From a virus, in the IMG/VR virus record IMGVR_UViG_3300035670_000761, positions 1 through 34,578 of that record: 34,578 nt of DNA; one strand, given 5' to 3'. Shown in pieces: positions 1-34,578 of the stretch; position 1 is the first letter of the stretch, and every line of letters begins with the position of its first letter. Both the position numbers and the translations under genes were made by a program. The notes beneath the pieces were generated by a model. It did no database searches. It was not told the origin of the DNA and worked only from the letters and a program-made list of their open reading frames with translations.

Positions 1-95
1 AATTCAACTTGTGGTTTCAAATTATTGGTTTCATAGTTGATTGAAAAATTTGTGTTACTTCTAAATGTAACTAAGTGTTTTTTTGTTGTTGCCAT
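1..95 (-). CDS. Partial hypothetical protein (N-terminus only)
   Basis: An open frame starts with ATG at 95 (MATTKKHLVTF...) and runs off the left edge after 31 codons without a stop. The start follows an A-rich stretch, as for other genes here. Too little is present to assign a family. It is separated from the next gene upstream by the attC-like hairpin at 149-219, so it may be an independent small gene. I infer that it is real from its start context and uninterrupted frame only. Confidence 0.5.
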   Translation of the reverse strand, partial: MATTKKHLVTFRSNTNFSINYETNNLKPQVE

Positions 96-148
96 TTTTT
101 TGTGTTTTATTTAATTATTATTATTTATTTTCTAATTGCCAACGCTTC

Positions 149-219
149 GTTTAGTTTATCAACGTATAACAGCAAATAAGCCTAACTCGTTCCTCGTTTG
201 CCTATTTGCAAACCGTTAT
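149..219. repeat. attC-like hairpin element, left end
   Basis: The plus strand reads TATAAC (165-170), then GCAAATAAGC (172-181), a 17-base loop (183-199), GCCTATTTGC (200-209), and GTTAT (215-219). The inner arms pair at 9 of 10 positions and the outer ATAAC/GTTAT arms pair perfectly, with unequal spacers of 1 and 5 bases. This nested R-box/L-box layout resembles integron attC sites. The 20 bases at 200-219 recur exactly and in the same orientation at 34411-34430. Bases 149-170 match the reverse complement of 34426-34447 at 19 of 22 positions. Function is inferred; a REP-type palindrome is the alternative. Confidence 0.55.
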
Positions 220-344
220 TTTATTATTCCTTTTGCTTTTAATACTTTAAAATAGTGTTCAATATTGAACGATTGTCTTACGCTATCATGGTTTCTTCTT
301 GTCCACCAGTCAATAGCTCCTGTTAAACTAAATAGCTTTTTCAT
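216..344 (-). CDS. Small hypothetical protein, 42 aa
   Basis: ATG at 344, TAA at 216-218. The product is small and basic and includes the segment TGAIDWWTRRNHDSVRQSF, with two adjacent tryptophans. The start overlaps the 3' end of the upstream gene (328-669) by 17 bases, a tight arrangement usual for phage operons and suggesting coupled translation. The stop lies inside the attC-like element, exactly where a cassette gene would end against its recombination site. I do not recognise a family. No signal peptide or membrane segment is evident. Confidence 0.5.
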   Translation of the reverse strand: MKKLFSLTGAIDWWTRRNHDSVRQSFNIEHYFKVLKAKGIIK

Positions 345-669
345 AAGGGTTAAGTGTTAAAAAGTTAGCAAACATTTTATTTAAGTTATAAGTTAAGAAA
401 CTGAAAAACTCATCAGTGTTTTTTATATCAAATCGGTAAGTTGTTATTTGAACTTCATGATTCCAAATAGCATCTATATTATCTTTTTTTGGCTCAACTA
501 AAACTAATGCATCTCTATATTTATATTCACATTTAATTGTTGTCGTTAAACCGTTATCAATAATAATAAACCTCATTCGGTCAAATCTAACTTCCGAGTG
601 ACTGTCGTTTACGTTATTGAACTCATGTAAAATGTATTCAATAGCTCCAAGTAATTGTTCTGTTTTCAT
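328..669 (-). CDS. Hypothetical protein, 113 aa
   Basis: A soluble mixed alpha/beta protein with an N-terminal helix (MKTEQLLGAIEYILHEF) and alternating strands after it. No family recognised. It is the first gene after the late-region terminator (725-757) and has its own Bacteroidetes-type promoter at 694-723, so it is probably transcribed separately from the lysis genes. Its leader and start region (663-685) are identical over 23 bases to that of the gene at 31602-31841. A host-interaction or regulatory role would suit the position but cannot be read from the sequence. Confidence 0.7.
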   Translation of the reverse strand: MKTEQLLGAIEYILHEFNNVNDSHSEVRFDRMRFIIIDNGLTTTIKCEYKYRDALVLVEPKKDNIDAIWNHEVQITTYRFDIKNTDEFFSFLTYNLNKMFANFLTLNPYEKAI

Positions 670-693
670 GATTGTTTGTTTTTAATTATTAAG

Positions 694-723
694 CAAATTT
701 AAAGCATTTTTTAATATAAACAA
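694..723 (-). promoter_or_regulatory. Bacteroidetes-type promoter for the 328-669 gene
   Basis: On the minus strand TTG (723-721) is followed after 19 bases by TAAATTTG (701-694), a full match to the Bacteroidetes -7 consensus TAnnTTTG with accepted spacing. Transcription would start about seven bases further on, leaving a short A-rich leader before the ATG at 669. It sits just behind the terminator at 725-757, which supports a new transcription unit here. Confidence 0.6.
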
Positions 724-724
724 C

Positions 725-757
725 AAAAAAAAGCAACTATTTTGTTAAATAATTGCT
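725..757 (-). terminator. Rho-independent terminator after the holin-like gene
   Basis: On the minus strand an 11-bp stem (757-747 with 742-732, one G-U pair) and a 4-base loop are followed by eight T residues (732-725). It lies 28 bases beyond the stop of the holin-like gene and would end the late/lysis transcript. Confidence 0.75.
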
Positions 758-784
758 AACTACTTGAAAATCAAACAGAAAATT

Positions 785-1261
785 TTACTTCATTAACTTG
801 TCAATTTGTGTTTGTTTTTGAGCCGAACCTTGAGAACTTCCAAAATAGTAACTCACAACTTGAGTACAAATAGCACTTAAAACCCCTAAAACATAAATGA
901 TAATATCTTTTTCAGCTCCAACAGGTTTAAACATTAAAATATAAAACAATACAAAAGTTAAAGCAATAACTGATAAAGCTAAAACAGGTGTAACTATCTT
1001 ATTTAACAATGGTGCTTTGTCTGCAATAGCTATTTGAATTTCTCTATTACGTGCCGAGTCCATTTCTTTTTGGTAAACCTCTAATTGCTTAGTCGCTTCT
1101 TGCTCCATTACTTCTAAATGGTTATTTAAAACCTTTTGCAGTTCTAAATTAGCAGCATCTTTTTCTTCTTTGGTTTGGACAAATTTGTCAACTACATTGG
1201 AAACAGAATCAATTACCGAACCAGCTCCGCCTGAAAATATTTTACTTAAAAAGTTTGGCAT
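785..1261 (-). CDS. Holin-like membrane protein (3TM holin type)
   Basis: 158 aa. The N-terminal half is amphipathic and charged (LSKIFSGGAGSVIDSVSNVVDKF, then an E/K-rich coiled-coil-like stretch to about residue 75). Two hydrophobic segments follow at about 88-110 and 118-140, and the tail is short and basic. This layout matches phage holins of the GTA/3TM-type family, which sit in the inner membrane and release or activate the endolysin. It follows the DUF5675 gene and the 68-aa membrane protein, forming a lysis cluster, and a terminator follows it. The family assignment is by pattern; a membrane protein with another role is possible. Confidence 0.65.
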   Translation of the reverse strand: MPNFLSKIFSGGAGSVIDSVSNVVDKFVQTKEEKDAANLELQKVLNNHLEVMEQEATKQLEVYQKEMDSARNREIQIAIADKAPLLNKIVTPVLALSVIALTFVLFYILMFKPVGAEKDIIIYVLGVLSAICTQVVSYYFGSSQGSAQKQTQIDKLMK

Positions 1262-1282
1262 AAAGAATTTTTATTATATTTG
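1254..1282 (+). promoter_or_regulatory. Plus-strand Bacteroidetes-type promoter
   Basis: TTTG at 1254-1257, 17 bases, then TATATTTG at 1275-1282, a full match to TAnnTTTG. It points away from the holin-like gene on the plus strand, opposite to all protein genes, and ends shortly before a plus-strand terminator at 1329-1361. Confidence 0.5.
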
Positions 1283-1288
1283 CACCAC

Positions 1289-1361
1289 GTTCTTTTCATA
1301 CACAATATGTAACTAAATTTCATGATTGAGCCTGACTTCGAGTAAGTCGGGCTTTTTTTTT
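1289..1361 (+). ncRNA. Candidate small RNA, about 70 nt, plus strand
   Basis: The 98-base gap between the holin-like and DUF5675 genes holds a consensus promoter (1254-1282) and a strong intrinsic terminator (1329-1361), both on the plus strand. The predicted transcript would begin near 1289 and end in the T tract near 1361. It has an unstructured A/U-rich 5' part and a 3' terminator hairpin, the usual form of a bacterial trans-acting small RNA. It contains no open frame of useful length. It is antisense to the gap in the lysis mRNA, so it could act in cis on lysis genes or in trans on the host. The start is inferred from promoter spacing. Confidence 0.5.
1329..1361 (+). terminator. Rho-independent terminator on the plus strand
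   Basis: AGCCTGACTT (1329-1338) pairs with AAGTCGGGCT (1344-1353) over 10 bp with one G-U pair and a 5-base loop, followed by nine T residues (1353-1361). The T tract is on the plus strand only, so the site ends plus-strand transcription. It abuts the stop codon of the minus-strand DUF5675 gene. Confidence 0.75.
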
Positions 1362-1785
1362 ATACTATTTCAATAGTATGCTTTTCGTCTTTATGCAACA
1401 ACAAAAGGTTTACCAAATCATTCTCTGCCTTAGTACTTTCAAAGATTGCGTTATCGCCTTTTTGATAACCAATTAAAATACAGCCCAACGAAACGTCTGC
1501 GGAATTGCCTCGATGCAGTAAAACGCCATCAAATCCCTTTATATTAAGGATGCGAGGTAACATCCTTTTGAACTTAGGACTAAGGTTAACTATTAACTCA
1601 TAGCTTCCCGATGGTATTGCAGTAACTCCAAATATCTTTTTTGCCTGAATATAAATCAAAGTATCTGTTTGTTTCAATCCTCTATCTTTGTCTTCAAGTG
1701 TATAACAGAAAAACTTTTCATTTACGAAAAGCCTTCCAATTGTACTAACATCGGTTTTTATTTCACGAATTACTTTCAGCTTCAT
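1360..1785 (-). CDS. DUF5675 family protein, candidate lysis enzyme
   Basis: 141 aa, full length for DUF5675. The family signature is visible in order: an N-terminal strand with TIGRLFVNEKFFCYTLED, the segment IPSGSYELIVNLSPKF, and the C-terminal motif LLHRGNSADVSLGCILIG. The H...GC arrangement recalls the His/Cys pair of YkuD-type L,D-transpeptidases, which suggests activity on peptidoglycan cross-links, but no enzymatic role is established here. It lies in the lysis cluster between a small membrane protein (overlap 23 bases) and the holin-like gene, and no other endolysin is recognisable in the window. Its stop codon is adjacent to a plus-strand terminator. Confidence 0.8.
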   Translation of the reverse strand: MKLKVIREIKTDVSTIGRLFVNEKFFCYTLEDKDRGLKQTDTLIYIQAKKIFGVTAIPSGSYELIVNLSPKFKRMLPRILNIKGFDGVLLHRGNSADVSLGCILIGYQKGDNAIFESTKAENDLVNLLLLHKDEKHTIEIV

Positions 1786-1969
1786 CTTCTATTTTTTTTG
1801 GTAAAATTGCAGCTTCTTGTTTTCTAATCATTTGGTCATAGCTTTGACGCTCTAAACAATTATAAAGCTTGTTTTCTAAAACAGCAACTCTGTTATGAGT
1901 ATGCCATAACCAGAGTACTAATACAGCTGTGGCACCGTATTTTTTTATTAGTTCTAATGCCTCTTTCAT
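1763..1969 (-). CDS. Small membrane protein of the lysis cluster
   Basis: 68 aa. One hydrophobic segment lies near the N-terminus (about residues 10-24, YGATAVLVLWLWHTH), followed by a helical segment (VLENKLYNCLERQSYDQM) and a charged C-terminus. This single-span layout is common for small accessory proteins in phage lysis clusters, such as second holins, antiholins or spanin-like proteins; no lipobox is visible. The gene overlaps the start of the DUF5675 gene by 23 bases, so the two are probably translated together. The specific role is not assignable. Confidence 0.65.
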   Translation of the reverse strand: MKEALELIKKYGATAVLVLWLWHTHNRVAVLENKLYNCLERQSYDQMIRKQEAAILPKKIEDEAESNS

Positions 1970-1977
1970 TTTATATT

Positions 1978-2205
1978 TTAATTAATTGGTGGAAAGGGTG
2001 GTGTTGGTGGTGGTGTATAAGGGCTTAATGGAATATCCAATAAATAAGCGTATTGAGTATTTGCTATTTCAGCCTCATCCTGTTCACTTGTAAACATAAA
2101 GTATTTTCCCTCAATGTCTTGAACAAAATTAAAAAATGTATCAGCATCAATGAATACTCCTTGTAATTCATTTGCTGTTTGATTTGTTACTATTCTGCCT
2201 TCCAT
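1978..2205 (-). CDS. Small tail-fibre-associated protein, 75 aa
   Basis: A short acidic protein that ends in a proline-rich tail (SPYTPPPTPPFPPIN). Its ATG overlaps the stop codon of the LamG-like protein gene by one base (TAATG), so it is translationally coupled to that tail gene. No family is recognised with certainty. Position between tail fibre and lysis genes suggests a small virion or fibre-assembly protein. Confidence 0.6.
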   Translation of the reverse strand: MEGRIVTNQTANELQGVFIDADTFFNFVQDIEGKYFMFTSEQDEAEIANTQYAYLLDIPLSPYTPPPTPPFPPIN

Positions 2206-3017
2206 TATACGTTTCTTCCTAAAGTTGTTTGATATGTTGTAACAGCTGTATTAAAATTTACAGCTTCAGCATCTGTTAATCCATCGCCTATTGATGCGAA
2301 GGCGCATTGTCTATTTGTATAAAATTGAGTACTACCATTATTATTTACTGCACCTATATAAAAATTAATTGTTGATGTAGCACTTGAAGCTGCATTACCA
2401 TTAATTATAACAGAACCATTTCTAAATGTTTTAATCACATTAGATGCTGTTCTACTACCTATAAAATATCCTGATGTATTTGTACTGGCTACTGTATTAT
2501 AAGGTCCTGTATTATTAAATCTTGTATAAGCATTACCTGAAAAATATAAAACCAAATCAGAATAACTATCTGGACCTGATTTTAATGTACCCAAATCAAT
2601 AGCACTTGTCGTATTATTAGTTCTAGAATAATATGATAAATGGCCGCTATTTAAAGATAGATTTGTTGCTGTATTTAAAAAAGTATTTGCAAAAGCACTC
2701 GTTCCATTTGGTAACATACCATTACTTGAATGTGTCCAACCTAAACTGAAAGTTAATCTAAATGCAGCATCTGTATCCAAAGGATTTTTTAAATTCCATT
2801 TATGAGTAGCAGCTGTTCCGCCAACAATTGGATATAAAGCTTTCATTTTAGTCCAAATGTTAGCACTCTTTAAATCCAATACAAGTTGATTAACCGCGCT
2901 TTTTTGAGTAGCATCTGTAATTCCAGCAGCATCAATAAAAGCCTGTGCATCTGCATCATTTGCAGCACCACCAAAAGGCGCATAATTTTTTGGCGTTAAT
3001 CCAAAATTTAATATCAT
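2205..3017 (-). CDS. Tail protein with LamG/lectin-like C-terminal region
   Basis: 270 aa. The N-terminal 70 residues are helical (DADAQAFIDAAGITDATQK, then DLKSANIWTKMKALYPIVGG), a form common at the start of Bacteroidetes phage tail proteins. From about residue 75 the sequence turns to Gly/Asn/Ser/Thr-rich strands with a SYSDLVLYFSG segment and IINGNAASS, suggestive of a concanavalin/LamG-like beta-sandwich that binds glycans. It overlaps the gene before it by 4 bases. A role in host-surface recognition at the tail tip is inferred from the fold and the position behind the main fibre gene. Confidence 0.6.
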   Translation of the reverse strand: MILNFGLTPKNYAPFGGAANDADAQAFIDAAGITDATQKSAVNQLVLDLKSANIWTKMKALYPIVGGTAATHKWNLKNPLDTDAAFRLTFSLGWTHSSNGMLPNGTSAFANTFLNTATNLSLNSGHLSYYSRTNNTTSAIDLGTLKSGPDSYSDLVLYFSGNAYTRFNNTGPYNTVASTNTSGYFIGSRTASNVIKTFRNGSVIINGNAASSATSTINFYIGAVNNNGSTQFYTNRQCAFASIGDGLTDAEAVNFNTAVTTYQTTLGRNV

Positions 3018-3295
3018 TCTGAATAAGCTATAATAGTTCCACTTGTTAAAGTTAAATTAGTAAAGTAAGCACCATCGGGAGCATAAATAATAGCACCCTG
3101 CTTTAATGTTTTACTACCTAATCCAATTGAGGTTAAATAGTTTACAGTCGTATCACCTGCATAACCCCCTGTTAAAGTTCCAACTACTGTATCAGCTTGT
3201 GCAATAAAGCAAAAATATTTTTTGCCTGTTCTTGCATTTGTGTTGTCAATATATTCGCAGCCACCGTTTGCTGTTAATCTTAATGCGTTTGCCAT
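3014..3295 (-). CDS. Small virion/tail protein, 93 aa
   Basis: A Gly/Thr-rich beta protein without membrane segments, with segments LRLTANGGCEYI, FCFIAQADTVVGTLTGGYAG and GAIIYAPDGAYFTNLTL. Small single-domain proteins of this look occur in tail and head-decoration modules of Bacteroidetes phages. It lies between the large fibre gene and the LamG-like tail gene, overlapping the latter by 4 bases. The recurrent late motif lies upstream at 3311-3318. The family is not recognised; a tail-tip or collar subunit is the likely role. Confidence 0.6.
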   Translation of the reverse strand: MANALRLTANGGCEYIDNTNARTGKKYFCFIAQADTVVGTLTGGYAGDTTVNYLTSIGLGSKTLKQGAIIYAPDGAYFTNLTLTSGTIIAYSE

Positions 3296-3310
3296 TTGTT
3301 TTTTATTTTT

Positions 3311-3318
3311 AAAGTACC
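3311..3318 (-). promoter_or_regulatory. Late-gene motif copy 5
   Basis: The coding strand reads TAATGGTACTTTAAAAA, with TACTTT ending 15 bases before the ATG at 3295. It shares the GTACTTT core with four other intergenic sites in the late region. Promoter or translational function is inferred from recurrence only. Confidence 0.45.
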
Positions 3319-3329
3319 ATTATTTATAA

Positions 3330-4886
3330 TTATTGAACTCTTACCCACATTGCAACTGAAAAATTAACATTCGTATTTGCTCCAATTGGGTTTGAAAAAG
3401 CTCCAAATGATTGAAGTTTTTGTCTATTGTCGCCCCCTATACCCGTTGTTTGTTTACCTATAAAATTAAATACTTGACCAGTCCTTAATGCTACAGAACC
3501 ACTTGAAACTTGAAAAGCTAACCAAACAACTTTTTGTGATAGTGTTAAAGACAAAGGACTTGTTAATACAAAGTTTTTAAACCCTGTTGTTGCTGAAGAT
3601 ATATTTGAACTTTCTTGAAGTAATGCGCCCGGTTCTCCCGAACTATCCTGATAAACAGCTAATCTAATATTTGAAGCTGCTGCCGCTGTTGTAACTTCTA
3701 ATCCTATTTCAGTTATTACATGTGGATTGTTAATTAAATAAGGCTGTAAATGAATATAACCATTATATCCACTTGAAGAAGACTTTGCTCCATGAAATCC
3801 ATTCAATTTATATTGACCGCTATATGTTACAGCGTTGTTTCCTATACTTGAACTTAAAGTATCTAAATAATTTATTAAGTCCGTTTGATTTGCTAATGTA
3901 CCCGTTATTGAACCCCAAACACCACTATTTGCAGCTACTTCAATATAAACACTTCCACTCCAACGGTAAACTTTATTTGTATCTAATGCTATATAAATTT
4001 TATCACTTGCACCTGTAGCTGGAAATGCAGCTAAATTAGCATACTCCAATACTTCATCTACATAAGCTGGTAAATAAGCTGCTTCTATTTTTCCATCACT
4101 TGCTAATGGAGCGTAACCATTTGCAATTCCTTTGTTTGCTGAATTTTCAGGCGTATAACCTAATACAGTTGTTATGCTTTTATTCTCATATCGAGTAGTT
4201 CCTGAACTCCAAAATATACCTTGATTGTTTAATGGAGAAGGCAAATAACAATTATGTAGCTCTCCAATTTCATATCCGTTATCTATCTTAATATAAATTT
4301 TTCCATTGTTAGCATTTGAATGTACAACATAACCAATAACTACCGTATGGTTTGGCGCAGTTGGTCTTATATTAGTAATTTCACCATCAACAAATGGACT
4401 TAAAAATAATAAATCACCATCAGTCCATGTTTCACCCTGTATATTCCCAGTTGTATCTAATCCTGTTAATTCTCCAATTACAACTATTTTTCCTGTTTGA
4501 TTATTATCTATATTCTCATAAACAACTCCAATAGTATCTGCACTATTTGCATCATTATTAGCTAATGCATAATCAACTGCTAATCTTTCACCTTGTGCGC
4601 TTTGTACTCTTAAAACTTTATATCCAGTTGCTAATAAATTATCGCCTGTTTTATTTACAACTGTTAAAAATAAGTTTTCAGGATAAGCGTTACCACCTTC
4701 GGGAATATAATCTAAATTTAACCATGTATCAACCCCATTGCCTATTTTTTGTCTCGGCTGGTCAGTTCCTGCATAAAATACATCGGTAGTTAAAGCTATT
4801 TCACCTGCTAATAAAACAGGATTATTATTAGTCCAATTTGCAGATGTATCTCTTCTTAATTGTATTTGCGCTGTTATTGTACTCAT
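3330..4886 (-). CDS. Tail fibre / receptor-binding protein with Mtd_N-like head domain
   Basis: 518 aa. Residues 1-65 (ITAQIQLRRDTSANWTNNNP, VLLAGEIALTTD, QKIGNGVDTWLNL) match the N-terminal domain seen in the phage major tropism determinant and many other tail fibres, where it anchors the fibre. A beta-rich shaft follows to about 340, with the fibre-type segment LGYTPENSANKGIANGYAPLASDGKI. The last 150 residues form a Ser/Ala-rich domain (ITEIGLEVTTAAAASNIRLA) resembling carbohydrate-binding beta-sandwiches. It probably contacts the host receptor. The stop overlaps nothing downstream, while the start overlaps the previous gene by 4 bases. No reverse transcriptase or template repeat is present, so it is not evidence for a diversity-generating system. 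Confidence 0.75.
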   Translation of the reverse strand: MSTITAQIQLRRDTSANWTNNNPVLLAGEIALTTDVFYAGTDQPRQKIGNGVDTWLNLDYIPEGGNAYPENLFLTVVNKTGDNLLATGYKVLRVQSAQGERLAVDYALANNDANSADTIGVVYENIDNNQTGKIVVIGELTGLDTTGNIQGETWTDGDLLFLSPFVDGEITNIRPTAPNHTVVIGYVVHSNANNGKIYIKIDNGYEIGELHNCYLPSPLNNQGIFWSSGTTRYENKSITTVLGYTPENSANKGIANGYAPLASDGKIEAAYLPAYVDEVLEYANLAAFPATGASDKIYIALDTNKVYRWSGSVYIEVAANSGVWGSITGTLANQTDLINYLDTLSSSIGNNAVTYSGQYKLNGFHGAKSSSSGYNGYIHLQPYLINNPHVITEIGLEVTTAAAASNIRLAVYQDSSGEPGALLQESSNISSATTGFKNFVLTSPLSLTLSQKVVWLAFQVSSGSVALRTGQVFNFIGKQTTGIGGDNRQKLQSFGAFSNPIGANTNVNFSVAMWVRVQ

Positions 4887-5488
4887 GCTTGTATTATCGA
4901 ATTTGTGTAAGTTGTATTTGAAGCTCCCCCATCAATTGCACTAACTTGAATTACCGTATATGTTTCACCGCCTTTTAAAGTCGTTATAACCGTTCCATTT
5001 TGGTTTACTATGGTTACAAGTCCACTCGATACACTTGGGTTCGTTATACTTGAATCAAATGGTATTTGGCATCTATCAAATGTAAAAGGTACTTTCAATG
5101 TAACATCAAAATAGTAACCTGCATCTTCATCATCAAATCGTGGTTCACTAAATGGGTTTAAAGTAATATTATCACTTACTAACTTCCAACCATAAATAGT
5201 TGAGTTAAGCTGCGCAATAATATCTAAACATATTTGTTGAATATCACTAAATAATTCGAGTTCGTTTTTCTTTCCTTTAATTAGCCTATCCATTATATAG
5301 ATACGCAAAACATTTTGAAATGCATTTCCTTGTAATTGTGGCGGCTCATAATCAACCCACATAGCAGGATAGTTTGTAATCCCACTTGTTGCAAATTCAA
5401 TCACGCTGCCATTACCAAATGAATTAATTTGATAATGCGCATTCGCAATATTATTTAGGTTTTTTATTATTTGGTTTAACGTTATCAT
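4883..5488 (-). CDS. Virion protein, probable tail completion/terminator type
   Basis: 201 aa. The first 135 residues have an alpha/beta pattern (NQIIKNLNNIANAHYQINSF, then PAMWVDYEPP, LRIYIMDRLIKGKKNELELF, DIQQICLDIIAQL) like the small proteins that cap the tail tube or join head and tail. The C-terminal 50 residues (TIVNQNGTVITTLKGGETYT) form a separate short beta segment also seen in virion proteins. It lies between the head-tail connector and the tail fibre, which fits this role. The assignment is by fold impression and position. Confidence 0.5.
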   Translation of the reverse strand: MITLNQIIKNLNNIANAHYQINSFGNGSVIEFATSGITNYPAMWVDYEPPQLQGNAFQNVLRIYIMDRLIKGKKNELELFSDIQQICLDIIAQLNSTIYGWKLVSDNITLNPFSEPRFDDEDAGYYFDVTLKVPFTFDRCQIPFDSSITNPSVSSGLVTIVNQNGTVITTLKGGETYTVIQVSAIDGGASNTTYTNSIIQA

Positions 5489-5576
5489 TCAAAAATTTTT
5501 TAAGTATTTCAATTTTGTTAAAGAGCTTATATCCACTCTTTTTAGTAACGTTTTCTTTTTTCGAATTTTTCTTCAT
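5451..5576 (-). CDS. Small basic protein overlapping both neighbours, 41 aa
   Basis: ATG at 5576, TAA at 5451-5453. The product is very lysine- and asparagine-rich (MKKNSKKENVTKKSGYKLFN...). It overlaps the end of the connector gene by 35 bases and the start of the next gene by 38 bases, in a different frame, and fills the 53-base gap between them. Phage genes are packed this way, so it is plausible, but A-rich DNA produces lysine-rich open frames by chance. No family recognised. Confidence 0.35.
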   Translation of the reverse strand: MKKNSKKENVTKKSGYKLFNKIEILKKFLNDNVKPNNKKPK

Positions 5577-6105
5577 AGCTAAATACTGAACGGTTACGAC
5601 CTAAATAAATACTTTCTTCATAAGAATAACCTTGCGGATAAATTACATCAAACCCATCGCCAGGGTTATCATATAACGGATACTGGTCTGAATACTCAAA
5701 TAAGAAATCAATTAATCTTTTAGTATGGTATTGAGCTTTGTCAGTAACTAAATTCATAAATGAATTAAGCTCGTTAAAATCAACTCCCGTACTGTTATCG
5801 CTATTCTTTTTTACAATATTCTTATTAGTTACCTTATAATTTAAGAATGGAGCAGCCTCAACCATTACCCACCATTTTAAAGCTGGTATAATGTAGTTAT
5901 CTAATAAATCAGTATTTAAAGCAGTTAATGTGTTTGTGCTTACTTGGTTAATTATTTCATCGTATAATCCTGAACCAATGTAGTTACGGATATGTATTTT
6001 TTGAGCTTCCTCAATAGATATACGAATATATTTTTCATCTACATTAGGGTCTATAAATGTATAGTCCTTAATGTATGTTGCTGTTAAAAGTAATACTGTT
6101 GCCAT
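5542..6105 (-). CDS. Head-tail connector-like protein (DUF6712 type)
   Basis: 187 aa, mostly helical. Visible features are an N-terminal TATYIKDYTFIDPNVDEKYI, EAQKIHIRNYIGSGLYDEII, LLDNYIIPALKWWVMVEAAP and a tyrosine-rich C-terminal half (YHTKRLIDFLFEYSDQYPLY). This resembles the connector family common directly behind the portal in Bacteroidetes phages. The gene starts 3 bases after the portal stop, so it sits where the first head-completion protein is expected. The family label is from pattern memory and is moderately sure. Confidence 0.65.
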   Translation of the reverse strand: MATVLLLTATYIKDYTFIDPNVDEKYIRISIEEAQKIHIRNYIGSGLYDEIINQVSTNTLTALNTDLLDNYIIPALKWWVMVEAAPFLNYKVTNKNIVKKNSDNSTGVDFNELNSFMNLVTDKAQYHTKRLIDFLFEYSDQYPLYDNPGDGFDVIYPQGYSYEESIYLGRNRSVFSYEEKFEKRKRY

Positions 6106-6108
6106 GTT

Positions 6109-8154
6109 TTATTTTTTAATTTTTACAACATTCGCTGCAAATACGTGTCTGCAAAAAGGTGTACGTGTTTGACCGCCTTTTCTGGTCCACCAACCGCCAC
6201 GATAATTCCAAACATCATAACCTACTATTTTACTAATTTGCTCAATTTGCGCTCTCGAATACATTTTATTTGCATCCAATAACTTTACACAAAACTCTCT
6301 TGAATTTCGTTTGTCAGGCTTAACTCCTGCTCTCCATTCGTAAGTGTACATTATTTTGTAGTCTTCGGTATCTGTGCCTAATTTATTTGATGTTCTAATT
6401 GCAGCAGTTGAAGGTACTCTAATCGCTTTTTTTTGACCGCCTGTGGTTGTTTCTTTTACTTTTATTAGCTCTTCTTTTACCATGTCTTGGATTAAGTCAG
6501 CTACTCTATCTTCTTTTATTCTTAAAGTATCTGCAATGGTTTTATTATCCATTAATGGGTCTTTATCTAATAATCCAACAATGTCTCTTTTAATTTGTTT
6601 GCTTAATGGACTTACATCAACTGCAAACTCAAACCGATTATCTTCATTCATGAATGTTTGCTCAATCACTTCGTAGTTTTCTCTATCGTCCCCAAACATT
6701 TTAAAGATTTCAATTACTTCGTCAATTTCACTTTCGGATGCAAATGAATGGTCGCATATTTGGTCTTCAAATCTGTGAATTGCACTTGAAACAATTTGTT
6801 TTGGTTTGTCTTCTTCCGCTAATGGTGGCAAAGATATTAAAGCTCTAATTTCATTAGCATCCATTGTCTCTAATACTTTAGTTGCAACTAATGGACTTAA
6901 TGTATTTAAAGCATCATTAATAGCGTTTGCACTTGCAGTAGCCTTAACATCTAATGGAGGCAATCCATACATTTCACGAATTTCAACAGGAGTCATTACC
7001 TTAATTTTTTCTTCAATAGGTAACTGCTCTTCGATAGGGTCTAACTCTTTTAAATAAATACGATTTGAAAATCCTTTTAACTTTAAAAGATAGTTAAAGT
7101 CTTTTTCTATTTCTTTTTGATTAGGGATTATATAAGTGTTTTTATATAACTCATAACTATCATTTATCTGGTCTTTAGTTCCTAACTCTCCTGCTGTTTT
7201 AATTCCAACTAACATAGGGTTTGGAATGTGGTGACCTATAATTAATTCCTGTATTACTTGGTCATTTAATTCGGTTAACTGCGCATCTACATTTTGAGGT
7301 GTTAAATGTTCTATTGTTGGAGCTGAATCCCTATTGCCACTAAATGAAATTAGTAAACTGTTTGCTCTATCAGTTCCTGTAAACTTCTCTTTTAGTCTTG
7401 CTTCAATTTCTTCTTTCTCTTCTTCAGTTGGTCTGCCATTACTAAAATTTAAAATAGTTCCTGCATTAAAACCACTCTTAATCGCATTTAAACGGTAATT
7501 AGAAAGTTCAACATCAACTTCTGCATAAACTGCACTTGCTACATAGTCAGGCAAAGGATAGGCATCCAAATCGGGTCTGTATTCTTTTGATACGAATACT
7601 TGCCTTCCGTTTGGTTTATTCGGGTCAAATAAAGGTATATATTCTAAATCTGTTTGTTCAGGGCTTTGCTTTTGTTGGCTCCAATCTTTTGAATACCAAT
7701 AGCCATCCGCATCTTTTGCCTTTCTTAAATTGTTATAAGGAAAATGTAATAACTCAAAGTTGTTTCCAGCTTTATTCCAAATAACTTCTAAATAATAACC
7801 TCCAAACAATTTTTTATCTAAAACACATTTTTTTACAATATCTTTTAGTGTATCAAAATTTGTATTCTCTTTATTTAAAAAATCATTTGCTAATGCTATA
7901 TCTTCAATTGATAAATCAGTACTATCAAAACCAACACCAGCACCGCAAATATATAATACCTTGCCATTAATAAAAGCGTTATGTTTAGAACTACGATTAT
8001 ATAAATAAAGCAAATAAGATGGGTAATTGTTATAATAACCACCTTCTTTATCTGTTCCATAAATTACCCAGTCTTTTGATTTTTCTTCTTTAAATACAGG
8101 CGTTTTATGAGCTTGTAGTTTAAGGTTAATTACATCGTATATATTATTCTCCAT
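6109..8154 (-). CDS. Portal protein fused to a winged-helix and MuF-like C-terminus
   Basis: 681 aa, longer than most portals (about 450-550). Residues 1-430 show portal features: the clip/wing region ending in TILNFSNGRPTEEEKEEIEA and the stem-like segment IGHHIPNPMLVGIKTAGELG. Around 520-565 lies a winged-helix-like unit (MDNKTIADTLRIKEDRVADL). The last 80 residues (YEWRAGVKPDKRNSREFCVK ... RGGWWTRKGGQTRTPFCRHV) match the conserved end of Mu gpF-type head morphogenesis proteins, including the Cys and Cys-Arg-His residues. The portal forms the DNA-entry ring at one capsid vertex; MuF proteins are minor capsid proteins injected or used in assembly. Here both seem to be one polypeptide. It overlaps the preceding gene by 11 bases. 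Confidence 0.85.
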   Translation of the reverse strand: MENNIYDVINLKLQAHKTPVFKEEKSKDWVIYGTDKEGGYYNNYPSYLLYLYNRSSKHNAFINGKVLYICGAGVGFDSTDLSIEDIALANDFLNKENTNFDTLKDIVKKCVLDKKLFGGYYLEVIWNKAGNNFELLHFPYNNLRKAKDADGYWYSKDWSQQKQSPEQTDLEYIPLFDPNKPNGRQVFVSKEYRPDLDAYPLPDYVASAVYAEVDVELSNYRLNAIKSGFNAGTILNFSNGRPTEEEKEEIEARLKEKFTGTDRANSLLISFSGNRDSAPTIEHLTPQNVDAQLTELNDQVIQELIIGHHIPNPMLVGIKTAGELGTKDQINDSYELYKNTYIIPNQKEIEKDFNYLLKLKGFSNRIYLKELDPIEEQLPIEEKIKVMTPVEIREMYGLPPLDVKATASANAINDALNTLSPLVATKVLETMDANEIRALISLPPLAEEDKPKQIVSSAIHRFEDQICDHSFASESEIDEVIEIFKMFGDDRENYEVIEQTFMNEDNRFEFAVDVSPLSKQIKRDIVGLLDKDPLMDNKTIADTLRIKEDRVADLIQDMVKEELIKVKETTTGGQKKAIRVPSTAAIRTSNKLGTDTEDYKIMYTYEWRAGVKPDKRNSREFCVKLLDANKMYSRAQIEQISKIVGYDVWNYRGGWWTRKGGQTRTPFCRHVFAANVVKIKK

Positions 8155-8542
8155 AGGTTATAATCGTTTTATTTTGATTATCATAAGCATTAATAACAGG
8201 GACTGGACTTTCAACTTTTACCATTCCTATTTCAAGTAATCCCGTTGCATTATCTGTATTCAAATTACTTGAACTTGTTTGCTCATAAATTGAATATTCA
8301 TAAAATCCTGTTTCAGGCAAAGATACTATTCCGCTTGTTAAATTAACAGTTCCCGTTGTTTCAGTTATTAAAAACTTATTGAAACGAGTAGGAAACGAAC
8401 TTACATCACTTGCAATGAAATTTACCGAACTCATTAACACTTGATGTTTAAATGAAAATAAATAGTAAGGATTGCTTAAAGTAACCTTTTCTGTTAAGGT
8501 AAATACTAAGAAATTGTTTTGCCCTTTATTTATTATTTGCAT
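8144..8542 (-). CDS. Virion beta-sandwich protein, 132 aa
   Basis: A beta-rich protein (NNFLVFTLTEKVTLSNPYYL, NFIASDVSSFPTRFNKFLI, TGFYEYSIYEQTSSSNLNT) that looks like the small Bacteroidetes phage virion proteins encoded near portal genes. It follows an intrinsic terminator (8560-8587) and the late motif at 8550-8557, so a transcript may start here. The stop region overlaps the portal start by 11 bases, linking the two in one unit. A neck, decoration or fibre-base role is possible; the sequence does not decide. Confidence 0.6.
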   Translation of the reverse strand: MQIINKGQNNFLVFTLTEKVTLSNPYYLFSFKHQVLMSSVNFIASDVSSFPTRFNKFLITETTGTVNLTSGIVSLPETGFYEYSIYEQTSSSNLNTDNATGLLEIGMVKVESPVPVINAYDNQNKTIITYGE

Positions 8543-8549
8543 ATTTTAC

Positions 8550-8557
8550 AAAGTACC
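8550..8557 (-). promoter_or_regulatory. Late-gene motif copy 4, directly behind a terminator
   Basis: The coding strand reads TATGGTACTTTGTAAAATATG, TACTTT ending 7 bases before the ATG at 8542. The terminator T tract ends three bases before the motif region. This order, terminator then motif then gene, is the best evidence that the motif restarts transcription. Confidence 0.5.
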
Positions 8558-8559
8558 AT

Positions 8560-8587
8560 AAAAACGAAAGGTTGCATTTCTGCAACC
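8560..8587 (-). terminator. Rho-independent terminator after the 8618-9127 gene
   Basis: On the minus strand GGTTGCA (8587-8581), loop GAAA and TGCAACC (8576-8570) form a perfect 7-bp stem with a stable tetraloop, followed by TTTCGTTTTT (8569-8560). It would end transcripts of the upstream gene. Confidence 0.75.
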
Positions 8588-8617
8588 CTCCGAAATCAAA
8601 TCAAACGAACTGGGGAA

Positions 8618-9127
8618 TTATATGATGCCTGAAATCACACCCGAATTTACTTTATTACTTGGTAAAGGCTCTTTGCCAGTTAATGTAATTGAGTAGCCAT
8701 TTTTATCGCCCATTGCTTTTCCAGTTGATGATGTTCCTGCTGTTAAATGCATAGCACGTGTTTCACCTGCTAAGTGATAAACATCATCTGCATCTTGAAC
8801 AATAACCATCAATCTGTTTTGTGTTAGTAAACGAACTATGTTTCTATTTTTTGCAGTCATTTTATAAACTGAAAAAACTAAACTTTGCTCATAAAAAGTT
8901 GTACCGTTTTCAATTGATACAGTTGCATTCTCATCAAATTGCGCATCTTCTAATTCAACTTCAACAGTCCAGAATTTTTTTCCTGCTACCATTGTAATTG
9001 CACTAACTTGACCCGATGAACTTGTAATCGTTGAAACATTGGCAAACTCTGTAAGATATATTTTTTTTACACCACCAGCACCTTGGCGGCAGTCTAATGT
9101 TAATCCTTCTATAATATTACAAGGCAT
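8618..9127 (-). CDS. Probable major tail (tube) protein
   Basis: 169 aa, beta-rich, with conserved-looking segments MPCNIIEGLTLDCRQGAGGV, KKIYLTEFANVSTITSSSGQ, FYEQSLVFSVYKMTAKNRNI, LMVIVQDADDVYHLAGE and the end SITLTGKEPLPSN. This profile recurs in Bacteroidetes siphovirus-like phages, where the gene follows the capsid gene and encodes an abundant virion protein, probably the tail tube. Terminators on both sides (9135-9164 and 8560-8587) suggest separate control of its dosage, as expected for an abundant structural protein. A head decoration protein is the alternative. Confidence 0.6.
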   Translation of the reverse strand: MPCNIIEGLTLDCRQGAGGVKKIYLTEFANVSTITSSSGQVSAITMVAGKKFWTVEVELEDAQFDENATVSIENGTTFYEQSLVFSVYKMTAKNRNIVRLLTQNRLMVIVQDADDVYHLAGETRAMHLTAGTSSTGKAMGDKNGYSITLTGKEPLPSNKVNSGVISGII

Positions 9128-9134
9128 GTTTTAA

Positions 9135-9164
9135 AATTTTAAAAGGGAGTTGTTACACTCCCTT
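9135..9164 (-). terminator. Rho-independent terminator after the capsid gene
   Basis: On the minus strand AAGGGAGT (9164-9157), a 6-base loop and ACTCCCTT (9150-9143) form an 8-bp stem followed by TTTTAAAATTTT. It lies 10 bases beyond the stop of the capsid gene. Partial read-through would lower transcription of the genes behind it. Confidence 0.7.
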
Positions 9165-9173
9165 AGTTAATAA

Positions 9174-10139
9174 TTAAGCGTTAGTGTATTGTACTACGTG
9201 GTCAATGAATTTCACTGCACATCCTGCACGAAATGCACCAAAGACGCGCCAAACCCTGTCGTCCTTGGAATACCATGCTTCGATATTTTCTAAGTCTGAT
9301 TGTAAGTCAGTACCGAATACTAAGTTTGAAGCGTAAGTTGCGATAATACGATTTCTTACTGCTGTAGGTACAGAACCTGTATCAACTGCTGCATCACTTA
9401 ATCCTGGTACGCCAACAACCTTCATGTTAGTACCTGGGTACATTAATTCCCAATTGTTCCATACGTTATCAGTTGTGTACTGTGAACCGTATATTCCATA
9501 AGTTGAAGTAATCTTTGCAGCTAATGTTCTGAAAGTATCGTAACCACAGAAAGCAACGATAGGCTCATTAGCGATTGCAGCAGATGGTACTTTTGCATAA
9601 ATGTCATCAAATATAGTTAATACGTTAGTTGCATTCAAAGTTGAAGGTGTTGCAGCAACTGCTGTTCCTGCTACATCAATTGTTTTAAGCCAACCATTCA
9701 TTTGTTTTAATACTGTTGAATTGGTGTAAGCCACGTTTCCAGCCCAAATCATATTTTCAACATTACGTGCTACTTGAGCAATTTTTCTGTCGATAATGTT
9801 TTGTGCAATTGATAATGAATCATTGTTTGCTCCTGCTGGTAAATACTTTTGAGTGTAGTAAGTATTTAAATCTTTTAAACAGAATTGTTCTGCGAAGTTA
9901 ATACCTACAGTTGCGATTGATACTTGAGAGAAAGTTGTAGTTCCCGAAGTTGTGAATGAACACGCTTCTGCTTGGAATGGTACTGTACTTTCTAATACAG
10001 GGATTTTTTCTGTAGACTTAATACCTGTACGGATGTCTACTCCTTTTCCTAAGGTTACACCACCTAATATCGCTTTGGTGATGAGGTCAGCTCTGTTTTC
10101 TTCAACATAAGCTGTCATTGAATCAAATGAAAATGCCAT
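9174..10139 (-). CDS. Major capsid protein
   Basis: 321 aa, usual length for HK97-fold capsid proteins without a large delta domain. Features are an N-terminal helical part (SFDSMTAYVEENRADLITKA), the segment EKIPVLESTVPFQAEACSF, DRKIAQVARNVENMIWAGNV in the spine-helix region, and a C-terminal strand set with MYPGTNMKVVGVPGLSDAAV and VFGTDLQSDLENIEAWYSKD ending in RVFGAFRAGCAVKFIDHVV. The position behind protease and scaffold-like genes, and the terminator after it, fit an abundant shell protein. The family is inferred from context and pattern. It begins 22 bases after the previous gene. Confidence 0.85.
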   Translation of the reverse strand: MAFSFDSMTAYVEENRADLITKAILGGVTLGKGVDIRTGIKSTEKIPVLESTVPFQAEACSFTTSGTTTFSQVSIATVGINFAEQFCLKDLNTYYTQKYLPAGANNDSLSIAQNIIDRKIAQVARNVENMIWAGNVAYTNSTVLKQMNGWLKTIDVAGTAVAATPSTLNATNVLTIFDDIYAKVPSAAIANEPIVAFCGYDTFRTLAAKITSTYGIYGSQYTTDNVWNNWELMYPGTNMKVVGVPGLSDAAVDTGSVPTAVRNRIIATYASNLVFGTDLQSDLENIEAWYSKDDRVWRVFGAFRAGCAVKFIDHVVQYTNA

Positions 10140-10161
10140 TGTGTTTTTTGTTTTTTATTGG

Positions 10162-10764
10162 TTAATAGTTATATACTTTTTTTCTAAATTCTTCTAAACT
10201 TGTTGGTTGTGCTTTTTTAAAGTTTTCTTTTGAAGTTGACTTTGGCTCAACACTTGGAGCGTCTGCAACTTTTTCAATCAATGAAAATAATTTTCTGTTT
10301 AAATCAGTTTGAGCTAAAATAGAATTGTTTGCAGCTTCTAATGCCTGATTTGATAAACCTAATGCAGCTTCTAATTTAGATAGTCTGTCATTTAATTCAG
10401 CAAACTTAGCTTCAAATTGTTCGTTATTATCGGATGCCATTTCTTCCATTACTGGATCTTCCATTACTTCTTCAGGTTCGATACCTTTTACAACTCCGTT
10501 TTCAACGTAAACTTTCATTGGCATTTCATTTACCATGATAACCATTTCAGTTACTTCAACTGGCAAATCCATAACACCATCAGGAGTTATAACTTGTAGT
10601 TTAGAACCTACTGCGATTTCTTCTGTATCAGTACGAATAATAGAACCATCTTTTGCTTTGTAATCAGCAAATTTCAAGTCTTTAATTTCGTCTTGAAAAA
10701 TGTCTTTGAATAATTCTTTCATTTCTGAAAAAACTTCTTTAAACGTTTGTTTTTTATTTTCCAT
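10162..10764 (-). CDS. Scaffold-like protein of the head
   Basis: 200 aa and strongly acidic. The first 30 residues are helical (KQTFKEVFSEMKELFKDIFQ). A small beta region follows (SIIRTDTEEIAVGSKLQVIT, PMKVYVENGVVKGIEPEEV), then an acidic linker, and a coiled coil at about 115-165 (FEAKFAELNDRLSKLEAALG). The C-terminus is basic (SLEEFRKKVYNY). A coiled coil with a basic C-terminal tail between protease and capsid genes is the classical scaffold layout; the tail would bind the capsid protein and the rest would be removed by the protease. It is not a close match to a named family known to me. Confidence 0.65.
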   Translation of the reverse strand: MENKKQTFKEVFSEMKELFKDIFQDEIKDLKFADYKAKDGSIIRTDTEEIAVGSKLQVITPDGVMDLPVEVTEMVIMVNEMPMKVYVENGVVKGIEPEEVMEDPVMEEMASDNNEQFEAKFAELNDRLSKLEAALGLSNQALEAANNSILAQTDLNRKLFSLIEKVADAPSVEPKSTSKENFKKAQPTSLEEFRKKVYNY

Positions 10765-10780
10765 TGGTTTGTTTTTTTAT

Positions 10781-10788
10781 AAAGTACA
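10781..10788 (-). promoter_or_regulatory. Late-gene motif copy 3 (weaker)
   Basis: The coding strand reads TTAATGTACTTTATAAA, with TACTTT ending 16 bases before the ATG at 10764. It has T where the other copies have the second G of GGTAC. It occupies most of the 30-base gap between protease and scaffold-like genes. Confidence 0.4.
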
Positions 10789-10794
10789 TTAAAA

Positions 10795-11853
10795 TCATTT
10801 AGTTGCAATCTCAGCCACTTTTTTTCTTAAGTTGTGTATTCTATCCGCTAAACTTTCAATAACGTTTACAGGGGCATCTTTTAGCTTTCTATGGGCAAAA
10901 GCACCCTCAACACTAAAACCTTTAAACACACCTGTACGAATAAAATCATTCCATACTTCGTTATTGTCTACTTTAAAAGTTCCAAACCAACTACCCTCTG
11001 TTAATGTTGGATAGCCTTCAGGTGTTTTAATACCGCGTGTTTTGTCAATAATAAAACTTTCGACCATGTAAACCCCATCAACTTGTCTTTCGCTATCGTG
11101 CATCATGTTTACGTTATGAGTATAGCCTTTTTTAAAAAATCTTTGTGCTATCTTTTCAATTTGTGTTTTATCAAATATTACATAATATTCCCCACTTTCA
11201 TCGCTTCTATAAATAGGTAAATCAGCAAGCATTAACGCCCCACTAATTAAACGTCTTTCTTTATTTGCATAAAATTTAAATTGAGCATTCATGTTTTTAT
11301 TATCCCATTTAGAGTAGCAAATTGCAGCCGCTTGGTCTTGGTCTTTTCCTGATTCAACTTCAACTGCTATACATCGAGAAACAAATTCATCTTTGGTTTC
11401 ACCTGCTCTTGGATTAACAACCATTTTTTCTCTATCAATTTGTTCTAACTTACGCTGCGCCCATTCAATTCCTTCGTCACCGCCCCATGCTAACCACATT
11501 AAACGACCACATCCATCGCCTAACTCTTTTTGTGAGTTTTGTCTATGTCTTTCAAATGCTGCCATTCTCGCAATCGTATCTCTGCTTATAGCTTCGCCAT
11601 TTGCTAATTGATTTGCTCTAATTTTACCTACGGGAGTTCCACAATCGCCCCATCCGTTTTCCTCTGCCCATCTTAAAGCTATTTTTGCGTTTTCACTTGC
11701 TTGTTTTGGATAGTCTGTATAGCTTTCAAATTGATGGTCTTTAAATGCGTGCCAATTAGTTTCTATTGCTGGTTGGTCAACTAATGCCACAAACTCAACG
11801 CCTAACTCATCGCTATCATCAATTACTAATTTATAAACTGGTAAATTTTCCAT
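10795..11853 (-). CDS. Prohead protease (XkdF type) with inserted domains
   Basis: 352 aa. The N-terminus (PVYKLVIDDSDELGVEFVAL, VDQPAIETNW) and the part from about residue 190 (FKFYANKERRLISGALMLAD, LPIYRSDESGEYYVIFDKTQ, YTHNVNMMHD, VDGVYMVESFIIDKTRG) match the XkdF family of phage serine proteases, with His in MMHD and Ser in VESF as likely catalytic residues. Between them sit two extra modules: one at about 50-135 (GWGDCGTPVGKIRANQLANG, TIARMAAFERHR) and one at about 145-185 (PRAGETKDEFVSRCIAVEVE, DQAAAICYSKW), both also seen in other phage head proteins. The enzyme should cut scaffold and capsid precursors during head maturation. It lies directly before the scaffold-like and capsid genes, as expected. 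Confidence 0.8.
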   Translation of the reverse strand: MENLPVYKLVIDDSDELGVEFVALVDQPAIETNWHAFKDHQFESYTDYPKQASENAKIALRWAEENGWGDCGTPVGKIRANQLANGEAISRDTIARMAAFERHRQNSQKELGDGCGRLMWLAWGGDEGIEWAQRKLEQIDREKMVVNPRAGETKDEFVSRCIAVEVESGKDQDQAAAICYSKWDNKNMNAQFKFYANKERRLISGALMLADLPIYRSDESGEYYVIFDKTQIEKIAQRFFKKGYTHNVNMMHDSERQVDGVYMVESFIIDKTRGIKTPEGYPTLTEGSWFGTFKVDNNEVWNDFIRTGVFKGFSVEGAFAHRKLKDAPVNVIESLADRIHNLRKKVAEIATK

Positions 11854-11854
11854 G

Positions 11855-13735
11855 TTATCCTATTTTTGAATTGTTACTTAATTTATTTACTCTTTCTGTT
11901 ACTGCTCTACTTTCACTTTCTACTACATACGCTTTCATTGGTGCGGCTTCTCTATTACCTTGACCTGCTACAGTTCCGTCAGGGTTTAATTGAGTTACTG
12001 TATTTTGACTTGTTAATCCTTGAGGAGGTTGACCGCCACCGCCACCTTGACTGAATGTACCTAAGCTGCCGCCACCACTTGGAGCTGTTGCCTTTTCAGT
12101 TCCTCCAAATTTTGTCTTTGCTATCTTAGCCACATTAACAGCTGCAAATGCTGCGGCTAAACCTGCTTGTATTGCAGGATAAGCTGGAAATACCGCTGTT
12201 ATTGGAGATGCTTGAGCTGTTTTATAAGCATTAATCGTTCCTTCTATCCCACTAATTGTTGCACTACTTAATTTAACAGCTTTGTCAATTTCAAAAGCTC
12301 TTTTTTGTTGAGCTTCGCTTTGCCCTGCAAATAATGTGTTTAGTTCACTTATTAATGTTAAACCTTGTTTTGCCCATTCAACTTTTTGAAGTTCTAATTG
12401 TTTAAAGCCTTCTAATCTTAAAGCATATTCAGCATCTATCTTAGCATCTTCGTCCGCTCTTCGTTTATCTTCTATTGCTTTTAAACGTTTTAATTCAGCA
12501 TCAACTGCATTGTTATATTCTTGTTGCTTTTGTAAATTATAAGCATTCCAAGCTTCTATTTCTTGAGGGGTTGCTGTATTTAAAGCTATCTTAGTTGCAA
12601 GTTGTTGCTCTGCTATAATTTGCTCCGTTTCATCAAATTTATTATTTAGCGCATCTATTTCATATTGTATAAATTTAGCTTGTTCCTGTCTCCATTTTTC
12701 AGCATTTGCAATATCATCATCTATTTTCTTTTTTGCGTTTTCTTTTGCTTTTGCATCTGCTGCTTTTTGTCTTTCATCTTCTTTTTTAGAGTTTTCAGTA
12801 TTTAATTTAGTTCTATTGATTGTATAATCTGAATCTATTTTGTATAATTCATTATAAAGAGCTTTCCTTGCATCAACATCCTTTTGGTTTTTGTCAAGTA
12901 TTTCTTTACGTTCGTCTTCGTCTGCGTTTTTAATTAATGCAGTTCTTTCTCTAATATTTTTACTTAATAATGCAATTTCATCGTTTATTCTTTTTTTCCT
13001 TGCATCCCCTAACTCTTTTTCTAATGCTAATTGTTGTTCGGCTGTTTTTCCTTGCGCTGCCGCTAAATTCTTTCTAAAATCCGCTTCTCTTTGTAATGCT
13101 GTATTCTGGTCTCGCATTACTTCTATTTCTCTTTCACGACCTGCAATTACATTCTTTTGAGCTTCGTCCTCATCTTTCATTGCATTTACAACCAATGCAA
13201 TTACTCCAACTAATGCCGTTAATCCTGCTACAATTAATCCTATTGGATTTGCAGCCATTACAGCGTTATAAATTCTTTGAGCCGCTGCCGCTGCCTGAGT
13301 TCCTAATGTTGTTGATTTTAAAAGATTTCCTACAGCTTTTAATCCATCGCCCATTCCAGCAAGTCCTTGAATGCCTTGCGTTAAAGCCATTGTAGCTTGT
13401 AGCTTAACCATCGTTTCATTTAGAGCTTCATTATCAGCTCCAAATAAAGCAGCTGCCCCTTGTGCCGCTTGGAATCCGTTTGCTATTCCACCAATAACAT
13501 TTGATACGGATGCAATCTTTTTGTCCGCACCTGCAAAGGCATTTATTTCATCTTTTAAATCCCCTATTTCATCTTTTACAGCTCCTAATCGCTTTAAAGC
13601 ATCAATATACTTTTCAGTACCGGGTGTTAAACCTGATAACTCTTTTTGTATATCTTTAAATTCGCCACGTAAATCTGATAGGGATTTTACTGAACCACCT
13701 GTATTTACATCTATTTGTATTGTAGTCTTTGCCAT
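11855..13735 (-). CDS. Tape measure protein
   Basis: 626 aa. The N-terminal 60 residues form a helix-rich start (SVKSLSDLRGEFKDIQKELS). A hydrophobic region lies at about 135-190 (ANPIGLIVAGLTALVGVIAL), a long Lys/Glu/Ala-rich coiled coil covers about 195-470, and the Gly-rich C-terminus (GGTEKATAPSGGGSLGTFSQ) is flexible. This is the usual layout of phage tape measure proteins, which set tail length; by the common ratio of about 0.15 nm per residue the tail would be near 90-95 nm. The late motif lies at 13744-13751. The gene ends one base before the protease gene begins, an unusual tail-to-head order. Confidence 0.8.
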   Translation of the reverse strand: MAKTTIQIDVNTGGSVKSLSDLRGEFKDIQKELSGLTPGTEKYIDALKRLGAVKDEIGDLKDEINAFAGADKKIASVSNVIGGIANGFQAAQGAAALFGADNEALNETMVKLQATMALTQGIQGLAGMGDGLKAVGNLLKSTTLGTQAAAAAQRIYNAVMAANPIGLIVAGLTALVGVIALVVNAMKDEDEAQKNVIAGREREIEVMRDQNTALQREADFRKNLAAAQGKTAEQQLALEKELGDARKKRINDEIALLSKNIRERTALIKNADEDERKEILDKNQKDVDARKALYNELYKIDSDYTINRTKLNTENSKKEDERQKAADAKAKENAKKKIDDDIANAEKWRQEQAKFIQYEIDALNNKFDETEQIIAEQQLATKIALNTATPQEIEAWNAYNLQKQQEYNNAVDAELKRLKAIEDKRRADEDAKIDAEYALRLEGFKQLELQKVEWAKQGLTLISELNTLFAGQSEAQQKRAFEIDKAVKLSSATISGIEGTINAYKTAQASPITAVFPAYPAIQAGLAAAFAAVNVAKIAKTKFGGTEKATAPSGGGSLGTFSQGGGGGQPPQGLTSQNTVTQLNPDGTVAGQGNREAAPMKAYVVESESRAVTERVNKLSNNSKIG

Positions 13736-13743
13736 TATCTTTT

Positions 13744-13751
13744 AAAGTACC
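13744..13751 (-). promoter_or_regulatory. Late-gene motif copy 2
   Basis: The coding strand reads AATTGGTACTTTAAAAGATA before ATG at 13735, TACTTT ending 8 bases before the start codon. It fills the 18-base gap between the large tail gene and the tape measure gene. Confidence 0.45.
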
Positions 13752-13753
13752 AA

Positions 13754-16708
13754 TTATGAATAAACTCGTATTTCAATACTTGCATTTGTTAAATAACCAT
13801 CTATTGCAACTCCCAAGTCAGTGAAAGTATAAACTTGAACTATGTTATTATTTTTTCTTGCAGCTAATACTTGACCGCTTTGTGTTATTGTAATTAAAAC
13901 AAATGTTTTATTATCTGTAAATTCACCTGTTAAAGTGCCTTCATATTCACCAGTTGCTGAACGTGACCATGTAATAATTTCGCTTAACGTATTATCTAAT
14001 ATTGTTGCCGTTGGAGCGGCAGTCCCTGTTTGGTTTAATAAAGCAACATATTTTTTATAACTTACTGAATTTAATGTTTTAATCCCATTATCGTAGGTTA
14101 CGTTACTTTCACTTATTGTTATTCCTGAACTATTTGTTACGCTTACATTTGAAACACCGCCTAAAACATTAACTCCGCTTGAACTTGTTATGCTTACATT
14201 CTTTGAGCCTATGCCAATAAAGTTATCATTGCCAGTTACAATTATACCATCGCCACTTTGAATTACATTATTTCTACCGCTTACTATTGCGCCTTCAGGA
14301 TAAAAGTTATTATTATAACCTCCTGTTATCCTTCCAGTTGGAGCTATTATTGTACCATTGTCTTCAATGCCGCCTGAATTATCAAATCCATTGTCATTTT
14401 CGTAAGGTGGCAAAGTCTTTAATTTAATAAACTCACATTTAGTTGGTTGGTTGTTAACCCTATCATAATCAATTATTTTATTTAACCTCCAATATTCATT
14501 CTCAAAAAAGAATGTATCTCTAAAATCTAAACTTTGAATGTCAAACTCATTGATTAAAAAGTAACCTGTAAATAACTTGCTATCCTTGTCAGCTATTTGC
14601 TCAATATAATCTTTCCAATATTTATTGTAAAGGTTATTTGATGTATAACGACTTGGGGTATAATAAACTTGTCTTGGTATGCCAAAGTTTAAATCCAATG
14701 TTGGGCTTTGTACATCGTCCAAATGACCTGCATAAGGATAATCATTTCTTACTGTAGTTCCGCTTGTTGCAATATGCGACCATGGATATGTTGTTGTTTT
14801 TAAACCTCCATAGTATAATATTCTCATGTTTGAGCCAGTCGGTTTTATTTGTCCATTATTATCAACTGTATAAATTTTTGACAATACTCTATCGTGTCCA
14901 ATTGTATCAACTAATGGAGTAGGGCTAAATATCAATTCTGTTTTAACCTCACCTTTTAAAAAGTCATTTTGAATATCGTAACGCTTCTCTCCATATATTT
15001 CACCGTATTTTGACTTGTATTGATTATTAAAGAAATCAGTATCTTCTTTGTAAGTGAATAGGTAAGTTTTATTATTTAACTCACCCATCGGAATAATTTT
15101 AGTTTCTTTTGAGTAATCTAATTTATCGGACCAGTCACGTGTAACACCACTTGAATAAAATGTAGGTCTTGGCTCAATATAAAGTTTGTTTGGATTAAAT
15201 TTATCAACTTCAACAAATAGGTTAAACATTTTAACTATTGAGTTGAAAAAATCACTTTGCTTTACATTATCAGGTAAATTGTAATTTAAATCAACTTCAT
15301 CGTATTCTTGAATATTATTGTCAGCAGGAAAAGCAGTTGCATAACTTTCATTTAATATATTAACTTCACAATATGAGTTAACCCCTACTGGTTCAAAGTT
15401 AGTTGTAACATTATTGTAATATAATGAGGCTGGGTATCTTTGCCCTCCTACACCTCCTAAATAAATAACTTGAACAATATCATTTTCAGCTAAATAAACA
15501 GTATTTGATAATTCGCCATCAAATGTATCAGTTGTTGTTCCGCTTGTAATAGTATTTACTGTTCCTGTTGTTGCAGTAATCATAAAACTATTAGGAATAT
15601 CAGAAATCGAAGCGTAAGGCTTCATTCTTACTGGTATTTGTGCTATAAAATCTCCAGACTGATATCCAATTCTTGGGTTTTTTCTTATAATTACATTTCC
15701 AATATCAACATAATTTCCAGCTATACTTACAGTTGCAGCTGTTGGGAAATGCTTTACATTTATTTTTAAATATGTTTTAAATGTATAATTTCCCGAACGC
15801 GGAACTACAAAAGTATTAAGATTAGTACTTCCGTAATAATCATACCAATGATTACCTGCATCAAAATTTGGAGGAGTTGTGTCATTAGGATAATTTATAA
15901 CTCTATTATAAAATCCTGTAATTCCTGATGCATCTGTAAAAGGCTGATTGTTTAAAACAAAAGTTTGAGTATCAGTTCTACTTGCTCTAAAACTTCTATC
16001 CCTTACTTGCGTTGTATTTAACTTTAAATCACTTTTACCATTGTAAGGCATGATTAACCTTTTGAATAAATCACTATTAAAGAAATTTGATTCATAGGTA
16101 AAACCAGCCGCACTAAACATTTTATCGATAATTGTTTTAATGTAAATTGCAGGGTACATGTGTTGTACTCTAAATTCACTATTAATTGAATTACCGTAAT
16201 CAATCATTGGATAAACATATCCATTGCCAATTGGTCGATACCAACTTAAATACTGCTCATTTAACGTGTAAGGGTGGTTAAATTCAGTTAAGTCAATATC
16301 TCTTAAATATCTATTTGTAAAGAATTGATAAACGTTTTGAAGTTCACCAAAAAAAGCCACCTCGTATTCAATCTCATATTTATCGGTTACATTAACATTT
16401 AACAATTGGCAAATGCCTTTAAATTGAGTTGCTTCATTGTAAGTTATTTCAGCTTGAGCTTTTAAGTTCGGATTAAAATTTGGAGTAAAGTTAACAGTAC
16501 CCGAACTATTGATAACCGCATTAACGTTCCATATATTCGAAAATAGATTATTGTTAAACGTAGAACCTGGTAATATAACAGTCTTTGACCATGTAGTACT
16601 GCGCTTTTCAGGCTCTCTAATATCAGCAATGTTAAAATTAAGAGGGATTGATACATCTTCTTTTAAATCTATCTGCTCATTATTGATGTAAATTTTAGTT
16701 AAAATCAT
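13754..16708 (-). CDS. Large tail protein (tail tip/baseplate hub-like)
   Basis: 984 aa. The N-terminus (DVSIPLNFNIADIREPEKRS, TTWSKTVILPGSTFNNNLFS) carries a pattern common to large tail proteins of Bacteroidetes phages. The central part is beta-rich with many aromatic residues; about residues 455-640 contain NVKQSDFFNSIVKMFNLFVE and PNKLYIEPRPTFYSSGVTRD, resembling hub-type modules. From about 790 to 890 there is a low-complexity, beta-helix-like series rich in N, G, V and S (GNDNFIGIGSKNVSITSSSG), typical of fibre shafts, and a small C-terminal domain ends the protein. It overlaps the preceding gene by 4 bases. A tail-tip role is inferred from size, layout and position. Confidence 0.65.
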   Translation of the reverse strand: MILTKIYINNEQIDLKEDVSIPLNFNIADIREPEKRSTTWSKTVILPGSTFNNNLFSNIWNVNAVINSSGTVNFTPNFNPNLKAQAEITYNEATQFKGICQLLNVNVTDKYEIEYEVAFFGELQNVYQFFTNRYLRDIDLTEFNHPYTLNEQYLSWYRPIGNGYVYPMIDYGNSINSEFRVQHMYPAIYIKTIIDKMFSAAGFTYESNFFNSDLFKRLIMPYNGKSDLKLNTTQVRDRSFRASRTDTQTFVLNNQPFTDASGITGFYNRVINYPNDTTPPNFDAGNHWYDYYGSTNLNTFVVPRSGNYTFKTYLKINVKHFPTAATVSIAGNYVDIGNVIIRKNPRIGYQSGDFIAQIPVRMKPYASISDIPNSFMITATTGTVNTITSGTTTDTFDGELSNTVYLAENDIVQVIYLGGVGGQRYPASLYYNNVTTNFEPVGVNSYCEVNILNESYATAFPADNNIQEYDEVDLNYNLPDNVKQSDFFNSIVKMFNLFVEVDKFNPNKLYIEPRPTFYSSGVTRDWSDKLDYSKETKIIPMGELNNKTYLFTYKEDTDFFNNQYKSKYGEIYGEKRYDIQNDFLKGEVKTELIFSPTPLVDTIGHDRVLSKIYTVDNNGQIKPTGSNMRILYYGGLKTTTYPWSHIATSGTTVRNDYPYAGHLDDVQSPTLDLNFGIPRQVYYTPSRYTSNNLYNKYWKDYIEQIADKDSKLFTGYFLINEFDIQSLDFRDTFFFENEYWRLNKIIDYDRVNNQPTKCEFIKLKTLPPYENDNGFDNSGGIEDNGTIIAPTGRITGGYNNNFYPEGAIVSGRNNVIQSGDGIIVTGNDNFIGIGSKNVSITSSSGVNVLGGVSNVSVTNSSGITISESNVTYDNGIKTLNSVSYKKYVALLNQTGTAAPTATILDNTLSEIITWSRSATGEYEGTLTGEFTDNKTFVLITITQSGQVLAARKNNNIVQVYTFTDLGVAIDGYLTNASIEIRVYS

Positions 16709-17925
16709 CTGCGTTGTCTTTTACGGTTTTGTGAGTAAGTAAATGAAATCACTAAATTAAATAGTTGTTGACTGGCTTCATATTTAGTTTGGTAACTACT
16801 ATCTGTTATATTAACTGAAACTAAATTGCTGCCATCATAAATATAAACATCGGGACTTGTAACTAATTGTTCAAGCCAAATCGATTCAGCTTCGGTAATC
16901 CAATCACTATTGATTGTAATCGTATCGTCTAATATTGTTTCGTATTGACTTAAACCTCTACTCATAGTTGAGTAATTGTAATTAGTAGTTGACCATTGAT
17001 TTGGGTTACTTTTATAAGTATTTCGTTTTATATTGGTGTTTTTAGTCATTGCACCTGTAAAAGTGTAATAATCATACTTACCATAATTATTCATGAATTT
17101 AAAACGAATAGGAGTGTATTTTGAGCAAATATCTTCACCAGGATAAATATCAATAGTTTCTGTTTTTACCTTGCCATCAATATCTTTCATTCTAACTTTA
17201 TAGTATTCATAATTTGATGAAAATATTGGCGTGGTTCCAAAAGACAAATCACTATTTGTTAAACTACTTAACCAGTCATGGTCAACTCTTACATTAATTG
17301 AACGGTCTTGTCTATTATTTAAAGCCTGATAAGGATTTTGTACCCTTACTGTATTAAATATAGTTCCATTATCAAAATAACTTATTATTTCTAATTCGTA
17401 ACCGTATTGAGGAACTTGAGCCATAAATCCTAATATTAACTTTTCACCAGCTCTTGTTTCAAATGTTGGTCTATCTGTTAAAAATTGAGTTGATGTATTT
17501 TCTAAAACATAAGTGCTTGTTGTAAAATCTAAAAAATCCAATGGACTAAAAACTCCATTAAAGCAATAACCAGAGCTTGTTGTTAAATTAGGGTAGTTAG
17601 TTATTCCGCTACTTGCGCCATATTGTTCACCAAACTTAACTTCATAATAAGCTATCGAATTTCCGCATTGTTTAAAAGTCGTTGTATTGTCATCCGCATC
17701 CCGAGTTAAAAAGTTTTGAATGATACCTGCCACATCAAAAGTTCCATAATTGTTAGTCGGGTTTTTTCCTACTTCTAAACGTGTGTAAGTTGATGAGCCA
17801 TTTACATAAACATCGGCTATGTATCTAAAATTAGATTGAGTGTAATTTGAACTACTCAAAGTAAATATCATTTGATTGTAAACGGGTGCGTATGCGTTCG
17901 GTGTGTTATAAATTGTTAGTGCCAT
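16705..17925 (-). CDS. Tail structural protein, 406 aa
   Basis: A beta-rich, Tyr/Asn/Thr-rich protein (NTPNAYAPVYNQMIFTLSSS, YVNGSSTYTRLEVGKNPTNN) with repeated aromatic strand segments and the very basic end NRKRQRR. It has no membrane segment. Proteins with this look lie next to the large tail-tip protein in Bacteroidetes phages and may be a distal-tail or baseplate ring component. It overlaps its neighbours by 1 and 4 bases, so all three tail genes are translated as a unit. The exact role is not assignable from sequence alone. Confidence 0.55.
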   Translation of the reverse strand: MALTIYNTPNAYAPVYNQMIFTLSSSNYTQSNFRYIADVYVNGSSTYTRLEVGKNPTNNYGTFDVAGIIQNFLTRDADDNTTTFKQCGNSIAYYEVKFGEQYGASSGITNYPNLTTSSGYCFNGVFSPLDFLDFTTSTYVLENTSTQFLTDRPTFETRAGEKLILGFMAQVPQYGYELEIISYFDNGTIFNTVRVQNPYQALNNRQDRSINVRVDHDWLSSLTNSDLSFGTTPIFSSNYEYYKVRMKDIDGKVKTETIDIYPGEDICSKYTPIRFKFMNNYGKYDYYTFTGAMTKNTNIKRNTYKSNPNQWSTTNYNYSTMSRGLSQYETILDDTITINSDWITEAESIWLEQLVTSPDVYIYDGSNLVSVNITDSSYQTKYEASQQLFNLVISFTYSQNRKRQRR

Positions 17926-18437
17926 TATTCAAATTCTTTTGTAATGTCTTTTTCTAATTGTGGTATTTCTTCAGTTAAGAATGGTTTTCCTTTATATCCA
18001 AATCTTTTAATAGTTCCTTTTTTAAGTATGTTTGTTGCTATTGCGTATGATAATGATAATTGACCTTTTTTGTCTTTTGCTATTCTTTGTAATTCGGGTT
18101 TATAACCTATCCATTCTAAAATCTTTGGTTGTAACTTTTTTCTGTTTTCTTTTGAATATCCTTGTGGTTGTGTTCCATTTTCGAGGTCTTCCCAATAATC
18201 TTCTATTTCAATAGATACAGTTATTGTATTGCCTTGCTTTTTAATTGGTAATGCTGCTAATGATTGAGATAAATTACCCGAAGCGTTAAACTTATATTTT
18301 TTTAAATTATTTTTAACTCTTTTTAAAAAATCGTTTACTTTTTCAGAATAAATATCCTGTTCACCGCTTAGCTTAGCATCTAATTCAGCTAAAAAGTTAT
18401 CTAACTCATTAAATTGCTGTTCGTTTATTTTTGCCAT
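17925..18437 (-). CDS. HK97 gp10-like head-tail/tail completion protein
   Basis: 170 aa. N-terminal helix (FNELDNFLAELDAKL), then KVNDFLKRVKNNLKKYKFNA and SGNLSQSLAALPIKKQGNTI, an acidic strand pair (VSIEIEDYWEDLENGTQPQG) and a basic C-terminal part. The order helix, SGNLSQSL, E-x-YW-x-x-LE-x-G is the usual pattern of gp10-like tail completion proteins, which join the tail to the connector. Its ATG overlaps the stop of the frameshifted chaperone extension by 13 bases. Confidence 0.65.
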   Translation of the reverse strand: MAKINEQQFNELDNFLAELDAKLSGEQDIYSEKVNDFLKRVKNNLKKYKFNASGNLSQSLAALPIKKQGNTITVSIEIEDYWEDLENGTQPQGYSKENRKKLQPKILEWIGYKPELQRIAKDKKGQLSLSYAIATNILKKGTIKRFGYKGKPFLTEEIPQLEKDITKEFE

Positions 18438-18682
18438 TTATTCCTATCTTTTATGTAACTCAAATAATTTAAAAAAGCAACCACATTCATATTTAAGTAA
18501 AAATCCCATTTAGTTCTATCCTTACCGCTTAAGCTATCGAGTGTAACATACCATCCCCAATAATCTAAATGTTTTTCGTTTTCAGTTCGCTCAACTCTTT
18601 CTCCACTATCGCTCTCGCTTCGCTCATCTGCTTTACCAAATAATCCTCGATATGAGGTTGTAAACCTTTTATAACATTGCAA
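18425..18682 (-). CDS. Frame -1 extension of the tail assembly chaperone
   Basis: An open frame lies one base back from the frame of the 18565-19179 gene and overlaps its 3' part. The final 47 codons are clearly protein-like (HLDYWGWYVTLDSLSGKDRT, KWDFYLNMNVVAFLNYLSYI) and resemble the second half of tail assembly chaperone fusions in Bacteroidetes phages. No convincing start codon precedes this part, so it should be made by a -1 ribosomal shift from the upstream frame, as in lambda gpG-gpT. The fusion would have about 250 residues. Two candidate shift sites are T TTT TTT at 18688-18682 and AAA AAC just before the frame-0 stop (18577-18572). The extension boundaries depend on which is used. 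Confidence 0.6.
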   Translation of the reverse strand: MQCYKRFTTSYRGLFGKADERSESDSGERVERTENEKHLDYWGWYVTLDSLSGKDRTKWDFYLNMNVVAFLNYLSYIKDRNKWQK

Positions 18683-19179
18683 AAAAAAACACATAGCGGA
18701 TAAACGATGCCTACATTCATACTTTTAATATGTTCAACTTTATCGCTATATTCCATTTCTATTTCTTTGAGCTTAAGCCATTTAAGTTTATAAGGCTTAA
18801 CAAACATCCCTACTAATTGCGGAAGGTTGCCGATAATGCTTTCTTCGCTTTCAGTTAGTTTGCTTAAACTAATAAAGTCACCTGCGCTTAATTTAGTTAC
18901 ATCATAGTTTACTACCCATCTGTAACCATTATGCTTAAACATCTCAACTGCCTTTGGAAAGTCCATTTTGAAAATAAAGTTTACCGACTTAATTAATTCT
19001 TTAAGTTGGTCTATTCTTATTCGCTCAACTTCAGCAACAGGAATATCAGCCAATATTGAAATTACTCTTATTTCTCTATCAATAGGGTTAATGTCCTTAT
19101 CACGAACTATGTCGTAAATCAATGGAAACTTATCTATTGAAATATCGTGCCAGCTTGTTGGTAATGTTATTGTCATCAT
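18565..19179 (-). CDS. Tail assembly chaperone, frame-0 product
   Basis: 204 aa and mostly helical: ITLPTSWHDISIDKFPLIYD, EIRVISILADIPVAEVERIR, FISLSKLTESEESIIGNLPQ and the C-terminal helix KQMSEARAIVEKELSELKTK. Such small helical proteins bind the tape measure during tail assembly and come as a short form plus a frameshifted long form. A run of nine T residues (18689-18681) in the coding strand provides T TTT TTT in the correct phase, and an open -1 frame continues past the stop. Two ATGs are in tandem at 19179 and 19176. The late motif lies at 19185-19192. Its place directly behind the large terminase gene, far from the tape measure, is unusual. Confidence 0.7.
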   Translation of the reverse strand: MMTITLPTSWHDISIDKFPLIYDIVRDKDINPIDREIRVISILADIPVAEVERIRIDQLKELIKSVNFIFKMDFPKAVEMFKHNGYRWVVNYDVTKLSAGDFISLSKLTESEESIIGNLPQLVGMFVKPYKLKWLKLKEIEMEYSDKVEHIKSMNVGIVYPLCVFFCNVIKGLQPHIEDYLVKQMSEARAIVEKELSELKTKNI

Positions 19180-19184
19180 TTTAA

Positions 19185-19192
19185 AAAGTACC
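19185..19192 (-). promoter_or_regulatory. Late-gene motif copy 1
   Basis: The coding strand reads AAAGGTACTTTTTAAAATG; TACTTT ends 5-6 bases before the ATG at 19179. It fills the 19-base gap between terminase and chaperone genes. The sequence TACTTTTT also differs from the -7 consensus TAnnTTTG only in the last base. Confidence 0.45.
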
Positions 19193-19198
19193 TTTGTT

Positions 19199-20398
19199 TT
19201 ATAATAGTGTGTATCTGCCTGTTTTGTATTTTGAGTAAGCGTGATAGCTTAAACATGAAGCCATAACCCCATCATCATGAAAACCCGTTGTTGCTGAATA
19301 TTTAATTACTCGGCTCTTAGGGTTGTATTCGTAAGTAAACATTTCTAACTCTTTGTCGAGCCAGTCCACATTTAAGAATTTAACTTCTTTGTTTTGGTTT
19401 GCCACAATTAAACTTTCAACTATTTCTTTTTTGCTTTGATTAGTAGTTACAAACGGCTCAATAGTACAGTAACTTGAACATTCCTTTTGCAGCATTTCAA
19501 ATATCACATCCCCTATTGAGTTAACCTCAACCAATGCTGTTTGGACATTATTTGTCCTTAATCCGTTTGCAATATTTTTTACTATTGTGGACCAATCACT
19601 ATGCCTCCAACGTTCAATATAAAACTGTTCGCCTTTTTCATTGAATATAGATAGGACTGAATAATCATCTGCTCTACCTAAGTCTATTCCTGCAAATCCT
19701 TTTCCGTATGGTTTATTATCCGTTAGTTGTCGGTTATTGAATAGCATTGCGGACCCATCAATAAACTCCGCTAAGTATTCCTGCCTGAATATCATTTCAG
19801 GTAGTGTTAACTTTGCATCGTCTATCTCGGATGGGTTAATCATAGGGTTATCATACGAAGTCATTGTGAAAGACTTGTACTGCTCATTTATACCATCTAA
19901 TTGATGTAACTTGTAAAAATGGTTTTTACCTTTTGGTGTTGAAATCAAAAGCACTTTTTTACCTTTTACTAAAACAGTTGCTCTTAATACTTCGGTCCAT
20001 GCCTTTTCATCCATGAAAGCAAATTCATCACAAACTAAGTAATCGAATGTGAAGCCTCGAATGTTATCGTAACGCTCCGCTGAAAAGAATTGCAGCATTG
20101 AGCCATTGCAGAATACTATCTTTAATTTTTGACTATCTTTTTTAGTGATAATATCAGTATTTGCAAAAGCCGAAACTATTTGCTCATAAACCTTGTTTGC
20201 CTGATTGTAAACAGGGCTAACCCATGCGCATTCGCATTTATTAGATAAAATCCAATATAATAGTTGATTAGTTGCTAATAATGATTTTCCAAACTGCCGA
20301 CCGATATTAATTACATAATACTTATAAGGGTCTTTGTTTATTGAATCATGTATTATCCGTTGGTTGTTGTGAGGTGTGTAAAGAGTTACCGAAGTCAA
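19199..20398 (-). CDS. terL: Terminase large subunit
   Basis: 399 aa, usual length. Walker A is GRQFGKS at residues 33-39; Walker B with the catalytic acid is FDYLVCDEFAF near 125-133; the coupling segment KKVLLISTPKGKNHFYKL follows. The nuclease domain begins with GIDLGRADDYSVL near 237, giving the first metal-binding Asp, and ends with FHDDGVMASCLSYHAY near 380, giving the last. The enzyme is the packaging motor: its ATPase drives DNA into the prohead and its nuclease cuts concatemers. The start overlaps the small subunit gene by 53 bases, and no later Met is available before Walker A, so this start is well supported. Confidence 0.92.
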   Translation of the reverse strand: MTSVTLYTPHNNQRIIHDSINKDPYKYYVINIGRQFGKSLLATNQLLYWILSNKCECAWVSPVYNQANKVYEQIVSAFANTDIITKKDSQKLKIVFCNGSMLQFFSAERYDNIRGFTFDYLVCDEFAFMDEKAWTEVLRATVLVKGKKVLLISTPKGKNHFYKLHQLDGINEQYKSFTMTSYDNPMINPSEIDDAKLTLPEMIFRQEYLAEFIDGSAMLFNNRQLTDNKPYGKGFAGIDLGRADDYSVLSIFNEKGEQFYIERWRHSDWSTIVKNIANGLRTNNVQTALVEVNSIGDVIFEMLQKECSSYCTIEPFVTTNQSKKEIVESLIVANQNKEVKFLNVDWLDKELEMFTYEYNPKSRVIKYSATTGFHDDGVMASCLSYHAYSKYKTGRYTLL

Positions 20399-20795
20399 CT
20401 GTTATATTTTGGTTTGTATTGTTGTTATGCTGTTCGTCTTTCCAACCATGTTTATTCTTTAATTTGAATATAGCACCCTGTGTAGACCCTGCCCACATTA
20501 ACCTTTGCTCATTGTCACCTTCGAAGATTGAGTCGATTATATCCATTGTGTGCGAAAATTCGGGACTTTGTTTATAGTCTCTCCAATTAGAACGTGAGAA
20601 ACCTAACCATAATCTTAAGTGAGCTTCAGCATATTTTCCCTTTTGGGTATCTTCAGCCCATTGGAAATATTCTAATGCTTTTTGTAAAAGCTCTTCAGGT
20701 GTGTTATATTTTCTTGGTCTTCCTGAGTTTTTATCTAAGTAAGCCCAAATATTTTTTTCTGTAAATCTTCCTTTTTCGTCTTTGCCTAAGTTCAT
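20346..20795 (-). CDS. terS: Terminase small subunit (gp3/DNA-packaging type)
   Basis: 149 aa. The segment GRPRKYNTPEELLQKALEYF followed by QWAED, and the end MWAGSTQGAIFKLKNKHGWK, match the gp3-like DNA-packaging family. It probably forms a ring that recognises the packaging start site and regulates the large subunit. The C-terminal 25 residues (NNNTNQNITVDFGN...) are polar and probably disordered, typical for the part contacting the large subunit. It overlaps DUF3310 by 4 bases and the large subunit by 53. Confidence 0.8.
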   Translation of the reverse strand: MNLGKDEKGRFTEKNIWAYLDKNSGRPRKYNTPEELLQKALEYFQWAEDTQKGKYAEAHLRLWLGFSRSNWRDYKQSPEFSHTMDIIDSIFEGDNEQRLMWAGSTQGAIFKLKNKHGWKDEQHNNNTNQNITVDFGNSLHTSQQPTDNT

Positions 20796-21001
20796 AATAC
20801 TTTGTCTATATATCTATCTAAGTACCACTTTGCTTTTAATAAGTCTTCTTTTAACTTTGTTTTGTCTTTTTTACCTGCTCTGCTTATGTACTTTACTACA
20901 TTACCTAAATGAAAGTTAAGTTCCCACGATTCAATTACTTTTATGGCTTCGTAGATATTTTCTTTTCCTCCGTAATGTTGAGGATTATTTACTTGCTCCA
21001 T
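20792..21001 (-). CDS. DUF3310 family protein
   Basis: 69 aa. The family pattern is complete: NPQHYGG near the N-terminus, YEAIKVIESWELNFHLGNVV, KYISRAGKK, and DLLKAKWYLDRYI. DUF3310 (SaV-like) proteins are frequent in phages of many hosts, with a proposed link to nucleotide metabolism but no established function. It overlaps the terminase small subunit gene by 4 bases and the preceding gene by 17. Confidence 0.85.
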   Translation of the reverse strand: MEQVNNPQHYGGKENIYEAIKVIESWELNFHLGNVVKYISRAGKKDKTKLKEDLLKAKWYLDRYIDKVL

Positions 21002-21182
21002 CTTTAATTATTGCTAATAAGTAATCGAGTAATTGTCTCCTACATTCACTGCAACCTAAATTAAACGGTTTGTTTCCTGATTTAATAGCTATTTCGTTTA
21101 ATTCAGTCCAGTTAAATGTTGGTGAATAGTTTTTTCCCATTGATTCCCAATTTAACAAAGATTGTTTTATTTCTTCAGTCAT
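20985..21182 (-). CDS. Hypothetical small protein with CxxC, 65 aa
   Basis: Helical protein with a Cys pair in FNLGCSECRRQLLDYLLAI. The single CxxC could bind metal only with partner residues from elsewhere. It starts within the last codons of the membrane protein gene (overlap 4 bases). Small proteins with a CxxC-R-LL ending are frequent before terminases in Bacteroidetes phages, but I know of no function. Confidence 0.6.
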   Translation of the reverse strand: MTEEIKQSLLNWESMGKNYSPTFNWTELNEIAIKSGNKPFNLGCSECRRQLLDYLLAIIKDGASK

Positions 21183-21400
21183 AAGTACCTATCGTTTAAT
21201 TGTTCAAAGAGTGATGCTATTAATGCAAAGGTAAACGGAATTGTAATCAAATCAAAATAAGTTGTAAAGTTAATTATTTGATAAATTAAAAAACTCCAAT
21301 AAGTTAAGCATAAAGGACAGGTAAATGGTTTACGATGTAGCCAAATAGGTTTTGGGATGAACTTTGCTATTATGTATGTAGTTGCTAGTAGTTGTATCAT
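21179..21400 (-). CDS. Small membrane protein with CPLC motif
   Basis: 73 aa with two or three hydrophobic segments (about 3-15, 33-47 and 50-66). A Cys pair, FTCPLCLTYWSFLIYQ, lies at the membrane border and recalls the C-x-x-C-x-x-x-W motif of the phage DUF1360-type membrane proteins. It is located between the glycosyltransferase cassette and the terminase genes and overlaps both neighbours by 4 bases. Being joined to the glycan operon, it could act at the membrane in the same process, though this is inference. Confidence 0.6.
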   Translation of the reverse strand: MIQLLATTYIIAKFIPKPIWLHRKPFTCPLCLTYWSFLIYQIINFTTYFDLITIPFTFALIASLFEQLNDRYL

Positions 21401-22608
21401 AAACTTTTAGATATTAAACATACACTATCTGCATGAGGTAAATGGCCAGAATGATTGTCATAAGCTATAAAAGTTAAATTCGGGTGCAAAAGTTTTATAT
21501 TTCTTTTATAAGCTATACAACTAATTACTGATTGGTCATGTCTGTGATTTGACCATTCTCCTTGATAAGCATTTGTATGAGCGTAACCTAAGTATGTATC
21601 AAATACATTTCTCATATTATCATCTCTAAAATCAAAAGCCATTGCACATGCCATTACCATTGGCTGCTCTTTAGCTTCTGTTCTATTTATTCCAAAATGA
21701 GCTAAACAAATATCATGAGTATAATCGGCTATTGAAAAACCAATATTATCAAATAAAATTATTTTATTTTCATTAAGTTTTTGCCAAATTTTATCAATAG
21801 GTTTAATTAAATGTATTGGACTATCTAACCAAAGTATTTGATTATAACCTTGTTGATTTGCTTTATGAATTGAATAAGGTTTAAAAGCGTAAGGATATTC
21901 ACTATGCGGTTTACATCCTATTTCTTCATAACTTGTATAATGTATAAAATCAATATCAGGTGCATATTTCTTTATTGATTCTTTCATTATTTCAACCTGA
22001 GCATTATATTTATCAGTATTGCTAAAAGTTACTATTGCTCTTTTAAATGAAGATGATGCAACTGTTTTTGTTGAATCGTAATTATAAACTTGTAATGCAG
22101 CGTATATTTTTTTCTCTTTTTTTAGATCTAAACTCATTGTCCATTTAAAATCTTCACCACAATTTATATTTGTAAACTTTTGTCTTTTTGCTATTTCTGT
22201 TTTAAATATGCTTTGTGTTGATGGGTATCTTTTTGTTATACCCTCTTTTAATTGTTGGTTTTCATGATAAATTGATTGGTCTATTAAATACTTTTTTCCG
22301 TCTATAAATGCATTAATTTTATAAGTAATAATATCATAATCACTATTTAAATGCTTTTTAATTAATTTAAAAAAATTATCTTCAATATTATCATCATCAT
22401 CTACAAAAACTAAATACTTACCTTTTGCTCTATCAATTAATCTTTGTCTTTTTTCACCAACTGAAATTCCATTAGGTAAATCATAACGTGGTGAATTATC
22501 AAATAATATCTCAACACCTTCAAACATTAAAGATTTTATCCTATTATAAAGTTTTTCAAACTCTTCTTTACGTTCTTCTATTGTTGGTATTAATACTGAA
22601 AGTAACAT
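21397..22608 (-). CDS. Two-domain glycosyltransferase-like protein
   Basis: 403 aa. Residues 1-180 resemble a GT2-type domain: LLSVLIPTIEERKEEFEKLY, RQRLIDRAKGKYLVFVDDDD with the DDDD metal/nucleotide-sugar site, and CGEDFKWTMSLDL. Residues 190-400 are a second domain (TFSNTDKYNAQVEIMKESIK, FKPYSIHKANQQGYNQILWL, then DSPIHL and HDQSVISCIAYK) that looks like a GT-A-type nucleotide-diphospho-sugar transferase with DSP where DxD is usual. The protein could make two successive linkages. It is the last gene of the six-gene glycan cassette, and its ATG overlaps the preceding stop by one base. Confidence 0.7.
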   Translation of the reverse strand: MLLSVLIPTIEERKEEFEKLYNRIKSLMFEGVEILFDNSPRYDLPNGISVGEKRQRLIDRAKGKYLVFVDDDDNIEDNFFKLIKKHLNSDYDIITYKINAFIDGKKYLIDQSIYHENQQLKEGITKRYPSTQSIFKTEIAKRQKFTNINCGEDFKWTMSLDLKKEKKIYAALQVYNYDSTKTVASSSFKRAIVTFSNTDKYNAQVEIMKESIKKYAPDIDFIHYTSYEEIGCKPHSEYPYAFKPYSIHKANQQGYNQILWLDSPIHLIKPIDKIWQKLNENKIILFDNIGFSIADYTHDICLAHFGINRTEAKEQPMVMACAMAFDFRDDNMRNVFDTYLGYAHTNAYQGEWSNHRHDQSVISCIAYKRNIKLLHPNLTFIAYDNHSGHLPHADSVCLISKSL

Positions 22609-23189
22609 TAATATAATTTATTTTGAGTTGAATATCTATAATGGTAAACTGGTTCATCAATTTTAATTTCTGTTTTTATAAGTCCTAACTTCTTGAGTTC
22701 CATACAATAAGCATAATCCTCAAAGTTGCTTTTATTTTCAAATTGAATTAGTTTAGCTATGCTTCTTTTTGTTGGAGTAATGTGATTTGTTGGTCTTAAA
22801 TAAATTTCATAACCTTTTGAATAGTCAGCAGTATATTCTAAATCTTTAGAAATATACCATTCTTTTTTATCCATGCCATTAGTTGTCATTATTCCATTTA
22901 TAGCTAATGCATCAGGTTTTTGTTCTAATGCTGTTAAAACGTTTTTAATTGCATTTGGCATTATCATATCATCATCATCAATAAACCAAACATATTCGCC
23001 TTTTGCTGCATTAATTAAATCATTTCTCTTTTGACCTGTAGTTTTTGTACCTACTGGTGCATCATCTGAAATAACCTCAACTATTCCAAAAGCATTTGTG
23101 ATTTCTAATTGAGAGTTAATTTCTCTATGAAGTTCTAAAAATAGGTCAGCGCGTTGAGGTACTGTAGGAATTAAGATTGAAAGTATCAT
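22608..23189 (-). CDS. Glycosyltransferase family 2-like protein
   Basis: 193 aa. The N-terminal pattern ILSILIPTVPQRADLFLELH, the basic/polar GQKRNDLINAAKGEYVWF and the acid cluster IDDDDMIMPNAI match the nucleotide-sugar-binding half of GT2 enzymes. At 193 residues it is short for GT2 (commonly 250-330), and the acceptor-binding part is reduced to a small end (NFEDYAYCMELKKLG). Its first 90 residues are clearly related to the first domain of the next gene (21397-22608), suggesting duplication. It would transfer a sugar from a nucleotide-sugar to a glycan acceptor in the cytoplasm. Confidence 0.75.
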   Translation of the reverse strand: MILSILIPTVPQRADLFLELHREINSQLEITNAFGIVEVISDDAPVGTKTTGQKRNDLINAAKGEYVWFIDDDDMIMPNAIKNVLTALEQKPDALAINGIMTTNGMDKKEWYISKDLEYTADYSKGYEIYLRPTNHITPTKRSIAKLIQFENKSNFEDYAYCMELKKLGLIKTEIKIDEPVYHYRYSTQNKLY

Positions 23190-23788
23190 TTAGCGTAAAT
23201 TATATTCTCTAAATTTTGACCTATCACTTTAAAATTATATTTGCTCATTTCTGCATTAATTGAATTTAAATGAGTTCCGTTATGTTCAATACATAAACAG
23301 TTGCATTCTAATTCGTTTAAATCCAATTGTCTTAATATTTCAACGTCTAAGCCTTCAACATCTATATTGATAAAGTTATATTTATTATTTAAAGTATTAA
23401 AATCTTTAAACGTTAATGCTTGAACTTCAATAGTTTTATATTCAGTAGTTGTTTCCCATTTCTGTTTATCCTTTAAAGATAAAGTAGAAAGTAAATCAGT
23501 ATCTCCATTACCTAAATGAGTTCCGCTAACATAAAAAGTCATTAATTCTGATTTATCAGCAATAGCTATATTGTGAACTTTTGTTTTTTTCTTTCTACTA
23601 TATAGTTTTTTTAATTTTTCAAATGCGTTTGGGGATGGCTCAATTAAATCACCAGTCCATCCCAATTCAATAAGTTTTCTGCTGTTTGATAAAGTAATGC
23701 CATCATTTGCCCCAATATCTAACAAATGACCTTTAAAATCTTTAAAATAATCTAATATTATTTGCTCTTCGTTATTTTGACTATACAT
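23186..23788 (-). CDS. FkbM family methyltransferase
   Basis: 200 aa. The SAM-binding loop is GHLLDIGANDGITLSNSRKL; the acidic end of the second strand is DLIEPSPNAFEKL; the characteristic FkbM motif NFINIDVEGLDVEILRQLDL is present near 140. These enzymes usually O-methylate sugars or other hydroxyl groups; within a run of glycosyltransferase genes a methylated sugar is the expected product. Methyl caps often end glycan chains or hide them from recognition. It overlaps its neighbours by 4 and 1 bases. Confidence 0.85.
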   Translation of the reverse strand: MYSQNNEEQIILDYFKDFKGHLLDIGANDGITLSNSRKLIELGWTGDLIEPSPNAFEKLKKLYSRKKKTKVHNIAIADKSELMTFYVSGTHLGNGDTDLLSTLSLKDKQKWETTTEYKTIEVQALTFKDFNTLNNKYNFINIDVEGLDVEILRQLDLNELECNCLCIEHNGTHLNSINAEMSKYNFKVIGQNLENIIYAK

Positions 23789-24477
23789 TAGTATTTAGGT
23801 TTATTTATAATTAAATGGTCAGGTATAAAGTAATTTTCTGATTTTCGATAATTAAATAATGATTTATCATGATTCCAAAATTCCTGACTTTCTGTTTTTC
23901 TATATTGTTCATCAAATTCAGCAAGTCCCCATGCAGGATGAGCGTGAGTAAACAACTGCTTTGCATCGCCCATGTATTTATACTTGTTTAGTAAATGAGC
24001 TACTTCGGTTGCTTCCATGTCACACCAAAGAGAAATATAATCGGGATGGTAAATATAATTGAAACGTTTATAGTAATCAAATCCCATTATACTCATTGTC
24101 ATTAAATTGCCTTTTTGATAACCATCTGTATAATGTAATACTTGGTCATAATATCCATTAAAATCCTGTCTTATTATTTCATCAAAACCTTTTATGTTAA
24201 ATACCATGTCATCGGAAGTATTGATGAGTATTTTCCAACCTTCAAAAATATCCATGTCCCTGTTTATAGCATCAATCTTATTTTTAGAAGTTCCTTTGAT
24301 TATAAAAACGTTATCGTCTTTATGTTCAAAGTTTTTCATGGTTAAGTCATCTTCGTCAATGCTTACTAATATTGTGTAATTCATTGAGTTGCAATTAGCA
24401 ATAATATTATCAATAGCTGATTTTGCTTTATGTGGTCGACTTCTGGTTGCTAATTTAAAAAGGATATGTTCGTTCAC
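23788..24477 (-). CDS. GT-A type glycosyltransferase-like protein
   Basis: 229 aa, starting with GTG at 24477 that overlaps the preceding stop (GTGA). Features are FKLATRSRPHKAKSAIDNII at the N-terminus, ILVSIDEDDLTMKNF, KIDAINRDMDIFEGWKILIN, the acid pair TSDDMVF in the DxD position, and WCDMEATEVAHLLNK, with HPAWGLAEFDEQYR at the acceptor side. The order fits a GT-A fold with a nucleotide-sugar site. The family is not one I can name. Its place in the cassette supports glycan synthesis. Confidence 0.6.
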   Translation of the reverse strand: MNEHILFKLATRSRPHKAKSAIDNIIANCNSMNYTILVSIDEDDLTMKNFEHKDDNVFIIKGTSKNKIDAINRDMDIFEGWKILINTSDDMVFNIKGFDEIIRQDFNGYYDQVLHYTDGYQKGNLMTMSIMGFDYYKRFNYIYHPDYISLWCDMEATEVAHLLNKYKYMGDAKQLFTHAHPAWGLAEFDEQYRKTESQEFWNHDKSLFNYRKSENYFIPDHLIINKPKY

Positions 24478-25133
24478 TCTGCAAAGTTATAATAAATTTT
24501 TTCGCTTTGTAATTCCTTTAAAAAAACTTTTCGATTTTCTTCAATTAATTTATTCTTTTTATAAATTGGAATACTCGATTTGTGTTCAATATTCATATAA
24601 TCTTTTGAAAAAAAATATTTATCAGTTCCTGTTAATTGTTGGTAAGGGGATGAGGTTAAACCAGCTTTGTAAATTCTGTTTGAGTAACCTGCATGTTCAA
24701 ATCCATACTGCCCATACTCAGGATTGAAATAACCGACTTTATTTAATACTTCTTTTGTTAAGTATATTAACACCCCACCACAATCATGATAGCTCTCTAA
24801 ATTGTTTATTTTGCTTTTTATTCTATGGTATGGTTGCAAGTAAAGTAAATGATTGTAATTTGATTCAATAAAAAACTTTGCCCAGTCAGGTTTAACAGGA
24901 TAGCAGTCGTCATCAAATAAGAAAATATAATCACAATCCTGTAATGTTTTTAGATTTTGATTTTTTGAATAGGCAACACCTTTGTAATGTTCATCGGTGT
25001 GAATGTGTAAGTGATAGTTTTTAGGTTTAAACTTTTCAAAATATTCAAGCCATCTATCAATGTACTCATATCTGTTTGGAGTGGTTGTTACGCCAATACC
25101 GATTCGAGGATTTGTTTCCTTACTTCCGTCCAT
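24474..25133 (-). CDS. Glycosyltransferase (GT2/GT-A type)
   Basis: 219 aa. The N-terminus IGIGVTTTPNRYEYIDRWLE, then NLKTLQDCDYIFLFDDDCYP with the DDD nucleotide-sugar/metal site, and a later acceptor region (YGQYGFEHAGYSNRIYKAGL), follow the GT-A plan. The start at 25133 lies 46 bases inside the GT4 gene; there is no later Met before the conserved N-terminal strand, so this start is likely. It is translated together with the following gene (overlap 4 bases). Confidence 0.7.
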   Translation of the reverse strand: MDGSKETNPRIGIGVTTTPNRYEYIDRWLEYFEKFKPKNYHLHIHTDEHYKGVAYSKNQNLKTLQDCDYIFLFDDDCYPVKPDWAKFFIESNYNHLLYLQPYHRIKSKINNLESYHDCGGVLIYLTKEVLNKVGYFNPEYGQYGFEHAGYSNRIYKAGLTSSPYQQLTGTDKYFFSKDYMNIEHKSSIPIYKKNKLIEENRKVFLKELQSEKIYYNFAE

Positions 25134-26128
25134 TTGTTTATATTATAATGTTTTTCAATATATTTTTGTAAACTTTCTGCATATTCTTTCCTCATTGATT
25201 CATTTCGGGTTAATTCCCTTATTGCCTTAAACCAGCCATTTATATCATTGTTTTTTAAGAATATTGCTGTTTCTTTGGGAAATGTGTTATAAGGTAAAAC
25301 ATCGCTTACTATTGCAGGGTTGCCATGTAAACCAGCTTCGAGTAATTTAATTTCACTTTTACATTCAGTAAATGAATTTGATTGAAGAGGAATTAAACTT
25401 ACATCTGTTTCGTTATATGCCTTACCATAATCATGTACGGGCAAACTGTAAACTCTTTGATATTTATCTGTTATCTTACCGCCACTCATTACTTTTTCGT
25501 AGTAGTGATAATCTGCATTATCATTATAACCTCCTAAAACAAATTGAGCGTTTATATCATGCCTTAATACTTTACGAATAGGTAGTTCCAAAATTGAAAT
25601 ATCGCCTTTGTGGAATATCCCTGCAATATAACCAAACCTTATTTTGTCGCTTTTGCTTTTGTTTGCTTTCCATTGCTCATCTTCATGGTCTAAGCAGTTT
25701 GGAATAACCTCAACATTTTTATTATATCTTTTAATCTTTAATGCCAGGTGTTTAGTAGTCGTTATTACTAAGTCAACATTTTTAAGAATTTCAACTGTTT
25801 GGTCTGGTATATTGTGTATGTCGTAAAGTCTACTTAAATAATGGCTTTTAGGTAATGTCCAGATGTCATCAATATCGAATATTACTTTTATTCCTAATGA
25901 GTGAAACTTTTTAATTATTTCTAATGATTTGCCACCTGTATCGATTTCTCTTTGATAAACTACTGCGGAATATTGTTTTAACTGCTCATCGGTTGCAACT
26001 TCTAAGTCAGGGAAAACATCGCATTGGAAGTTTAACATGTCGGATATTTTTGCAAAAGGAACTATTAATCGGTGAAAGGATAAACCATTAAGGTTCCCCA
26101 TGTTCGCTTTGATTAGAATTTTTTTCAT
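25088..26128 (-). CDS. Glycosyltransferase family 4 protein
   Basis: 346 aa, a GT-B-fold enzyme. The N-terminal domain includes KVIFDIDDIWTLPKSHYLSR and NVDLVITTTKHLALKIKRYN, VEVIPNCLDHED marks the domain border, and the C-terminal domain has IRFGYIAGIFHKGDISILEL, NETDVSLIPLQSN and the nucleotide-sugar signature ECKSEIKLLEAGLHGNPAIV with the family E-x7-E-like acids, followed by SDVLPYN. It would add a sugar from an activated donor to a growing glycan. It is the first of the cassette and starts 41 bases inside the sigma-like gene. Confidence 0.85.
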   Translation of the reverse strand: MKKILIKANMGNLNGLSFHRLIVPFAKISDMLNFQCDVFPDLEVATDEQLKQYSAVVYQREIDTGGKSLEIIKKFHSLGIKVIFDIDDIWTLPKSHYLSRLYDIHNIPDQTVEILKNVDLVITTTKHLALKIKRYNKNVEVIPNCLDHEDEQWKANKSKSDKIRFGYIAGIFHKGDISILELPIRKVLRHDINAQFVLGGYNDNADYHYYEKVMSGGKITDKYQRVYSLPVHDYGKAYNETDVSLIPLQSNSFTECKSEIKLLEAGLHGNPAIVSDVLPYNTFPKETAIFLKNNDINGWFKAIRELTRNESMRKEYAESLQKYIEKHYNINKWTEVRKQILESVLA

Positions 26129-26591
26129 TGTGTTGTCGTTTGAGTTTTTCTTTGATTTTTTTTATATCGTTTGCTACCGTTCTATAAGGTATCTTTGTTT
26201 TATCGCTTAACTTTTTAGCATCCCCATGCTGAATGTAAAGCTTTAAAAGATTTTGTTCGTAAAATTCATTTTCTGTTTGTGGTGAATCATTTAAAAAACT
26301 GATTAAAGCTGAATAATCAATATTATCATTTTGCTCAACTATTTCATTTAAATTATCCACAAATGTAACATGTTCAACAAAATAGCGTTTTCTAAATTTA
26401 TTTGAGTGCCAAGTTAACCAGCAAACAGTTGAAAAGTAATGGCGAAGGTTTCTAATAGTTGAAAAGTCAATTTGTTTCTCAATTATCACAATAATAGCCT
26501 CTGAATGTAAATCCTCAAGTAATTCGTGATTGTGGCAAATATTACGAGTTATTTGTTTATAGATTTTATTTTTAATTAGTTCCTCAATCAC
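26088..26591 (-). CDS. Sigma-70-like transcription factor
   Basis: 167 aa, starting with GTG at 26591; no other start is available before an upstream in-frame stop. Residues 20-70 resemble sigma region 2 (HELLEDLHSEAIIVIIEKQI, YFSTVCWLTWHSNKFRKRYF). Residues 110-155 resemble region 4 with a helix-turn-helix (LLKLYIQHGDAKKLSDKTKI, PYRTVANDIKKIKEKLK). Such phage proteins redirect host RNA polymerase to phage promoters. It lies at the switch from replication genes to the glycan and virion genes, as expected for a middle or late activator. A perfect 14-bp palindrome spans its start codon, suggesting self-regulation. Confidence 0.7.
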   Translation of the reverse strand: MIEELIKNKIYKQITRNICHNHELLEDLHSEAIIVIIEKQIDFSTIRNLRHYFSTVCWLTWHSNKFRKRYFVEHVTFVDNLNEIVEQNDNIDYSALISFLNDSPQTENEFYEQNLLKLYIQHGDAKKLSDKTKIPYRTVANDIKKIKEKLKRQHNEKNSNQSEHGEP

Positions 26592-26603
26592 TTTTGCAAA
26601 AGT
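26590..26603. promoter_or_regulatory. Perfect 14-bp palindrome over the sigma-like gene start
   Basis: ACTTTTGCAAAAGT is a perfect palindrome whose left end includes the GTG start codon at 26591. On the coding strand TACTTTTG (26604-26597) within it also fits the -7 consensus TAnnTTTG, although no TTG lies at the right distance. A dimeric regulator bound here would block initiation or polymerase. Function is inferred from symmetry and position. Confidence 0.5.
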
Positions 26604-26666
26604 AAAGCAAAAAGTAATAAGATTGAAAACAAAATAAATTGATAATCAGTTTTTTTCATATTATTT

Positions 26667-28424
26667 TTAAAAAGGCTCATGATTTGGTTTATCATTTAAG
26701 AAATAATCGTTTTGTTCTAATTTAATTTCACTTTGTTTAACTGCCACTTTATCAAATGGATTTATATTATCTAAATAATATCTATTCTTTTTAAAGTCAT
26801 AAATAAAATCTTTTTCACCTGTAACTCCTGTTAATCTTTGTTTTTTAATTTTATCAATTAAGACTTTTACAGTTGGATTTGATTTATCAGTATTTCTAAA
26901 TGGTCTCCAAACACAAATAACATTATCCGCTTTGTCTGCAAAAGTTCCGCCACCTTTTATCCTATAAGCGTTTGGTTGTGGATAATCCTGACCAGCTATA
27001 TAAACAGGTGTAACTTGATGAGCTACTAAATGAATGCTAATATCATTTAAAAGAGCAAATCTTTTTAAAGTTGCCATGAATTTACTAATATATAAATCTT
27101 CTCTTTGAGTACCCTGATTGTGGTCAAATTGATTATAAGGGTCAAGTATTACCGAACGAATTCCTTTTTTCCTTATTAAATAGTTTAATTTTTCCTCAAC
27201 TGAATTCCAAGTAAAATCTTTTTCAGGATAAATATAGAAAAAATGTTTTTTAATAAAATCAATACCTTCTTCATATTCAGTTCTACTCATGTAATTGCCA
27301 TGTGTTTTATCAGTACTTTTACCTATAATCATGTGAATTATATCGTCAAAAAATTCATCAGCCGGGAATTCCTCTGGACTAAAAACTGCTATTTTCCATT
27401 TATCAAAATATGCCTTTGCTAACAATAATTGTTTAACAAATGTACTTTTACCCTCATTCATGTAACCAGTCCATAAAGTTACTTCGCCAGTTCTATGAGT
27501 AAAATTCCTATCAAATTCACCAAAATAACTTGAAGTTCCTTTTGTTTTTCCATTGATAAAAGTATTTAACATTGTTTCTTTTACATCCTCAACTGTAAAT
27601 ATCCCATCTGCTTTTACTTCTAATGCGTTTAATTTGGCATTTAAAAGACTTTCTTTACCAAATTGAAGCAACATATCATTAGCGTCTTTACAATCGCTTA
27701 AAAAGGAAATTATGAAACATTTTTCAAATCCAAACCGTCTTATCAATTCATTTTCTAATCTTTTTCCATTTGCATCTTTGTCAACTGCTATAAATATTTT
27801 TTCTGCCTGTTCAAAAACTTCATAGCAATTTGTGATACATTCTAATTTTTTATCAATGTTTTTGTCATTCTCGTTTGGCGCACCCTGATTAACCGAAGTT
27901 ACATTTGTGAAACCAGCTACTTCAAATGCCATACAATCAAATTCACCTTCGCAAATGATTATTTCTTTTTCATTTTTTACTCTATCGTAATTGTAAATAA
28001 TTGATTCAGCTCCAGTCGATTGCCTAAAATCTTTTGTTTTAATTGAACGCTTTTTAACATTTACCAATTGTCCGTTTCTCAAATAAGGAAAAATAATCCA
28101 TTCACCTTCTTGAACTATTTTGTTTGAATTAACAACTTCTTGAGTTATACCACGATTAGTAAAAACTTGTAATGCTTCAATTGAAATTTTAGTAAAGTTT
28201 GTTTTAATTGGTTTTTGATATTCTTTTTTGTCGCCTTTTTTAACACATCCGTTCCAACCGCATTTGTGGCAATTAAAAAGCCCATCGTTAAGGTTAATTG
28301 ATAGGCAAGTATCTTTTATGTTTGTTTTGCCTAACTTAACACAATTAGGGCAAATTACTTTTTGCTGAACAAAACTTCCTTTTGGCTGAATTCCTATTTC
28401 ATAGAATAAATTATTATTTAACAT
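26667..28424 (-). CDS. Primase-helicase (T7 gp4 type)
   Basis: 585 aa. A zinc ribbon lies at the N-terminus with C25, C28, C52 and C55 (ICPNC and NCHKC). A TOPRIM primase domain follows with IICEGEFDCMAFEV near 157-170 and IFIAVDKDANGKRLENELIR near 211-230. The C-terminal half is a RecA-fold DnaB-type helicase with Walker A GYMNEGKST near 319-327, Walker B SVILDPYNQ near 424-432 and the sensor-like HLVAHQ. The enzyme would unwind DNA and make primers at the phage fork. No phage DNA polymerase is present in the window, so host polymerase is probably used. It overlaps the DUF4373-like gene by 11 bases. Confidence 0.9.
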   Translation of the reverse strand: MLNNNLFYEIGIQPKGSFVQQKVICPNCVKLGKTNIKDTCLSINLNDGLFNCHKCGWNGCVKKGDKKEYQKPIKTNFTKISIEALQVFTNRGITQEVVNSNKIVQEGEWIIFPYLRNGQLVNVKKRSIKTKDFRQSTGAESIIYNYDRVKNEKEIIICEGEFDCMAFEVAGFTNVTSVNQGAPNENDKNIDKKLECITNCYEVFEQAEKIFIAVDKDANGKRLENELIRRFGFEKCFIISFLSDCKDANDMLLQFGKESLLNAKLNALEVKADGIFTVEDVKETMLNTFINGKTKGTSSYFGEFDRNFTHRTGEVTLWTGYMNEGKSTFVKQLLLAKAYFDKWKIAVFSPEEFPADEFFDDIIHMIIGKSTDKTHGNYMSRTEYEEGIDFIKKHFFYIYPEKDFTWNSVEEKLNYLIRKKGIRSVILDPYNQFDHNQGTQREDLYISKFMATLKRFALLNDISIHLVAHQVTPVYIAGQDYPQPNAYRIKGGGTFADKADNVICVWRPFRNTDKSNPTVKVLIDKIKKQRLTGVTGEKDFIYDFKKNRYYLDNINPFDKVAVKQSEIKLEQNDYFLNDKPNHEPF

Positions 28425-29016
28425 ATTCTATCCTCCTATTCTCACAATGTTGTTGTATTCCAAATTCAGATAAACCTCCACACATTCTGTCTTTTAAATT
28501 GCCATAAATTCTGCTTCCATCTTCATCCAAAGTAAATTCAATTTGCCATTTAGGTTCAAAAAAAACATCAATTCCATTTTCTTCTTTTAAAAATTTTAAA
28601 TTTTTTAATTCATATTCTTTTATTTTCTTTTCTTTTCTTATAGCTATATCTTTTTTTATGGCATCCTCATTAGCTACCCCATTAGGGTGGCTATTTTTTC
28701 CCCATCTAATCGCAGCTCCAATCTTTCCACTATTTGATAATTCTTTATGTTTTTTATAGCGTTCTTGCCATTGGCTATCTAAAAAAGAAATTTTAGCATA
28801 TCCATTTTTATCTTTTATAAAATTTTCGGCTATTAAATAATTTATAGCGTCGCCATATCTTTTTTGTAAGGTAGCTATTTTAATTGAACATTCATTTGCC
28901 CAATAAATAGAGCATACATTTATAAATATTCCTTGTGTTTCATAACTTTCTAATGTTATTTTTTTTCCTAACCATTGCTCAGGAAAAAATTTAAAGTAAG
29001 GTAATTCTTTAGCCAT
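28414..29016 (-). CDS. DUF4373-like replication (helicase-loader/initiator) protein
   Basis: 200 aa. The N-terminal 90 residues (YFKFFPEQWLGKKITLESYE, GIFINVCSIYWANECSIKIA, LIAENFIKDKNGYAKISFLD) match the Lin1244/DUF4373-type domain found in phage replication proteins. A basic linker follows (KHKELSNSGKIGAAIRWGKN, then KKDIAIRKEKKIKEY). The C-terminal part is unlike other families. These proteins are related to DnaD-type initiators; next to the primase-helicase it probably loads the helicase at the origin. No clear iteron origin was seen by eye. Confidence 0.7.
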   Translation of the reverse strand: MAKELPYFKFFPEQWLGKKITLESYETQGIFINVCSIYWANECSIKIATLQKRYGDAINYLIAENFIKDKNGYAKISFLDSQWQERYKKHKELSNSGKIGAAIRWGKNSHPNGVANEDAIKKDIAIRKEKKIKEYELKNLKFLKEENGIDVFFEPKWQIEFTLDEDGSRIYGNLKDRMCGGLSEFGIQQHCENRRIEYVK

Positions 29017-29305
29017 TTTTAAAAGATTTAAATATTTGTGAAATAAATTCTAATTGCAGATTTTGCTCATTAATTATTTTAGTAATTATAGAATTATAAT
29101 CACAATTAAAAATTTTAGATAAATCTTTACCAATTGAATAAAGTATATTATTACTAATCCAATTTTTCTCATTTAAATGCCTAAAACCTCTGCAAGAATT
29201 GTTTTTAATTTTAAACATTTCTAATGGCAAATAATATTCGCCTAACCATTGTTGATTGTAAAAATCAATTGTTTTGTCTTTTAAGTTTATTTTGTAAGTT
29301 ACCAT
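29009..29305 (-). CDS. Hypothetical protein, 98 aa, behind a structured leader
   Basis: A further ATG exists at 29320, but it lies inside the terminator-like hairpin (29316-29323), so the ATG at 29305 is chosen. The product has a beta-strand start (MVTYKINLKDKTIDFYNQQW), the segment LPLEMFKIKNNSCRGFRHLN and a helical C-terminus. No family recognised. It overlaps the DUF4373-like gene by 8 bases and heads the transcript that contains the replication genes. Its leader could attenuate transcription of the whole set. Confidence 0.65.
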   Translation of the reverse strand: MVTYKINLKDKTIDFYNQQWLGEYYLPLEMFKIKNNSCRGFRHLNEKNWISNNILYSIGKDLSKIFNCDYNSIITKIINEQNLQLEFISQIFKSFKNG

Positions 29306-29309
29306 AAAT

Positions 29310-29356
29310 AAAAAACCCATCGGCTTTCGAGGTCGTGGTCTCTACTCACCAATGGG
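29310..29356 (-). terminator. Terminator-like hairpin of the leader
   Basis: CCCATTGG (29356-29349) and CCGATGGG (29323-29316) pair over 8 bp across a 25-base loop, and six T residues follow directly. It ends five bases before the chosen start codon at 29305. The loop carries the A' segment, so formation depends on whether A' is paired elsewhere. Confidence 0.5.
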
Positions 29357-29391
29357 ATTATATTAATATTATTAATGATGCCACGACACAT
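29310..29391 (-). ncRNA. Structured leader RNA with competing hairpins
   Basis: In transcription order the leader has A (GTCGTGG, 29387-29381), B (CCCATTGG, 29356-29349), A' (CCACGAC, 29338-29332), B' (CCGATGGG, 29323-29316) and six T residues (29315-29310). A pairs perfectly with A' over 7 bp; B pairs with B' over 8 bp with one G-U. The A-B-A'-B' order means the two stems interlock: they exclude each other as simple hairpins, or form a pseudoknot. B-B' plus the T run is a terminator. Between A and B lies an A/T hairpin (ATTAAT AAT ATTAAT). The layout suits an attenuator, a riboswitch or a small RNA that ends at 29310. The regulated signal is unknown. Confidence 0.55.
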
Positions 29392-29397
29392 CGGGTA

Positions 29398-29428
29398 CAA
29401 ATATACTAAATTAATTTTAATTGTGCAA
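29398..29428 (-). promoter_or_regulatory. Bacteroidetes-type promoter of the replication leader
   Basis: On the minus strand TTG (29428-29426), 20 bases, then TATATTTG (29405-29398), a full match to TAnnTTTG. Transcription would begin near 29391, just before the A segment of the structured leader. It lies in the gap behind the stop of the 29434-29622 gene. Confidence 0.65.
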
Positions 29429-29433
29429 CATGA

Positions 29434-29622
29434 TTATTTTAAAAATATTTGATTTATTTCATCCATTGAATATATGTTACCGTTTAATTTGAATTTTAAT
29501 TGATACGTTGGGACTAATTTTTTTAAATGATAATTTTTATGGTTTCTTTTAAAAGGTAGCCTCCAAATATCTTCTCCTTCTATTTTGTAAGTAATATCGC
29601 CTACTTTAAATGTTTTTTCCAT
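29434..29622 (-). CDS. Hypothetical small basic protein, 62 aa
   Basis: An upstream in-frame ATG exists at 29667, but the ATG at 29622 gives a short 17-base overlap with the preceding gene and begins a regular protein (MEKTFKVGDITYKIEGEDIW). Beta strands and many Lys/His residues are visible (FKRNHKNYHLKKLVPTYQLK). Its end, KLNGNIYSMDEINQIFLK, resembles short nucleic-acid-associated phage proteins, but no family is recognised. Confidence 0.55.
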   Translation of the reverse strand: MEKTFKVGDITYKIEGEDIWRLPFKRNHKNYHLKKLVPTYQLKFKLNGNIYSMDEINQIFLK

Positions 29623-29839
29623 GATTATTATATTTTTGTTTGTAAAATTCATCAACAAATTGCTCAATACTTAATCCTAAATATTTTTCTCCATTATCTC
29701 TAAACCACATGAAGAAATCAATAAACTGTTTTTTTTCCATTTCTTTGGCTTGTTGAGCTATTTTTTTAGCTTTATCAGTCCATAGAATATTAGGCTCTAA
29801 ATGCTCTAATAACCATTCTACTGCTGTTTTATTTTCCAT
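29606..29839 (-). CDS. Conserved phage protein of unknown function, 77 aa
   Basis: A helical protein with the pattern TAVEWLLEHLE near the start, then IAQQAKEMEKKQFIDFFMWF and EQFVDEFYKQKYN. Small proteins with this K-T-A-x-E-W-L ... AKEMEK-x-Q ... Y pattern are frequent in Bacteroidetes phages and prophages. The function is unknown. It overlaps the NinG-like gene by 11 bases and the following gene by 17. Confidence 0.65.
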   Translation of the reverse strand: MENKTAVEWLLEHLEPNILWTDKAKKIAQQAKEMEKKQFIDFFMWFRDNGEKYLGLSIEQFVDEFYKQKYNNHGKNI

Positions 29840-30368
29840 GTTCTTTGATTTTTGATTTGTAAATTTTAATTAGTTCCTGTATTTCAATTAAAGTTAATTT
29901 TAATGGTTTGTCTTTTTCTTCAATAAGTTTGTTAAACCTTTCTTGACCTATTCTCGCTGGTAATCTTAAAGTATATTCAGCTATGTTTCCATGTAAATGT
30001 AAATTACATTCGATGCAGCTCAGATGCGTATTATCTTCATTAAATCTTAAGTTTGGATAATTACCAACTGAAAATAAATGCGAAGCATGACCGTTAATTA
30101 CTTTTTTACCGCATGATATACAATTTTGTTTTTCATCTCTTAGTCTAATCCATTTATTGTAAATAACTTGCAGCATATTTAACCATTCAGTTCGTGTCCT
30201 TGACTTACAAATAAGTTCAGCTTTCTTTTTCTTCCAAACTTTTTTCTCTGCTAATAATGATGCACATTTAGGACTGCAAACTTGTTGAAGTGAATTAAAT
30301 GGAGTGTAGGTATTCCCACACTCCTTGCATTTTTTATCTTTAATTTTTTTTACCATTAAATGATTCAA
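29829..30368 (-). CDS. ninG: NinG/Rap-like recombination endonuclease
   Basis: 179 aa. The N-terminus has a zinc-binding motif (CKECGNTYTPFNSLQQVCSP followed by KC). The central part has the NinG signature: CISCGKKVINGHASHLFSVG, NYPNLRFNEDNTHLSCIECN and LHLHGN. The His and Cys residues form an HNH-like metal site. In lambda, NinG (Rap) is a structure-specific nuclease that cuts recombination intermediates in Red-type recombination; here it lies next to a YqaJ exonuclease and an ERF protein. Two starts are possible (30368 and 30356). It overlaps the exonuclease gene by 29 bases. Confidence 0.85.
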   Translation of the reverse strand: MNHLMVKKIKDKKCKECGNTYTPFNSLQQVCSPKCASLLAEKKVWKKKKAELICKSRTRTEWLNMLQVIYNKWIRLRDEKQNCISCGKKVINGHASHLFSVGNYPNLRFNEDNTHLSCIECNLHLHGNIAEYTLRLPARIGQERFNKLIEEKDKPLKLTLIEIQELIKIYKSKIKEHGK

Positions 30369-30993
30369 AGTATTGATTAAATAGTTCCCTTGCTGCTATT
30401 ACTTTTTCTTTCATCTTATCGTGTATTTCTTCATTGGCATTTACCCTGTAAATAAATAAACCTAAGTCCGAAATAATACGAGGGTCGAAAGAAACAAAAT
30501 CACACCACTTGCGACCGCTTAAAAGCATATAGCATTGAATTTGATAATAATATTCAGGCTGTTCACTTAAAAAGGTTTCATCGTTTGTAATAAAGCAATG
30601 TTTTAAATGATTTGCGCCATTGTAAGGACACTTTATTTCAATTAACCCATCTTCACCTACTAATCCATCAGGACTGCCTGTTAAGCCTTCTATTTCATTT
30701 GAGTAAAGCATTAAACTATCTTTAACCTCATTGCCAGTTACAGATGAATAAAATTTCTTAGCAGTTGGTTCGTGTTCGTTTCCCCATTCAGTTGCAAAAT
30801 TATTAATACCTTGCTTAACCTCTCCGCTTAACTTTTCCCAAACTTTTTCGAGAATATAAGTTTCTGCTGTTTTTGAAAGAGCCTCTTTTTTACTTCGAGG
30901 CTCGGTCATAATTTTCCAGATGTCGCTTCCCGTAAATGAACCCTGACGATTAATAAACCATTCAGGGCTGTATATTTCTATTGTGCTTTCCAT
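30340..30993 (-). CDS. YqaJ-type (lambda exonuclease-like) recombinase nuclease
   Basis: 217 aa. The N-terminal GSFTGSDIWKIMTEPRSKKE, WGNEHEPTAKKFYSSVTGNE with the Glu-rich helix, GSPDGLVGEDGLIEIKCPYN with the D-E-x-K catalytic set, and EYYYQIQCYMLLSGRKWCDF follow the YqaJ family closely. It would degrade one strand from DNA ends, giving a tail for the ERF annealing protein. Length is standard. A 17-bp perfect palindrome (31025-31041) lies just upstream. Confidence 0.88.
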   Translation of the reverse strand: MESTIEIYSPEWFINRQGSFTGSDIWKIMTEPRSKKEALSKTAETYILEKVWEKLSGEVKQGINNFATEWGNEHEPTAKKFYSSVTGNEVKDSLMLYSNEIEGLTGSPDGLVGEDGLIEIKCPYNGANHLKHCFITNDETFLSEQPEYYYQIQCYMLLSGRKWCDFVSFDPRIISDLGLFIYRVNANEEIHDKMKEKVIAARELFNQYFESFNGKKN

Positions 30994-31024
30994 AATTTAT
31001 TTTTAATTTATTTTTTTTTGAACT

Positions 31025-31041
31025 GGTTACAAATTGTAACC
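31025..31041. promoter_or_regulatory. 17-bp palindrome, probable operator
   Basis: On the minus strand GGTTACAA T TTGTAACC: two perfect 8-bp arms with a single central base. A one-base centre does not allow a stable RNA loop, so a DNA site for a dimeric regulator is more likely. It lies in the 51-base gap between the ERF and YqaJ genes and 32 bases before the YqaJ start. Confidence 0.5.
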
Positions 31042-31044
31042 TTT

Positions 31045-31605
31045 TTAAATTGATTTTAAAAGTTTAACCTCAACTTCTTGACTTACCTCATATTTTGCCT
31101 TTATAGCATCGATTGAACCACCTTTCATTAAATACTCAACTGCTTTACCAAAGTGTTCTGTATCGGCTTTTAAAATAGGTTTACGGGCTACTTCTTTTTT
31201 ATTGTCAGCATCGCTTTCTGTTTCATCAATTAAGAATAAACCATTTAAAGCATATTTACGAGCGTATGAGCTTGCAGTCCCGGTGCATTGTTCACTTGAC
31301 ATTCCTTTATGTTCACTCATTTCTGCAAAGCCATTTACAGCAATAAATTCATTGTTATAGAATACAGATGCAGTTGACTTTATAAATATTTTATTGCCTA
31401 TTGAATAAACATCATCGGTTAAAGATAATCGTAATTGGTATTTATTTAAAATAGGTTTTAGTGCTTCTAAAATATCTTCAGCATTTCTGTATTTGTATTT
31501 ACCGAATGAGTTGTAATTTCCTTTTGGTACTTTTAACTCTGCCTGAATAGCAATTAAACGTTCATTAATTGTCATTTGTTTTTCGTTCTTTTCAGTTGTT
31601 TTCAT
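31045..31605 (-). CDS. erf: ERF family single-strand annealing protein
   Basis: 186 aa. ERF features are visible in order: TINERLIAIQAELKVPKGNY, SFGKYKYRNAEDILEALKPI, LSLTDDVYSIGNKIFIKSTA, and the signature GTASSYARKYALNGLFLIDE followed by TESDAD. These proteins form rings on single-stranded DNA and anneal homologous strands, acting with the YqaJ exonuclease and NinG. The C-terminal 45 residues are a helical tail. It overlaps the following upstream gene by 4 bases. Confidence 0.88.
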   Translation of the reverse strand: MKTTEKNEKQMTINERLIAIQAELKVPKGNYNSFGKYKYRNAEDILEALKPILNKYQLRLSLTDDVYSIGNKIFIKSTASVFYNNEFIAVNGFAEMSEHKGMSSEQCTGTASSYARKYALNGLFLIDETESDADNKKEVARKPILKADTEHFGKAVEYLMKGGSIDAIKAKYEVSQEVEVKLLKSI

Positions 31606-31841
31606 AATTTGTTTTTTACTTGGTTATACATTTCATTAAAATCATTTTCAGTACACTCCTCAAATTCAAAAGGAAACTTCATACAATATTCATTTACTTC
31701 AATAGAGTAACTTCCTATTCCCTCATAAACACAAGTTGTTTTGTTTTCTTCTAATTTATAAAAGTGATTTTTTGATTTTCTGTAAGTTGGTAATTGAACT
31801 TCAATCTCAACGCTTTCTTTTTTTTCAATTGTAATTTTCAT
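31602..31841 (-). CDS. Hypothetical protein, 79 aa
   Basis: A beta-rich N-terminal half (MKITIEKKESVEIEVQLPTY) and an acidic helical end (FEFEECTENDFNEMYNQVKN). The 23 bases around the start (31835-31857) are identical to those of the gene at 328-669. It overlaps the ERF gene by 4 bases and may be an accessory factor of recombination. No family recognised. Confidence 0.65.
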   Translation of the reverse strand: MKITIEKKESVEIEVQLPTYRKSKNHFYKLEENKTTCVYEGIGSYSIEVNEYCMKFPFEFEECTENDFNEMYNQVKNKL

Positions 31842-31858
31842 GATTGTTTGTTTTTAAG

Positions 31859-32146
31859 TTAAAATAAATCATCGTGTGAATCAATTCTAAAATCATTCGG
31901 TAAAAAGTTACTTGAACTTTGCTGAATATTATTTTTAGCAATTACAGTTCCTGATGCTGTATCTTTTTTAAATGGCTCTTGAAACGCAACACTAAAATAT
32001 TTAGTTCCTTTTTGGCTTTCTTTTAACCACATACTAATCTGCATTTCTTTTCCATTTACATTTACCGTACCCTGATAATCAGGTTGCTTTTCATTTGTCT
32101 TTTTAGCATTCTTGAACAAAACGCCGCTGTTTAATTTAGTTTCCAT
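31859..32146 (-). CDS. Small conserved phage/plasmid protein, DUF736-like, candidate ssDNA-binding
   Basis: 95 aa. The pattern LNSGVLFKNAKKTNEKQPDY, QGTVNVNGKEMQISMWLKES, QKGTKYFSVAFQEPF resembles small beta-barrel proteins encoded by phages and plasmids (DUF736-like), and the acidic end IDSHDDLF recalls the acidic tips of SSB proteins that bind partners. Together with ERF, YqaJ and NinG, a single-strand-binding role is plausible. This is an inference from fold impression and context; the family match is approximate. Confidence 0.6.
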   Translation of the reverse strand: METKLNSGVLFKNAKKTNEKQPDYQGTVNVNGKEMQISMWLKESQKGTKYFSVAFQEPFKKDTASGTVIAKNNIQQSSSNFLPNDFRIDSHDDLF

Positions 32147-32157
32147 GTTTTTGTTTT

Positions 32158-32499
32158 TTATTGGTTATCAATTAATATATCATGAGTTATTGCATTAGAT
32201 ATTACTTGTATTAAATTTTTACTTATTCTATTTAAATACAACGTGCCTATAAATTCATCAACTCTATCTTGAAGTATTATATCCTTTCTATAAATATCGT
32301 CTGTATATTCATTATCAGAGCATATTTCATTTATATAAAATCTTTTTATTTCTTCGATATTATCAAAATAATATGTTTCATTATTGCACTTAAATACAGT
32401 ATCTTTTAATGGCTCATGCAATATTTCATCTTTTAAATTTAAGATAGAGCTAATTAAATCAAACTCATGAATTGCTTTTTGGATTTCTTTTGTGTTCAT
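32158..32499 (-). CDS. Hypothetical acidic protein, 113 aa
   Basis: A helical, acidic protein (TKEIQKAIHEFDLISSILNL, NIEEIKRFYINEICSDNEYT, RISKNLIQVISNAITHDILI). No Cys motifs, membrane segments or family signature are evident. It overlaps the helix-turn-helix gene by 4 bases and belongs to the early operon before the recombination genes. Confidence 0.6.
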   Translation of the reverse strand: MNTKEIQKAIHEFDLISSILNLKDEILHEPLKDTVFKCNNETYYFDNIEEIKRFYINEICSDNEYTDDIYRKDIILQDRVDEFIGTLYLNRISKNLIQVISNAITHDILIDNQ

Positions 32500-32735
32500 T
32501 TTTTCTGTTTTTTGTTAGTTATTGAAAATTCTTTATACCCTGTTTTTGTTTTTGGATTTGTTTTCCATTCCTCATTTACTGTATAGCCTTTTTCTCTAAT
32601 AATAGCTATAAGTTTATGAAGATTCAAAGTTCCACACTTGCATTCTTTTTTTGTAATAGCGTAGGCATTTGAGCCGTTAACTACAATGCCAGCAAGTAAA
32701 GCATCGAGTATTGCCATTGATTGTGTTTTTTTCAT
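32496..32735 (-). CDS. Helix-turn-helix (HTH_39-type) protein
   Basis: 79 aa. The segment QSMAILDALLAGIVVNGSNA, YAITKKECKCGTLNLHKLIA and IIREKGYTVNEEWKTNPKTK follow the winged-helix pattern of the HTH_39 family of small phage proteins, ending in a basic tail. It probably binds DNA and could be an early regulator. Its promoter (32741-32770) places the transcription start almost on the ATG at 32735. Confidence 0.65.
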   Translation of the reverse strand: MKKTQSMAILDALLAGIVVNGSNAYAITKKECKCGTLNLHKLIAIIREKGYTVNEEWKTNPKTKTGYKEFSITNKKQKK

Positions 32736-32740
32736 AATTG

Positions 32741-32770
32741 CAAAGATAATTTAAATTAATTTATAAGCAA
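32741..32770 (-). promoter_or_regulatory. Bacteroidetes-type promoter with near-leaderless start
   Basis: On the minus strand TTG (32770-32768), 19 bases, TATCTTTG (32748-32741). Only five bases separate the -7 element from ATG at 32735, so the transcript should start at or next to the start codon. It overlaps the stop region of the 32761-32973 gene. Confidence 0.6.
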
Positions 32771-32973
32771 ATTTTATTTAAAAAATTATAGGTTAAAATA
32801 TTCATTTGATTTTTTAGGGCTACATACCTATCAATTAAATCATTGTCAAATATCTCAAGTCTATTGTTAACTCCAACTTTTTCAGCAACTTCCATTAATT
32901 GGTTTTCTGTATGCCTTATTCTTATAAGTAAATCAGTTTTTACCTTACCTAAGTTATCCATGTACATTTCCAT
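32761..32973 (-). CDS. Hypothetical protein, 70 aa
   Basis: A helical protein (LGKVKTDLLIRIRHTENQLM, VALKNQMNILTYNFLNKICL) with possible coiled-coil character. The start may be ATG at 32973 or 32961; the first overlaps the preceding gene by 20 bases. No family recognised. Located between two small DNA-binding-like proteins in the early region. Confidence 0.55.
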   Translation of the reverse strand: MEMYMDNLGKVKTDLLIRIRHTENQLMEVAEKVGVNNRLEIFDNDLIDRYVALKNQMNILTYNFLNKICL

Positions 32974-33172
32974 ACTTTTTAGTTTTTAGTTTATAAAATT
33001 CATTAATTAAATCTAATAGCTCATCATTGCATTCGCCTGTTTTAAATGCTTTACTAATTGTTACTAAGCTAAATTTTTGACCTTTGCTGATTCCAAACCT
33101 TCTTAATTTAGTCTGGTCTCCAAATGAGTAGAACTCATCAATTGTTTGTTTTGTTGTTTTTGGTATTTTCAT
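32954..33172 (-). CDS. Small helix-turn-helix-like regulator
   Basis: 72 aa and basic. The segment FSLVTISKAFKTGECNDELL followed by DLINEFYKLKTKKY has the form of a recognition helix plus dimer helix of Cro/repressor-like proteins, and the start KIPKTTKQTIDEFYSFGDQT is helical. It could regulate early phage promoters. The short hairpin at 33196-33210 lies in its leader. The call is by pattern only. Confidence 0.45.
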   Translation of the reverse strand: MKIPKTTKQTIDEFYSFGDQTKLRRFGISKGQKFSLVTISKAFKTGECNDELLDLINEFYKLKTKKYGNVHG

Positions 33173-33195
33173 ATTTTATTTGTTTTTATATAAGT

Positions 33196-33210
33196 CGCTA
33201 TAAAGTAGCG
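33196..33210. repeat. Short inverted repeat before the 32954-33172 gene
   Basis: CGCTA (33196-33200), 5-base centre, TAGCG (33206-33210). It lies 24 bases before the ATG at 33172, where an operator or leader hairpin could act. No consensus promoter was seen with it. Confidence 0.35.
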
Positions 33211-33222
33211 CAAATTTGGTAG

Positions 33223-33492
33223 TTATAGGTAAGTTGGTGCATTGTTAGTAATATTGTTACCAACTAAATCCCAAACCCATCCACCAAATAATCTTTTTCT
33301 TACATACCTAAAAATTATAACTGAATCATTATCTGATGTACTTGAAGTTTCAGCTTCTTTATAATTACAGTTTAACTCTCTTTGTATCGGTATCAATATT
33401 TCATTATTTGGATAATTACCAATATCTATTTTAGCTAATTTTTCTCGTGATTTAGCTAATAAATCATTATATTCTACGCTATATTTTTCCAT
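33223..33492 (-). CDS. Hypothetical protein, 89 aa
   Basis: An N-terminal helix (YSVEYNDLLAKSREKLAKID) and a C-terminal strand pair with aromatic residues (VIIFRYVRKRLFGGWVWDLV). No family recognised. It stands apart from its neighbours: the attC-like element at 33536-33588 lies before it and a 50-base gap with an inverted repeat lies behind it. Confidence 0.55.
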   Translation of the reverse strand: MEKYSVEYNDLLAKSREKLAKIDIGNYPNNEILIPIQRELNCNYKEAETSSTSDNDSVIIFRYVRKRLFGGWVWDLVGNNITNNAPTYL

Positions 33493-33535
33493 ATTTTTAT
33501 ATTGTGTATTAATTAAACATTTGTTACAACCTACC

Positions 33536-33588
33536 TATAACCGCACCTTTGCGCCATAAAGAAACGGCTCAAATCTGCAAAACGTTAT
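33536..33588. repeat. attC-like element between HNH gene and 33223-33492 gene
   Basis: Plus strand: TATAAC (33536-33541) and GTTAT (33584-33588) as outer arms, TTTGC (33548-33552) and GCAAA (33577-33581) as inner arms. Pairing is weaker than in the elements near the window ends. The coding strand contains AACGTTTTGC, a motif common in intergenic repeats of Bacteroidetes chromosomes. Confidence 0.4.
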
Positions 33589-33594
33589 GTTCAA

Positions 33595-34014
33595 TTAAAT
33601 ATTTAATAAAACTTTTTCTTCCTGCCCACGCTCAAAGTAAAAAACAATGGGCTTTACGTTTTCAATTACCAAATCGTATTTTTTCGCCATTCTATAATTT
33701 GTCGAGTAATCATTTAATCTTTTAACCTGTTCAGATACTTCCTTTCTAAATCCGTCAACAGTATGTGTGCTTTTCCATAAATTACACACTCTACACGATG
33801 GCATTAAATTATCGTAATGGTTCATATCTTCTTCGGTTAAGTGCTTTAAAAATTCGGGTATTCTCCATTGGTTTTTAATGTGTGTAATAAATTCATTTTG
33901 CGGTATAATATGGTCAACTTGCATTTCTTTATACGTAATGTCAATTCCACAGTACCCACATTTACAATCGTACTTCTTGTGTACCTTTTCTCTTATTTCT
34001 TTTTTTAATGCCAT
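33595..34014 (-). CDS. HNH endonuclease
   Basis: 139 aa. The CxxC pair in DCKCGYCGID, the catalytic MQVDHIIPQNEF, and the second zinc pair with Asn in HYDNLMPSCRVCNLWKSTHT form a complete HNH/McrA-type site. A basic helical C-terminus follows (VDGFRKEVSEQVKRLNDYST). In phages such enzymes aid packaging or act as homing nucleases. Here it is far from the terminase and lies among repeat-bounded genes, which fits a homing or mobile role better; this is inference. Confidence 0.85.
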   Translation of the reverse strand: MALKKEIREKVHKKYDCKCGYCGIDITYKEMQVDHIIPQNEFITHIKNQWRIPEFLKHLTEEDMNHYDNLMPSCRVCNLWKSTHTVDGFRKEVSEQVKRLNDYSTNYRMAKKYDLVIENVKPIVFYFERGQEEKVLLNI

Positions 34015-34074
34015 CGCTCAAAAAGTTTTATTAAATATTTAACTGCCCCTCGCTCAAAAGCCCTACGCACCAAC

Positions 34075-34142
34075 ATAACACAACCTATGCGCTATTTTCA
34101 ACGCACAAGCCACACTAACAGCGCATAGCTTGATGCCGTTAT
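34075..34142. repeat. attC-like element with perfect 9-bp inner arms
   Basis: Plus strand: ATAAC (34075-34079), 5-base spacer, CTATGCGCT (34085-34093), 26-base loop, AGCGCATAG (34120-34128), 9-base spacer, GTTAT (34138-34142). Both pairs of arms match perfectly and the spacers are unequal, the layout of integron attC sites, whose Vibrio members also begin TATAAC and end GTTATA. It lies behind the HNH gene start, between that gene and the 34203-34373 gene. Function as a recombination site is inferred. Confidence 0.5.
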
Positions 34143-34179
34143 AAGTAACCCTATCGGGTCGCTGTCGCTTACTTATAAC
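34138..34179. repeat. 11-bp perfect inverted repeat
   Basis: GTTATAAGTAA (34138-34148) and TTACTTATAAC (34169-34179) pair perfectly across a 20-base loop that itself holds CCC...GGG. It joins the end of one attC-like element to the first arm of the next. No T tract follows on either strand, so it is not a simple terminator. Confidence 0.55.
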
Positions 34180-34430
34180 AGCAAATAGGCTCAATTTTTA
34201 GGCTAATCTTCATGCTCTGATTCAACTTCAAAACTTTTAATAAACCTTGATTTTAAATCTTCACGAATTTCAGCTTTTAAGTTTGCCATCATTTCTTCAA
34301 TACCATCTTGAAAATCATTCCAATTTTCGTATTCATAATCAGGTATCGTAATTGTTACTTTTATTCTTGCCATTTTATTGATTTTTTATATTAAACCGCC
34401 TAAAAACTAAGCCTATTTGCAAACCGTTAT
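34174..34430. repeat. Inverted-repeat arms enclosing the 56-aa gene
   Basis: TATAACA and GCAAATAGGC (34181-34190) on the left, and GCCTATTTGC (34411-34420) with GTTAT (34426-34430) on the right, are perfect inverted arms. The 220 bases between them contain the gene 34203-34373 and almost nothing else. The same arms at 165-219 enclose only 17 bases. Confidence 0.6.
34203..34373 (-). CDS. Small hypothetical protein, 56 aa, inside an inverted repeat
   Basis: ATG at 34373, TAG at 34203-34205. The product begins MARIKVTITIPDYEYENWND, then is helical and acidic (FQDGIEEMMANLKAEIREDL, ending FEVESEHED). The N-terminal strand followed by helices recalls small ribbon-helix-helix or toxin-antitoxin-type proteins, but no family is certain. 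It is bounded at both sides by arms of the same inverted repeat. Confidence 0.55.
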   Translation of the reverse strand: MARIKVTITIPDYEYENWNDFQDGIEEMMANLKAEIREDLKSRFIKSFEVESEHED

Positions 34431-34441
34431 ACGCAAATAAA

Positions 34442-34578
34442 CTAAACCCCTCCCGCATTATTTTCGTTGTTCTTTTTAGCACTTTCAATAAGCGTGTTCA
34501 TTCCCGCACTTAGTTGTTCAAATGTTTGAAGTTGTGAAACCAACAATTGAAGGTCTCCTATCATTGCATTTACGCCTT
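34442..34578 (-). CDS. Partial hypothetical protein (C-terminus)
   Basis: An open frame enters from the right edge and stops with TAG at 34442-34444. The visible end is helical (MIGDLQLLVSQLQTFEQLSA) with a polar tail (KKNNENNAGGV). An ATG at 34564 could be its start, giving 40 aa, but continuation beyond the edge is equally possible. The stop is close to the repeat arm at 34411-34430. No family recognised. Confidence 0.45.
   Translation of the reverse strand, partial: GVNAMIGDLQLLVSQLQTFEQLSAGMNTLIESAKKNNENNAGGV

Follow-up and report, generated by a model that had tools for sequence, protein, structure and literature searches.

Replication-initiator genes preceded directly by a terminator hairpin, with RNA–RNA pairing in the leader, are known from pT181 and pIP501 (PMC5703833), and homing endonucleases of the T4 type (I-TevI, segB and mobE) are restrained by RNA hairpins (PMC2988022). 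These plasmid rep attenuators and T4 hairpins are the nearest functional parallels to the phage leader RNA presented here, although its anatomy is not described in either source. As in pT181 and pIP501, the terminator of the phage leader adjoins a replication gene and the leader contains RNA–RNA pairing; unlike in those systems, the partner loop lies in cis on the same strand, and the carrier is a phage rather than a plasmid. Hairpins of the T4 type sequester a ribosome-binding site, and a late promoter bypasses them; the leader presented here instead has its promoter ahead of the RNA and a hairpin that ends in a U tract.

Parts of the leader also recall other RNAs. The kissing complex of ColE1 RNA I and RNA II contains a 7-bp loop–loop helix but is intermolecular, antisense-encoded and without terminator function; the leader has a loop–loop helix of the same length, formed in cis. 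The put RNAs of HK022 are promoter-proximal two-hairpin phage RNAs whose hairpins are not known to be intrinsic terminators or to have kissing loops. The leader is likewise promoter-proximal and made of two hairpins but has both a terminator and kissing loops.

Anatomy of the leader RNA

The leader lies in the whole 34,578-nt stretch of IMGVR_UViG_3300035670_000761, hereafter the window, and is read on the minus strand (Table 1). A preliminary description had listed a promoter, segments in the order A-B-A′-B′, a terminator and a nearby start codon, all of which we find in place on that strand. It had also taken the two stems to be mutually exclusive, and this did not hold. Segments A and A′ are exact complements, each within a hairpin loop, A in a 4-bp hairpin of its own that the earlier reading had missed. 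Since this pairing joins one loop to the other, both hairpins and the A–A′ helix can coexist as a kissing pseudoknot; no competing helix was enriched.

The promoter in the window fits the −33/−7 form of Bacteroidota, and transcription is expected to start at about 29396-29392. At the other end of the leader, the likely start codon of the first gene (ATG 29305-29303) lies 4 nt past U6 and 10 nt from the end of the terminator hairpin, with no space for a further promoter between terminator and ATG. A second in-frame ATG (29320-29318) lies within the 3′ arm of the terminator, 15 nt ahead of the likely start; translation from it would make the U tract encode GFLF.

Plain folding gives hairpin 2 at once, with a z-score of −2.2 when the kissing helix is left out, and even without that helix the leader fold beats 195 of 200 shuffles. 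The element is the sole kissing-terminator that a general finder reports in the window; ten Markov-shuffled versions of the window together yielded 4. The internal part of hairpin 2 consists of a U·G pair and a bulged-G (sarcin–ricin-like) internal loop, GAGUA/GAAA. When the region 29250-29480 was searched, the terminator hairpin weakly resembled Staphylococcus aureus TEG147 (RF03535) and SprC (RF02890), at scores far below the Rfam cut-offs (19.9 against 56.1 bits and 23.1 against 100, respectively). Both share a GAGUA/GAAA-type internal loop with the hairpin, and TEG147 also ends in a U run; the likeness is possibly that of a convergent or distant module.

Table 1. Features of the leader and its downstream genes in the window, and leaders of cultured phages
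Sequence	Feature	Position	Strand	Remarks
Window	Bacteroidota-type promoter	29398..29428	−	−33 TTG 29428-29426; 20 nt; −7 TATATTTG 29405-29398
Window	Leader RNA	29396-29310	−	hairpin 1, AU linker, terminator hairpin, U6
Window	Hairpin 1	29377..29392	−	4-bp stem GAUG/CAUC, 29392-29389 with 29380-29377; loop U + GUCGUGG
Window	Kissing segment A	29381..29387	−	GUCGUGG
Window	Linker	29357..29376	−	20 nt, AU-rich, single-stranded
Window	Terminator hairpin 2	29316..29356	−	outer 8-bp stem CCCAUUGG/CCGAUGGG; inner 3-bp stem GAG/CUC; loop A + CCACGAC
Window	Segment B	29356-29349	−	CCCAUUGG; 5′ arm of terminator outer stem
Window	Kissing segment A′	29332..29338	−	CCACGAC; in terminator hairpin loop
Window	Segment B′	29323-29316	−	CCGAUGGG; 3′ arm of terminator outer stem
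Window	U6 tract	29310..29315	−	completes the intrinsic-terminator signal
Window	First gene	29009..29305	−	98 aa from ATG 29305; 103 aa from ATG 29320; no known domain
Window	Second gene, replisome-organizer/primosomal-like	28414..29016	−	PHROG 3992 and 29280
Window	Third gene, TOPRIM primase/DnaB-like helicase	26667..28424	−	
Window	Glycosyltransferase gene	25088-26128	−	downstream of the replication genes
Olleya phage Harreka_1	Leader	30091-30176		ahead of two small genes, then a gene annotated replication protein
Flavobacterium phage elemoF_6-3D	Leader	9211-9298		ahead of a small gene and a replication protein
Flavobacterium phage mumin6-1	Leader one	11675-11764		ends at the base before the annotated endonuclease
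Flavobacterium phage mumin6-1	Other leader	12710-12813		ahead of a small gene and a helicase
Flavobacterium phages filifjonk and morran	Leader			before genes leading to primase
Cellulophaga phage Nekkels_1	Leader architecture			before replication genes

A covarying family absent from Rfam

The same design recurs in more than 100 phage sequences. The exact 24-mer GAGTAGAGACCACGACCTCGAAAG is present in 12 viral contigs and the loop-free pattern GTGAGTAGAG...CTCGAAAG in 72, with the upstream and terminator loops changing together; further scans, in which the inner stem was left free or the bases near the internal loop were relaxed, yielded many more members. For a kissing test we picked 128 terminator hairpins by the hairpin alone, disregarding the upstream segment. 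A perfect upstream complement of at least 6 nt accompanies 121 of these (exactly 7 nt in 107), as against 9.4% when loops and leaders were exchanged between members and 2.5% in shuffled upstream sequence. Across the family, the kissing loops take 37 different sequences.

Both pairings proposed in the preliminary description are kept by compensatory change in alignments of homologous leaders, A2 with 36 sequences and A5 with 30, the latter leaving out the window and its closest relatives. In both alignments, all seven A–A′ pairs show two-sided changes in relatives and 98.8–99% of the cells of these pairs are paired. Pairing of the hairpin 1 stem is 100% throughout the alignments and includes two-sided changes, and the outer and inner stems of hairpin 2 both covary. 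In A5, 98.5% of cells are paired overall, with two-sided changes in 4/4 stem-1 and 7/8 outer-stem pairs; sliding the register lowers pairing to 32–39%, and none of 500 shuffles reached the observed covariation values, nor did any in A2. A held-out covariance model (R3), from which the window and its closest relatives had been withheld, detects the window with a score of 88.9 bits (E = 1.5e-17).

No family in Rfam 15 matches the window at its gathering cut-off, and a relaxed threshold gives nothing credible; blastn of the leader against phage and plasmid collections returned AT-rich chance matches only. The open-access papers searched contain no description of such an element, in agreement with the preliminary description, which knew of no described phage element of this form. 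By the pairing and covariation of its sequences, the leader is a strongly supported structured RNA family that is absent from Rfam, and we file it as a new family within a known kind, the cis-acting leader controlling expression of the next gene.

Several features recur across the family. A T run of at least 6 ends the terminator in 119 of 128 members, and loop 1 mostly lies 18–26 nt from the terminator stem. The motif TAnnTTTG occurs upstream of 84 kissing-positive members, compared with 4 in shuffled upstream sequence, and mostly ends 9–10 nt ahead of loop 1. Downstream, a co-directional open reading frame (ORF) begins 4–22 nt past the stem in most of 118 cases, and the stem is often only 5–17 nt from the ATG; in some members this distance is 40–49 nt, giving a family range of 4–49 nt.

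The constancy of the bulged-G loop is partly by construction, because the searches demanded AGUA/GAA. Other internal loops replace it in second copies and in cultured phages, with hairpin 1, the kissing helix, the terminator and the position retained: UGAC/UGAC stands before the endonuclease gene in mumin6-1, and GGA/AAA-like loops occur in the leaders that filifjonk, morran and mumin have ahead of replication genes. Since the internal loop is replaceable and the other parts are kept, the constant core is the kissing hairpin pair ahead of a U tract. At loci L042 (1057-1144), L315 (1501-1590), L267, L277 and L278, too, a different loop, such as the tandem G·A-like module UGAC/UGAC, takes the place of the bulged-G loop in a leader of the same design.

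The kissing loops vary among copies as well. One genome (G043) carries four leader copies whose scaffolds are nearly identical but whose loop pairs all differ; G050 has two copies and G059 three. The multi-copy loci that share a scaffold and differ in kissing sequence are L261–L264 (G043), L265–L267 (G059), L272–L273 (G050) and L276–L278 (G005). Between genomes, pairs at 90–95% scaffold identity differ on average at 24% of their loop positions; no two cleanly identified copies within a genome had the same loops, yet this orthogonality is not significant when set against the between-genome pairs. The one apparent exception, in L042, seems to be a single element that was reported twice, and some of the within-genome pairs listed for L042, L056 and L191 appear to be chance detections.

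Carrier phages and downstream genes

Cultured phages of Olleya, Flavobacterium and Cellulophaga have the leader or its architecture, often with another internal loop (Table 1). In phi10:1 and phi19:1, only inspection by eye revealed the kissing pair GTACGAC/GTCGTAC, which the finder did not report, and phi19:1 gave only a weak covariance-model match. A second small hairpin, approximately xGGUAAUCUUAAAACCx with matched changes in its flanking pair, was seen between leader and start codon, before the small gene that opens the replication module, in several Flavobacterium, Cellulophaga, Olleya and uncultured phages (L004, L034, L207, L208, L209 and L313); it was not seen behind the leader of the window.

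Cellular genomes are nearly free of the leader. The strict pattern has 0 matches in GTDB contigs, and a model scan of 395 Bacteroidia genomes gave one real-looking, prophage-like copy (G445), which is followed by a small gene and one of DUF4373-like appearance, the domain label being our own reading. Twenty-two matches of a looser pattern in cellular genomes were judged on inspection to be chance.

In most cases the next ORF encodes a homing endonuclease or a protein of replication initiation. The 76 representative proteins encoded downstream comprise 24 homing endonucleases of the NUMOD4/HNH type and 6 of the GIY-YIG type, 9 DUF6291 proteins, 7 that match a replisome-organizer PHROG and 6 that match a DnaD-like helicase-loader PHROG; the remainder include other HNH, KilA-N or Bro-N proteins and short unknown proteins. 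Nearly the same promoter–leader unit can accompany GIY-YIG and HNH endonucleases, which look like unrelated families. In the window, the gene previously called DUF4373-like is the second of the operon; it has primosomal PHROG matches but no Pfam match at E ≤ 0.001, and its N-terminal region is 39–44% identical to genes directly behind the element in two other loci (L022 and L148).

Probable control of the downstream genes

We hold with moderate confidence that the leader most likely limits expression of replication or homing-endonuclease genes by premature termination. The sequences themselves show the promoter, the covarying helices, the U tract and the tight coupling to the downstream start codon; termination in cells, an effect of kissing on termination and a factor or condition that relieves it are what we infer. 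From the host-type promoter, transcription would begin at the foot of hairpin 1, whose loop would kiss the loop of the later-made terminator hairpin to give a compact RNA with the U tract directly behind it. Most transcripts would probably end at this tract as RNAs of ~85 nt, and read-through transcripts alone would carry the replication operon or, elsewhere, the homing-endonuclease gene; expression of genes harmful in excess would be kept low or delayed. The kissing helix may make the terminator fold faster or more strongly, may hold the RNA rigid for recognition by a protein or by RNA polymerase, or may shield the short RNA. Because the promoter precedes the leader, the terminator ends it and no space is left for a second promoter, expression from this promoter would need read-through.

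The preliminary description had proposed an attenuator, a riboswitch or a pseudoknot sensor, and its design survives in part, as a kissing pseudoknot with a terminator before a replication operon. A classical attenuator is not supported: the terminator signal is present, but an antiterminator helix is no commoner than in shuffled leaders, with a 6-nt complement to the 5′ arm of the terminator in 60 of 124 leaders (62.2 when shuffled) and to the 3′ arm in 66 of 124 (72.4 when shuffled). No antiterminator helix is conserved, and termination could be constitutive. Control by a small-molecule riboswitch is unlikely, since every conserved unpaired base recognised in A2 and A5 lies in the bulged-G internal loop; no other conserved core for ligand binding was recognised, and that loop is itself replaced in other members.

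Control might instead be translational, the hairpin complex by the AUG blocking 30S binding and the U tract serving as an unstructured spacer. The short spacing of stem and ATG, often just 5–17 nt, fits such a block, as does the frequency of homing endonucleases among the targets, those of the T4 type being held back by RNA hairpins (PMC2988022). Yet almost all members have the U tract while their distance to the ATG differs widely, and the RNA starts at hairpin 1 with, unlike in the T4 cases, no alternative promoter that bypasses the hairpin; we regard this explanation as fairly unlikely. Quite unlikely, in our view, is feedback in trans resembling the copy-number control of pT181 and pIP501, whereby terminated leaders would pair through their loops with new leaders, the short RNAs would build up with genome copies and tune the initiator, and loop sequences would act like incompatibility groups. 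It would suit the position of the terminator right ahead of a replication-initiation gene, which pT181 shares (PMC5703833), loops that change faster than the scaffold, the different loop pairs of copies in one phage (four in G043) and the matched double changes by which co-isolated Flavobacterium phages differ. Pairing within one molecule should nevertheless outcompete pairing in trans, a pT181-type pre-emptor or antiterminator segment was looked for in the leaders and not found, and the lack of an identical within-genome pair is only weakly unexpected (an estimated chance of ~0.1 at equal scaffold identity).

The unit of promoter, RNA and terminator is complete and ~85 nt long, as would befit a stand-alone small RNA gene whose neighbours merely reflect genome compactness. 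That account is improbable, given that every next ORF examined runs in the same direction and begins only a few nucleotides on, that the class of downstream gene recurs and that no conserved unpaired stretch is left for target recognition. An antiterminator of the HK022 put kind, in which the folded RNA would bind RNA polymerase and make it ignore later terminators, would share the promoter-proximal position, the two hairpins and the place ahead of replication genes; that the element itself ends in a terminator signal makes it highly improbable.

Beyond premature termination, the kissing loops could form a code for self-recognition by each leader RNA, whether in cis or in trans, with copies and host-sharing phages diverging against cross-reaction. 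We think this unlikely; the analogy with plasmid copy-number control, in which related plasmids form separate incompatibility groups, is a conjecture rather than a finding. If true, the loop code would be an RNA sensor of copy number or co-infection, reused to hold back homing endonucleases.

The many natural kissing-loop pairs on one scaffold offer a resource for RNA biochemistry and design, and the presence of the leader in cultured phages makes it testable at once. The family is found in many phages with Bacteroidota-type promoters, ahead of genes that start replication or spread selfish endonucleases, and it suggests a common means by which such phages restrain their replication and endonuclease genes.
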